From the NCBI RefSeq assembly GCF_900110555.1, contig NZ_FOEE01000007.1, forward strand, positions 62,001-126,000: a DNA stretch of 64,000 nucleotides. The letters run 5' to 3'. The position numbers were made by a program, and so were the translations under genes. Source of the stretch: Trujillonella endophytica (GTDB lineage Bacteria > Actinomycetota > Actinomycetes > Mycobacteriales > Geodermatophilaceae). Of the stretch, positions 1-64,000 are shown one piece after another; positions within the stretch are counted from its first letter, which is position 1, and each line of letters starts with the position of its first letter. Below the pieces are notes generated by a model. That model had not been told where the DNA came from, ran no database searches, and was given only the letters and a program-made list of their open reading frames with translations.

Positions 1-724
1 GCTGTCCGCGCTCGCCGCCGATGGGGAGCGCCGCGCCGTCCCGGAGGGCGCTGCTGAGCCGGCCGGGGAACGGCGTGGACACCACGTGGGCACCCGGCTC
101 CCGCGCCGCGGCCCACATCCGCGCGAGGTCGGCGACCGCCAGTTCCTCCGGGCCGCCGAAGTCCACGATCGCGCCGCTCGGCGCCTGCCGGGCCACCCCG
201 GCCAGGTACCGGGCGGCGTCGGCCACGTCGACCGGTTGCACCCGCCAGCCCATCGGCACCGGTAGCACCGGCCCCTTGCGGGCGGTGGCGAGCAACTCGT
301 CGACGAAGCCGTGGAACTGGGTGACCCGCACGATCGTCACCGGCAGACCGGAGGCCAGCAGGACCTGCTCGGTGGCGTACTTGGCCCGGTAGTAGGACCA
401 CGGGATCCGGTCGACGCCGACGATCGACACGTACACGAGGTGCTGGAGCCGGCCGCGGTCGACGGACTGCACCAGCCGCCGCGTCCCGGCGACGTCCACC
501 GCCCATGCGTTGCGGGGATCGGAGGCCGCGTGCACCACGACCTCCGCCCCGGCCAGGGCCGCCGGCAGGTCGGCGCCGGTGGCGAGGTCGCCGCGCACGG
601 CGTCGGGGCCCGTGCCCCGGCGCGACAGCTGCCGCAGCCGGTCGCCGTCGCGGTGCAGGGCCTGCACGAGCGAGGGGCCGAGCCGCCCGGACGCGCCGGT
701 GACGAGGAGGTCCACGGGGACCAT
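1..724 (-). CDS. NmrA-like NAD(P)-binding reductase (SDR superfamily), 3' end cut by window edge
   Basis: The reading frame runs from an ATG at 724 leftward off the window, giving at least 241 residues. The N-terminus MVPVDLLVTGASGRLG carries the glycine-rich TGASGRLG nucleotide-binding loop of atypical short-chain dehydrogenases of the NmrA/NAD(P)H-binding type. A YVSIVGVD segment followed by YYRAKYATEQ resembles the S...YxxxK active-site region of this superfamily. These proteins usually act as small-molecule reductases or redox sensors in the cytosol; the substrate cannot be told here. It is divergent from the XRE-MurA fusion gene, with a 143-bp gap that holds a near-perfect palindrome, so the two genes may be co-regulated. 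Family assignment is good; function is unknown. Confidence 0.8.
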   Translation of the reverse strand, partial: MVPVDLLVTGASGRLGPSLVQALHRDGDRLRQLSRRGTGPDAVRGDLATGADLPAALAGAEVVVHAASDPRNAWAVDVAGTRRLVQSVDRGRLQHLVYVSIVGVDRIPWSYYRAKYATEQVLLASGLPVTIVRVTQFHGFVDELLATARKGPVLPVPMGWRVQPVDVADAARYLAGVARQAPSGAIVDFGGPEELAVADLARMWAAAREPGAHVVSTPFPGRLSSALRDGAALPIGGERGQ

Positions 725-770
725 TCTGGCCGGACCGGTCCGTCCGCGACAGCGGCGTGGTGTCGCAGGC

Positions 771-790
771 CTATCTCACATGCGAGATAG
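771..790. promoter_or_regulatory. 20-bp near-perfect palindrome, probable operator
   Basis: The sequence CTATCTCACATGCGAGATAG reads the same on both strands except at one symmetric pair. It lies in the gap between the divergent reductase and XRE-MurA genes. A TAGCGT -10-like hexamer overlaps its right edge (788-793). Placement and symmetry suggest a regulator site. The XRE domain of the neighbouring protein is an obvious candidate ligand, but that is inference. Confidence 0.5.
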
Positions 791-867
791 CGTGGCCCAT
801 CGTGACGGTGACCCCCCTGCCCCTCGAGCCAGCCGACACCCCCCAGCCGGAAACCGAGGGAACCGCC

Positions 868-2379
868 ATGCAGCGCGTGGGCGCCCTCGTCCGCGACGCC
901 CGCCGGCACCGGGGCCTCACCCAGGCCCAGCTGGCCGAGCGGCTGGGCACCAGCCAGAGCGCCGTCGCCCGCATCGAGCAGGGCGGGCAGAACCTCACCC
1001 TCGACCTGCTGGACCGGCTCTCCCAGGCCCTCGACAGCGAGCTGATCACCCTCGGCCCGGCCGGCCCCACCCACCTGCGCGTCACCGGCGGGACGCCGCT
1101 GCAGGGCAGCGTCACCGTGAAGTCGTCGAAGAACGCCGCCGTCGCCCTGCTGTGCGCCGCGCTGCTCAACCGCGGCCGCACCACGCTGCGCAACGTGGCC
1201 CGCATCGTCGAGGTCGAGCGGATCCTCGACGTGCTGCGCTCCATCGGCGTCTCGGCCGTCTGGAACACCGCCGGCCACGACCTCACCCTGGTCGTCCCCG
1301 ACTCACTCGACCTGGCCGGCATCGACGCCGACGCCGCCCGCCGGACCCGCAGCATCATCATGTTCCTCGGCCCGCTGCTGCACCGCGCCGACAGCTTCCG
1401 GCTGCCCTACGCCGGGGGCTGCGACCTGGGCACCCGCACCGTCGAACCGCACATGATCGCGCTGCGCCGCTTCGGCCTCGAGGTCGAGGCGCACGCCGGG
1501 GAGTACCGGGCCAGCGTGTCGCCCCCCACCACCGCCGACCGCACCATCGTGCTGACCGAGCGCGGCGACACCGTCACCGAGAACGCGCTGCTGGCCGCCG
1601 CGCGCACCGACGGCACGACGACCATCCGCAACGCCAGCTCCAACTACATGGTCCAGGACCTGGTCCTGTACCTGCAGCTGCTCGGCGTGGACATCGAGGG
1701 CCTCGGGACGACGACGCTGGTGGTGCGCGGCCGGCCGGTGCTCGACGCCGACGTGGACTACACGATCAGCGAGGACCCGGTGGAGGCGATGAGCCTGCTC
1801 ACCGCGGGCATCGTCACGCGCTCGGAGCTGACCGTGTGCCGCGCGCCGATCGAGTTCCTCGAGATCGAGCTCGCCGTCCTCACCGAGATGGGGCTGCGCT
1901 ACTCGCTGTCGCCGGAGTACCGGGCCGCGAACGGCCACACCCGGCTGGCCGACATCACCCTCGAGCCCTCGGACCTGCGGGCGCCGATCGACAAGGTCCA
2001 CCCGATGCCGTTCCCGGGCCTCAACATCGACCACCTGCCCTTCTTCGCGGTGATCGCCGCCGCCGCGACCGGCTCGACGCTCATCCACGACTGGGTCTAC
2101 GACAACCGGGCCATCCACCTGTCCGACCTCACCCGCCTGGGCGCCGACGTCCGGCTGCTCGACCCGCACCGGGTGCTCGTCACCGGGCCCACCCGCTGGC
2201 GCGCCGCGGAGGTCGTCTGCCCGCCGGCGCTGCGGCCGGCGGTCTGCCTGCTGCTGGGGATGCTCGCGGCCAAGGGCACCTCGGTGCTGCGCAACGTCGA
2301 CATCATCGCCCGCGGCTACGAGCACCTGTACGAGCGGCTGGTGGAGATGGGCGCCACCATCGAGGTCTTCCGCGACTAG
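868..2379 (+). CDS. XRE helix-turn-helix fused to MurA-like UDP-GlcNAc enolpyruvyl transferase
   Basis: 503 residues. The ATG at 868 is chosen over an upstream in-frame start because GAGGG lies seven bases before it. Residues 1-60 form a Cro/XRE helix-turn-helix (LTQAQLAERLGTSQSAVARIEQG). Residues about 68-503 form an EPSP-synthase/MurA fold. The MurA active-site lysine region is present (SSKNAAVALL, Lys88), as is the loop cysteine that binds PEP or fosfomycin (GGCDLGTRTVEPHM, Cys185). The canonical FPTDMQ motif with its catalytic Asp is altered to FPGLNID (382-388). MurA makes UDP-GlcNAc-enolpyruvate for peptidoglycan, but a second, DNA-binding, diverged copy like this may serve another pathway or act as a sensor-regulator. 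It is convergent with the pucR-like gene. Confidence 0.85.
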   Translation: MQRVGALVRDARRHRGLTQAQLAERLGTSQSAVARIEQGGQNLTLDLLDRLSQALDSELITLGPAGPTHLRVTGGTPLQGSVTVKSSKNAAVALLCAALLNRGRTTLRNVARIVEVERILDVLRSIGVSAVWNTAGHDLTLVVPDSLDLAGIDADAARRTRSIIMFLGPLLHRADSFRLPYAGGCDLGTRTVEPHMIALRRFGLEVEAHAGEYRASVSPPTTADRTIVLTERGDTVTENALLAAARTDGTTTIRNASSNYMVQDLVLYLQLLGVDIEGLGTTTLVVRGRPVLDADVDYTISEDPVEAMSLLTAGIVTRSELTVCRAPIEFLEIELAVLTEMGLRYSLSPEYRAANGHTRLADITLEPSDLRAPIDKVHPMPFPGLNIDHLPFFAVIAAAATGSTLIHDWVYDNRAIHLSDLTRLGADVRLLDPHRVLVTGPTRWRAAEVVCPPALRPAVCLLLGMLAAKGTSVLRNVDIIARGYEHLYERLVEMGATIEVFRD

Positions 2380-2451
2380 CCCGCCCGGGGCCCCGGGGCC
2401 GACGCCCCCGCCGCGGGGACCCGGTCGCATCCGGCGGGGGCGGCTCCCGCG

Positions 2452-4305
2452 TCAGATCAGCGGGTCGAGGCCGTCGTCGGGGGGCAGCAGGCCGGCGTCC
2501 ACCGGCGGGCGGTGCGGCTGGTCCAGCCCGCGCATGCGGGCCGCGTGGAGGGCGAGCAGCAGGTTCAGCCGCAGCGTCGGGTCGGTGGTGAACGGGCCGA
2601 GGAGCCGCTCCAGCTTGCCGATGCGGTACCGCATCGTGTTGTAGTGGAAGTGCAGCCGGCGGGCGGACTCGGCGACGTTGAGGTTGGTCTCCAGCAGCAC
2701 CCGCAGCGTCTCGCGCAGGTCGGCGGAGTCGGGATCGGCCGCGTCGGCGAGGGAGCCGAGCACCTCGTCGACGTAGGAGCGCAGCTCCGTGCTGTCGGGG
2801 ATGAGCGACAGCAACCGGAAGACGCCGAGCTGGTCGAAGTGCGTGACGGTGGCGGGACCGTGGATCTCCTGGCCGACGCTGAGCGCCCGCTGCGCCTGCT
2901 GGTAGGCCTCGCCGAGCGCCGACAGCGAGCCCGCGGGGCGGCCGATGCCGGTGGCGAGCACGCGGCCCACCCGCCGCACCCGGGCGTTGACCCGCGAGGT
3001 CACCGCGGCGACGAGGGAGCTGATCTCCTCCGGGCTGCGACCGTCCAGCGGCAGGACCGTGACGATCTCGGTCGACAGGCCGGCGACGGCCGCGCCGGCC
3101 ACCTCGCCCTCCAGCGCCGAGCGCCAGCCGTCGGCGAGCCGGTCGAGGACGTCCAGCGCGCGGGTGGGATCGGCCGCCGGGTCGGCGGCGGTCTCGGTCG
3201 CCGTCACGAGGACGACGACGGGCCCGTCCAGCCGCCAGCCGAACGACCGCGTCTGGGCCAGCACCCGCTCGGTGTGCCGCAGCGACCCGGCCACCAGCCG
3301 CCGCACGAGATCGCCCTGGAAGCGCAGCTCGACCGAGTGGACCGCCTGCTGGCGGATGACCGACAGCGCGGCGACGACGGCCGCGCGCTCCAGCACGCCA
3401 CCGGCGCCCCACAGCAGGGGCCCGGTGCGGTGGACGGCGACGAGCCAGCCCTGCCGCTGGTCACCGGCGACGATCGGCGCGACGGCGTACTCCCCCACCC
3501 CGCCGGGCAGCTGGTGGTGGCCCGGGACGAGCAGGATGCCGTCGGCGGGCGAGAGGTCGGCGCCGGCCAGCACCTCGGCCGGGGTGACCACGGCCTGCAC
3601 GGCGCGCTGGCCGGAGATCCGCCGGGCGGGGGCCATCTCGGCCATCAGGTCGTCGGCCGCGGCGTCCAGCAGCCAGAGCCAGTCGCTGATCTCGGTGACG
3701 TCCCCGCTCGGCCCCGCGCTGGTGACGACCTCGCGGTCCGGGCCCAGGCCCAGGACGGCGGCGCCCTCCAGGTAGTTGGCCAGCTGGTCGGTGACCTCGG
3801 CCAGGCCGCCGCCGCTCAGCGCCACGTCGATGAACTGGTCGTGCATCCGCAGCGACAGGGCCAGGGCCTCGCCCTGCTTGGCGACGACGGCGCCCAGCAC
3901 GTCGGACACGACCTCGTCCATGCGCGCGGTCGCCGGCACCGCCAGCACCGGGAAGTCCCGCCGGTCGGCCTCGGCCAGCACCTCGGGCGGCACGGGGGCC
4001 GGCCCCTCGGTGCGCCGGTAGGCCAGGCCCGCCGTGCCCATGGACACCAGGCGCTCGACCAGGGCGCGGCAGTTGACGGCGTCCGCGGCGGGCAGCCGGG
4101 CGCCCAGTACGACGAGGACGTCGGGGCCGGCCACCGACAGGGGGTCGGACGGGTCGTCGACGACCATGTGCCGGACGAGCCGCTGCCGTCCGCCGTCGCC
4201 GGCGACGAGCTCGGTGCCGACCAGTGCGGGCAGTTCGAGCGCCTCCTCGAGGGTGAGCCCGGAGCGCTCCTGCCAGCTGGCGTGCTGGGGTCTGACCTCG
4301 GTCAC
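2452..4305 (-). CDS. PucR family transcriptional regulator
   Basis: 617 residues. The N-terminal part (GLTLEEALELPALVGTELVAG) matches the PucR purine-catabolism sensor domain. The middle is a GGDEF-like/CdaR-type region, and the last 70 residues hold the PucR C-terminal helix-turn-helix (LNVAESARRLHFHYNTMRYR). Members of this family activate or repress genes for purine, allantoin and related nitrogen compounds. It is divergent from an AllH-like gene, with a 405-bp gap between the starts, which supports a role in controlling that gene. The ligand cannot be read from sequence. Confidence 0.88.
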   Translation of the reverse strand: MTEVRPQHASWQERSGLTLEEALELPALVGTELVAGDGGRQRLVRHMVVDDPSDPLSVAGPDVLVVLGARLPAADAVNCRALVERLVSMGTAGLAYRRTEGPAPVPPEVLAEADRRDFPVLAVPATARMDEVVSDVLGAVVAKQGEALALSLRMHDQFIDVALSGGGLAEVTDQLANYLEGAAVLGLGPDREVVTSAGPSGDVTEISDWLWLLDAAADDLMAEMAPARRISGQRAVQAVVTPAEVLAGADLSPADGILLVPGHHQLPGGVGEYAVAPIVAGDQRQGWLVAVHRTGPLLWGAGGVLERAAVVAALSVIRQQAVHSVELRFQGDLVRRLVAGSLRHTERVLAQTRSFGWRLDGPVVVLVTATETAADPAADPTRALDVLDRLADGWRSALEGEVAGAAVAGLSTEIVTVLPLDGRSPEEISSLVAAVTSRVNARVRRVGRVLATGIGRPAGSLSALGEAYQQAQRALSVGQEIHGPATVTHFDQLGVFRLLSLIPDSTELRSYVDEVLGSLADAADPDSADLRETLRVLLETNLNVAESARRLHFHYNTMRYRIGKLERLLGPFTTDPTLRLNLLLALHAARMRGLDQPHRPPVDAGLLPPDDGLDPLI

Positions 4306-4710
4306 CGGGGCTGCCTCCGACGGCGCGAAACAGCGATGTTTGACTCTGCCGGGGGCCGGGTAGGCCCGATCGCTTCGCTGACGGTCCGAGAACCTGTCGT
4401 CACCGGGCGTGTCCCTCTTCTGCGAGTCGTAACAGCGCGTGAGCGTTCAGCACCGCATAGTTCCTGTGGTCGCTACAGTATTGGGGCCAGTCTGTCAGGA
4501 GTCCCCGTGTCGCACGCTCCATTCTTGGCGACTTCCGCCATATTTCGGCCCGCGACGCGCCGAATACTTTCGTAGTCCGGATCCACTCCGCCCGCTGGAT
4601 GGTAGGTGGCGACCACGTCACGGACGCCCCGACCCCCGACGGGTGGACGGGTCCGGACGGGGGCACCGGTCAGGGGGGGCCCTCACCGCCACCACGGAGA
4701 AGGGCCTCCG
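4306..4710. promoter_or_regulatory. Divergent intergenic region between the pucR-like and AllH-like genes
   Basis: This 405-bp gap is noticeably richer in A and T (about 4440-4580) than its surroundings. It contains an inverted repeat, TATTTCGGC then GCCGAATA about nine bases on (near 4542-4567), a TTGACT -35-like hexamer near 4340 and a TACAGT -10-like hexamer at 4474-4479. A 22-codon ORF with a ribosome-binding site lies inside and is listed separately. PucR proteins commonly bind such gaps; no specific site is proven. Confidence 0.45.
4507..4575 (+). CDS. Possible 22-codon leader peptide ahead of the AllH-like gene
   Basis: A GTG at 4507 is preceded by CAGGAG at 4496-4501 with five bases of spacing, the same layout as the starts of relA and the small ORF at 32697. 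It reads MSHAPFLATSAIFRPATRRI plus two residues and stops at a TAG. A TACAGT -10-like hexamer is 28 bases upstream of the start, though no good -35 is visible. It could be a translated leader controlling the gene that starts 135 bases downstream, or chance. There is no homology I can recognise. Confidence 0.3.
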   Translation: MSHAPFLATSAIFRPATRRILS

Positions 4711-5706
4711 ATGCGCACCATCGACGACATCCCGCGGCGCGCCGCCGGTTCCCCGAACGCTCGGGGCCAGGCCGCACGCGCCGGTGTACCGACCATCCCG
4801 CTGCCCCGCGAGTCCGCGCAGGCGACCGCCCGCACCGCCGCCGCGTCCCGCGCCGCCAGCGCCGTCCCCGCATCCGCGAGCACGGGCGTCGCGGAGCTCC
4901 TGCGCGGCCCCGTCCGGCCGGCCCGGGTCCTCACGACCCTCCCGGCAGCCGTCTACCTGCAGGTCGCCACCGAGCGCGGCCCCGAGGTCGTCGGCGTCCT
5001 CACCAGTGACTCCGCCCGGCTGCCGCTGGGCTGCGTCCTCTTCCGGCCGAGCAACGGCCGGCCGCTGGTCGCGCTGCCCGCCGGCGCTCCGGCCGAGGTC
5101 GGGGGCGGCCGCATCGTCGTCGGGGACCTCGCGGTCAGCGCCGCGGCGTGGTGGGACCCGCGCCCGAAGCTGCCGAGTCCGCGCCCGGCGCTGCTGCCCG
5201 AGGGCGTCCGGCAGCTGCGCACCGCGCTGTACGGCGACGGTCCGCACAGCGCCTTCAACCTGCCGGGGCTGCCCGGGGGCCCGGGCGGTCCGTTGGCCGC
5301 GCTCCGCGGCGCGGTCCGCCGCGCCGACCTGGACGCCGCGCTGCGCACCGCCACGCGGCTGGTCGGCCTGGGCCCGGGGCTGACCCCGGCCGGCGACGAC
5401 GTCATGGCCGGAACGATGGCCGGCCTGGTCCTGCTGGGTCACCCGGCCGCGGACCGGTTCGCCGGCGGCGTCTACGCCCTCACCGCCGGGCGCACCACCG
5501 AGCTCTCCCGGGCGCTGCTCCGGCACGCGATGGCCGGGCGGGTCAGCGGCGAGTACGCCGCCGTCCTGCAGGGCCTGGTCGGCGAGCGGCCGCTGGGTCC
5601 GGCGATCGCCGGCCTCCTCGCGACCGGCTCCACCAGCGGCCGGGCCCTCGCGCTCGGGCTGTCCACCGCGATCGACCTGGTCGACCGCACCACCCGCCCG
5701 CGCTGA
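4711..5706 (+). CDS. DUF2877 / AllH-like protein (oxamate carbamoyltransferase subunit family)
   Basis: 331 residues from the ATG at 4711, which follows GGAGAAGGG; a GTG at 4606 is a possible longer start. The motif GLGPGLTPAGDDVMAG (roughly two thirds into the protein) is the hallmark of DUF2877, the family of E. coli YlbF/AllH, which acts with FdrA and AllG in the oxamate carbamoyltransferase step of anaerobic allantoin breakdown. No fdrA-, allG- or carbamate-kinase-like gene is nearby, so the actinobacterial protein may work with distant partners or do something else. The divergent PucR-type regulator fits a purine or ureide nitrogen context. The first 60 residues are low-complexity and probably not part of the fold. 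Confidence 0.75.
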   Translation: MRTIDDIPRRAAGSPNARGQAARAGVPTIPLPRESAQATARTAAASRAASAVPASASTGVAELLRGPVRPARVLTTLPAAVYLQVATERGPEVVGVLTSDSARLPLGCVLFRPSNGRPLVALPAGAPAEVGGGRIVVGDLAVSAAAWWDPRPKLPSPRPALLPEGVRQLRTALYGDGPHSAFNLPGLPGGPGGPLAALRGAVRRADLDAALRTATRLVGLGPGLTPAGDDVMAGTMAGLVLLGHPAADRFAGGVYALTAGRTTELSRALLRHAMAGRVSGEYAAVLQGLVGERPLGPAIAGLLATGSTSGRALALGLSTAIDLVDRTTRPR

Positions 5707-5821
5707 CCGCACCCCGCGGGGCGTAGGCCCTCGGCCGGCCGTCCGGGGAACCGCAACGGCCGGCGCCGGGCCGACGCTGCCGGCCAGGACCGGGACGCCG
5801 ACCCCCGGAGCCGGACCGCCC

Positions 5822-6688
5822 TCAGATCCGGCAGGCGTGGATGCTCGTGACCAGGATGGCGCGCGCCCCGAGCTCCCACAGCTCGTCCATGAGCCGGTTG
5901 GTCTCGGTCTGGCGGACCATCGCGCGCACCGCCGACCAGCCCGCGGTCTGCAGCGGGCTCACCGTCGGGCCCTCGAGCCCGGGCGTGATCGCCGTGGCCC
6001 GCCCGAGCAGCTCGTTGGGGCAGTCGTAGTCCAGGAGCACGTACTGGCGGGCGACGAGCACGCCGCGCAGCCGGCGCCGCAGCTGCGCGACGGCCGGGAT
6101 CTCCTCGGCGCCCTCGCGGCCGATCAGGATCGCCTCGCTGCTGAGCACCGGGTCGCCGATGATGTGCAGGCCCGCGGCCCGCAGCGTGGTGCCGGTCTCC
6201 ACGACGTCGCACACGGCATCGGCCACGCCCAGGCGGCAGGCGGTCTCCACCGCGCCGTCGAGCTTGACCACCCCGGCCTTGATCCCGCGGTCGTCGAGGA
6301 ACCGCTGCAGCAGGACCGGGTACGCGGTGGCGATGCGCTTGCCGGCGAGCTGGTCGACCGTCTCGATGCCGGACTCCACCGGCGAGGCGAACCGGAACGA
6401 GGAGCGACCGAAGCCCAGGGGCATGACCTCGATCGCCGGGGCGCCCTCGCCGTGGTCGGACCCGGTCTCCAGCAGCATGTCGCGGCCGGTGATGCCGACG
6501 TCGAGGGTGCCTGCGGCGACGTAGACCGCGATGTCCCGCGGGCGGAGGTAGAAGAACTCGGTGTCGCTGTCGGGGTCGTAGACCGCGAGGTCCTTCGTGC
6601 TGCGCCGCTGGCGGTAGCCGCTCTCGGCGAGCATCTCGGCGGCCGGCTCGCTCAGGACGCCCTTGTTGGGCACGGCGATGCGCAGCAC
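5822..6688 (-). CDS. hisG: ATP phosphoribosyltransferase, long form
   Basis: 288 residues. It catalyses the first step of histidine synthesis, joining ATP and PRPP. The catalytic core begins MLRIAVPNKGVLSEPAAEML and includes the PRPP-site stretch DAVCDVVETGTTLRAAGL. The extra C-terminal ACT-like domain (about residues 210-288) makes this the long, histidine-feedback-regulated form that does not need HisZ. It lies 103 bp downstream of hisE and is probably in the same transcript, an arrangement common in actinobacteria. The gap holds nothing else recognisable. Confidence 0.97.
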   Translation of the reverse strand: MLRIAVPNKGVLSEPAAEMLAESGYRQRRSTKDLAVYDPDSDTEFFYLRPRDIAVYVAAGTLDVGITGRDMLLETGSDHGEGAPAIEVMPLGFGRSSFRFASPVESGIETVDQLAGKRIATAYPVLLQRFLDDRGIKAGVVKLDGAVETACRLGVADAVCDVVETGTTLRAAGLHIIGDPVLSSEAILIGREGAEEIPAVAQLRRRLRGVLVARQYVLLDYDCPNELLGRATAITPGLEGPTVSPLQTAGWSAVRAMVRQTETNRLMDELWELGARAILVTSIHACRI

Positions 6689-6791
6689 TCGTGCGGCTCC
6701 TTCAGCAGACGTGGTGGACGAGTCCGGAGCGGCCTCGTCCCAGGGGCCCGCGGCGTGCGGAGCGCGTCGTGGGGAGGGACGAGGTCCTTCC

Positions 6792-8882
<2,091 letters not shown>

Positions 8883-8886
<4 letters not shown>

Positions 8887-9506
8887 CGCCGCGCCTCCAG
8901 CAGTCGCTCCACGTACTTGGCGACCACGTCGACCTCCAGGTTGACCGGGTTGCCGGGCTGGCGGGTACCCAGTGTCGTCTCGCGCAGGGTGGTGGGGATG
9001 AGGCTGACCTCGAACCAGGGCTCGGGGTCGTCGACGGCGCTGACCGCGCTCACGGTGAGCGAGACGCCGTCGACGGTGATCGAGCCCTTCTCCACCAGGT
9101 AGGGGGCCAGCGCCGGAGGCAGGGCCAGGCGCACGACCTCCCAGCGCTCGCCGGGGGTGCGGGTGAGAACCGTGCCGACGCCGTCGACGTGACCCTGGAC
9201 CAGGTGCCCGCCGAGCCGGGTCTGCAGGGTGACCGCCCGCTCGAGGTTCACCGGGTCGCCCGCGCCCAGGCCGCCGAGGCTGCTGCGGCGCAGGGTCTCG
9301 GCCATGACGTCGGTGCTCCAGACGCCCGTGCCGTCGGGGCCCGGCTCGACACCGGTGACCGTCAGGCAGACGCCGTTGACCGCGATCGAGTCGCCGAGGG
9401 CGACGCCGCCGAGCACGGTGGCGGCGCGGATGGCGAGCTCGGCGGAATCCGCCTGCTCGGTGCGCGCGACGAGCGTGCCGATCTCCTCGACGATCCCGGT
9501 GAACAC
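8883..9506 (-). CDS. ribE: Riboflavin synthase, alpha chain
   Basis: 207 residues from a GTG at 9506. It dismutates two lumazine molecules to riboflavin in the last step of the pathway. Two tandem lumazine-binding repeats are visible. The first starts FTGIVEEIG and carries [13 protein letters not shown]; the second carries [12 protein letters not shown] after HLVQGHVDG. It begins two bases after the ribD stop and overlaps ribBA by four bases. Confidence 0.96.
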
Positions 9507-9508
9507 GG

Positions 9509-10567
9509 TCAGATCCTCTCGTCCCGGTCCGATCGGTCTCCCCGCAGGGCGGGGCGCAGCCGCATCTCGACGTCGGCACCCACGCGGGCGACGTCGACCA
9601 CCGTGAGGGACAGCGCCGCGGAGATCGCGCCGATTCCCAGGTCCCCCACGAGCGGGGCGCCGGCGCCGAGCAGCTTCGGGGCCAGGTGCAGCACGACCTC
9701 GTCCACCAGCTCCTCGCGGAGGAAGGCCGCGGCCAGCGTCGGCCCGCCCTCCAGCAGCAGCCGGCGCACGTCGCGGTCGTAGAGCTCGGCCAGCAGCCCG
9801 GCGGGCGTGGGCGCGGCGCTGACCAGGGTGGGCGCGGCGTCGTCGTGCACGCGGGCGGTGGCGGGGAGCCGGCCGCGCCGGTCGACGACGACCCGCAGCG
9901 GACGGCGGTCCGCGGTGCTCCCGTCGGGACGCCGCACGGTGAGCTGCGGATCGTCGGTCAGGGCCGTCCCGGAGCCGACGACGACGGCGTCGCAGGTGGC
10001 CCGCAGCCGGTGCACGGCCTCCCGCGCCGCGTCGCCGGTGATCCAGCGGCTGGAGCCGTCGGCGGCGGCGACCCGGCCGTCGAGGGTGGCGGCGGCCTTC
10101 CACACCACGTAGGGCCGCTGCTCGCGCACGGCGGTCAGCCAGGAGGCCAGCGCGCCGGCCTCGGCGGCCGGGCCCTCCATGCCGATCTCGACCTCGACCC
10201 CGGCGTCGCGCAGCCGCTGCGCACCCCCGCCGGCCAGGGCGGTCGGCTCGGGAACGGCGACGACGACGCGCGCGATCCCGGCCGCCAGCAGCGCGTCGGT
10301 GCACGGGCCGGTCCGGCCGGTGTGCGCGCACGGCTCGAGGGTGACGACGGCGGTGCCTCCGCGGGCCCGGTCGCCGGCCTCGGCGAGGGCGGCGGCCTCG
10401 GCGTGCGGGCCGCCGGGCGGCGCGGTGGCGCCCTCCCCCACCGGGGTCCCGTCGGCGGCCAGGACCACGGCGCCGACCGGAGGGTTCGGGCTCGTGGTGC
10501 CGAGCACCGACTCCCCCAGCGCGAGGGCGCGCGCCATGGCCATGCGCTCGGCCCAGGGCGCGGTCAC
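9509..10567 (-). CDS. ribD: Bifunctional riboflavin-specific deaminase / reductase
   Basis: 352 residues from a GTG at 10567. The N-terminal deaminase domain has the zinc-site motifs [12 protein letters not shown] and [19 protein letters not shown]. The C-terminal reductase domain (from about residue 150) contains [17 protein letters not shown]. Together they convert the GTP cyclohydrolase II product to the ribitylamino-uracil intermediate. The GTG overlaps the rpe stop by four bases (GTGA). Confidence 0.96.
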
Positions 10568-11238
10568 CCGGCCTGCGCTCCGGCGGCCTGGGCGCGCAGC
10601 GCGGCGATGGCGCGGGCCGGATCGGCGGCGCCGTAGACGGCCGAGCCCGCCACGAAGACGTCGGCGCCCGCCTCCGCGGCCTGCTCGATGGTGTCGGCGT
10701 TGATGCCGCCGTCCACCTCGACGAACAGCGTCAGGTGGCCGGCGTCGACCAGCTCGCGTGCGCGGCGCACCTTGGGCAGCACCTCGGCGATGAACGCCTG
10801 ACCGCCGAAGCCCGGCTCCACGGTCATGACGAGCAGGGTGTCGAAGTCGCGGAGGATCTCGACGTAGTCCTCCAGCGGGGTGCCGGGCTTGATCGCCAGG
10901 CCCGCGAGGGCGCCGGCGGCCCGCAGGTCCCGGGCGACGGCGCGGGGGTCGCCGGTGCAGGCCTCGGCGTGGACGGTGACGTTGCGGGCGCCGAGCTCGG
11001 CGTAGCCGGGGGCCCAGCGCTCCGGCGCCTCGATCATGAGGTGGCAGTCCAGCGGGATCGGGCTCACCGCCTGAATCGCCTCCACGACGGGGCGGCCCAG
11101 GGTCAGGTTGGGCACGAAGTGGGCATCCATGACGTCGACGTGCAGCCAGTCGGCGTCGGCCACCCGCTGCGTCTCCTCCGCCAGCCGCGCGAAGTCGGCG
11201 GAGAGCAGGCTGGGGGCGATCATCGGGGCGCGGGGCAC
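10564..11238 (-). CDS. rpe: Ribulose-phosphate 3-epimerase
   Basis: 224 residues. It interconverts ribulose 5-phosphate, the substrate of RibB downstream, and xylulose 5-phosphate. Motifs are [28 protein letters not shown] (MDA where most members have MDG), [11 protein letters not shown] and EVDGGI. I prefer the GTG at 11238 over the ATG at 11223. A TAGACT -10 hexamer ends eight bases before the GTG, as in leaderless transcripts, and no Shine-Dalgarno is evident. It is probably the first gene of the rib train. Confidence 0.95.
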
Positions 11239-11246
11239 GTCTGCCG

Positions 11247-11252
11247 AGTCTA
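11247..11252 (-). promoter_or_regulatory. -10 element (TAGACT) of a probable leaderless rpe-rib promoter
   Basis: On the minus strand TAGACT is followed by eight bases and then the GTG of rpe, so transcription would begin at or next to the start codon. The -35 region is not convincing, which is common in actinobacterial promoters. Confidence 0.45.
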
Positions 11253-11362
11253 GGCAGCGGCGTCGCGCCCCTTCCGGGCGATGCTCCGTGCCGCCCGTCC
11301 ACCCCCGTTCCCTAATCTGCGGGAATGACCGCCGACCCGGACCCGAGCGTGGCGTGGCCGGC

Positions 11363-12007
11363 GTGACGGGGGGCCCGCTGGCGGACGGCGTCGCCGTCCG
11401 GGTCTCCGCGCTCTGCCTGGATTCCCAGGGCCGCCTGTCCGACCTGCTGATCGCCTCGGCCGCGGTGCGCGCGGGGCTGCTGCTCGACCTCGCGCTGGCC
11501 GGCCGGGTGACGCAGACCGACGACGCCGTCGAGATCGACGCGGAGCCCACCGGTTTCCCGCCCGCGGACCGGCTGCTCGCCGCGGTCGTCGCCGAGCCGG
11601 GCCGGCCCCTGGACGGCTGGCTGGACGAGCGGCGGCTCGGGCTGGCCGACCTCGCCGCGGCCAACGAGGCGTCGGGGCGCTGGGTGCGACGCCGGCAGCT
11701 CCTGCGCCGGGACCGGTACGTCGACCGGGCCGCGGACCAGACCCGGCGCGACCTCGCGCGTTCCCCGGAGGTCGGCGGCGTCGGGCTGACCGCGCAGGAC
11801 GCCGCGGTCACCGCGGTGGCCGCGGCCGCCGGGCTGCTCGATCGGCGGCGCGGGGAGCCGGACGAGCCCTCCCCCGGGCTGCTGGCCGCGACGGGCGACG
11901 TGCGGTGGCTGGCCGACCACGTCACGGGTCACGTGACGGCGGCCTGCTGGCGGTACCGCGCGCAGTCGATGGGCCTGCGCGTCTCGGGCACCGTCGGCCC
12001 CGGCTGA
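11363..12007 (+). CDS. GPP34 (GOLPH3/VPS74-like) domain protein
   Basis: 214 residues from the GTG at 11363; a GTG at 11354 is equally possible. The pattern [38 protein letters not shown], split around the conserved Asp-x-x-Gly turn, followed by a long helical body, matches the GPP34 fold. Its eukaryotic members bind phosphatidylinositol 4-phosphate at the Golgi. Bacterial GPP34 proteins are widespread in actinomycetes and of unknown job. It is divergent from rpe (124-bp gap) and convergent with rsmB, and it is not part of either operon. Confidence 0.75.
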
Positions 12008-12094
12008 GCACCTCGCCGCCGCGCTCTCCGGCCGGGCACCCCGACGCCGCGCGCGCCCGCCGGGCACCTCGCCCCCGCGCGCCGGAGGCGGCCC

Positions 12095-13492
12095 TCAGCG
12101 GGTGCGGCGGAGCAGGCTCAGGAACATCGCGTCGGTGCCGTGCCGGTGCGGCCACAGCTGCCCGTAGTCCCCGCGGGCCATGCCGGGCACCTCGGGGAAC
12201 AGCGGCGCGACGGGCAGCACCTCGACGTCGTCCCGCGCCGCGGCCGCGTCGGCCACCGCCACCGTCTCCGCGGTGTGCGGCGAGCAGGTCACGTAGGCCA
12301 CGACGCCGCCGGGGCGCACCGCCGTCAGCGCGTGCGCCAGCAGGTCCCGCTGCAGCTCGGCCAGCGGGGCGACGTCGTCCGCCGTGCGGCGCCAGCGCAC
12401 CTCCGGGCGGCGGCGCAGCGCGCCCAGGCCGGTGCAGGGGGCGTCGACGAGCACCCGGTCGAACGAGCCGGGCGCCCATGGTGGCTCGCGCCCGTCGGCC
12501 ACGAGCACCTCGACGTCGTCCTCGCCGCGCAGCGCCTGCCGGACCAGCTCGGCCCGGTGCGGTGCCCGGTCCGCGGCCGTCAGCCGCACGCCGGCGGGGC
12601 GGACGGCGGCCAGCAGCCCCGACTTGCCACCGGGACCGGCGCACATGTCCAGCCAGGCGGCGTCCGGCCCCTCCAGGGGGGCGCGCGCCAGCAGCAGCGC
12701 GGCCAGCTGGCTGCCCTCGTCCTGCACCGCGGCGGCGCCGGACCGCACGGCCGCCAGCCGGCCGGGGTCGCCGCCGCCGAGCCGCACCGCGTACGGCGAC
12801 CACGGCCCCGGCTCCCCGCCGGACTCCTCGACCAGCTGCTCCCGCGGCACCCGCCGGGCGACGAGGTGCACCTCGGGAGCGGCGTCGTCGGCGAGCAGGG
12901 CCGCCTCGAGTTCGGACTCGTCGCCGAGCGCCTCGCGCCAGGCCTCGACCACCCAGCGCGGGTGGTCGGTGGCCAGCGCCAGCCGCTCGTCGCCCGAGGC
13001 GTCCAGCCGCTCGAGCCAGGCCGCCCGGTCGCCGCCGGTGGCGACCTTGCGCAGGACGGCGTTGACCAGCCCGGCCGGGCCCGGGCCGACGATGGCGCGG
13101 GTCAGGTCGACGGTGGTGTCGACCGCCGCGTGCGCCGGCACCCGGAGGTCCAGCACCTGGTAGGCGCCCAGCCGCAGCAGGTCCAGCACCCGCGGGTCGA
13201 GCTCGCCCAGGGGGCGGTCGACCAGCGTCGCCAGGACGGCGTCGAGCGTGCCCCGGGCCCGCAGCGCGCCGTAGGCCAGCTGCGTGGCGAAGGCGGCGTC
13301 CCGGGTGTCCAGCTTCCGCTCGCGGAGCAGCTGCGGCAGGAGCAGGTTGGCGTAGGCCTCGCGTGCGGAGACGGCGTCCAGGACGTCGTAGGCGGTGAGC
13401 CGGGCGCCGTCGAGCTGCGGTCGCGGCCGGAGGTCCTGCCGCCCGGCCGGGCGGCCGGGGCCGCGGCCGCCCCGGCGCGGCGGGCGCGTCAC
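12095..13492 (-). CDS. rsmB: 16S rRNA (cytosine-967-C5) methyltransferase
   Basis: 465 residues from a GTG at 13492. The N-terminal NusB-like RNA-binding domain begins [20 protein letters not shown]. The C-terminal Rossmann methyltransferase has the SAM-binding segment [16 protein letters not shown] and both catalytic-cysteine motifs, [15 protein letters not shown] and [10 protein letters not shown]. The first 50 residues are basic and Gly/Pro-rich and look disordered. The start overlaps the fmt stop (GTGA), giving the common actinobacterial order def-fmt-rsmB. Confidence 0.94.
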
Positions 13493-14418
13493 CCGCCCAC
13501 CCGCTCGCCGTGCTCGGGGCGCGCGCCGCGCGCCCAGTCCGGCGCGGGCAGCATCCGCTTGCCGGCCGGCTGGACCTCGCCGAGCCGGACCGCGCCGCGG
13601 CCGGTGCCCACGAGCACGCCGGTCGGCCCGACGGCGAGCTCCCCCGCCTCGAGCCCGAACGAGGTCGGCAGCGGTTCGACGGGCCCCAGGCGCAGCCGGT
13701 CGCCGCGCCACGTCGTCCACGCGCCGGGCGCCGGCGTCACCCCGCGCACCCGCCGGTCGACGACGTGCGCCGGCAGCGACCAGTCCACCCGGGCGTCGGC
13801 GACCTCGATCCGCGGCGCGAGGCTGACCCCATCGCCCGGCTGCGGCCGGGGCTCCAACGCGCCCGCGGCGATGCCGTCGAGGGTGGCCAGCAGCAGCTGC
13901 GCCCCGCTGACCGCGAGGCGCCCGAGCAGGTCCCCGGCGGTGTCACGGGGCCCGATGGGCTCGGTGACCGTGCCGAAGACCGGACCGGTGTCCAGGCCTG
14001 CCTCCAGCCGGAAGGTGGCGGCGCCGGTGATCTCGTCGCCGGCCATGATCGCGTGCTGCACGGGCGCGGCCCCCCGCCAGGCCGGCAGCAACGAGAAGTG
14101 CAGGTTGACCCAGCCGTGCACCGGCACGTCGAGGGCGGCCTGCGGCACCAGCGCGCCGTAGGCGACCACGGGGGCGCAGTCGACGGCGAGCTCGGCCAGC
14201 CGCTCGAGGAACTCCGGCTCGCGCGGGGACCGCGGCTGCAGCACCGGGATGCCCGCGGCGTCGGCCCGCTCCGCCACCGGGGACCGGCCGACCGAGCGGC
14301 CACGGCCCCGCCGCGCGTCGGGTCGGGTGAGGACGGCGACCACCTCGTGGCCGGAGCCGAGGAGCGCCTCCAGCGAGGGGACGGCGGGTGCCGGCGTACC
14401 GGCGAACAGGAGCCTCAG
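13489..14418 (-). CDS. fmt: Methionyl-tRNA formyltransferase
   Basis: 309 residues if translation starts at the CTG at 14418. It transfers formyl from 10-formyl-THF to initiator Met-tRNA. Motifs are [19 protein letters not shown] at the N-terminus and [18 protein letters not shown], with the catalytic Asn/His region. The start is unusual. No ATG, GTG or TTG fits the conserved N-terminus, but a CTG overlaps the def stop (CTGA) and is preceded at normal distance by a strong GGAGGTGAG. The upstream in-frame ATG at 14466 would add 16 non-conserved residues inside def. Confidence 0.93.
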
Positions 14419-14948
14419 TGGGGGCTCACCTCCACGCGCGGGACCCAGGCGGCCATCCCGGCCCACTCGGCCTCGGCGAGGGCGGCCAGCGCGGCCTCGC
14501 GGGCCTGCGGATCGAGCCGCTCGACGAACAGGACGCCGTCCAGGTGGTCCACCTCGTGCTGCACCGCGCGGGCCAGCAGGTGCGAGCCCTCGATCCGCAC
14601 CGGGTCGCCGTGCATGTTCCAGCCGGTGGCCGCGACGTGCAGGTGGCGGCGGCAGTCGTAGGCGTACCCCGGGATGGACAGGCAGCCCTCGGGGCCCTCC
14701 TGCTCCTCCTCGCCGACCAGGGTCACGTCGGGGTTCACCAGGTGACCGAGCTCGCCGTCGACGTACCAGGTGAACACCCGCAGGCCGACGCCGATCTGGG
14801 GCGCGGCCAGGCCGGCGCCACCGGCGGCCTGCATGGTCTCGGTCAGGTCGGCCACCAGGGTCCGGAGCTCGGCGTCGAAGTCGGCGACGGGCGCGGCCGG
14901 GGTGGTCAGCACCGGGTCGCCGTACAGCCGGATCGGGGTCACGCTCAC
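14415..14948 (-). CDS. def: Peptide deformylase
   Basis: 177 residues from a GTG at 14948. It removes the formyl group from nascent proteins, the counterpart of fmt immediately downstream. All three family motifs are present: [24 protein letters not shown] (metal-ligand Cys) and the zinc/iron motif [16 protein letters not shown] -10-like hexamer ends six bases before the GTG, so the transcript may be leaderless. Confidence 0.97.
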
Positions 14949-14954
14949 CGGTCG

Positions 14955-14960
14955 ATCCTA
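14955..14960 (-). promoter_or_regulatory. -10 element (TAGGAT) of a probable leaderless def promoter
   Basis: Minus-strand TAGGAT lies six bases upstream of the def GTG, placing the expected transcription start at the start codon itself. The -35 region is weak. Confidence 0.4.
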
Positions 14961-14993
14961 GGCGGCGGCCCGACGACCCCCTCCACCCGCGCC

Positions 14994-15050
14994 GATCATC
15001 GGCATCCGGCTGGTCGACACGCCGCCGGCGACGACCGGACGACGATGATC
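14994..15050. repeat. Degenerate 57-bp palindromic element
   Basis: It has the same length (57 bp) and same ends as the three elements at 48-50.6 kb: it starts GATCATCGGC and ends CGATGATC followed by AACTCG. Only the outer eight bases pair perfectly; the inner arms have decayed. It lies between def (divergent start side) and the 3' end of priA. Confidence 0.5.
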
Positions 15051-15077
15051 AACTCGAGGGGGGCGGGGTGGTCCTCG

Positions 15078-17039
15078 TCAGACGAGCTCCGTCGGGTCCA
15101 GCTGCACCCGCACGTGCTCGGCGACCTTCCGGGCACTGCGCACCCCCTGGACCGCGGCCAGCGCGTGCGCGAGCGCCGCCCCCTCGGTCCGCGCCGTGCG
15201 CACCAGGTAGCGCTCGCGCACCCCGTCCTGACCGGGTCGCGGCTGCTCCGGCACCGGCCCGAGCACGTCGGCGCCGTCCGGCAGCCGCAGCGCGGCCAGG
15301 AAGTCCGCCAGCGCCTCCGGCGAGCCCGACAGCGACGCCATCCGGGTGGCCGGCGGGAAGCCGAGCTCGCGCCGGTCGGCGAGCTCCCGCTCGGCCAGCC
15401 AGCCCGGGTCCCAGCGGACCAGCGCCTGGACGACGGGGTGGGCGGCGTCGGCGGCGACCACCACCTGCCCGCCGGCCGAGGCAGGGCGCACCAGCGAGGC
15501 GGCGTTCATCCACCGGCGCAGGGTCTCCTCCCCCGCCCGCAGGTCGGCCCGCCCCAGCAGCGCCCAGGAGTCCAGCAGCAGCGCGGCGCCGTACCCGCCC
15601 TCGGCGACGGGCTCCGCGCCCGGGGTGGCCACCACGAGCGCCGGGCCGGCGGGGACCGTCGCGAGGACGCCGGAACTGCGCCCCGACACCCGCACCGCCG
15701 CGCCGGGGAACGCCCGCCCCAGCTCCTCCGCGGTCCGCGAGGCGCCGACCACCGACGCCCGGAGCTTCGTGCCGGAGCAGTGCGGGCAGTCGAACGTCGC
15801 GGCCGGCCGGGCACACCAGCGGCAGGCGGGCACCCGGGAGCCGCCCGGGCCGGGGGTCGCCGCGATGCCCAGCGGCCCGGCGCAGGCCGAGCAGCGCGCG
15901 GGCGCCCGGCAGCGGTCGCACGACAGCCCCGGCGTGTAGCCCGATCGCGGCACCTGCACGAGCACCGGCGCCCCGGCGGCGAGGGCCTCGCGGGCGACGC
16001 GGTGCCCGAGGCTGGGCAGCCGCGCGGTGCGGGCGGCCGGGTCGCGGGCGAGCTCGGAGTCCGCGCCGAGCGCGTGCACCCGGGGCGAGGCCGCGCGCAA
16101 CGCCGCCCGGTCGCCGGCCAGCTCCTGCGCCCAGCCGCTCTCCAGCAGCAGCGCGGCCTCGGCGGTGCGGGCCGTGGCCGCGACGACGGCGGCGCAGCCG
16201 GTCAGGTGGGCGCGGTGCACCAGCACGTCCCGCGCGTGCGCGTAGGGGCCGCGGGGCTCGGCGTGCAGGTCGTCGCCGTCGTCCCAGATCGCAACCAGGC
16301 CGAGGTCGGCGACCGGCGCGTAGACCGCCGCGCGGGTGCCCAGCACGACCTTCGCGCTGCCGCGGGCGACGTCGAGGAACCGCCGGTAGCGGGCGTCGGG
16401 GGCCGCGTCGGCCCGCAGCACGACCGCCGACCCCTTCGGCAGCAGCGCGTCGGCCGCCGCCTCGAGCCGGTCCAGGTCGCGCCCGTCGGGGACGACCACC
16501 AGCGCCCCGCGGCCGCCCGACAGCGTCGCCCGGCACAGCTCGACCAGCCGGGCGGGCCAGTCCTCGCCCGGCAGCGCCGTCCACACCGCCCGGGCGGGCC
16601 GGCCCTCGGCCAGCGCGCCCAGCAGCGCTGCGCCCGCGGGGTAGCGGGCGAACCCGGCGGGGTCGGGCGGCTCCGGCGGCGGCGGGGGCTCCGCGGGCGG
16701 CCGCTTCTCCGCCGACGCCCGTCGCGGCGGGATCGCCAGCCGCAGCACGTCGGAGAGCGTGCCGCCCCAGCGGTCGGCCACCGCCCGGGCGAGCGCCGCG
16801 ACCTGCGGCGTGAGAACCGGCTCGGACGAGACCAGCTTCGCCAGCGGCGCGAGCCTGCCCTGGTGGTCGGTGTGCGCGGCCAGCTCGACGACGAACCCGT
16901 CGACCAGCTGACCGGCGAAGCGCACGCGCACCCGGCAGCCGGCGCGGACGCCGTCGACCAGCTCCGGGGGGACGGCGTAGTCGAACGGCCGGTCCAGGTG
17001 CGCCAGGGGCACGTCGACGACGACCCGGGCGATCAGCAC
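15078..17039 (-). CDS. priA: PriA-like primosomal protein lacking helicase motifs
   Basis: 653 residues from a GTG at 17039. The N-terminal DNA-binding domain (VVVDVPLAHLDRPFDYAVPPEL) and the eight zinc-binding cysteines are kept (CDRC, CSAC, CRWC and CPHC, around residues 380-430). The helicase motifs are degenerate. The Walker A position reads ALPGEDWPAR instead of GxTGSGKT, and the DEEH box is replaced by IWDDGDD. This is a known feature of actinobacterial PriA, so replication-restart loading rather than ATP-driven unwinding is expected. It follows metK with a 157-bp gap containing two hairpins. Confidence 0.92.
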   Translation of the reverse strand: MLIARVVVDVPLAHLDRPFDYAVPPELVDGVRAGCRVRVRFAGQLVDGFVVELAAHTDHQGRLAPLAKLVSSEPVLTPQVAALARAVADRWGGTLSDVLRLAIPPRRASAEKRPPAEPPPPPEPPDPAGFARYPAGAALLGALAEGRPARAVWTALPGEDWPARLVELCRATLSGGRGALVVVPDGRDLDRLEAAADALLPKGSAVVLRADAAPDARYRRFLDVARGSAKVVLGTRAAVYAPVADLGLVAIWDDGDDLHAEPRGPYAHARDVLVHRAHLTGCAAVVAATARTAEAALLLESGWAQELAGDRAALRAASPRVHALGADSELARDPAARTARLPSLGHRVAREALAAGAPVLVQVPRSGYTPGLSCDRCRAPARCSACAGPLGIAATPGPGGSRVPACRWCARPAATFDCPHCSGTKLRASVVGASRTAEELGRAFPGAAVRVSGRSSGVLATVPAGPALVVATPGAEPVAEGGYGAALLLDSWALLGRADLRAGEETLRRWMNAASLVRPASAGGQVVVAADAAHPVVQALVRWDPGWLAERELADRRELGFPPATRMASLSGSPEALADFLAALRLPDGADVLGPVPEQPRPGQDGVRERYLVRTARTEGAALAHALAAVQGVRSARKVAEHVRVQLDPTELV

Positions 17040-17088
17040 TCGGCCAGTCTCTCCGCTCTCACCGACAGGACGTGCCGGCACCGTGCGA

Positions 17089-17122
17089 CAGGGGCCCGTT
17101 CCGGACGCGGAACGGGCCCCTG
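17089..17122. repeat. Perfect 14-bp inverted repeat between metK and priA
   Basis: The arms CAGGGGCCCGTTCC and GGAACGGGCCCCTG flank a six-base loop. It lies downstream of metK and upstream of priA on the transcribed strand, so it may act as an intercistronic terminator or mRNA stabiliser. No U-tract follows. Confidence 0.6.
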
Positions 17123-17150
17123 CGGGCACGGATGTCGGCCCCGCTGCCCG

Positions 17151-17179
17151 GGGGCGTTCCGGGCGCGGAACGGATCCCT
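17151..17179. repeat. Second, imperfect copy of the metK-priA hairpin
   Basis: It repeats the core of the hairpin 60 bp to the left: CGTTCCGG, one variable base, then CGCGGAACGG, with decayed outer arms. It suggests local duplication of a palindromic element. Confidence 0.5.
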
Positions 17180-17196
17180 ACGGACACGCAGGTGGG

Positions 17197-18393
<1,197 letters not shown>

Positions 18394-18521
18394 TCGGTCT
18401 CCCTGACTGCTCGGCTGCGCGGAACGGCGCGCGGGGCGGAGTCGCCCGCACGCGGTGTGCGCCTGCACCGTACCGGCGCGGGCGGGGTCGGTGGCGCCGG
18501 AGGTCGGTCCCGGCTGCCCGA

Positions 18522-19748
18522 TCACCCCGTGCGGGGGACGACCGCTGCCCAGATGCCGGCGGCCACGGCATCCTTGCTGCCGGCCGGGAGTTCGGTCGTC
18601 GACCCGTCGGATCCCAGCACCACCGCGGCGTTGTCCGGCTTGCCGAACACCCGGCCGTCGGACACGTCGTTGACGACCAGCAGGTCGCAGCCCTTGCGGG
18701 CGAGCTTGGCCCGGCCGTGGGCCAGCACATCGCCGTCGTCGTCGCCGGTCTCTGCGGCGAAGCCGACCACGAGCTGCCCCGGCGGGCGGTGCGTGACCAG
18801 TTCGACGAGGACGTCGGGGTTGCGCACCAGCGGGATCGCCGAGGGCTCGGCTGCGGACCCCTTCTTGAGCTTGGTGGTCGCGACGGTCTCGGGGCGGAAG
18901 TCGGCGACGGCGGCGCTCATCACGACGACGTCGGCGGCCCGGTCGCCGGCCCCGGCGGCCTCGTCGCGCATCGCCGTCCGCAGCTCCTCGGCGGTCCCGA
19001 CGCGCACGACCCGGACGCCGAAGGGCGTCGGCGCGTCCACGTTCGCGGCCACGAGGACGACGTCGGCGCCGCGGGCCGCGGCGACGCGCGCCAGCGCCCA
19101 GCCCTGCAGCCCCGAGGAGCGGTTGCCCAGGTAGCGGACGGGGTCCAGCGGCTCGCGGGTGCCGCCGGCGCTGATCAGGACCCTCTTCCCGGCGAGGTCC
19201 GGGGCCAGCGCCGCGGCGCCCGAGTCGAGCACCAGCTGCGCCAGGGCCGCGATGTCGGCCGGCTCGGGCAGCCGGCCGGGGCCGGAGTCGGGGCCGGTGA
19301 GGCGGCCGACGGCGGGCGGCAGCACCAGGGCGCCGCGGCGGCGCAGGGTGGCCACGTTGTCCTGGGTGGCCGGGTGCAGCCACATCTCGGTGTGCATCGC
19401 CGGGACGAAGAGGACCGGACAGTGCGCGGTGAGCAGGGTGGCGGTGAGCAGGTCGTCCGCCCGGCCGGTGGCCGCGCGGGCCAGCAGGTCCGCCGTCGCG
19501 GGCGCGACGACGACGAGGTCGGCGGTCTGCCCGATCCGCACGTGGGCTACCTCGGGGACGTCGGACCACACGTCGGTCGTGACCGGGTTCCCCGACAGGG
19601 CCTCGAAGGTGGCCGCGCCGACGAACTGCAGCGCGCTCGGCGTGGGGACGACGCGCACGTCGTGCCCGGCCTCGGTGAAGGCGCGGAGGAGGAGGGCGGC
19701 CTTGTAGGCGGCCACTCCCCCGCTGACACCCAGCACGATCCGGCTCAT
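18522..19748 (-). CDS. coaBC: Bifunctional phosphopantothenoylcysteine decarboxylase / synthetase
   Basis: 408 residues; the ATG at 19748 gives the canonical start [20 protein letters not shown]. The N-terminal CoaC flavoprotein domain has [11 protein letters not shown] and PAMHTEMW. The C-terminal CoaB domain (from about residue 185) has [16 protein letters not shown] and the KLKKG loop. It performs two consecutive steps from phosphopantothenate to phosphopantetheine in CoA synthesis. The order gmk-rpoZ-coaBC-metK-priA is conserved in actinobacteria. Confidence 0.96.
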
Positions 19749-19773
19749 GCGGTCATCCTCCCGCAGACACGAC

Positions 19774-19801
19774 GACGCCCCCGGCACGGGCCGGGGGCGT
19801 C
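19774..19801 (-). terminator. 12-bp stem hairpin between rpoZ and coaBC
   Basis: GACGCCCCCGGC and GCCGGGGGCGTC form a perfect stem around a four-base loop. It lies downstream of rpoZ and 26 bp upstream of the coaBC start. There is no U-tract, so it may be a Rho-assisted terminator or an attenuator before coaBC. Confidence 0.5.
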
Positions 19802-19857
19802 ATCACATCGAGCAGGAGGGTCAATGACGCCACCCGCCGTCGGCCACGCTGTAGGGG

Positions 19858-19885
19858 CCCCATCGGGAGCTTGCGAGCGATGGGG
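19858..19885 (-). terminator. Hairpin immediately downstream of rpoZ
   Basis: CCCCATCG and CGATGGGG pair around a 12-base loop, 19 bp after the rpoZ stop. An A5 run precedes it on the transcribed strand and T5 follows on the plus strand, so it resembles a bidirectional terminator. Confidence 0.45.
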
Positions 19886-19903
19886 GGACAGGGTGGTCCT
19901 TTT

Positions 19904-20167
19904 TCAGTTCTCGCCGGCGGTGTGGGTCAGCAGGCCCTCGTTGATCTCGCGGAGCGCGATGGAGAGGGGCTTCTCCTGGGGCGCGGTGTCGACCAGCGGG
20001 CCGACGTACTCCAGCAGGCCCTCGGAGAGCTGGCTGTAGTAGGCGTTGATCTGCCGCGCACGCTTGGCGGCGAAGATCACCAGGCCGTACTTGCTGCTGG
20101 TGCGCTCGAGCAGCTCGTCGATCGGCGGGTTGGTGATGCCCTCGGGGGCAGGTGCGACTCCGGACAC
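19904..20167 (-). CDS. rpoZ: RNA polymerase omega subunit
   Basis: 87 residues. Omega helps fold and assemble the beta' subunit of RNA polymerase. The conserved core [31 protein letters not shown] is present, with the short C-terminal region [14 protein letters not shown]. It follows gmk after 55 bp, as in most actinobacteria, and is followed by two hairpins that probably end or attenuate the transcript. Confidence 0.96.
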
Positions 20168-20222
20168 GGGTGGGCGTGCTCCTCAGATCGATCAGCGGGA
20201 GTGGTCGGCCCGGGGGCCGGAC

Positions 20223-20834
20223 TCACTCGTGAGCGCCTCCCCGGCAGAGGTCGGGCGAGGGCGCAGTCAACAAGCCTACCAACTCGTCGGCGGCGCGGGC
20301 CACGTCGTCGTTGACGACCACCACGTCGAACTCCCCGGAGGCGTCCAACTCGGCCTGAGCGATGGCCAGCCGGCGCTCCTGGACCTCCGGCGGCTCGGAG
20401 CCCCGCCCGGCCAGGCGGCTGACCAGATCCGCCCACGAGGGAGGCGCGAGGAACACCAGTTGCGCCTCGGGGTCGCGGGCCCGCACCTGGCGGGCGCCCT
20501 GCAGCTCGATCTCCAGCAGGGCGGGAGCCCCGGTCGCGAGACGCTCGCGGACCGGGGCCACCGGGGTGCCGTACCGGTTGCCCGCGTACTCGGCCCACTC
20601 GAGCAGGCCGTCGGTGGCGACCAGCCGGTCGAACTCGGCGTCGTCGACGAAGTGGTACTGCACCCCGTCCGTCTCCCCGGGCCGCGGCCGCCGCGTCGTC
20701 ACCGACACCGACAGCCAGACCCCGGGGTAGCGGCGCCGGACCTCGGCGACCACCGTGCCCTTGCCGACCCCGGAGGGCCCGGAGAGCACGGTCAGTCGCG
20801 CGTGGTGCAGGAAGGCAGGGGCATCGGGCACCAC
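20223..20834 (-). CDS. gmk: Guanylate kinase
   Basis: 203 residues. It phosphorylates GMP to GDP. The Walker A motif [12 protein letters not shown], the GMP-binding segment [21 protein letters not shown] and [13 protein letters not shown] are all standard. It starts 32 bp after the end of mihF and precedes rpoZ. The gmk-rpoZ pair also links guanine nucleotide supply to transcription, as in many bacteria. Confidence 0.97.
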
Positions 20835-20866
20835 GTCGTCGTCGTCCTCGTCCTGTGCGTGTGCGG

Positions 20867-21223
20867 TCAGCTGCGGGCGTCGGCGGGGACCTGCTCGGTC
20901 GCCACCTGGTCCCCGCCGAACTCCGCTTCCAGCGCCCGGCGCTGGTTGGCTCCCAGACCCCGCACGCGGCGGGTCGGGGAGATCTCGAGCCGCTCCATGA
21001 TCTTCGCGGCGCGGGCCTTGCCCACACCGGGGAGGGACTCGAGCACGGCGCTGACGCGCATCTTGCCGATCACCTCGTCGGTCTCACCCTGCTTCAGGAC
21101 GTCGGCGACCGTGGCGCCCTTGCTCTTCAGCTGCTCGCGCAGCTCGGCGCGGGCCTTGCGGGCGGCGGCGGCCTTCTCGAGCGCGGCCGCGCGTTGTTCG
21201 GGGGACAGGCTGGGAAGAGGCAT
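20867..21223 (-). CDS. mihF: Integration host factor, actinobacterial type
   Basis: 118 residues from the ATG at 21223. The segment [28 protein letters not shown] is the helix-two-turn-helix DNA-binding core of mycobacterial IHF (mIHF), a nucleoid protein unrelated to the E. coli IHF dimer. The N-terminus is a long basic helix ([19 protein letters not shown]). It heads the mihF-gmk-rpoZ train. A promoter with both -35 and -10 hexamers is visible about 90 bp upstream. Confidence 0.95.
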
Positions 21224-21317
21224 CGTTGCGACCCAATCGTGTCGTCGCCGGCGACGGGTGGGCCCCGGCTGGTGGCTGAGCTCGGTGGTGCTGGAGCTCC
21301 GAGAGGAGCCTGACGTC

Positions 21318-21347
21318 AACCTAGTAACCGGCGTATGCGCAGGTCAC
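21318..21347 (-). promoter_or_regulatory. Candidate mihF promoter
   Basis: On the minus strand GTGACC (21342-21347) and TAGGTT (21318-21323) are 18 bases apart, close to the actinobacterial housekeeping consensus. The leader to the mihF ATG would be about 88 bases. Confidence 0.45.
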
Positions 21348-21546
21348 GCCCACCCTCGGCACATTTTCGCGGCACTGGGTGCCGCCGTGTTCACCCTGCG
21401 TCCACCACCCAGCTGACCGTGCGTCATCCACGCTGGTCAACCGGGATACGTGACGATCCGGTTTCGCCGCCGTACGCCCGCGATCCCGGGGACATCCACA
21501 TCGCGACACGCCGAGGGACCGCAGGTCAGCGGGGTACAAGGGCCCT
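21348..21546. other. Intergenic stretch between the mihF promoter and the 3' end of pyrF
   Basis: No coding region is credible here. The only structure I see is a short AAGGGCCCTT palindrome (21538-21547) at the very end of pyrF. The pyrimidine operon transcript must end in this stretch, but no strong terminator stem is evident. Confidence 0.4.
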
Positions 21547-22440
21547 TCAGGCCGCCAGCTCCCCCGCCCACCGCGCGGCGGCGGCCCGCAGCGCGGCCGG
21601 GTCGGGGCCGGCACCCAGGACGTCCCGCGAGACGGTGGGGACGACGGCGCCGTCTCGGCCGAAGAGCCGGCGCAGGTCCGCCGGCGACCCGCCCTGGGCG
21701 CCGAGCCCGGGGGCGAGCACGGGCCCGCCGAGACCGGTGAGGTCGACGTCCAGCTCGCGCAGCGTGGCCCCGACGACGACGCCGAAGGACCCGGTGGTCG
21801 GCCCGAACCTGCTCGCCTGGTCCCGGACGGCCCCGAGGTCGGGCAGCGGGTCGCCGACCACCCAGCCGGGGGTGTTCCAGCCGCGCACGGTGTCGACGAC
21901 GACCTGCGCGACCGACCGCTCCGAGGCCCCGGGCCCCCGGACCACGGCGTGCTGCAGCGTGCCGGCGTCGGGGTTGGAGGTCCGCGCCAGCACGAACAGG
22001 CCGCCGCCGTGCTGCCGGGCGGTGTCGACCGCCGGCTGCAGGGAGCCCGGGCCGAGGTAGGGGCTGACCGTGAGGGCGTCGACGGCCAGCGGGTGGTCGG
22101 GCCGCAGGTAGTCGGCGTAGGCGTCCATCGTGGAGCCGATGTCGCCGCGCTTGGCATCCAGCAGCACGAGGGCTCCGGCGGCGCGGGCGCGGCCGACGGC
22201 GTCCTCGAGCACGGCGAGGCCCCGCGACCCGTGCCGCTCGTAGAACGCCAGCTGCGGCTTGAGGACGGCGACCGTGCCCGCCAGCGCGTCGACGACGGTG
22301 TCGGTGAACCGGGCCAGCCCATCGGCGGAGTCGGGCAGCCCCCAGCGCTCCAGCAGCGGCGCGTGCGGGTCGATGCCCACGCACAGCGGGCCGCGGGCGG
22401 CGACGGCGCCGGCCAGCCGCTGTCCGAACGTCGCGGTCAT
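21547..22440 (-). CDS. pyrF: Orotidine 5'-phosphate decarboxylase (type 2)
   Basis: 297 residues from an ATG at 22440. It makes UMP from OMP, the last de novo step. The LLDAKRGDIGSTM motif holds the catalytic Lys-Asp network of the longer type 2 family seen in actinobacteria and myxobacteria. LCVGIDPH and VLAPGLGAQG are also typical. It is the last gene of the pyr operon, and its start overlaps the pyrD stop (ATGA). Confidence 0.96.
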   Translation of the reverse strand: MTATFGQRLAGAVAARGPLCVGIDPHAPLLERWGLPDSADGLARFTDTVVDALAGTVAVLKPQLAFYERHGSRGLAVLEDAVGRARAAGALVLLDAKRGDIGSTMDAYADYLRPDHPLAVDALTVSPYLGPGSLQPAVDTARQHGGGLFVLARTSNPDAGTLQHAVVRGPGASERSVAQVVVDTVRGWNTPGWVVGDPLPDLGAVRDQASRFGPTTGSFGVVVGATLRELDVDLTGLGGPVLAPGLGAQGGSPADLRRLFGRDGAVVPTVSRDVLGAGPDPAALRAAAARWAGELAA

Positions 22441-23375
22441 CGGTGCGCGTACCCGACGGCCTCGCGCAGCGAGGAGAACCCCCGCGCGGCCAGCGCCTCG
22501 GCCAGCTCCCGGTGCACCCGCGCGGTGGCGGACGGGTCGTGGAAGACCGCCGTCCCCACGCTGACCGCCGAGGCCCCGGCCAGCACGAACTGCAGGGCGT
22601 CGAGGCCGGTGCGGATGCCGCCCATGCCGAGGATCGGCACCTCCGGCAGCGCGGCGTGCACCTGCCAGACGCAGCGGACGGCGACCGGCCGCACCGCCGG
22701 GCCCGACAGCCCGCCGGTGACCCCGCCGAGCACCGGCTTCATCGTGTCGGGGTCGATGACCAGCCCGAGGAGCGTGTTGATCATCGACAGGCCGTCCGCG
22801 CCGGCCTCGGAGACCGCCCGCGCGACGGAGACGATGTCGGTGACGTCCGGGCTGAGCTTGGCGTAGACCGGCTGGGCCGGGTCCGCGGCGGCGCGGACGG
22901 CGGACACCACCTCCGAGGCGGCGACCGGGTCGCACGCGAACACCTCGCCGCGGCTCTCCACGTTCGGGCAGCTGATGTTGACCTCGAGGCCCAGCACGCC
23001 GGGAACGCCGCGCAGCCGGGCGGCCAGCTCGGCGAAGTCCTCGACCCGGGTGCCGGCGATCGAGACGAACGCCGGCACGCCGCGCTGCGCCAGCCACGGC
23101 AGCTCCCCGGCCAGCAGACCCTCGATGCCGGGGCCCTGCAGGCCGATGGAGTTGAGCATCCCGCTGGGCGTCTCGGCCATCCGCGGCGTGGGGCGCCCGG
23201 ACCGGGGCCGCAGCTGCACGGACTTGGTGACGACGGCGCCGAGGCCGGCCAGGTCCACGAAGGGTTCGAGCTCCTGGCCGAAGGCGGAGCAGCCCGAGGC
23301 GGTGAGCACCGGGCTTCCCAGCGGCGCCGTTCCCAGCGCCGTCGTCATGTCCACGGCGGTGTCGAGCGCGGTCAC
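22437..23375 (-). CDS. pyrD: Dihydroorotate dehydrogenase, class 1B catalytic subunit
   Basis: 312 residues from a GTG at 23375. It oxidises dihydroorotate to orotate with FMN. VNISCPNVESRG carries the catalytic cysteine of class 1 enzymes, and GMGGIRTGLDALQFVLAGAS is the FMN phosphate site. The adjacent pyrK, overlapping by four bases, marks it as class 1B, a NAD+-linked heterotetramer. Many other actinobacteria instead use the quinone-linked class 2 enzyme. Confidence 0.94.
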   Translation of the reverse strand: MTALDTAVDMTTALGTAPLGSPVLTASGCSAFGQELEPFVDLAGLGAVVTKSVQLRPRSGRPTPRMAETPSGMLNSIGLQGPGIEGLLAGELPWLAQRGVPAFVSIAGTRVEDFAELAARLRGVPGVLGLEVNISCPNVESRGEVFACDPVAASEVVSAVRAAADPAQPVYAKLSPDVTDIVSVARAVSEAGADGLSMINTLLGLVIDPDTMKPVLGGVTGGLSGPAVRPVAVRCVWQVHAALPEVPILGMGGIRTGLDALQFVLAGASAVSVGTAVFHDPSATARVHRELAEALAARGFSSLREAVGYAHR

Positions 23376-24261
23376 GGGGCCACCACCCCCATCGCGTCGG
23401 CGCCGACGACGTCCCAGGGCAGCGCGCCGACGTCGGCGAAGCGCACCCGGTCCCCACCGAACACCGGCCCCTCGGTGCAGGAGCGGGAGAAGCGGGTCAG
23501 CCCGTCCTCCCCGACCACCGGCAGCACGCACGTCATGCAGACCCCGATCCCGCAGGCCATCGACTCCTCGACGGCGACGTAGGAGGGCACGCCCGCGGCG
23601 GTCGCGGCGTCCGCGACCGCGCGCAGCATGGGCATCGGCCCGCACGCGTAGGCGATGCCGGCCTCCCCGATGAGCTCGGCCACCGCGACGGTGACCCGCC
23701 CGGGCCGTCCGGCGCTGCCGTCGTCAGTGGTGACGGCGACGACGTCGGCCACCTCCCCGAGCTCGGCGACCGAGCACAGCCGCGCCGCGTCGGCCGCACC
23801 GGTGACCGCCAGCACGCGGGAGCCGCGGGCGCGCAGCAGCGAGGCCAGCCCGACCAGCGCCGCGGCCCCGTAGCCGCCGCCGACGAGCAGCGCGGGCACG
23901 CCGGGATCCGGCAGCGGGAACGGCCGGCCGAGGGGACCGACGACGTCCACGGCGTCCCCGACCCGGCGCTGCGCCAGCCAGGTGGAGCCGGGCCCGTGCG
24001 GGGCGACGACGACGGTGACGGTGCCGGCCCCCGGGCCGGCGTCGACCCCGGCGATCGCGATGGAGCGGCGCAGCAGGTGCGCGGTCATCGGCCCGCCGAC
24101 GGCGAAGGCCACGAACTGGCCCGGCTGCGCGCGGTCGGCGATCTCCGGCGCGGCCAGCGTCAGCTCCACGTAGGCGCCGACCGGCCGGGCGGCGAGCACC
24201 GCCACCTCGCGCTGCACCGGCGGCTGCGCGGCCGGCGCCGCGGGCTCGGTCAGGTACGAGG

Positions 24262-24265
<4 letters not shown>
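23372..24265 (-). CDS. pyrK: Dihydroorotate dehydrogenase electron-transfer subunit
   Basis: 297 residues from a GTG at 24265. The ferredoxin-reductase-like FAD domain has [12 protein letters not shown], and the NAD domain has [15 protein letters not shown]. The C-terminal cysteine cluster [14 protein letters not shown], then [10 protein letters not shown], binds the [2Fe-2S] centre. It passes electrons from PyrD FMN to NAD+. It lies between carB and pyrD with four-base overlaps on both sides. Confidence 0.94.
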
Positions 24266-27555
<3,290 letters not shown>

Positions 27556-27625
27556 GGTCAGGCAGCTCCACCGTCGCGTCGGCCGGTCATGTCGTGCACG
27601 GATCTCCCCGTGTGGCGCTCTGCCA

Positions 27626-28789
27626 TCAGGCCTTCTCCCCCGTGCTCGACTGCACGGTGGTGGGCGGGCTGACGGCGTCGGCTCCCCCGCGGGTCGCCTC
27701 CATCAGGTCGACGAACCGCTGGAACAGCGGCGCCGCGTCGTGCGGGCCGGCCGCGGACTCGGGGTGGAACTGGACGCTGAACGCCGGCGCCTCGAGCAGC
27801 CGCAGGCCCTCCACCACGTCGTCGTTGAGGCCGACGTGGCTGACCTCCACCGGCCCGTAGGGGGTGTCGGTGGGCCGGTCGAGCGGGGCGTCGACGGCGA
27901 AGCCGTGGTTGTGGCTGGTCACCCGCACGGTGCCGCTGACCCGGTCGAGCACCGGCTGGTTGAGTCCGCGGTGGCCGAAGCGCAACTTGTAGGTGCCCAG
28001 GCCCAGCGCGCGGCCGAGGATCTGGTTGCCGAAGCAGATGCCGAACAGCGGCCGGCGGGCGTCGAGCACCCCGCGCACCGCAGCGACGGCGTAGTCGGCC
28101 GCGGCCGGGTCGCCGGGGCCGTTGGAGAGGAAGACGCCGTCGGGGCCCGCGGCGAGCAGCTCCTCGGCGGTGGCGGTCGAGGGCAGCACGTGGGTCTCGA
28201 CGCCGAGCTCGGCCAGGTGCCGCGGGGTCGCCGTCTTGATGCCCAGGTCCAGCGCGGCGATGGTGAAGCGCTTCTCCCCCACCGCCGGGACGACGTAGGC
28301 CTCCTGCGTGCTCACCGTCGGCGCGAGGTCGGCGCCGGTCATGGCGTCGGCCGCCTGCACCCGGGCCAGCAACTGCTCGCCGTCGAGCTCGGTGCTGATG
28401 CCCGCCCGCATGGCGCCGCGCTCGCGCAGGTGCCGGGTCAGGGCGCGGGTGTCGATGCCGCTGATGCCGACGACGCCCTGCGCGACCAGCTCGTCGTCCA
28501 GGCTGCCGGTCGCCCGCCAGCTGGCCGCGCGGCGCGCCGGATCGCGGACGACGAACCCGGCCACCCACATGCGGCGGCTCTCGTCGTCCTCCCCGTTGAC
28601 CCCGGTGTTGCCGATGTGCGGCGCCGTCATGGTGACGATCTGCCCGGCGTAGCTGGGGTCGGTCAGCGTCTCCTGGTAGCCCGTCATGCCGGTGGCGAAG
28701 ACCGCCTCGCCGACCGTCGTCCCCGTCGCGCCGTAGGCGTCGCCGCGGAAGGTCCTGCCGTCCTCGAGCACGAGGATCGCGTCGCTCAA
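27626..28789 (-). CDS. carA: Carbamoyl-phosphate synthase small (glutaminase) subunit
   Basis: 387 residues. It releases ammonia from glutamine and channels it to CarB. The nucleophile lies in [15 protein letters not shown], and the His-Glu pair in [14 protein letters not shown]. The only start that fits the conserved N-terminus [15 protein letters not shown] is a TTG at 28789 that overlaps the pyrC stop (TTGA). It is followed by a 70-bp gap before carB, the only sizeable gap inside the operon. Confidence 0.95.
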
Positions 28790-30075
28790 CGCTGTGCCTT
28801 TCCATCCAGAACGGTCGGGACGCCCCGGAGGAACGTCGCGACCACGCGGCCGGGGAGCTCCCGGCCGGCATAGGGGCTGTTGCGGCTGCGGCTGGCCAGC
28901 GCCGCGGGGTCGACGACCGACCGCGCGGCGGGGTCCAGCAGCACGAGGTTGGCGGGCTCGCCGGGGGCCAGCGGGCGGCCGTGCCCGGCCAGGCGGGCGA
29001 TCGCCGCCGGGCGTACCGACATGCGGTCGGCCACCCCGGCCCAGTCGAGCAGCCCGGTCTCGACCATCGTGTCCTGCACGATCGCCAGCGCCTGCTCCAG
29101 CCCGAGCATGCCGGGCCGGGCCTGGGCCCACTCGCACTCCTTGTCCTCCACGGCGTGCGGGGCGTGGTCGGTGGCGACGGCGTCGATCGTGCCGTCGGCC
29201 AGCCCGTGCCGCAGGGCTGTGACATCACCGTCGGTGCGCAGCGGCGGGTTCACCTTGAACACCGGGTCGTAGCCCTCGGCGCAGGCGTCGGTGAGCAGCA
29301 GGTGATGCGGGGTGACCTCGGCGGTGACGTCGACCCCGCGGGCCTTCGCCCAGCGCAGGATCTCCACCGACCCGGCGGTCGAGACGTGGCAGACGTGCAA
29401 CCGCGCGCCGACGTGCTGGGCCAGCAGCACGTCGCGGGCGATGATCGCCTCCTCGGCGGCGGCGGGCCAGCCGGTGAGGCCGAGCTTCGCTGAGCGGTCG
29501 CCCTCGTGCATCTGCGCGCCGACGGTCAGCCGCGGCTCCTCGGCGTGCTGGGCGACGACCCCGTCGAAGGCCTTCACGTACTCCAGCGCGCGGCGCATGA
29601 GCGCCGGGTCGCTGACGCAGATGCCGTCGTCGGAGAAGACCCGCACCCGGGCGGCCGAGTCGGCCATCGCGCCCAGCTCGGCCAGCCGCTCGCCGCGCAG
29701 GCCCACGGTCACCGCGCCGACCGGGACGACGTCGACCAGCCCGGCCTCCTGTCCCAGCCGCCACACCTGCTCGACGACGCCCGCGGTGTCGGCGACCGGG
29801 TCGGTGTTGGCCATGGCGTGGACGGCGGTGAAGCCACCCAGCGCGGCGGCGCGGCTGCCGGTCTCGACGGTCTCGGCGTCCTCCCGCCCGGGCTCGCGCA
29901 GGTGGGTGTGCAGGTCGACCAGGCCGGGCAGCGCGATCAGCCCGGTCGCGTCGAGGACCTCGGCGCCGGTCGCCGACAGGCTCTCGCCGATCGCGGCGAT
30001 CCGGCCGTCGCGCAGCAGCAGGTCGGCGGGGTCGCCGCCGAGGACGCGGGCGCCCTTGATCAGGTACGAGCTCAC
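28786..30075 (-). CDS. pyrC: Dihydroorotase
   Basis: 429 residues. It is a class I amidohydrolase that closes carbamoyl-aspartate to dihydroorotate. The metal-binding motif [13 protein letters not shown], the later ligands in [12 protein letters not shown] and the catalytic Asp in [16 protein letters not shown] are intact, so this is an active enzyme rather than an inactive PyrC' partner. The start overlaps the pyrB stop (ATGA). Confidence 0.97.
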
Positions 30076-30992
30076 GACGGGGCGCCTCCGAGCAGCAGGT
30101 AGAGCACGGCCATGCGCACGGAGACCCCGTTGCCGACCTGCTCGACGATGGTGGACCGCACCGAGTCGGCGACGTCCGCGGCGATCTCCATGCCGCGGTT
30201 CATCGGGCCGGGGTGCATGACGATGGCCTCGTCGCCCAGCACGGCCATCCGCCGGGCGTCGAGGCCGTAGCGGCGGCTGTACTCCCGCGCGCTGGGGAAG
30301 AACGAGGCGGTCATCCGCTCGGCCTGCACGCGCAGCATCATCACGACGTCGACCTTGGGCAGGACGGCGTCCAGGTCGTAGGAGACCTCCGCCGGCCAGC
30401 TGCCGATGCCGACCGGGAGCAGCGTCGGCGGGGCGATCAGCGTGACCTCGGCGCCCAGGGTGTGCAGCAGCACCACGTTGGAGCGGGCCACCCGGCTGTG
30501 CAGCACGTCGCCGACGATGGCCACCCGCACGCCCTCCAGCCGGCCCAGCCGGCGGCGGATCGTGTACGCGTCCAGCAGCGCCTGCGTCGGGTGCTCGTGC
30601 GTGCCGTCGCCGGCGTTGACCACGCTGCCACGCACCCAGGAGGCCAGCTGGTGCGGGGCTCCGGAGGCGCCGTGCCGGATGACGATGGCGTCGCTGCCCA
30701 TCGCCTCCAGGGTCAGCGCGGTGTCCTTGAGGCTCTCGCCCTTGGAGACGCTGCTGCCCTTGGCGGAGAAGTTGATGACGTCGGCGCTCAGCCGCTTGGC
30801 GGCCAGCTCGAAGCTGATCCGGGTGCGGGTGGAGTCTTCGTAGAAGAGGTTGACCACGGTGCGCCCGCGCAGGGTCGGCAGCTTCTTGACCTCGCGGCCG
30901 GTCAGCGCCGCCTCGATCTGCGCCGCGGTGTCGAGGACCAGGGTGGCGTCGACCCGGTCGAGGTCGCCGGCCTCCAGCAGGTGGCGCTTCAC
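30072..30992 (-). CDS. pyrB: Aspartate carbamoyltransferase catalytic subunit
   Basis: 306 residues from a GTG at 30992. It joins carbamoyl phosphate and aspartate. The signature [19 protein letters not shown] binds carbamoyl phosphate, and [12 protein letters not shown] binds aspartate. No pyrI regulatory subunit is present, as expected for Gram-positive-type operons controlled through PyrR. The GTG overlaps the pyrR stop. Confidence 0.97.
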
Positions 30993-31612
30993 CGGGCCTC
31001 CCCCGTCGTCCCCGCCGCCGGCTCCTCCGGCTCGGTCACCCGGACCTCGTCGACGCCGTCGGTCTCGGCCAGCCGCACCCGCACCGACTGGCCGCGCGAG
31101 GTCGGAACGTTCTTGCCCACGTAGTCCGCGCGGATCGGCAGCTCGCGGTGGCCGCGGTCGACGAGCACCGCCAGCTGCACCGCGCGCGGCCGGCCGAGGT
31201 CGCGCAGGGCGTCCAGGGCGGCCCGGACCGAGCGGCCGGAGAACAGGACGTCGTCGACCAGCACGACCAGCCGGCCGTCGATCCCGCCGGCGGGCAGCAC
31301 CGTGTCCTCCAGCGCCCGGACCCCGCGCAGCCGCAGGTCGTCGCGGTAGAGGGTGATGTCGACGGTGCCCACGTCGATCGGGGTGCCCGAGAACGCGGTG
31401 ACCCGGGCGGCGAGCCGCCGCGCCAGCGGGGCGCCGCGGGTGGGGATGCCGACCAGCACGAGATCGGCCAGACCATTGGCGGCCTTCTCGATCAGCTGGT
31501 GGGCCATCCGGTCGACCACGCGGGCGACGTCGGGGGCGGTCAGCAACGCGCCGGGCGCTGCGGGACCGCGGGCTTCTCGGCTGCTCGACGCAGCCGGGGG
31601 CGAACCGGCCAT
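30989..31612 (-). CDS. pyrR: PyrR pyrimidine operon regulator / uracil phosphoribosyltransferase
   Basis: 207 residues, first gene of the operon. PyrR binds pyr mRNA when UMP or UTP is high and also has weak uracil phosphoribosyltransferase activity. The PRPP-binding motif [19 protein letters not shown] and the [23 protein letters not shown] core are typical. A 20-residue Ala/Ser-rich N-terminal extension is present. Just upstream, the leader carries a near-exact PyrR-binding loop beside the Shine-Dalgarno, which points to autogenous translational control as reported for mycobacteria. Confidence 0.96.
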
Positions 31613-31623
31613 CAGGCCTCCTT

Positions 31624-31643
31624 CCCCGCCTCGCCGGACGGGT
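31624..31643 (-). promoter_or_regulatory. PyrR-binding loop next to the pyrR ribosome-binding site
   Basis: The minus-strand leader reads GUCCGGCGAGGC at 31639-31628, matching the PyrR-site consensus RUCCNGNGAGGY at every position. It is bracketed by short CCC/GGG pairing. The Shine-Dalgarno GGAAGGAGG (31618-31626) overlaps its edge, so PyrR binding should block ribosome access rather than act through a terminator. Confidence 0.65.
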
Positions 31644-31671
31644 CGTTAAAGGAGTGGGTGGACCGGCGACC

Positions 31672-31677
31672 ACGGTA
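31672..31677 (-). promoter_or_regulatory. Candidate -10 element (TACCGT) for the pyr operon
   Basis: TACCGT on the minus strand is about 60 bases before the pyrR ATG. Transcription from here would give a short leader containing the PyrR loop. The -35 region is not clear. Confidence 0.35.
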
Positions 31678-31813
31678 CTGCACCCCCTGATGTGACCCAC
31701 CTCGCGCGCACGGGCCCCGCCACCGGCCGACCACGGTCTGTCACGACGGAGCGCGTCGCAGGCCCTGCGGACGTCGCCGCTGGTCCAGGATGTGACACCC
31801 ACGGGTGGCCCGC

Positions 31814-31842
31814 TGTCGTCCCGTCGGCTGGACCAGTACCGT
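31814..31842 (+). promoter_or_regulatory. Candidate bldD promoter with overlapping BldD-box-like site
   Basis: TGTCGT (31814-31819) and TACCGT (31837-31842) are exactly 17 bases apart, 50 bp upstream of the bldD start. The sequence GTACCGTGAGTGA at 31836-31848 matches seven of nine key positions of the Streptomyces BldD box TnACnCWGnGTnA and covers the -10, as expected for autorepression. Confidence 0.45.
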
Positions 31843-31891
31843 GAGTGACGACAGCGCCCCACGAACGACGACGGACAGTGAGCGACACGGG

Positions 31892-32437
31892 ATGAGCACC
31901 GACTACTCGCGGGCCCTCGGCGCCCGGCTGCGCGCCATCCGCAACCAGCAGGGTCTCTCTCTGCAGGGGGTGGAGGACAAGTCGCACGGCCGCTGGAAGG
32001 CGGTCGTCGTCGGCTCCTACGAGCGCGGTGACCGCGCCGTCACGGTGCAGCGGCTCTCCGAGCTGGCCGTCTTCTACGGCGTGCCGGTGAGCGAGCTGCT
32101 GCCCGACCCGCGGCCGAGCTCGGCGGTGACGGCCACGACGAAGATCGTGCTGAACCTGGAGTCGCTGGGCTCGCTGCCCGCCGACGAGGCCGGGCCGCTG
32201 GCCCGCTACGCCTCGACCATCCAGGCGCAGCGCCACGACTACAACGGCAAGGTGCTCAGCATCCGTGCCGAGGACCTCAAGTCGCTGGCGATCATCTACG
32301 ACATGAGCCCCGACGAGCTGACCGGCCGGCTCATCGAGTGGGGCGTGCTGTCCCCCGGCATGGAGGGCATCGCGTCCGCCGACGACGAGGACGGCGAGCT
32401 CAACCCCAACTGGGAGCGCCGCCGCGCCCCGCGCTGA
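31892..32437 (+). CDS. bldD: BldD, c-di-GMP-responsive developmental regulator
   Basis: 181 residues from the ATG at 31892. The N-terminal XRE helix-turn-helix (about 5-70) contains the near-invariant [20 protein letters not shown]. The C-terminal domain keeps the cyclic di-GMP signature RxD-x8-RxxD: Arg114/Asp116 (RHD) and Arg125/Asp128 (RAED), the same numbering as Streptomyces BldD. In Streptomyces, tetrameric c-di-GMP bridges a BldD dimer to repress sporulation genes. Here the regulon is unknown. It is divergent from pyrR and followed by a strong hairpin. Confidence 0.96.
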
Positions 32438-32457
32438 GGCGCTCTCCCCCGCACGTC

Positions 32458-32492
32458 CGAGGCCCGGTCCCTCCCCGAGGGGCCGGGCCTCG
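32458..32492 (+). terminator. Terminator-like hairpin after bldD
   Basis: CGAGGCCCGG pairs with CCGGGCCTCG, and CCCT/AGGG extends the stem inside the loop. It starts 21 bp after the bldD stop. No U-tract is present, which is usual in GC-rich actinobacteria. Confidence 0.65.
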
Positions 32493-32520
32493 TGCCGTCC
32501 TGGTGCCCGCTGCCGCCACG

Positions 32521-32584
32521 TTGCGGGTGTTCCCCGTGCGTTGCCGGGCCTGCAGGCCCGGCAACGCACGAGGAACACCCGCAA
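32521..32584. repeat. 64-bp near-perfect palindrome
   Basis: The 13-bp outer arms TTGCGGGTGTTCC / GGAACACCCGCAA and the 15-bp inner arms GTGCGTTGCCGGGCC / GGCCCGGCAACGCAC are separated by one two-base mismatch. They meet at a central TGCA. It lies 29 bp beyond the bldD terminator in a gene-free gap. It could be a second terminator, a mobile palindromic element or a protein-binding cruciform; the sequence alone does not decide. Confidence 0.7.
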
Positions 32585-32696
32585 GGCCCGGGGACGGCCG
32601 CGTACAGGCGCTCGCAAGCCGGCTGCAAGGGAACTGTCAGAGGGCGCCCCTAGCGTCCGCGGTGAGGTCGAGCCCACCACTGCCCGAGGAGTCCCC

Positions 32697-32846
32697 GTGT
32701 CCGCACCTGTCGTCACCGCGTCACCCGACCGCGATCTCCTGCTCGCGGCGCACCGCCGGGCGGCCCTGCGCCGGGCGCACCGCCGGCAGTCCAGCGCCCG
32801 CCTGGCCGCCATGCTGACCGCCGCCGGGGCGGGCCAGCGTTCCTGA
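32697..32846 (+). CDS. Small basic hypothetical protein, 49 residues
   Basis: A GTG at 32697 is preceded by GAGGAG with five bases of spacing. The product is very basic (HRRAALRRAHRRQSSARLAA) and probably forms one amphipathic helix. A TAGCGT -10-like hexamer lies about 45 bp upstream. I recognise no family. It may be a real small protein or a spurious frame; the good ribosome-binding site favours the former. Confidence 0.4.
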   Translation: MSAPVVTASPDRDLLLAAHRRAALRRAHRRQSSARLAAMLTAAGAGQRS

Positions 32847-32866
32847 ACCGGCCGTGCGCGCGGTCC

Positions 32867-33078
32867 GGCTCAGCGGCGGCCGGGAACGGCACCTGGCCGC
32901 GGTGTCGTGCCCGAGTGGGGCCCGGAGGGCGTCGCGAAGGGTGCGACGGTCGGGCTCAGCGGCGGCCGGGAGGGCACCTGGCCGCGGTGTCGTGCCCGAG
33001 TGGGGCCCGGAGGGCGTCGCGAAGGGTGCGACGGTCGGGCTCAGCGGCGGCCGGGAACGGCACCTGGCCGCGGTGTCG
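32867..33078. repeat. Tandem repeat, unit 85-86 bp, about 2.5 copies
   Basis: Copies begin at 32867, 32953 and 33038 with GGCTCAGCGGCGGCCGGGA. The first two are full length and nearly identical (the second lacks one base in GGGAACGG). The third stops after 41 bases. The array fills the gap between the small ORF and the 3' end of nusB and is not part of a credible gene. Confidence 0.85.
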
Positions 33079-33103
33079 GCCGGAGGCCGACGAAACGCAC
33101 GAC

Positions 33104-33508
33104 CTAGGCCGGCACCTCGGCGTCCAGGATCGCCCCGAGCACGCCGTTGACGAACGCCGGCGAGTCGTCGGTGGACAGCGACCGGGCGAGCTCGACGGCC
33201 TCGTCGATCACCACGGCGTCGGGCACGTCGTCGGCCCACAGCAGCTCGAAGGTCGCCATGCGCAGGATCGCGCGGTCGACGTCGGGCAGCCGGTCCAGCG
33301 ACCAGCCGCGGGCGTGGGTGTCGATCAGCTCGTCGACGCGGGCGGAGTGCGCGACCACGCCCTCGACCAGCCGGACGGTGTGCTCGGCCACCGGAGGATG
33401 GCCCTCGGCGATGCGGTCGCGAAGCACGGCCAGCGGGTCCGAACTGCGCAGGTCGGCCTCGTAGAGGACGTCGACGGCGCGCTTGCGGGCCTTGCTGCGG
33501 GCGGCCAT
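33104..33508 (-). CDS. nusB: Transcription antitermination factor NusB
   Basis: 134 residues. NusB, with NusE (S10), binds boxA RNA to support antitermination at rRNA operons. The all-helical family pattern is clear: SKARKRAVDVLYEADLR at the start, LPDVDRAILRMATFELLW in the middle and AVVIDEAVELARSLSTDDSPAFVNGVLG at the end. It follows efp after 11 bp, a standard actinobacterial arrangement. Confidence 0.97.
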   Translation of the reverse strand: MAARSKARKRAVDVLYEADLRSSDPLAVLRDRIAEGHPPVAEHTVRLVEGVVAHSARVDELIDTHARGWSLDRLPDVDRAILRMATFELLWADDVPDAVVIDEAVELARSLSTDDSPAFVNGVLGAILDAEVPA

Positions 33509-33519
33509 GCGGGGCCGGG

Positions 33520-34080
33520 TCAGTTGACGCGGCCGAGGTACCGGCCGTCGCGGGTGTCGACCTTGAGCTTGTCACCGGTGTTGATGAACAGCGGGACCTG
33601 GATCTGCGCGCCGGTCTCCAGCGTCGCCGGCTTCGTGCCGCCGGTGGAGCGGTCGCCCTGCAGGCCGGGGTCGGTGTGCTGGACGACGAGCTCCAGGGTC
33701 ACCGGCAGCTCGACGTACAGCGGCACCCCGTCGTGCACGGCGACGACGGCCTCGGTGTTCTCCAGGAGGTAGTCGGCGCCGTCGCCGACGGTGGCGTCCG
33801 GCACGTGGATCTGGTCGAACGTGTCGCCGTCCATGAAGACGAAGTCGGCGCCGTCCTTGTACAGGTACGTCATGTTCCGCTTGTCGACCGTGGCCGTCTC
33901 GACCTTCAGGCCGGCGTTGAACGTCTTGTCCACGACCTTGCCCGAGAGCACGTTCTTCAGCGTGGTGCGCACGAACGCCCCGCCCTTGCCGGGCTTGACG
34001 TGCTGGAAGTCGGTGACGGTCCAGAGCTGGCCGTCCAGCTTGAGGACGATGCCGTTCTTCAGGTCGTTGGTGGTAGCCAT
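33520..34080 (-). CDS. efp: Elongation factor P
   Basis: 186 residues. EF-P binds between P and E sites to rescue ribosomes stalled at polyproline. The N-terminal KOW-like domain carries the loop KPGKGGAF with the tip lysine at position 32. The two OB domains follow, with the family signature in [20 protein letters not shown]. Nothing in this window resembles epmA, epmB or ymfI, so any modification of Lys32 must come from elsewhere or be absent. Confidence 0.98.
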
Positions 34081-35193
34081 CTAGAGAACCAGCAGTTCCT
34101 TGCTCGTGAGGGTCAACAACTCGGGCTCGTCGTCCGCGACGACCAGGGTGTCCTCGATCCGGACACCGCCGTGACCGGGCAGGTAGACCCCCGGCTCCAC
34201 GGTGACGGCCATGCCGGCGGTCAGCGTACCCCCGCCGAGCGGGCCGATGCCCGGCGCCTCGTGGATCTCCAGCCCCACGCCGTGGCCGAGACCGTGCGAG
34301 AAGTGCTCGCCGTGGCCGGCCGCGGCGATGACCTCACGGGCGGCGGCGTCCACCGCCACGACGTCGGCACCCACGGCCAGCGCGGCCCGGCCGGCCGCCT
34401 GGGCCCGCGCGACGAGGTCGTAGATCTCGCGCTGCCAGTCCGCCGCGTGCCCGAGCACCACGGTCCGGGTCATGTCGGAGTGGTACCCGTCGACGGTCGC
34501 GCCGAAGTCGAGCTTGAGGAAGTCGCCCTCGCGCAGCACCGTCGCGTCGGGCCGGTGGTGCGGGATCGCGGAGTTCGCGCCGCTGGCCACGATCGTCTCG
34601 AACGAGGGCCCCTCGGCGCCCAGCTGCATCATCCGGGCGTCCAGCTCGCGGCCGACCTGCAGCTCGGTGCGGCCGGGGCGGAGCGCGCCCTCGGCGGCCA
34701 GCTCGGCCAGCGCCGTGTCGGCCACCGCGCACGCGCGCCGCAGCGCCGCCACCTCGTCGTCGTCCTTGGCCGCGCGCAGCTGCTCCACCGCGCGGCGCAC
34801 GCTGGCCAGCTCGGGCACGGCGCCGCCGTCGGCCGCCTCGGTCACGACCCGCTCCAGCCCGGCGAGCCCGTCGACGGTCACCACGTGGCTCTCGAAGCCG
34901 ATCCGGCCGGCGCCGCCGCGGACCGCGGCCCGCGCCAGCGCCGCCACGGTGCCGCGGTCGACGAGGACCTGCAGGTCGGGGACCTGCGCCGCAGCCTGGG
35001 TGGTGTAGCGGCCGTCGGTGCCGAAGAGGTCGGGGTGCGCCGCCGACGGGCCGGTCCGCAGCAGCAGCGCCCCGTTGGAGCCGGTGAACCCGGTCAGGTA
35101 GCGGACGTTGAGCAGGTCGGTGACCAGGACGGCGTCCAGTCCGCGCTCGGCGGCCGCGGCCCGCAGCCGCTCCCGCCGTCCCCGGGTGTCCAT
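34081..35193 (-). CDS. M24 family Xaa-Pro peptidase
   Basis: 370 residues. The N-terminal creatinase-like domain (1-130) precedes the pita-bread metallopeptidase domain. The metal ligands are visible: Asp residues in LKLDFGATVDGYHSDMTRTV, His in HGLGHGVGLEIHEAPGIG and Glu in VTVEPGVYLPGHGGVRIEDT. Members cleave Xaa-Pro bonds and work in the cytosol. It ends one base before the efp ATG, a conserved peptidase-efp-nusB order in actinobacteria. The usual names are pepP or pepQ; I cannot separate aminopeptidase from prolidase activity by sequence. Confidence 0.92.
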   Translation of the reverse strand: MDTRGRRERLRAAAAERGLDAVLVTDLLNVRYLTGFTGSNGALLLRTGPSAAHPDLFGTDGRYTTQAAAQVPDLQVLVDRGTVAALARAAVRGGAGRIGFESHVVTVDGLAGLERVVTEAADGGAVPELASVRRAVEQLRAAKDDDEVAALRRACAVADTALAELAAEGALRPGRTELQVGRELDARMMQLGAEGPSFETIVASGANSAIPHHRPDATVLREGDFLKLDFGATVDGYHSDMTRTVVLGHAADWQREIYDLVARAQAAGRAALAVGADVVAVDAAAREVIAAAGHGEHFSHGLGHGVGLEIHEAPGIGPLGGGTLTAGMAVTVEPGVYLPGHGGVRIEDTLVVADDEPELLTLTSKELLVL

Positions 35194-35224
35194 GGTCAGC
35201 GCCCTCCCCGTCCGGCTCCGCGCC

Positions 35225-35659
35225 TCACCGCGCGTCCCGGGCGGCGAGCCAGCGCAGCGCCAGCACGTAGCCGTCGATGCCCAGCCCCGCGATCACCCCG
35301 GACACCACCGGGGAGAGGTAGGAGTGCCGGCGGAAGTCCTCGCGGGCGTGCACGTTGCTGATGTGCACCTCCACCACCGGTGCGGTCGCGGCGGCCACGG
35401 CGTCGCGCAGCACCACCGAGGTGTGCGTCCAGCCGCCGGGGTTGATCACGATCGGGTCGCCGGCGTCGGTGGCCTCGTGCACCCAGCGCAGCAGCTGGCC
35501 CTCGTCGTCGGTCTGCCGGACCTGCACGTGCAGGCCGAGCTGGGCGGCCGCGGCCTCGATCAGCTCGACGAGCTGGGCGTGCGTCGTCGTTCCGTAGACC
35601 TCCGGCTCGCGGGTGCCCAGCCGGCCGAGGTTGGCGCCGTTCAGCACCTGGATCGTCAT
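35225..35659 (-). CDS. aroQ: 3-dehydroquinate dehydratase, type II
   Basis: 144 residues. It dehydrates 3-dehydroquinate in the shikimate pathway as a dodecamer. Motifs are [17 protein letters not shown] (flexible loop with catalytic Arg and Tyr), [16 protein letters not shown] and [12 protein letters not shown]. It lies 25 bp downstream of aroB. Confidence 0.97.
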
Positions 35660-35684
35660 GCGGTCTCCGTCTCCGGTGGTGGGC

Positions 35685-36734
35685 TCAGGCGGCGACCGCG
35701 GCCCAGGCCGCGTCGAGCCACGCCTGGTCGGGGTCGGTCAGGATGCGCGGGTTGCCCATGCCGTCGAGGACGACGAAGCGCAGCGAGGCCCCGCGGGCCT
35801 TCTTGTCGATGCGCATGACGCCCTGGAGCGTGGCCCAGTCGCCGGCGTAGCGGGTCGGCAGGCCCATGGCCTCGACGAGGGTGGCGTGCCGGTCCACCTC
35901 GGCGCGGCTCAGCAGCCCCGCCTGGCCGGCGAGCTCGGCGGCGAAGACCAGGCCGACGGCGACGGCCTCGCCGTGCCGCCAGCCGAAGTCCTCGACCCGC
36001 TCGATGGCGTGCGCCAGCGTGTGGCCGTAGTTGAGGAACTCGCGGCGGCCGGTGTCGAACAGGTCCTCGCCGACGGCGTCGGCCTTGACCTGGACGGCGC
36101 GCTCGATGAGCTCGGCGGTGTCGCGGCGGCCGGTCGGGTCGGCCTCGAGCAGCTCGAGGATCCGGCCGTCGGCGATGAAGCCGCACTTGACCACCTCGGC
36201 CAGCCCCGACCGGAACTCGGCCGCGGGCAGCCCGGCGAGGACGTCGGTGTCGGCGAGCACCCCCGCCGGCGGGTGGAACGAGCCCACGAGGTTCTTGCCC
36301 GCGCCGGTGTTGATGCCGGTCTTGCCGCCGACCGCGGCGTCGACCATGCCGAGCAGGCTGGTGGGCAGGTGCACCACGCGCACCCCGCGGACCCAGGTGG
36401 CGGCGAGGAACCCGGCCAGGTCGGTGACCGCTCCCCCGCCGACGCCGACGACCGCGTCGGAGCGGGTCAGCCCCAGCCGGCCGAACTCCTCCCACGCCCC
36501 GGCCGCGACCTCCGCGGTCTTCGCGGCCTCGCCGTCGGGGACGACGACGGCCTCGGCGGCCACCCCGGCGGTCTGCAGCGTCTCCACCGCCGCGCCGGCG
36601 AGGGCGGCCAGCGGCGGTGCGTGGACGACGACGGCGCGCGGCGTGCCGGCCAGCACCAGGGCCAGCTCCGCCTGGGCGCCGGGACCGATGACCACCTCGT
36701 AGGGCTTGTCCCCCGCGACCGTCACCCGCCTCAT
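35685..36734 (-). CDS. aroB: 3-dehydroquinate synthase
   Basis: 349 residues from an ATG at 36734. It cyclises DAHP to dehydroquinate using NAD+ and a divalent metal. [21 protein letters not shown] binds NAD, and the metal ligands are in [23 protein letters not shown] and GEAVAVG. The start overlaps the aroK stop (ATGA). Confidence 0.97.
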
Positions 36735-37306
36735 CGCTGCCCCTCCGCGGGCGAACCGGCCGAGGCGGGCAGGGCGGCGAGCACGTCGGCGACGACCTCC
36801 TCGGGCGCGCGGTCGCCCGTCGCGACGGTCGCCGTGGCGACCTCGGCGTACAGCGGGGCGCGCTCGGCGAGCATCGTGCGCAGCATTGCCCTCGGGTTGA
36901 CCGCCAGCAGGGGCCGGTCGCGGTTGAAGCCGGCGCGCTTGGCGGCTGTCGCCAGGTCGACGTCCAGCCACACCACGGCGCCGCCGGCCCGGCCGTGGGC
37001 CACCAGCAGCGCGCGGCTGGCCGCGGAGAGCACCGCGCCCCCGCCGAGCGCCAGGACGCCGTCGTGCTCGGCCAGGGCCCGCGCGACCGCGGCCTCCTCC
37101 AACTCCCGGAAGCGGGCCTCCCCGGCGTCGACGAACAGGTCGGCGACGCGGCTGCCCGTCGTCGCCTCCACGTCGGCGTCGGTGTCGCGGAAGGACAGGC
37201 CGAGCCGGGCCGACACCGCCCGGCCGACCGTCGTCTTGCCGGAGGTGGGCGGCCCGACGAGGACCAGGACGGGGCCGCTCACCGGTGAACTCGCGAGCTC
37301 GCTCAC
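36731..37306 (-). CDS. aroK: Shikimate kinase
   Basis: 191 residues from a GTG at 37306 that overlaps the aroC stop. The Walker A loop is [11 protein letters not shown]. The shikimate-binding Asp lies in [13 protein letters not shown], and [14 protein letters not shown] and the lid arginine region NRDRPLLAV follow. The first eight residues are not conserved, so the GTG at 37282 is an alternative start. Confidence 0.96.
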
Positions 37307-38481
37307 CTGATCGTCAGGGCGTCGAGGTAGGCCCGGGCGTTGCGGCGGGTCTCGGGGAGCGAGTCGCCGCCGAACTTCTCCAGCGCGGCGTCGGCCAGCA
37401 CCAGCGCGACCATCGCCTCCATCACCACGCTGCCCCGCGGCACCGCACAGGCGTCGCTGCGCTGGTTGATCGCGACGGCCGCCTCGCGGGTGGCCACGTC
37501 CACGGTGGCCAGCGCCCGGGGCACCGTGGAGATCGGCTTCATCGCCGCGCGCACGCGGAGGACGTCGCCGTTGCTCATGCCGCCCTCGATGCCACCGGCG
37601 CGGTCGGAGAGCCGCTGGACGCGGCCGTCGGCGAGCACGATCTCGTCGTGGGCCACCGAGCCGCGGCGGCGGGCGGTCTCCAGCCCGTCGCCGACCTCGA
37701 CCGCCTTGACCGACTGCACGCCCATGAGCGCACCGGCCAGGCGGGAGTCCAGCCGGCGGTCCCAGTGCACGTGGCTGCCCAGACCCGGCGGCAGCCCGTG
37801 GACGACGACCTCGATGACCCCGCCGAGGGTGTCGCCGTTCTTCCGGACGTCGTCGATCTCGGCGACCATCGCGGCGCTCGTCGCGGGGTCGGCGCAGCGC
37901 ACCGGGTCCTGGTCGATCAGCGGGTTGTCCCCGGGCCCCGGGACGACGCCGTCGGGGACCACGACCGGGCCGATGGCGACCACGTGGCTGACCACCTCGA
38001 CGTCGAGGGCCTGGCGCAGGAAGGCCCGGGCGATGGCGCCGAGCGCCACCCGCGCCGCGGTCTCGCGCGCGCTGGCCCGCTCCAGCACCGGCCGGGCGTC
38101 GTCGAACCCGTACTTCTGCATGCCGGGCAGGTCGGCGTGGCCCGGGCGCGGCCGGGTGAGCGGCGCGTTGCGCGCCTGCCCGGCGAGGATGTCGGCGTCG
38201 ACCGGGTCCGATGCCATCACCGTCTGCCACTTGGGCCACTCGGTGTTGCCCACCTGGACGGCGATCGGGCCGCCCTGGGTCCGGCCGTGCCGGACGCCGC
38301 CGGTGAGGCCGACCTCGTCCTGCTCGAACGACATCCGGGCGCCGCGGCCGTGGCCCAGGCGCCGGCGGGCGAGGTCGAGGTCGAGGTCGGAGGTCTGCAC
38401 GGCGACGCCGGCAGGCAGCCCCTCGAGGATGGCGGTGAGCTGAGGGCCGTGCGACTCACCGGCGGTCAGCCAGCGCAACAT
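37303..38481 (-). CDS. aroC: Chorismate synthase
   Basis: 392 residues from the ATG at 38481, giving the canonical start [20 protein letters not shown]. It needs reduced FMN to eliminate phosphate from EPSP. The other two signatures, around [17 protein letters not shown] and [20 protein letters not shown], are intact. It is the first gene of the aroC-aroK-aroB-aroQ train. Confidence 0.97.
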
Positions 38482-38565
38482 GCCGGGGATTCTGCCAGTC
38501 GCCGGCCCCCGCCCTCCTGCCGCCTCGCGCACCGGGGGCGGGGCGCCCGCCGGGCCCCGCGGCCG

Positions 38566-39246
38566 TCAGTGGGCCAGCGCGAGGGCCAGGACCGCGCCGG
38601 CCAGCAGCGGCGGCCCGAACGGGACGGCGGTGCGCCAGCCCGCCCGCCGGGTGGCGACGAGCAGCAGCGACACCGCGGCACCGGTCAGCAGGCCCAGGAA
38701 CACCCCCGCGAGCAGCACGCCCCACCCCGCCCAGCCCAGCAGGAGCCCGAGGAGGCCCAGCAGCTTCACGTCGCCGAAGCCGAGCCCCTCCGGGGACGCG
38801 ACCCGGGCTCCCGCGGCCAGCGCGAAGGCGGCTCCGCACGCGAGGGCCGCCCGGCCCAGCGCCGACCAGCTGCCGGTCGCCGGGGCGTCGACCAGGAGCG
38901 CGGTCGCGCACGCCGCCGCGGCCGGCAGCAGGACCCGGTCGGGCAGCCGGTGCACGGCCAGGTCGACGGCGGCGAGCACCACGCCGGCGCCCGCGGCCCA
39001 GGCCAGCGCCACCGCGGCGGGCCGGACGCCGGTCAGCGCCAGCACGCCGGCCACCAGCCCGCCGAACAGCGCGGAGGTGACCAGCACCCGGACCGGGCCG
39101 GGCGCGGCTCCCCCGTCCCTCCGGGCCAGCCGGACGCTGCACCGGGCCAGCCACGGGCCCACCCCCACCGCGGCGAGGACGGCGAGGACGGCGACCGCGA
39201 GCGGGTCGAGGGCGACCCCCGCCGTGCCGAGGCCGCTCCCGCTCAG
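38566..39246 (-). CDS. A24 family prepilin peptidase, short form
   Basis: About 226 residues, six or so hydrophobic segments. Both catalytic Asp sites of type IV prepilin peptidases are present: VLAAVDLAVHRLPDR and GLGFGDVKLLGLLGLLLGW. There is no N-terminal methyltransferase domain, as usual in actinobacterial Flp/Tad or ComGC-type systems; pilin genes are not in the window. The start is uncertain. A CTG at 39246 overlaps the aroE stop (CTGA) and keeps the first membrane helix; the next GTG (39168) would remove it. Confidence 0.82.
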   Translation of the reverse strand: MSGSGLGTAGVALDPLAVAVLAVLAAVGVGPWLARCSVRLARRDGGAAPGPVRVLVTSALFGGLVAGVLALTGVRPAAVALAWAAGAGVVLAAVDLAVHRLPDRVLLPAAAACATALLVDAPATGSWSALGRAALACGAAFALAAGARVASPEGLGFGDVKLLGLLGLLLGWAGWGVLLAGVFLGLLTGAAVSLLLVATRRAGWRTAVPFGPPLLAGAVLALALAH

Positions 39247-40064
39247 GAGCCGGCCCCGGGCCGCGAGTCCAGCGCCCGGCGCATCTCCTCGATCGGCGCC
39301 GGGTGCCCGGTCATGAGCTCCACCTGCGCGGTGGCCTGCCAGAACAGCACCTCCAGGCCGCTGATCACCGCACCTCCGGCGGCCGAGACCGCCCCGGCCA
39401 GCGGCGTCGGCCACGGCGCGTAGAGCACGTCCAGGACGGTCTGCCCGGCGCGCCAGCCCAGGTCGAGCAGGCCGGGCTGCCCGTCGATCGGCACGGTGCT
39501 GACCACCACCGGGGCCGTCACGGTCGCCCCGGCCAGGCGGTGCACGGCGGAGGCGACGCCGAGCCGGTCGAGCACCCGGACCACCTCACCGGCGCGGGTG
39601 GGCTCGCGGACGACGACGTCGACGTGCTCGGCGCCGAGGGAGGCCAGCGCCACCGCGGCCGCCACCGCCGTCCCGCCCGCCCCGAGGACGGCCGCGTGCG
39701 GCACTCGTTCGGCCGCCCCGGGCGGCAGCCCGAGCTGCAGCGCCATGCCCACCCCGCCGACGTCGGTGTTCTCCGCCCGCCACCCGCCGCCGTCGGTGCG
39801 CAGGAGCGTGTTGGCCGCGCCGAGCAGCGCGGGCAACGGGTCGACGACGTCGGCGGCGCGGACGGCGGCCTGCTTGCACGGCATGGTCACCGAGAAGCCC
39901 CGCCACTCGGGACCGAGGCCCGCGATGAGCTCCGGGAGCTCCTCCGCCCCGACGTCCAGGGCGTCGTAGGTCCAGTCGTCGAGGCCGAGAGCGGCGTAGG
40001 CCGCCCGGTGCAGCAACGGGGAGAGCGAGTGCGTCACCGGGCGGCCGAGGACGGCCGCGCGCAT
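39243..40064 (-). CDS. aroE: Shikimate dehydrogenase
   Basis: 273 residues from the ATG at 40064. It reduces dehydroshikimate with NADPH. The shikimate site shows RPVTHSLSPLLHRAAY and VTMPCKQAAVRAAD, where the catalytic Lys is in PCK rather than the usual PHK. The nucleotide loop is VLGAGGTAVAAAVALASLG. The ATG shares a base with the mltG stop (TGATG). Confidence 0.95.
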   Translation of the reverse strand: MRAAVLGRPVTHSLSPLLHRAAYAALGLDDWTYDALDVGAEELPELIAGLGPEWRGFSVTMPCKQAAVRAADVVDPLPALLGAANTLLRTDGGGWRAENTDVGGVGMALQLGLPPGAAERVPHAAVLGAGGTAVAAAVALASLGAEHVDVVVREPTRAGEVVRVLDRLGVASAVHRLAGATVTAPVVVSTVPIDGQPGLLDLGWRAGQTVLDVLYAPWPTPLAGAVSAAGGAVISGLEVLFWQATAQVELMTGHPAPIEEMRRALDSRPGAGS

Positions 40065-41755
40065 CAGTCCGGGTTCTCCGCCAGCCACTGCCGGAACAGG
40101 GCCACGTTCTGGTTGTGCTCCTCGATCGTCACGGCGAACCGGGTCTCCCCGGTGTCGGGGTTCACCGTGACGAAGTAGAGCCACGGGCCCGGCGTCGGGG
40201 CCAGCACGGCACGCAGCGCGTCCTCGCCCGGATTGCCGATCGCCCCCGGCGGCAGGCCGGGGCGGGCGTAGGTGTTGTACGGGGAGTCGCTGGCCCGCTC
40301 GTCGGCCGTCGTGGTGATGCCCGTTCCGCCGGTCGCGTAGTTGACCGTGCTGTCCAGCTGGAGCGGCATGCCGGAGGCCAGCCTGTTCTCCAGCACCTGC
40401 GCGACGCGCCCCATGTCCTCGGGCAGGGATGCCTCGGCCTGCACCAGGCTGGCCTTGGTGACCAGCAGCAGCCGCTGCTCCGGCGCCACCCCGAGGGAGT
40501 CCAGCACCTGCACGGTCCGGCTCACCATCTGCTGGAGCATCTGCTGCGGCGTGGTCTCGGGCTCGAAGTCGTAGGTGGCCGGGAACAGCCAGCCCTCGAG
40601 CAGCCCGTTGGCGTAGGGCGGGAGGCCGATCGCCGCGACGTCCGTCGACGCGCTGAACAGTTCCTCCGCGGGCGTGTCGGTCTCCTGCGCCAGCCGTTCG
40701 AGGACCCGCTGCACGGTGAACCCCTCGGGGATCGTGACGCGGGAGAACAGCCGGCTGGCCGGGTCGAGCAGCAGGTCCAGGGCCGCCGCGCCGCTCATCT
40801 GCAGGCGCATCCCGTACACCCCGGGCTGGATGCCCATGGCCGCCGGAACCGCCTCGGCGGCCGTGACGAACGGGCCCACGGATGCGATGACGTCGGCCTC
40901 GGCGAGCGTGCGCCCGATGTCGCTGAGCGTGTCGCCGTCGGCGATGCGGACCTGCACGCTGCCCGTGCCCTGGCCGCTGTAGTCCTCGTCGGCGGGGTTG
41001 ATCAGGTCCAGCAGGGCCTTGCCGCCGACGACGATGCCCGCCACCACCGCGGCGAGGACCACGAGCGAGACGAGGATCGCGACGGGGCGGCGGCGGCGGG
41101 GCCGCGCGTCGGCGTGGTCGTCGTCCTCGTGGGGGTCGTGGTCGTGGGGGTCGTGGTCGTGGGCGTCGTGGTCGTGCTCCGCGGCGCGGCGCGCCCGGCG
41201 GGAGCGGCGGTTGCCCGCGTCGGCCACGACGACCTCGAGGCCGCCGGTGTGGTCGTCGTGCCCGTCCACGGGGTGGGCGCCGGTGTCGTCGGTCGCGGCG
41301 GGCGGGTGCTCGTCGCCGCCCGGCGGCGGACCGGGGGTGCCGACCGCGGGCTGGGCGACGGTCGCCTCGTCGTCGGCAGCGACATCGCTGCGGCGCTGCA
41401 GCCGGGACCAGGTGCCCGCCGGGCGCGGGGGCAGCGGCGCGCCGGGCACCGGGGGCAGCGGCGGCGTCGCGGCGTCGCCCACGCCGGGCAGGCGGCCGGT
41501 GCTCTCGTCGTCGTCGCCACCGCCGCCGGAGTGGCGGGCGTACTCGGCGATCGGGAAGTCGGGTGCGTCGGCGCGGTCGATGACGCCCGCGCGGCGCCGC
41601 GGCGGCACCGCCACCGGGGCGGCCGGGGTGCCCGGATCCCGCCGCGCGGGCGGCTGCTGCCGGGGCAGCGCGGCCGCCCAGGCGCTCAGCGACTGCCCGG
41701 CGTCGCCGGGCCCCGGCTGCCCACCCCGCCCACCGGGCGGGGTCGGGAAGCTCAC
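40064..41755 (-). CDS. mltG: MltG-like endolytic transglycosylase with long disordered N-terminus
   Basis: 563 residues from a GTG at 41755, much longer than the E. coli enzyme. Residues 1-190 are Pro/Gly-rich and likely cytoplasmic. Residues 193-216 are a His/Asp run with HDHDPHDHDPHEDDDH, and 225-245 form the single membrane helix. The YceG catalytic domain follows, with IPEGFTVQRVLERLA, GLLEGWLFPATYDFEP and NTYARPGLPPGAIGNPGEDAL. The usual IVEKE active-site motif reads LVQAE here. MltG cuts nascent glycan strands and limits their length. Its neighbours ruvX and aroE are conserved. Confidence 0.93.
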   Translation of the reverse strand: MSFPTPPGGRGGQPGPGDAGQSLSAWAAALPRQQPPARRDPGTPAAPVAVPPRRRAGVIDRADAPDFPIAEYARHSGGGGDDDESTGRLPGVGDAATPPLPPVPGAPLPPRPAGTWSRLQRRSDVAADDEATVAQPAVGTPGPPPGGDEHPPAATDDTGAHPVDGHDDHTGGLEVVVADAGNRRSRRARRAAEHDHDAHDHDPHDHDPHEDDDHADARPRRRRPVAILVSLVVLAAVVAGIVVGGKALLDLINPADEDYSGQGTGSVQVRIADGDTLSDIGRTLAEADVIASVGPFVTAAEAVPAAMGIQPGVYGMRLQMSGAAALDLLLDPASRLFSRVTIPEGFTVQRVLERLAQETDTPAEELFSASTDVAAIGLPPYANGLLEGWLFPATYDFEPETTPQQMLQQMVSRTVQVLDSLGVAPEQRLLLVTKASLVQAEASLPEDMGRVAQVLENRLASGMPLQLDSTVNYATGGTGITTTADERASDSPYNTYARPGLPPGAIGNPGEDALRAVLAPTPGPWLYFVTVNPDTGETRFAVTIEEHNQNVALFRQWLAENPD

Positions 41756-42411
41756 GAGCGCCCCCGTTGGGCGTCCAGATAGGTCTGCAGGATGACGACC
41801 GCGGCCGCCTGGTCGATCACGGGGCGCTGCTGACGGCTGTCGAGCCCGCTCGCCCGGAGGGAACCCGCTGCAGTCACGGTGGAGAGCCTTTCGTCGACGA
41901 GGTGCACGGGCACGGCGCCGATCCGCCCGGCGAGTGATCGAGAGTAGGCACGCGCCTCGCGGGCGGAGGCGCCCGACGCACCCGAGAGGTGTCGCGGCTC
42001 CCCCACGATCACCTCTGTCACCTCGTGTTCCACGACGAGCGCGGCGATGTGGTCCAGATCGGACTCGTCGCGGGCCCGGTTCACCGTCTCCAGCGGGCTG
42101 GCCAGCGTGCCGGTCGGGTCCGACAGCGCCACCCCGACGCGCACGGTGCCGACGTCCAGGCCGAGCCGGCGGCCCTGCCGGGACTTGCGCGGCGGGATGG
42201 GCAGCCCGGCCGGCATGCCGGAGAGGTCGATCTCGGTGGTCTCGTTGCGCACCGGCGGGAAGCCCTGGCGCAGGTCGATCTCCGTGGTGGCGTGGTGGAC
42301 CGGCTGATCCTGCGGACCGGGCCGCGGCTTCGCGGGCGGGACGGCGGGGCGCTGCACGCGGCGCTCCCCGACCGGGCCGGTCTCCTCGGGGTCCCAGCGC
42401 TGCTCGGGCAT
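41752..42411 (-). CDS. ruvX: YqgF/RuvX-type RNase H-fold nuclease with N-terminal extension
   Basis: 219 residues from the ATG at 42411. The core (from residue 81) is a typical YqgF fold: GLDVGTVRVGVALSDPTGTLASPLE, VIVGEPRHLSGASG and LVDERLST, with conserved acidic residues. Family roles include pre-16S rRNA end processing and Holliday junction resolution. The first 80 residues are an extra, Pro-rich region that repeats TTEIDL twice (42-47 and 58-63). The start is two bases after the alaS stop, and the stop overlaps mltG (GTGA). Confidence 0.94.
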   Translation of the reverse strand: MPEQRWDPEETGPVGERRVQRPAVPPAKPRPGPQDQPVHHATTEIDLRQGFPPVRNETTEIDLSGMPAGLPIPPRKSRQGRRLGLDVGTVRVGVALSDPTGTLASPLETVNRARDESDLDHIAALVVEHEVTEVIVGEPRHLSGASGASAREARAYSRSLAGRIGAVPVHLVDERLSTVTAAGSLRASGLDSRQQRPVIDQAAAVVILQTYLDAQRGRS

Positions 42412-42412
42412 C

Positions 42413-45103
<2,691 letters not shown>

Positions 45104-45165
45104 GTCCTACTCGGTTCTCAGGGGTGCGGGGACGGCGTCGGCGGTGCGGCCGGCCCCGCCGGAGG

Positions 45166-45447
45166 TCAGCGGTCGGCGGGCGGTGCGCTGTGCCGGCCGG
45201 GCTCGGCGCCGCGCTCGGGCAGGGGCGCGTCCAGGCCGGTACCCGACCGCAGCTCGCCCTCACGCGTGGCCGCGGCGGCGCGGACGTCGGCCCCGAAGTC
45301 ACCGATCGCGTCGGCGAGGTCGCGCAGCCCCTCGACCAGCGCCCCCGCGATGCCCTGCGGGGTGAGCTTCTCGGCGGCGCGTGAGAGCTTGCGGACCACC
45401 AGGGCGCCGATGGTCACGCCCATGGCCAGCCAGAACAGCCGGCGCAT
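45166..45447 (-). CDS. DUF6167-like small membrane protein
   Basis: 93 residues. One N-terminal membrane helix (LFWLAMGVTIGALVV), then an amphipathic region with ALVEGLRDLADAIGDFGADV, then a charged tail. It matches the small actinobacterial family found between alaS and a DUF948 gene. Function is unknown. The ATG shares its first base with the stop of the upstream DUF948 gene (TGATG), so the two are likely coupled and may form a membrane pair. Confidence 0.7.
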   Translation of the reverse strand: MRRLFWLAMGVTIGALVVRKLSRAAEKLTPQGIAGALVEGLRDLADAIGDFGADVRAAAATREGELRSGTGLDAPLPERGAEPGRHSAPPADR

Positions 45448-45872
45448 CAGGCGGCCCGCCGCGCCGCGCGGCGCTCGCGCCGGGCGTCCTTGTCGCGCTG
45501 CGCGGCCTCGGCCAGCGCCACGCCCTCCCGCCGCTTCTTCGCCGCGCTGCGGACGCCGTAGCTGAACGCGGCGACCTTGATCAGCGGGCTGCCGAGCGTG
45601 GCGGCCACGACGCTGGTCAGGGCCGCGACGTTGCTCGACACGTTCGCGGCGTTGCCGGTGATGTCGTCGACCCGCTCGAGGTTGGAGTTGACGTGGCCGA
45701 CCGTGGTGGTCGCCTGCGCCAGGATCGGAGCGCTCTGCTCGCGCACCTGGCGGATGGTCAGCGTCGTCTCGTCCAGCGTGCGGCCCAGCTTGAGCAGCGG
45801 AACGGCCAGCAGCAGCACCAGCAGCACCAGCGCCAGGGCTGCGATCAGTCCGGCCCACTCTCCTGCGGACAC
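45447..45872 (-). CDS. DUF948-family membrane protein
   Basis: 141 residues. A single N-terminal membrane helix (GLIAALALVLLVLLLAVPLL) is followed by a helical region (TLDETTLTIRQVREQSAPIL) and a basic C-terminal tail ending DARRERRAARRAA. This resembles DUF948 proteins, which look like receptor-type coiled coils without a signalling domain. Function is unknown. The 136-bp gap upstream to rarA holds no other gene that I can see. Confidence 0.75.
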   Translation of the reverse strand: MSAGEWAGLIAALALVLLVLLLAVPLLKLGRTLDETTLTIRQVREQSAPILAQATTTVGHVNSNLERVDDITGNAANVSSNVAALTSVVAATLGSPLIKVAAFSYGVRSAAKKRREGVALAEAAQRDKDARRERRAARRAA

Positions 45873-46008
45873 GCGGCGTCTCCTCTTCGTCGGTTGCGAC
45901 CGTGGCGCCGGGGCTCCCCGGCGTGGTCACAGTAGTCGCCGGGCGCCGGGCCGCCCCGCCAGCCGGGACCCGTGGGGCGGGGGTCGGCGGTCGTGGGCGG
46001 TGGGGTGC

Positions 46009-47343
46009 TCAGCGACCCCGCCGCAGGATGGCCCGCAGCTTGCCCAGCCGCGCCGCGATCGGCCCCTCGGCGCCGCGCTGCGTGGGCCGGTAGTAGTCGC
46101 GGCCCACCAGGGCGTCGGGCGGGTACTGCTGCGGCACGATCCCGTCGGGCGAGTCGTGCGGGTACCGGTAGGTACCGCCGTGCCCCAGCTGCTTGGCGCC
46201 CGAGTAGTGGGCGTCGCGCAGCCCCGGCGGCACGGGACCGGCCAGGCCCGCGCGGACGTCGGCGACGGACTCCCCGATCGCCACGGTGACGGCGTTGGAC
46301 TTGGGCGCGGTGGCCAGGTGGACGACGGCGTGCGCGAGCGGGAAGTGCCCCTCGGGCATGCCGATGAAGGCCACCGCGTCGGCCGCGGCGACGGCGGTCT
46401 GCAGCGCCGTCGGGTCGGCCATCCCGATGTCCTCGCTGGCGGCGATGACCAGCCGGCGGGCGATGAACCGCGGGTCCTCCCCCGCCTCGACCATCCGGGC
46501 CAGGTAGTGCAGCGCCGCGTCGACGTCGCTGCCCCGGATGGACTTGATCAGTGCGCTGGCGACGTCGTAGTGCATGTCGCCCTGCCGGTCGTACCGGACG
46601 GCGGCCTGCGCGACCGCGGTCTCCAGCGTCGCCAGGTCGATCTCCTGCGCCCCCGCGGCGACGGCCGCGCCGGCACCGGACTCCAACGCCGTCAGCGCCT
46701 TGCGGCCGTCGCCGCCGGCGACGCGGACCAGGTGCTCCTGCGCCTCCGCGCTCAGCGTGACCGCACCGTCGAGCCCGCGGTCGCTGGTCAGCGCCCGGCG
46801 CAGCAGGGTGCGGACGTCGTCGTCGTCCAGCGGCTGGAGCGCGAGCACGAGGCTGCGCGACAGCAGCGGGCTCACCACGGAGAAGAACGGGTTCTCCGTG
46901 GTGGCGGCGATGAGGCTGACGATCCGGTCCTCCACCGCGGAAAGCAGCGAGTCCTGCTGCGTCTTGGAGAACCGGTGCACCTCGTCGATGAACAGCACGG
47001 TGCGGCGGCTCGCGTAGGTCAGCTCCCGCTTGGCGGAGGCGATGACCGCGCGGACCTCCTTGACGCCGGAGTCGAGCGCCGACAGCTGGACGAACTGCCG
47101 CTTGGTGGCCAGCGAGATGACGTGCGCCAGCGTGGTCTTGCCCGTGCCCGGGGGGCCGTAGAGGACCAGCGACATCGGCTCGTCGGCCTCGACCAGGCGG
47201 CGCAGCGGGGAGCGGGGCCCCAGCAGATGCTGCTGGCCCACCACCTCGTCGAGCGAGCGCGGCCGCATCCGGACCGCGAGCGGGGCGCCCGGATCGACGG
47301 CGCCCGGCTCCTGCCCGGCCGGCTCGTCGAACAGGGACGTCAC
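46009..47343 (-). CDS. rarA: Replication-associated recombination protein A (AAA+ ATPase)
   Basis: 444 residues. RarA (MgsA) is a clamp-loader-like ATPase acting at stalled replication forks. Walker A is [16 protein letters not shown], Walker B is [11 protein letters not shown], and the C-terminal tetramerisation domain includes [20 protein letters not shown]. The start has GGAGG in the leader, and a TAGCGT -10-like hexamer (minus strand, near 47365) lies in the 45-bp gap to the divergent aldo/keto reductase. Confidence 0.96.
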
Positions 47344-47388
47344 GGTGCCTCCACGGTTGCGACGCTACCCGCGGGGAACGACAGCTCC

Positions 47389-48243
47389 GTGCAGCAGCGA
47401 CGTATCGGAGACCGCACCGTCAGCGCCGTCGGGCTGGGGGCGATGCCCCTGTCGACGAAGACCGGCCGGCCCTCGCCGGCCGACGCCGAGGCGGTGGTCC
47501 ACGCCGCGCTCGACGCGGGGGTGACGCTCGTCGACACCGCCGACGCCTACTCCCGCGACGAGGCGGAGTTCGGCCACAACGAGGAGCTGGTGGCCCGGGC
47601 GCTGCGCTCCTACGGCGGAGACACCTCCGGCGTCCTCGTCGCCACCAAGGGCGGGCACACCCGGCGCGGCACCGACTGGGACCTCGACGGCACCCCGGCC
47701 TACCTGCGCCGGGCGTGCGAGGCGTCCCTGCGGCGGCTCGGTGGCGACGCCATCGACCTCTACCAGTTCCACCGGCCCGACCCCGCGACGCCGTGGGAGG
47801 AGTCGATGGCCGGGCTGCGGGCCCTGGTCGACGCCGGGCTCGTCCGGGCGGTCGGGGTGTCCAACGCCGACATCGCGCAGATCGACGTCGCCCGGTCGGT
47901 GCTCGGGAACGCCCTGGTGGCGGTGCAGAACCAGTTCTCCCCCGGCTGGCGGTTCTCCGCCGACGAGCTGGCCCACTGCGCCGCGCACGGCCTGGCGTTC
48001 CTCCCGTGGAGCCCCTTCGGCGGGGTGTCGGCCGCGAAGTCGCTGGACGCCACCGCACCGGCCTTCGCCGAGGTGGCCGCCGAGCTCGGGGTCTCGGTGT
48101 ACCGGGTGACTCTGGCCTGGCACCTGGCGCAGTCCGACGTCGTGCTGCCCATCCCGGGCGCCTCCCGGCCGGCGTCCATCACCGACTCCGCCGCGGCCGC
48201 GGACCTGCAGCTGACTCCCGAGCAGCTGGCCCGCCTGGGCTGA
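47389..48243 (+). CDS. Aldo/keto reductase
   Basis: 284 residues from a GTG at 47389. The TIM-barrel family motifs are present: [24 protein letters not shown] with catalytic Asp and Tyr, VATKGGHTRRG with the catalytic Lys, and YQFHRPDP with His. It also has GVSNADIAQIDVAR and the NADPH-phosphate site IPGASRPASI. The substrate is unknown. It is divergent from rarA and followed within 23 bp by a 57-bp palindrome. Confidence 0.92.
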   Translation: MQQRRIGDRTVSAVGLGAMPLSTKTGRPSPADAEAVVHAALDAGVTLVDTADAYSRDEAEFGHNEELVARALRSYGGDTSGVLVATKGGHTRRGTDWDLDGTPAYLRRACEASLRRLGGDAIDLYQFHRPDPATPWEESMAGLRALVDAGLVRAVGVSNADIAQIDVARSVLGNALVAVQNQFSPGWRFSADELAHCAAHGLAFLPWSPFGGVSAAKSLDATAPAFAEVAAELGVSVYRVTLAWHLAQSDVVLPIPGASRPASITDSAAAADLQLTPEQLARLG

Positions 48244-48265
48244 TCCCTCGCTCGCTCTTTGCGTT

Positions 48266-48322
48266 GATCATCGGCGGGTGGCTGCCCTCCGCGGCGTGGC
48301 GGGCAGCCACCCGCCGATGATC
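48266..48322. repeat. 57-bp palindromic element, copy 1
   Basis: Perfect 21-bp arms begin GATCATCGGCGGGTGGCTGC and end with its complement GCAGCCACCCGCCGATGATC, around a 15-base loop. It lies between the aldo/keto reductase stop and the DUF559-type gene. It may serve as a terminator for the reductase gene. Confidence 0.9.
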
Positions 48323-48408
48323 GCCGCCGCGTCCACACCTCGTGGTCCGGTCCACAGATCCGCCGTCGCCCTCCCCGCGCGGCCGGCGGAAACGCAGCGT
48401 GCGCAGGC

Positions 48409-49266
48409 ATGGCCCTCCCTCCGACCTTCTCGGCCGCCTCCGCACGGGCCGCCGGCCTCACCCGCGCCCGGCTGCGCGGGCCCTCCTACCTCCGCCTCAC
48501 CCACGACCTCGTGGTGCGGCTGGACGACGCGATCGACCTCCGCGAGCGGCTGCAGCTGCTGGCCGCCGTCCTCCCCGCGGACGCCGCGTACAGCCACCGC
48601 ACCGCCGCCGCCCTGCTCGGCGCCTGGCTGGACCCGCCCGCCCGGCACCACGTCGCCCTGCGCCCGCGGCGCGTGCTGCCGCAGCGGGCCGAGCTCGTCG
48701 TCCACACGCGGGCGCTGACCACCGCCGACGTCGTCGAGCTGGACGGCCTGCGTGTCACCGCCGCCCCGCAGACGTTCCTCGACCTCGCGGCCGTCCTGCC
48801 CCCGGAGGAGCTCGTGGCCGTCGGCGACGCCTTCCTGCGGCGCGGGCGGACGACCCCGCAGCACCTCCTCCAGCGGCTGGCGCGCGCCGACCGGGTCCGC
48901 GGCGTCGTCCGGGCCCGGGCCTGCGCACCCCTGCTCTCGGGCGCGGCGATGTCCCGGCCGGAGAGCCTCATGCGGTACTGGCTCCTGACCAGCGAGCTGC
49001 CCGATCCGGTGCCACAGGTCCCCGTGCACGACCGCCGGGGGAACGAGGTCGCCCACGGGGACCTCGGCTATCCGCAGTGGCGGGTGCTGCTGGAGTACGA
49101 GGGCGCGCACCATGCGGACGCCGACACGTTCGGCACCGACATCGACCGCTATTCGCTGATGGCGGCCGACGGCTGGCTCGCGCTCCGCTTCGCCAAGCGA
49201 CACCTCAACCGGCCGACGGTGCTCGACCGCACCCGCCGGGCGCTGATGAGCCGCGGCTGGAGCTGA
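48409..49266 (+). CDS. DUF559/AbiEi-like protein with nuclease-type C-terminal domain
   Basis: 285 residues. The N-terminal half resembles the AbiEi-type antitoxin family: a winged-helix-like start, then YSHRTAAALLGAWLDPPARHHVAL. The C-terminal part has the PD-(D/E)xK pattern of DUF559/Vsr-like proteins: GDLGYPQWRVLLEYEGAHH, then DIDRYSLMAADGWLALRF. Such proteins are abundant and multi-copy in actinomycetes; no function is established. It is bracketed by 57-bp palindromes on both sides and stands alone, with no toxin partner. Confidence 0.8.
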   Translation: MALPPTFSAASARAAGLTRARLRGPSYLRLTHDLVVRLDDAIDLRERLQLLAAVLPADAAYSHRTAAALLGAWLDPPARHHVALRPRRVLPQRAELVVHTRALTTADVVELDGLRVTAAPQTFLDLAAVLPPEELVAVGDAFLRRGRTTPQHLLQRLARADRVRGVVRARACAPLLSGAAMSRPESLMRYWLLTSELPDPVPQVPVHDRRGNEVAHGDLGYPQWRVLLEYEGAHHADADTFGTDIDRYSLMAADGWLALRFAKRHLNRPTVLDRTRRALMSRGWS

Positions 49267-49303
49267 CCGGCCCCGCTACGACCCCCGGGTGGAGCCGAAC
49301 GGT

Positions 49304-49360
49304 GATCATCGGCAGGTGGCTGGACGGCGCGCCGTTAGGGGCAGCCACCCGCCGATGATC
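49304..49360. repeat. 57-bp palindromic element, copy 2
   Basis: The arms are GATCATCGGCAGGTGGCTG and CAGCCACCCGCCGATGATC, with a single mismatch. It lies between the convergent DUF559-type and aminotransferase genes, where it could terminate both transcripts. Confidence 0.9.
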
Positions 49361-49367
49361 GACCGGG

Positions 49368-50459
49368 TCAGCGGGCCAGGACCTCCCGCAGCGCGGCCAG
49401 CACCAGCGCCACGCGGTCGGGGCGGGCGTTGGCCCCCATCAGGCCGATCCGCCACACGGTCGAGGCGTACGCGCCGACGCCGCCGCCGATCTCCAGGTCG
49501 TAGCGCTCCAGCAGCTCGGCCCGCACCGCCGCCGACTCCACGCCCTCGGGGACGCACACCGTGGTGAGCTCCGGCAGCCGGTGCCCCTCGGCGGCGAACA
49601 GCTCCAGCCCCAGCTCCGCGAGCCCCTCGTGCAGCAGCCGGCCGGCCTCGGCGTGCCGGGCGTGCACGGCGTCCAGGCCCTCGTCGAGGATCCGGCCGAG
49701 GGCTGCGTGCAGCGACACGACCATCCCGGTCGGCGCGGTGTGGTGGTAGGTGCGCCCCCCGCTGCCCGCTGCCTCGCCCGCGTACCCGCCCAGCATGCCG
49801 AGGTCGAGGTACCAGCTCTGCGGCTTCTCGATCCGCTGCTCCCAGGCGCGCTCCCCGATGGTGAACGGCGCCAGCCCCGGCGCGGTGCCGAGGCACTTCT
49901 GCGAGCCGGAGTATGCGAGGTCGACACCCCACTCGTCCAGCCGGACCGGGATGCCCCCCAGCGAGGTCACGCAGTCGGCGAGCAGCAGCGCGTCGCCCTT
50001 GCCGGCGGCGAGCGGCTCCAGGTCCGAGCGGACGCCGGTCGAGGTCTCGGCGTGGACGGCGGCGATGAGCGTGGGCGACGGGTGCGCGGCGAGCACCCGT
50101 TCGGCGTCCACCGGCCGACCCCACTCGTGGTCGACCCGCACGACGTCCGCGCCGCACCGGGAGGCGACGTCCACCATCCGCTCGCCGAAAAGGCCGTTGA
50201 CGGCGACGACGACGACATCCCCCGGGCCCACCGTGTTGACGAAGGCCGCCTCCATGCCCGCCGACCCCGTGGCCGACAGCGGCAGCGTGCGCCGGTTCGC
50301 CGTCCCGAACAGCTGTCGCAGCCGGTCGGAGGTCTCGTCGAGGACCTCGAGGAACAGCGGGTCCAGGTGCCCGAGCAGCGGCTGCCCGAGGGCGACCGTG
50401 GCCTCCGGGTAGGGGTTGGAGGGGCCGGGTCCGAGCAGGGTGCGGGCGCGCAGCGGCAT
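49368..50459 (-). CDS. Class V aminotransferase (alanine/serine-glyoxylate type)
   Basis: 363 residues. It is a PLP enzyme of the alanine-glyoxylate / serine-glyoxylate / ureidoglycine-glyoxylate group. The N-terminus has LLGPGPSNPYPEATVALGQPLLGHLDPLF, the PLP-lysine region is LAYSGSQKCLGTAPG, and VWRIGLMGANARPDRV ends the fold. The amino donor cannot be assigned. A ureidoglycine role would fit the PucR/AllH genes at the left end, but they are 45 kb away. It stands alone between two 57-bp palindromes. Confidence 0.88.
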   Translation of the reverse strand: MPLRARTLLGPGPSNPYPEATVALGQPLLGHLDPLFLEVLDETSDRLRQLFGTANRRTLPLSATGSAGMEAAFVNTVGPGDVVVVAVNGLFGERMVDVASRCGADVVRVDHEWGRPVDAERVLAAHPSPTLIAAVHAETSTGVRSDLEPLAAGKGDALLLADCVTSLGGIPVRLDEWGVDLAYSGSQKCLGTAPGLAPFTIGERAWEQRIEKPQSWYLDLGMLGGYAGEAAGSGGRTYHHTAPTGMVVSLHAALGRILDEGLDAVHARHAEAGRLLHEGLAELGLELFAAEGHRLPELTTVCVPEGVESAAVRAELLERYDLEIGGGVGAYASTVWRIGLMGANARPDRVALVLAALREVLAR

Positions 50460-50497
50460 GGGGCGACGGTACCGACGACCGCCGCCGCCGACCGGTC

Positions 50498-50554
50498 GAT
50501 CATCGGCAGGTGGCTGCCCGGCACGCCGGCGGGGGCAGCCACCCGCCGATGATC
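50498..50554. repeat. 57-bp palindromic element, copy 3
   Basis: The 21-bp arms begin GATCATCGGCAGGTGGCTGC and end GCAGCCACCCGCCGATGATC, with one mismatch. It lies upstream of the aminotransferase and its right end supplies part of the aspS stop codon. Confidence 0.9.
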
Positions 50555-52364
50555 AACTCGCGGGAGCGGCCACGTCCCCCGCCGCCGCGGCGTCCGCAGC
50601 CGAGTCCCCCGCAGCCGAGTCCCCCGCCGCCGCGGCGTCCGCCGACTCCGGCTTGGCGTCGATGCCGGCCTCCGCGCGCTGGGCGTCGGAGATCGGCGTC
50701 GGGGCCCCGGTGAGCGGGTCGAAGCCGGCGCCGGTCTTCGGGAAGGCGATGACCTCGCGGATGGAGTCGACGCCGGCCAGCAGCGCGGTCAGCCGGTCCC
50801 AGCCGAGCGCGGCGCCGGCGTGCGGCGGCGGGCCGTAGGCGAAGGCCTCGAGGAAGAACCCGAACCGCTCGCGGGCCTCCTCGCGGGACATGCCGAGCGT
50901 CTCGAACACCCGCTCCTGCAGCCCGGCGTCGTGGATACGGACCGAGCCGCTCATCACCTCGTTGCCGTTGATCACCATGTCGTAGGCGTCCGACAGCGCC
51001 GCGCCCCGGTCCTCGGTGAAGCGGTCGCGCCACTCGGGGGTGGGCGAGGTGAACGGGTGGTGCATGAAGGTCCACTCGCCGTCCTCGGTCTCCTCGAACA
51101 TCGGGAAGTCGACGACGAACAGGAACGACCAGGTGCCGGGCTCGATGAGCTCCAGCCGTTTGGCGATCTCGTTGCGGGCGGCCCCGAGCAGCTCCTGGGA
51201 GGTGCGGCGGGCGCCGGCGGCGAAGAAGACGCAGTCCCCCGGCTTCGCGCCGACGGCGGCGAGCAGGCCCTCGCGCTCGCCCTCGGAGATGTTCTTGGCG
51301 ACCGGGCCGCCGAGCGTGCCGTCCTCGGCGATCGTCACGTAGGCCAGGCCCCGCGACCCGCGCGAGCGCGCCCAGTCCTGCCAGGCGTCGAACGCCCGCC
51401 GCGGCTGCGACCCGCCGCCGGGCATCACGACCGCCCCGACGTAGGGCGCCTGGAACACGCGGAACGGAGTCTCGGCGAAGTACTCGGTCAGCTCGGTCAG
51501 CTCGACGTCGAAGCGCAGGTCGGGCTTGTCGGAGCCGAAGCGGTCCATCGCCTCGCGGTAGGTCATCCGCGGGATCTCGGGCACGTCGTAGCCGGCCAGC
51601 TCCCGCCACAGCGAGCGGACGACGTCCTCGGCGATCGCCAGGACGTCGTCCCGGTCGACGAAGCTCATCTCGAAGTCCAGCTGGGTGAACTCCGGCTGCC
51701 GGTCGGCGCGGAAGTCCTCGTCCCGGAAGCAGCGGGCGATCTGGTAGTAGCGCTCGAGCCCGCCGATCATGAGCAGCTGCTTGAACAGCTGCGGCGACTG
51801 CGGCAGCGCATACCACTTGCTCGGCTGCAGGCGGACCGGGACGACGAAGTCGCGGGCGCCCTCGGGCGTGGAGCGGGTCAGCGTCGGCGTCTCGACCTCG
51901 GCGAAGCCGTGCCCGGCCATCACCCCGCGGGCGACGCGGTTGATCTCGCTGCGCAGCCGCATGATCCGCGCCGGCTCCTGGCGGCGCAGGTCCAGGTAGC
52001 GGAAGCGGTAGCGGACGTCGTCGCTGGCGGACTGGTCGGTCTCGATCGGGAACGGCAGGGGCGCCGCGGACGACAGCACGCGCAGCTCGGCGGCCACGAC
52101 CTCGATCTCGCCGGTGGGCAGCTCCGGGTTCTCGTTGCCGGCCGGGCGCGGCCGCACCTCGCCGGTGACGAGCACGCAGTACTCGTTGCGGAGGGCGTGC
52201 GCCTCCTCCTCGCGGACGACGACCTGGACGTAGCCGGAGGCGTCGCGCAGGTCGAGGAAGACCACGCCACCGTGGTCGCGACGGCGGGCGACCCAGCCGG
52301 CGAGGGTCACCGTGGAGCCGGCGTCGGAGGCGCGCAGGGTGCCGGCGTCATGGGTGCGGAGCAC
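50553..52364 (-). CDS. aspS: Aspartyl-tRNA synthetase
   Basis: 603 residues from a GTG at 52364. The N-terminal OB anticodon domain ([21 protein letters not shown]), the bacterial insertion domain and the class II core are typical: [21 protein letters not shown] and [13 protein letters not shown]. The last 30 residues are a low-complexity Ala/Gly/Asp/Ser tail ([20 protein letters not shown]) not normally part of the enzyme. The stop codon lies in the 57-bp palindrome, so the tail may have arisen when that element arrived. Confidence 0.97.
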
Positions 52365-52393
52365 GGGGGATCTCTCTCTGTGGTGGGGGTGGC

Positions 52394-53383
52394 TTACCAG
52401 CGGTCGTGCACGTGGGCGCGGATGCGCTCGTCGTACAGCCGCTCGAGGTCGGACAGCTCGGCGTCGGTCAGCGGCGGGAGCGCCGCGGCGTCCACGTTGC
52501 CCTGGACCTGCCCGATGCTGCTGGCGCCCGGGATGACCGACGTGACGCCGGGCTGCTGGATCGCCCAGCGCAGGGCGACCTGGCCGGGCACCCGGTCGCC
52601 GGCGATGTCGACGAACTCGCGGGCCGCGGCCACGCCGACGTCGAAGGGCACGCCGGCGAACGTCTCGCCCACGTCGAAGGCCGCGCCGTCGCGGTTGAAG
52701 TTCCGGTGGTCGTCGGGCGCGAACGTGGTGTGCTCGGTGAACCGGCCGGTCAGCAGGCCACTGGCCAGCGGCACCCGGGCCAGGACGCCGACGTCGGCAG
52801 CCTGCGCGGCGGGCAGCAGCTCCTCCAGCGGCTTGCGCCGGAAGACGTTGAGGATCACCTGGATCGTGGCGACGCCGGGGTGCTGCAGCGCGGTCAGCCC
52901 CTCGGCGACGGTCTCGACCGAGACCCCGTAGGCCGCGATCGAGCCGTCGGCCACGAACCCGTCGAGGGCGTCGTAGACCCGGTGGTCGGAGTAGACGGCG
53001 CTCGGCGGGCAGTGCAGCTGCACCAGGTCGAGGGTTTCGACGCCGAGGGTGCGCCGCGACCGGTCGATCCAGGCGCGCAGGTTCGCCGGGGTGTACTGCT
53101 CGGGCGTGAACGGATCGGCGCGGCGGCCGATCTTGGTGGCCACGAAGGGCCGCTCCGGGCGCAGCACCAGCGACCGGCGGATGCGCTCCTCGGAGCGGCC
53201 GTCGCCGTAGACGTCGGCGGTGTCGACCAGGGTCACCCCGGCGTCGAGGGCCGTCTGCAGGATGTCCTCGGCGGTCTCGTCGTCGACGTCGCCCCAGTCG
53301 CCGCCCAGCTGCCAGGTGCCCAGCCCCACGACGCCGACCTCGGCGCCGGTGCGACCCAGGGGCCGCCGCTCCATCGAGCTCAC
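52394..53383 (-). CDS. Aldo/keto reductase
   Basis: 329 residues from a GTG at 53383 overlapping the hisS stop (GTGA); the ATG at 53374 is an alternative. The motifs are standard: [50 protein letters not shown] (Lys), VQLHCPPS (His) and [12 protein letters not shown] (cofactor site). The substrate is unknown. It is unrelated in detail to the reductase at 47.4 kb (low visible similarity beyond motifs). It sits between hisS and aspS on the same strand and is probably co-transcribed with them. Confidence 0.92.
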
Positions 53384-54648
53384 GCGCCCACCGTCGCACG
53401 GCGCAGCGCGTCGAACAGGTCGGCCACCGCGACCGCGGTCTTCTCGCGGGAGCGCAGGTCCTGCAGCTGCCCGACGCCCTCGGCGAGGTCCCGGTCGCCG
53501 ATCACGACCGCGTGCGAAGCGCCGGAGCGCTCGGCGGCCTTCATCGCGCCCTTGAGCCCACGGTCGCCGTAGACGGTGTCGGCCGAGATGCCGGCCGCCC
53601 GCAACTGCCCGACCAGCCGGACGGCGAGCCGCTTGGCCTCGGCGCCCAGCGGGACCACGAACGCCTGCACGCCCGCGGCCGTGTCGACGTCGAGCCCCTC
53701 CGCCTGGACGGCGAGCAGCGTCCGGTCCACCCCGACGGCGTAGCCGATGCCCGAGACGTCCGGGCCGCCGAGCGCCGCCGACAGCCCGTCGTAGCGCCCG
53801 CCGCCGCCGATCGCCGACTGCGCGCCGAGGCCGGAGTGCACGAACTCGAAGGTGGTCTTCGTGTAGTAGTCCAGGCCGCGGACCAGCCGCGGCGCCTCGG
53901 TCCACGTCACGCCGAGGTCGGTGAGGTGCTGGCGGACGGCGTCGTAGTGCGCCCGCGTCGAGTCCGACAGGTGGTCGACCATCAGCGGCGCGTCGGCCAG
54001 CTGGGCCTGCACCTCGGGCCGCTTGTCGTCCAGCACCCGCAGCGGATTGATCACCGCCCGCCGGCGCGTCTCGTCGTCGAGATCCACCTTCTCCAGGAAC
54101 GCGACGAGCAGCTCGCGGTACTGCGGCCGGCAGGTCGCGTCGCCGAGCGAGGTCAGCAGCAGCTCGAAGTCGGTGAGCCCGAGGTCGCGGAAGCCCTGCA
54201 CGCCCAGCGCCACCACCTCGGCGTCCAGCGCCGGGTCGTCGACGCCGAGGGCCTCCATGTCGACCTGGGTGAAGTGCCGGTAGCGGCCGGCCTGCGGCCG
54301 CTCGTAGCGGAACGCCGAGCCGACGGTCCACAGCTTCACCGGCAGCGCCGCGTCGTACAGGCGGTGCTCGATGAACGCCCGCATCAGGCCGGCGGTGAGC
54401 TCCGGACGCAGCGTGAGCGAGCGGCCGCCGCGGTCGTCGAAGGTGTACATCTCCTTCGTCACGACGTCGGTGGACTCCCCCACCCCGCGGGAGAAGACCG
54501 CCGTCTCCTCGAACACCGGCGTCTCGACGTAGCCGTACCCCGCGCGCCGCAGCGGCGTCGTGAGGGTGTCGCGGACGGCGAGGAAGCGCGCGGAGTCCGG
54601 CGGCAGCGTGTCGAAGGTGCCCTTGGGTGCGGTCAGGCCGCCGCTCAC
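53380..54648 (-). CDS. hisS: Histidyl-tRNA synthetase
   Basis: 422 residues from a GTG at 54648. Class II core motifs are [36 protein letters not shown] and [20 protein letters not shown]. The histidine-specific motifs [16 protein letters not shown] and [15 protein letters not shown] follow, and the anticodon domain closes the protein. The start overlaps the stop of the metallo-hydrolase gene (GTGA). Confidence 0.97.
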
Positions 54649-55343
54649 AGCCCGCGCCCCTTGGGCGCCGGGCCCGTGCCCGACGACGCGGCCTCCGCCA
54701 GGTAGGGGTTGGTGGCGCGCTCGCGGCCGACGGTGGTGACCGGGCCGTGGCCGGGCAGCACGACGGTCGCGTCGTCCAGCGGCAGGACGACGTCGCGCAG
54801 CGAGGTCAGCATCGACTGCCAGGAGCCGCCGGGGAGGTCGACCCGGCCGACCGAGCCCGCGAAGAGCACGTCGCCGGCGAGCAGGCCGGGGGCCTCGCCG
54901 AGGTCGAGGGTGAAGACCACCGATCCCTCGGTGTGGCCGGGGGCGTGCCGGACGGTCAGCGTCACACCGGCCAGGTCCAGGACGGCGCCGTCGTCCAGCG
55001 GACGCACCTCCGACGGGTCGGGGAACCGGGCGCCGGCGACCAGCCGCGCCAGCTGCGGGCCGAACCAGCGGGCCGGGTCGGTGAGCATGCCGTTGTCGGC
55101 CGGGTGCAGGTAGGCGGGGATGTCGTACCCCTCGCAGACCGGGACGACGGAGAACGTGTGGTCGAGGTGGCCGTGGGTGAGCACGACCGCGACCGGCTTG
55201 AGGCCGTCCTCGGCCATGATCTGCGACAGCGGTTCGACGGCTTCCATGCCGGGATCGACGATCACGCACTCCTGCCCGCGCCCGGTGGCGACGGCGTAGC
55301 AGTTGGTGCCGAAGGCCCCGGCCGGGAACGAGCGGATGAGCAC
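54645..55343 (-). CDS. MBL-fold metallo-hydrolase (glyoxalase II-like)
   Basis: 232 residues. The zinc motif THGHLDH, the later ligands in [12 protein letters not shown] and [20 protein letters not shown], and [13 protein letters not shown] place it in the glyoxalase II-like branch. The typical substrate class is thioesters such as lactoyl-thiol adducts, here perhaps of mycothiol, which is inference. A gene of this type upstream of hisS is common in actinobacteria. Confidence 0.92.
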
Positions 55344-55416
55344 CCGTGCAGGTTACGCGGCGCGTGATCACCCGCCTCCCGGCCGCGGGACGGAACCAGG
55401 TCGTCCGCTCCGAACC

Positions 55417-55434
55417 TTTCGAGATCCATCGAAA
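55417..55434. promoter_or_regulatory. Inverted repeat upstream of the LLM oxidoreductase
   Basis: TTTCGAGATCCATCGAAA has six-base arms around a six-base centre, 47 bp upstream of the oxidoreductase ATG. A TAGCGT -10-like hexamer follows at 55440-55445. It resembles a repressor operator; the regulator is not identified. Confidence 0.4.
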
Positions 55435-55480
55435 CGTCGCTAGCGTGCGCGCACCGAGTCCCGACTCCCGGAGGTCCGCG

Positions 55481-56299
55481 ATGCGCCACGGCTTCTACGT
55501 CCCCAACTTCGGCTCCTTCGGCGACGTGCGGGTGCTCGCCGACCTGGCCGCGGACGCCGAGGACGCCGGCTGGGACGGCCTCTTCCTCTGGGACCACCTG
55601 CAGGTGGTGGAGCCCGCGGTGGACGTGTGGATGGCGATGACGGCGATGGCCCTGCGCACGGAGCGGCTCCGCATGGGCCCGCTGGTCACCCCCCTGCCAC
55701 GCCGGCACATCGCGGAGCTCGCCCGGCAGGCGCTCACGCTGGACGAGCTGTCGGGCGGCCGGCTGGTCCTCGGCCTGGGCGCCGGCTACCCGCACCTCCC
55801 CGACTTCTCCGCCTTCGGCGACGACCGCGACCTGCGCACCCGTGCGGCCGTGCTGGACGAGGGGCTCGAGGTCCTGGACCGGCTGCTGCGCGGGGAGGCC
55901 GTCACGCACCACGGACCGCACTTCTCCGTCGACTGCCCCGCGTTCGCGACCTCGCCCGACCGGCCGCGCGTGCCCCTCTGGGTGGCGGCGTCCTGGCCGG
56001 CGCAGCGCCCGGTCCGGCGCGCCGCGCGCTGGGACGGCGTCGTCCCCGTCCAGCTGTTCGACCTGGAGATCGGCCAGGCGGACCTCGAGGGCCTCGTGTC
56101 GACGGTCCGGCAGATCCGCGGCGAGGACCGGCCCTTCGACGTGACCCGCTTCGGCCGGACCGCGGGACCGTCCGACACCGCGGCCGTCGAGGCGGCGGCC
56201 AAGGCGGGCGCGACCTGGTGGATCGAGTTCACCGCGATGGGCGAGGGCACGGTCGACGACGCCCGCGAGCGGCTCCGGCTCGGGCCGCCTCGCTGCTGA
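55481..56299 (+). CDS. LLM class (F420/FMN-dependent) oxidoreductase
   Basis: 272 residues from the ATG at 55481, which has GGAGG seven bases upstream. The luciferase-like TIM-barrel pattern is clear: [37 protein letters not shown], then [23 protein letters not shown]. In actinomycetes such enzymes usually use F420. The substrate is unknown. It is divergent from the MBL hydrolase with a palindrome in the gap. Confidence 0.9.
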
Positions 56300-56357
56300 C
56301 ACAGAGCGCACGGCACGCCCGTGGGCGCTCGGCGCGGGGATCCCCAGGCGCGGCACC

Positions 56358-56363
56358 TAGACT
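56358..56363 (+). promoter_or_regulatory. -10 element (TAGACT) for the cyclophilin operon
   Basis: TAGACT occurs 77 bp upstream of the first cyclophilin GTG, in the 141-bp gap after the oxidoreductase. The -35 is weak. Confidence 0.4.
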
Positions 56364-56440
56364 CGCGCACCGACCAGCGGGGCGCCTCATCTGCAGACGC
56401 CGGCCCCGCAGCGCCCGCACGCCCCGAGGAGTGCCACCCC

Positions 56441-57262
56441 GTGCCGAGCAACAAGCAGCGCCGGCAGGCCGCCCAGCGCCACCTGCAGCGGCAGCTCGAG
56501 CGCCGCGCCGAGCTCGCCCGCAGGCGCCGCCGCAACCTGCTCACGATCGTGACCGTCGTCGCCGTCCTCCTGGTGGTCGGCGCGGTCTGGCTGGTCACCG
56601 GTCTCGGCGGGGACGACGACGACCCGACCGCCGCGGACCCAACCCCGTCCGCGGCCGACGACGGCCGCGTGGTCAACCCCGACGGCTCGGTGAGCTGCGA
56701 CTTCGTCCCCGACGGCTCCGGCGTGGACGTGGGGCTCCCCGCCGACGCGCAGGCCGCGCCCGCGGAGGGCACGGCCACCCTCGCCGTCGCCACGACCGCC
56801 GGCGACATGACGTTCACCCTGGACCGGGCGAAGGCGCCGTGCGCGACGTCGAGCTTCGTCCACCTGGCCTCGGTCGGGTTCTTCGACGGCAGCCCGTGCC
56901 ACCGCGAGGTCAACCAGCCCAGCTTCGGCGTCCTGCAGTGCGGCGACCCGACGGGCACCGGCCAGGGCGGACCGGGCTACCGCTTCGGCGAGGAGGTCAC
57001 GCCCGAGACCACCTACCCGCGGGGCACGATCGCGATGGCCAACAGCGGAACCCCCGGCTCGACGGGCAGCCAGTTCTTCCTCTGCTTCGTCGACACCCAG
57101 CTGTCGCCGGACTACACGGCCGTCGGCACGGTCGACGAGGCCGGGCTGGCCGTCCTCGACCAGATCGCCGCGGCCGGCAACGACGGCTCGTTCGAGCCCA
57201 GCCCGGGCGGCGGCGCGCCCAACACCCCCGTGACCCTCACCTCGGTATCGGTGGTGCCGTGA
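56441..57262 (+). CDS. Membrane-anchored cyclophilin-type peptidyl-prolyl isomerase
   Basis: 273 residues from the GTG at 56441, which follows GAGGAG. A basic, coiled N-terminus (PSNKQRRQAAQRHLQRQLERR) precedes one membrane helix (33-54), so the isomerase domain (about 105-273) is outside the cell. Cyclophilin motifs are FFDGSPCHREV, FGVLQCGDPTGTG and GSQFFLCFVDTQLSPDYT. The catalytic Arg and the QFF segment are kept. Paired cysteines suggest a disulfide-stabilised exported form. The stop overlaps the next gene (GTGA). Confidence 0.9.
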   Translation: MPSNKQRRQAAQRHLQRQLERRAELARRRRRNLLTIVTVVAVLLVVGAVWLVTGLGGDDDDPTAADPTPSAADDGRVVNPDGSVSCDFVPDGSGVDVGLPADAQAAPAEGTATLAVATTAGDMTFTLDRAKAPCATSSFVHLASVGFFDGSPCHREVNQPSFGVLQCGDPTGTGQGGPGYRFGEEVTPETTYPRGTIAMANSGTPGSTGSQFFLCFVDTQLSPDYTAVGTVDEAGLAVLDQIAAAGNDGSFEPSPGGGAPNTPVTLTSVSVVP

Positions 57263-57993
57263 CCTGGCGGGCTCCGGGCGCGCTGGTCGTCGGGCTCCTG
57301 CTCCTCGCCGGCTGCAGCTCCGAGGTCTCCGGCGCGGCGTCGCCCGCACCCGTCGTCGGCGGCGCCACGCCGACGACGAGCTCCGGCGCACCCACCGAGG
57401 ACAACGGTGGGGCCGAGGCCGGCACGGTCGCCTGCGAGTGGGTGCCCGACGGCTCCGGCGACGGCGTCGGCACCCCGCCCGACGAGGTGCCGGCCGAGGG
57501 CACCACGACGCTCGTCCTCACCCTCGGCCAGGGCGACCTGACCCTCACCCTGGACGCCGCCTCCGCCCCCTGCGCCGCGGCCAGCACGGCCTTCCTGGCG
57601 CAGGAGGGCTTCTTCGACGGCAGCCCCTGCCACCGGCTGGTCGACTCGTCGTCGTTCGGGGTCCTGCAGTGCGGCGACCCGACCGGCACGGGCACGGGCG
57701 GGCCGGGCTACCGGTTCGCGCAGGAGGTCACCGAGGACACCAGCTACCCGGCGGGCACGGTGGCGATGGCCAACAGCGGGCGGCCGGAGTCGACCGGCAG
57801 CCAGTTCTTCCTGTGCTTCGTGGACACCCAGCTCTCCCCCGACTACACCGTCGTCGGCACGCTGGACGCCGCGGGGCTGGACGTCGTCCGGGAGATCGCC
57901 GCGGCCGGGCACGACGGCTCGCTCGACCCCAGCCCCGGCGGGGGCGCACCGAACGAGCCCGTGGTCGTCGAATCGGCCCGGGTGACGGCGTGA
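57259..57993 (+). CDS. Lipoprotein cyclophilin-type peptidyl-prolyl isomerase
   Basis: 244 residues from a GTG at 57259. The signal peptide ends in a lipobox (LLLLAGC, Cys19), so it is a surface lipoprotein. A Thr/Ser/Pro-rich linker leads to a cyclophilin domain closely similar to that of the gene before it (FFDGSPCHRLV, LQCGDPTGTGTGGPGYRF, GSQFFLCFVDTQLSPDYTVVGTLD). This is a tandem duplication in which the two copies use different membrane anchors. Both ends overlap their neighbours by four bases. Confidence 0.92.
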   Translation: MTWRAPGALVVGLLLLAGCSSEVSGAASPAPVVGGATPTTSSGAPTEDNGGAEAGTVACEWVPDGSGDGVGTPPDEVPAEGTTTLVLTLGQGDLTLTLDAASAPCAAASTAFLAQEGFFDGSPCHRLVDSSSFGVLQCGDPTGTGTGGPGYRFAQEVTEDTSYPAGTVAMANSGRPESTGSQFFLCFVDTQLSPDYTVVGTLDAAGLDVVREIAAAGHDGSLDPSPGGGAPNEPVVVESARVTA

Positions 57994-58568
57994 CCGCCCG
58001 CCCCCGGGCCGCCGCGCTGGCCGGTGCCGCGCTGCTGGCGGGCGCCGGGCTCGCCGGCTGCACCAGCACCGTGGCGGGCGCCGCCTCCCCGGCGGAGGGC
58101 GCGCCGGCGTCGTCGTCGGTCGCGGTCTTCGACTACGCGGCCGGCCAGCAGCACGTCCGCACCGACGTCGACTACGCCGAGTCCCCACCGGTCGGCGGTC
58201 CGCACGACGCCGCCTGGGCCGACTGCACGGGCACCGTCTACGACGTCGACATCCGCCACGAGAACGCCGTGCACAGCCTCGAGCACGGCGCCGTCTGGAT
58301 CGCCTACGACCCCGACGCGCTCTCCGCCGACGACGTCGCCACCCTGGCGGACCTGGTCGAGGGCGTCCCGCACCGGATGCTGTCGCCCTACGCGGGGCTG
58401 GAGGCGCCGATCAGCATCCAGGCCTGGAACCACCAGCTGACGGTGGACTCGGCCGGCGACCCGCGGCTGGCCGAGTTCGCCGACGAGCTGACCCAGGGCC
58501 CCGGGACGCCGGAGCTCGGCGCCACGTGCCAGAACCCGGACTTCCTGGACGACCCCGAGCTCGTCTAA
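57990..58568 (+). CDS. DUF3105 lipoprotein
   Basis: 192 residues from a GTG at 57990. The signal peptide has a lipobox (GLAGC, Cys24). The DUF3105 core is clear: GGPHDAAWADCTGTVYDVDI, then NAVHSLEHGAVWIAYDPDAL with conserved His and Glu residues. The function of the family is unknown. It is the last gene of a three-gene coupled unit of exported proteins and is followed by the IS110 element. Confidence 0.85.
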   Translation: MTARPRAAALAGAALLAGAGLAGCTSTVAGAASPAEGAPASSSVAVFDYAAGQQHVRTDVDYAESPPVGGPHDAAWADCTGTVYDVDIRHENAVHSLEHGAVWIAYDPDALSADDVATLADLVEGVPHRMLSPYAGLEAPISIQAWNHQLTVDSAGDPRLAEFADELTQGPGTPELGATCQNPDFLDDPELV

Positions 58569-58814
58569 TGGGGCTTACCGAGCCCGCTGGTCTCTGGCAG
58601 GTTCGGCGCCGGTAGCGGCCGGTGGGTCAGCACTCTCCTCGCCTGGAACGGTTGATTCCTAGGCTCAGATCGTGCGGCCCGCCGGTCGTGAGGGGGCGTG
58701 ACTGCTGATGGGATGACGTGCCCCGGGCTGCGCTCCGGTGAGCACTGGACCATTAGGGCGCAGGCTGTCCCTTCCTCCGCTGCCGACCGACCGGTTCGAG
58801 CTGGGGAGCTGCGG
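58569..58814 (+). ncRNA. Candidate bridge (guide) RNA region in the IS110 left end
   Basis: IS110-group elements encode a structured RNA in the non-coding end upstream of the transposase that specifies donor and target DNA. This 246-bp stretch has the right place and size and contains potential stems, such as GGGGC/GCCCC at 58693-58724 enclosing a large loop. Neither the RNA ends nor the guide loops could be identified by eye. The first bases may still be host DNA: a GGGCT/AGCCC hairpin near 58570 could terminate the DUF3105 transcript. Confidence 0.35.
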
Positions 58815-60053
58815 ATGCTGTTCGTGGGTGATGACTGGGCTGAGGACCACCACGACATCGAGGTCCAGGACGAGGGCGGGCGCCGACTGGCCCGGGCTCG
58901 GCTGGCGGAGGGGATCGGCGGGCTGGCCCGGTTGCACGAGCTCATCGCCGAGCACCTGACCGATGACGACGTCGACGCCGAGACCGGGTTCGTCGCGCAG
59001 AGCGTGGTGATCGGGATCGAGACCGACCGGGGCACCTGGGTGTCGGCGTTGGTCGCGGCCGGCTACCAGGTGTTCGCGCTCAATCCGGTGCAGGTGGCCC
59101 GCTACCGAGAACGGCACGGCGCCTCCGGGGCCAAGTCCGACCGCGGTGACGCGCACGTGCTGGCCGAGATCGTGCGGCTGGACCGGGCCCATCACCGCCC
59201 GATGGCCGGTGACAGCCCCGAGGTGGAGGGGCTGAAGCTGGTGGCGCGGTCTCATCAGGCGTTCATCTGGGACCGCACCCGGCACTTCCAGCGGCTGCGG
59301 TCGGCGCTGCGGGAGTATTTTCCCGCCGCGTTGGAGGCCTTTCCCGACCTGATGGTGCCTGAGGCGCTCGAGCTGTTGGAGCGGGCCCCGGATCCGGCGC
59401 GGGCGGCTCGACTGTCGAGGTCGAAGATCACTGCCGCCCTGATCCGCGCCCACCGGCGCGACCCCGAGCCCAGGGCCGAGGCCATCCAGGCGGTGCTGCG
59501 GGCGCCGGCGTTGCGCCAGGACCCGGCCATCGAGGCCGCCTACGCGGTCATCGTGGCCAGCGCCGTCCGGCTGATCGCCTCGCTGAACAACCAGATCGCC
59601 GAGTTGCAGGCGGTGGTCGCCGAGGGTTTTGGCCGACACCCGGACGCTGAGATCGTTACCAGCCAGCCCGGGCTGGGACCGGTCCTGGGCGCCCGGGTGC
59701 TCGCCGAGTTCGGCGACGACCACGGCCGCTACGCCGGCGCCAAGGCGCGGAAGAACTACGCCGGCACCTCACCGATCACCCGCGCGTCAGGCACCCGGCG
59801 GGTCGTGCTGGCCCGCTACGCGCGCAACCGACACCTCGCCGACGCCGCCCACCAGTGGGCCTTCTGCGCGCTGACCGCCTCGCCCGGCGCCCGCGCCTAC
59901 TACGACACCCTCCGCGCCCGCGGCACCGAACATCACGCCGCCCTACGGCAACTCGGTAACCGCCTCGTCGGCATCCTCCACGGCTGCCTGAAGACCCGCA
60001 CCACCTACCGCGAGGACACCGCCTGGCCCCACCTCAACGCCGACGCAGCTTGA
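58815..60053 (+). CDS. IS110-family transposase
   Basis: 412 residues from the ATG at 58815, which has GGGGAG six bases upstream. The N-terminal RuvC-like DEDD domain shows the acidic residues in FVGDDWAEDHHDIEV (Asp7), VVIGIET (Glu69) and KSDRGDA (Asp109, Asp112). The C-terminal Tnp domain has PGLGPVLGARVLAEFGD and the serine motif AGTSPITRASG expected to hold the catalytic Ser. Length and motifs look intact, so the element may be active. Longer in-frame starts (58698) lack a ribosome-binding site. Confidence 0.93.
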   Translation: MLFVGDDWAEDHHDIEVQDEGGRRLARARLAEGIGGLARLHELIAEHLTDDDVDAETGFVAQSVVIGIETDRGTWVSALVAAGYQVFALNPVQVARYRERHGASGAKSDRGDAHVLAEIVRLDRAHHRPMAGDSPEVEGLKLVARSHQAFIWDRTRHFQRLRSALREYFPAALEAFPDLMVPEALELLERAPDPARAARLSRSKITAALIRAHRRDPEPRAEAIQAVLRAPALRQDPAIEAAYAVIVASAVRLIASLNNQIAELQAVVAEGFGRHPDAEIVTSQPGLGPVLGARVLAEFGDDHGRYAGAKARKNYAGTSPITRASGTRRVVLARYARNRHLADAAHQWAFCALTASPGARAYYDTLRARGTEHHAALRQLGNRLVGILHGCLKTRTTYREDTAWPHLNADAA

Positions 60054-60125
60054 CGCCTCCGAACCATGGGATGTCTGAGCCGGCCTGCGCGACCGCTCTC
60101 CCGGCGTCCTCCCTCTCCTCGAGGC

Positions 60126-60157
60126 GTCCTCCCGCACCGTCTGCGGTCGGGGAGGAC
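60126..60157 (-). terminator. Hairpin downstream of relA
   Basis: GTCCTCCC pairs with GGGAGGAC, with an inner ACCG/CGGT stem. It lies 45 bp after the relA stop on the minus strand. It marks the native relA 3' flank and so limits the IS element on the right. Confidence 0.55.
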
Positions 60158-60201
60158 ACCCGGGGATCAGGTCACTTGATCATGGCGCGGACGGAACCGC
60201 C

Positions 60202-62667
<2,466 letters not shown>

Positions 62668-62779
62668 GGGGACTCCTGCGGGCTCGAGGAGGAAAGACCT
62701 CTCGCCATGCTAACCGTGCGGGGGCGCACCCGAGCACGCCCGGCCGGTGGCCCGTCCCTCGGGAGGGGCAGCGGACCGC

Positions 62780-63379
62780 TCAGGTCGTCCAGAGCGCGTG
62801 CACCGTGTGCGGCGCGATCACCTGGCGGCCGCCGAGGTCGACCAGCTCGGCGATCACCGACACCGCCGTGACCACGCCGCCGAGCTCCTCGACCAGGCCG
62901 ATCGCCGCCGCGAGCGTGCCGCCGGTGGCGAGGACGTCGTCCACCACGAGGACCCGCTGGCCCGGCGTGATCGAGTCGGTGTGCAGCTCCAGGGTGGCCG
63001 ACCCGTACTCCAGGTCGTAGGACGCCGAGACGCGCTCGCGCGGCAGCTTGCCCGCCTTGCGCACCGGGACCACGCCGACGCCCGCGTCGAGGGCCACGGC
63101 CGCGGCGAGCAGGAACCCGCGCGCCTCCACCCCCACGACCACGTCGAAGCCCGCGTGCGCGCCGTCGCCGGACGACGCCAGCGCGGCCGCCCGCGGATCC
63201 GCCGCCGCGGCCGACGCCAGGCCCTCGACGACCCGGCGGAAGGCCGGGCCGTCGGCGAACACGGGCGTCAGGTCGCGGAAGACGATCCCGGGCGCCGGGA
63301 AGTCCAGGACGTCGACGGAGAGGGCGGCGATCAGCTCGTCCAGGGGCAGGTGCGCGCCAGGTCCGGTCGGGGCGCTCAC
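62780..63379 (-). CDS. apt: Adenine phosphoribosyltransferase
   Basis: 199 residues from a GTG at 63379 that overlaps the secF stop. It salvages adenine to AMP with PRPP. The PRPP motif RVLVVDDVLATGGTLAAAIGL and the FPAPGIVFRDLTPVF start are typical, as is EARGFLLAAAVAL. It lies 112 bp upstream of relA. The gap between them holds no other gene. Confidence 0.96.
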   Translation of the reverse strand: MSAPTGPGAHLPLDELIAALSVDVLDFPAPGIVFRDLTPVFADGPAFRRVVEGLASAAAADPRAAALASSGDGAHAGFDVVVGVEARGFLLAAAVALDAGVGVVPVRKAGKLPRERVSASYDLEYGSATLELHTDSITPGQRVLVVDDVLATGGTLAAAIGLVEELGGVVTAVSVIAELVDLGGRQVIAPHTVHALWTT

Positions 63380-64000
63380 CGGCGCTTCTTGCTCGCCGTG
63401 CTGCCGCGCCGGCCGGTGGGACGCTGCGGCCGGGCCCCCGGCCGTGGCGCCGCGGTGCCGCCGGTGCGCGGCGCGGAGGGCCGCACCGAGTCCGGCGATT
63501 CCACGACGACGTCGGCCTGCACGGGGCCGAGGTCCGCGTCGCGCTCGGCGATGCCGACGGAGCTCTGGCGCCGCGCCGTGGCCGAGCGCCGGGCGCTGGC
63601 CACCGGTCCGCGCCCGGGGCCGGTGCCGCTCTCGCGGGCCGCGGCCGAGCGGCGGGCCAGGACCCGCTTGCGCAGGGCGATCTGCTCCGGCTCGCGCTCC
63701 TTGAGGTCGGCGACCACCGGCGTGGCCAGCACGATCGAGGAGTACGTCCCCGCCGCGAGCCCGACGAACAGCACCAGCGCCAGGTCCTTGAGCGTGCCCA
63801 CGCCGAGCAGGCCGGCGCCGACGAACAGCAGCCCGCCGACCGGGAGCAGCGCGATGACCGAGGTGTTGATCGACCGCATCAGCGTCTGGTTGACGGCGAG
63901 GTTGGCCGCCTCGCTCCAGGTCATCCGGGCCGTCTTGTCCAGGTCCTTGACGTTCTCGTCGACCTTGTCGAAGACGACGACGGTGTCGTAGAGCGAGAAC
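63376..64000 (-). CDS. secF: Protein translocase subunit SecF, 5' part cut by window edge
   Basis: The last 208 residues or so are visible. The conserved region FSLYDTVVVFDKVDENV is at the right edge, then NQTLMRSINTSVIALLPV and three hydrophobic segments. A long, basic, probably cytoplasmic tail (about 120 residues, ending ASKKRR) follows and is longer than in E. coli SecF. SecF with SecD uses the proton gradient to pull exported proteins across the membrane. secD is expected just beyond the right edge. Confidence 0.93.
   Translation of the reverse strand, partial: FSLYDTVVVFDKVDENVKDLDKTARMTWSEAANLAVNQTLMRSINTSVIALLPVGGLLFVGAGLLGVGTLKDLALVLFVGLAAGTYSSIVLATPVVADLKEREPEQIALRKRVLARRSAAARESGTGPGRGPVASARRSATARRQSSVGIAERDADLGPVQADVVVESPDSVRPSAPRTGGTAAPRPGARPQRPTGRRGSTASKKRR

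Follow-up and report, generated by a model that had tools for sequence, protein, structure and literature searches.

REP-like palindromes are common in bacteria, and in the parts of the cited papers on which we draw, their dedicated partners are RAYT-type tyrosine transposases only. In the RAYT/REP systems described there, syntenic orthologues occur with different classes of repeats, a situation covered by the terms "orthogroups" and "orthoswitch" (PMC3686654, PMC3733652). Some palindrome families have no known partner, according to the same portion of the latter paper (PMC3733652). We studied a nuclease-like gene of Trujillonella endophytica, for which the first-pass annotation of a 64,000-nucleotide stretch of DNA (hereafter the window; contig NZ_FOEE01000007.1, positions 62,001 to 126,000) had proposed a similar partnership with an enzyme of a class other than RAYT. 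Among the matches listed for the open-licence PMC literature, no title or abstract opening describes a partnership between palindromes and DUF559 or AbiEi proteins, and the terms RAYT, DUF559, and nuclease are absent from the main text of the RepRanger paper (PMC12306157).

The window lies on contig C10 of a genome of 4.87 Mb (G000). As the annotation had described, the nuclease-like gene is placed between two near-identical palindromes of exactly 57 bp each, and the next gene lies between the second and the third copy. The features are the following:

48266..48322, minus strand: type A palindrome of 57 bp (copy 1), 86 bp upstream of the nuclease-like gene (strand assigned from the asymmetric loop)
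48409..49266, plus strand: nuclease-like gene, 285 aa, with an AbiEi-like part and a predicted Vsr/EDxHD-like nuclease domain (from the ORF, PADLOC, Pfam, and the fold)
49304..49360, plus strand: type A palindrome of 57 bp (copy 2), 37 bp past the stop codon of the nuclease-like gene
49368-50459, minus strand: class-V aminotransferase gene (Pfam family match), flanked by copies 2 and 3
50498..50554, plus strand: type A palindrome of 57 bp (copy 3), a dispersed copy in the gap that separates the aminotransferase start from the 3' end of aspS

Over 60 nt, copies 1 and 3 are respectively 83% and 88% identical to copy 2; the arms are near-identical and the loops vary. An arm pattern allowing at most 3 mismatches has 8 matches in the window, 6 of which are the arms of the three copies, against 0.12 expected, and none of 100 shuffles reached 8 or more. 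The RNA fold z-scores of the three copies range from -5.8 to -9.6 over both strands, and none of the stems has a run of T on its 3' side. The other neighbour of the nuclease-like gene is aldo/keto-reductase-like, and its orthologues match a second such gene (AKR2) at about 30%. The gap between the aminotransferase gene and aspS, which holds copy 3, is occupied or empty depending on the relative.

The type A palindrome is dispersed in the genome. A covariance model built from 22 copies places it at no fewer than 33 distinct places (66 rows over both strands), which is a minimum because 150 of the 24521 first-look candidates were scored. The 22 aligned copies, picked by one intact arm, are all 57 bp long. 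Their consensus is GTTGATCATCGGCGGGTGGCTGCCCG.C.CGCCGG.GGGGGCAGCCACCCGCCGATGATCAAC, where dots stand for undecided letters, with GTTGATCATC at the 5' end and GATGATCAAC at the 3' end. The base of its stem bears neither a GTAG nor a CGTC tag; by reading, CGTC stands immediately before the stem, on its left side, in 4 of the 22 copies. When genes were called with a GC3-based method, 26 of 27 copies were intergenic (13 between convergent genes, 8 between tandem genes, 1 between divergent genes, and 4 unassigned). The stems show no covariation above shuffles (83.6% paired versus a shuffled mean of 84.3), a comparison to which the low variation leaves little power, and conservation of an RNA structure was rejected on this ground. 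The involvement of a RAYT was likewise rejected because a profile search with PF01797 (Y1_Tnp) gave 0 matches in the genome. A loose arm pattern with 2 mismatches was uninformative (88 and 87 matches versus 72 and 61 for the reversed control). A broad palindrome pattern also matches coding DNA (2-4 times per genome, by reading), and we therefore used a stricter type A pattern for the counts below.

The label "DUF559/AbiEi-like" given to the protein in the first pass is correct. Three AbiEi models of PADLOC match (E=1e-11 to 5e-10), but the DUF559 part of the label is weak by sequence, with Pfam PF04480 reaching E=0.0098 and 16.2 bits, below the cut-off of 20.6 bits. Searches of PDB sequences and of PHROGs with the 285-aa protein gave no significant match. 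The fold was modelled with AlphaFold2 from 8 sequences (pLDDT 88.7, pTM 0.83), and the protein can be divided into the following parts:

48409..48534, plus strand: residues 1-42, N-terminal part, putatively named a winged helix-turn-helix; the most divergent stretch between palindrome types
48535..48939, plus strand: residues 43-177, AbiEi-like domain (VIA-align Z 12.4 to AbiEi 6y8q, 129 aligned, rmsd 3.2; PADLOC AbiEi models)
48955..49260, plus strand: residues 183-284, putative nuclease-like domain (Z 10.2 to the catalytic domain of the homing endonuclease I-Bth0305I, 3r3p, 93 aligned, rmsd 2.3; Z 7.9 to Vsr, 1vsr, 92 aligned, rmsd 2.4; conservation)

AbiEi is also the top Foldseek match of the model (E 1.2e-5), and the putative endonuclease 3hrl matches it with Z 9.7. 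The sequence identity to I-Bth0305I and Vsr is 13-16%. All 91 aligned family proteins share six residues (E185, D218, E229, H235, R247, and R260), and 90 of them have D244; these residues may form an active site of the EDxHD type, with E185, D218, H235, and D244 as putative counterparts of the motif. The predicted fold is that of an AbiEi-like part fused to a nuclease resembling Vsr and homing endonucleases.

The first-pass annotation had allowed that the arrangement of gene and palindromes might be coincidental; the association recurs elsewhere. Homologues at E<=1e-20 are found in 104 of the 112 genomes of the bacterial family. The orthologue is bracketed by palindromes in all five of the named relatives, which are Geodermatophilaceae (Klenkia brasiliensis, Blastococcus capsensis, Geodermatophilus sabuli, Candidatus Blastococcus massiliensis, and Blastococcus sp. 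CT_GayMR19); those of the last two species listed differ in sequence and measure 66 bp. We then compared 95 close loci, i.e., the window and 94 genes at 47-74% identity, and also took 6 distant paralogues. Generic hairpins (score >=14) occur upstream of the gene in 53, downstream in 54, and on both sides in 37 of the 93 loci with enough flank. The background elsewhere in the same loci is 31 hairpins in 668 kb, or 1.3% per 280-bp window per side. The control genes RarA (0 of 61) and AKR2 (0 of 27) have no hairpin on either side. AT5 (a hairpin upstream in 4, downstream in 19, and on both sides in 3 of 36 loci) and AspS (downstream in 23 of 55 loci) are not independent controls because they border the palindromes under study. 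A row for the upstream aldo/keto-reductase-like gene (3 loci) was left out of the controls because its query used an incorrect frame. Seven type motifs, built after inspection of these flanks, detect palindromes on both sides in 65 of the 95 loci, and of the same type in 62, versus 4 of 408 null windows. These figures are for a cut-off of 0.7, the only one used because at 0.6 the null windows climb to 57 of 408. The other 30 loci are without a confident palindrome on one or both sides. The median distance of the family palindromes is 101 bp upstream of the start and 10 bp downstream of the stop.

The position of the gene, which had been expected to be fixed in all relatives if there were no partnership, is fixed in part: RarA, the aminotransferase, or AspS adjoins it in 71 of the 95 loci, and none of them does in the other 24, of which 4 lie on short stretches. 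Two genes outside this common site, L130 and L143, are also bracketed, the latter with palindromes on both sides in a different neighbourhood. Five loci have, between the aminotransferase gene and aspS, a palindrome whose type matches that of the resident gene: the window, L129, and L146 (type A), L153 (A2, by reading), and L211 (C). A rule of orientation (upstream copy on the minus strand, downstream copy on the plus strand) was dropped, as it holds in 11 of 22 type A pairs and is not general in types B, C, and E. Types A, A2, B, C, and E, which differ in their arms, share a GACACGC-like motif around the loop that may be a part found in all of them. The loci L201, L204, and L208 have additional long hairpins of unrelated sequence (e.g., with arms GACTCAAGGACCCCTTGTGCC and CTCCTGCGGTGCCGCTGGC), possibly further families.

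The type of palindrome follows the phylogeny of the protein. On a tree of 96 rows (93 family proteins, after removal of 2 of the 95 as short, and 3 paralogues as outgroup), the labels (seven types and the outgroup) require 12 changes, where the minimum is 7 and the mean of shuffled labels is 46.1; none of 200 shuffles was as low. The 14 untyped loci among the 95 were left out of the type counts and of the pair comparison. The two palindromes of one gene resemble each other with a median score of 39 (44 genes, including 6 untyped distant homologues whose cross pairs were counted as same type), those of different genes of the same type with 31 (358 pairs), and those of different types with 10 (1534 pairs). 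In the alignment used for conservation and identity, which is without 4 of the 95 proteins, residues 1-40 are 60% identical within types versus 34% between types. The corresponding values are 0.598 versus 0.385 for residues 1-105 and 0.712 versus 0.640 for residues 121-284. Among pairs with a C-terminal identity of 0.70-0.75, the N-terminal identity is 0.603 in 226 same-type pairs and 0.396 in 301 different-type pairs; such pairs are non-independent, and because type correlates with the protein phylogeny, the N-terminal signal is not independent of the phylogeny either. The simplest reading of these sequence comparisons is that the N-terminal part would read the palindrome. One locus of genome G028, L176, has a type C-like palindrome upstream and a type A palindrome downstream, possibly a type switch under way.

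The presence of the gene is associated with the number of palindromes found away from it. Dispersed type A copies occur in 25 of the 27 genomes with a gene of the A clade (median 4, mean 5.6) and in 25 of the 85 without one (median 0, mean 0.8). For type C, they occur in 15 of the 24 genomes with a C-clade gene (mean 1.7) and in 13 of the 88 without (mean 0.25). When gene presence was permuted within genera, the observed value was reached in 0 of 5000 permutations for each of the two types. Within the genus of T. endophytica, the pattern finds 29 type A copies in G000, 27 of them away from the gene, and 0 in G109 and G110, which have no orthologue. Copy numbers outside G000 are low (type A median 4, type C mean 1.7). 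There are exceptions in both directions. Eight genomes have four or more type A copies and no A-clade gene (G017 and G028 with 7, G044 with 6, G012, G014, and G104 with 5, G029 and G111 with 4); on the assumption that the RAYT model applies, as given in the available part of its source (PMC3686654), such copies would be relics or switches. Conversely, two genomes that carry an A-clade gene, G066 and G081, show no type A copy away from it, and 9 of the 24 genomes with a C-clade gene have no dispersed type C copy by this pattern. Moreover, 12 of the 24 genomes with a C-clade gene have type A copies, a larger share than among those with neither gene (13 of 61), so that the type A association is not perfectly specific. 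Genome G044 was counted as being without a type C gene, though a broken one exists, an error that works against the association. This gene (L309, G044:C358) is split across two reading frames and lies between C palindromes; by pattern, 5 (forward) or 7 (reverse) C palindromes remain in that genome.

The search for strains without the segment, which the first-pass annotation had suggested, gave a partial answer. The orthologue is missing in both congeners, G109 and G110, and neither offers a clean junction for an empty cassette site, because other genes occupy the gap. A dispersed copy beside the 3' end of aspS shows one case of presence or absence (L134 versus L145, L144, L205, and L162), with a junction too unclean to define a target-site signature.

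The genome of T. endophytica has 11 DUF559/AbiEi-like genes at E<=0.001, i.e., the window gene and 10 paralogues. The expectation that other copies of the family would be flanked by the same palindrome failed: type A flanks 0 of the 10 paralogues, and the nearest type A copy is 5.4 kb away. Three paralogues (30-37% identity) each lie between a different palindrome of their own:

G000:C15:34428-35258: paralogue L060, own palindrome on both sides
G000:C27:222260-223048: paralogue L061, own palindrome on both sides
G000:C17:339346-339990: paralogue L068, own palindrome on both sides

The palindrome of L060, the one type searched for dispersal, is found at 8 places, 6 of them away from the gene, after manual grouping of 27 matches. 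A strong hairpin lies close to one side of each of the paralogues L064, L067, and L069, and a weak one close to L065; the flank scan revealed no hairpin of note around L062, L063, and L066. Between its aminotransferase gene and aspS, the congener G110 has a palindrome (L306:4450-4520) that by reading resembles the one upstream of L064, and different palindrome families would therefore settle in one intergenic gap.

We also fetched segments blind, from pairs of palindromes. In G005, two palindromes of new sequence lie 1062 bp apart, and the segment contains a previously unlisted family protein (HMM E 6.9e-35). The second segment, from G008, has two G005-type palindromes 3.3 kb apart and no family gene within 10.5 kb:

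G008:C42, L310:4266-4321: G005-type palindrome
G008:C42, L310:7579-7633: G005-type palindrome

The blind test thus consists of two segments, one success (G005) and one failure (G008), as a third segment, from G044, had a known partial match. In a sample of the phylum, homologues at E<=1e-10 were found in 27 of 149 genomes. Distant homologues (38 countable among 40 loci) have a hairpin upstream in 8 cases, downstream in 8, and on both sides in 4, with 0.75% expected per side; the other 34 lack a hairpin on at least one side. In L229, L231, L236, L241, and L260 the arms are alike on the two sides by eye, with one hairpin below the cut-off in L241 and in L260. Two loci from Micrococcales MAGs have hairpins on both sides (L075) or downstream (L076). 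Outside the family, bracketing is present and far from universal.

The proposal of a nuclease-repeat partnership with an enzyme class other than RAYT is sustained as an association: PF01797 is absent from the genome, the brackets are of the same type, types fit the protein tree, and presence of the gene predicts copies. We infer the binding, cutting, and movement. On balance, we hold it probable that this is a gene-repeat partnership that resembles REP/RAYT but has an unrelated nuclease as its enzyme. Recognition of the long palindrome (57-75 bp) would fall to the N-terminal and AbiEi parts, perhaps in a dimer. According to the part of the report available to us, I-Bth0305I forms a dimer on a target nearly 60 bp long (PMC3943268), which would suit a palindrome of 57-75 bp. 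The C-terminal nuclease domain of the Vsr/EDxHD type would then cut or nick at or near the palindrome, and repair or recombination could copy the latter to other, mainly intergenic, sites. The two bracketing copies would keep the gene linked to the repeat, so that a change in the recognition part would bring a change in the bracketing palindrome; a new dispersed family would grow while the old one decays. Whether the arrangement represents a widespread and unreported class of palindrome propagation in Actinobacteria, in which AbiEi-Vsr/EDxHD fusions would each have a long palindrome of their own, with several pairs per genome and the N-terminal part setting the target, is in our judgement evenly balanced.

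Among the alternatives, we consider it unlikely that the protein binds DNA in the manner of AbiEi to regulate genes or organise the genome, with the palindromes as co-evolving operators or anchors and a nuclease domain that is dormant or used in repair. AbiEi proteins are DNA-binding antitoxins, and the AbiEi-like fold and the way in which palindrome type tracks the N-terminal part would both fit such a role. The invariance of the putative active-site residues in 91 of 91 proteins would not, nor would a downstream palindrome at a median of 10 bp past the stop, which is not the position of an operator. Moreover, only 1 of the 27 copies in T. endophytica is divergent while 13 are convergent, and operators alone do not explain the gain of several intergenic copies with the gene. 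A homing-like selfish nuclease would cut chromosomes without the cassette or palindrome, recombination copying the gene with its brackets and leaving dispersed palindromes as by-products or decoys. A homing endonuclease domain is indeed among the closest nuclease folds (Z 10.2), the gene is patchy and missing from both congeners, some genomes hold two or more lineages, and 24 of 95 loci are at other positions. Yet most genes keep one position and follow lineages, and dispersed palindromes do not follow from homing alone, which makes this scenario quite improbable to us.

We disfavour, as very improbable, the view of the palindromes as ordinary terminators of transcription or repeats of the host, in a bracket inherited along with its neighbourhood. 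The stable hairpins and the location of the copies (26 of 27 intergenic, 13 convergent, mostly at gene ends) are what one would expect of terminators. Against this, the three stems of the window have no following T run, and the sequence of the arms is itself conserved, not merely their pairing, as judged from the comparison with shuffles described above, which has little power. The palindrome type also tracks the nuclease-like gene and brackets it off the common site (L130 and L143), and the controls RarA and AKR2 are without hairpins.

A widespread class of this kind, if it exists, would be a second, non-homologous solution to the role of RAYTs. A nuclease whose palindrome changes with its recognition part would be a candidate enzyme for repeats that have no partner, and would provide a natural series of matched enzyme-target pairs for the study of long-palindrome recognition. 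It may also be a reason why some Actinobacteria hold many DUF559/AbiEi-like genes, such as the 11 of T. endophytica, and it opens the origin of dispersed palindromes to direct tests.

The components of the system have counterparts in several described ones. VsrA of Caulobacter, a candidate repair endonuclease, has a DUF559/Vsr-like fold, as stated in the accessible part of its description (PMC12907096), whose main text has, in contrast to the present subject, no word beginning with "palindrom". Residues 43-177 resemble the AbiEi antitoxins of AbiE systems (Z 12.4 to 6y8q, PADLOC E 1e-11); here, however, the adjacent genes look different from an AbiEii nucleotidyltransferase toxin, one being aldo/keto-reductase-like and the other coding for a class-V aminotransferase, and the AbiEi-like protein carries a predicted nuclease domain. 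The predicted fold of residues 183-284 is that of I-Bth0305I and Vsr (Z 10.2 and 7.9), whereas identity is 13-16%, the DNA-binding part is another one, and the bracket is a repeat of the gene's own. In TIRYTs/TIRtrons and CGTC REPs the terminal repeats around a gene also form repeat families; TIRYTs are tyrosine transposases, though, and CGTC precedes the stem in just 4 of 22 copies here. Compared with RAYT/REP systems (REPtrons, REPINs; TnpA-REP), no Y1/HUH domain was found in the genome, the enzyme is a predicted AbiEi and Vsr-like nuclease, and the palindromes are single units of 57-75 bp, few in number and with no constant GTAG or CGTC tag. Because the RAYT enzyme and the constant tag are absent, we do not file the locus as a RAYT system. 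What it shares with them, as they are described in the parts available to us, is a gene bracketed by palindromes of which further copies are scattered through intergenic DNA, syntenic orthologues that have different repeat classes at their flanks (PMC3686654, PMC3733652), an abundance of repeats that depends on the cognate gene, here with exceptions, and relic repeats in genomes without the gene (PMC3686654).
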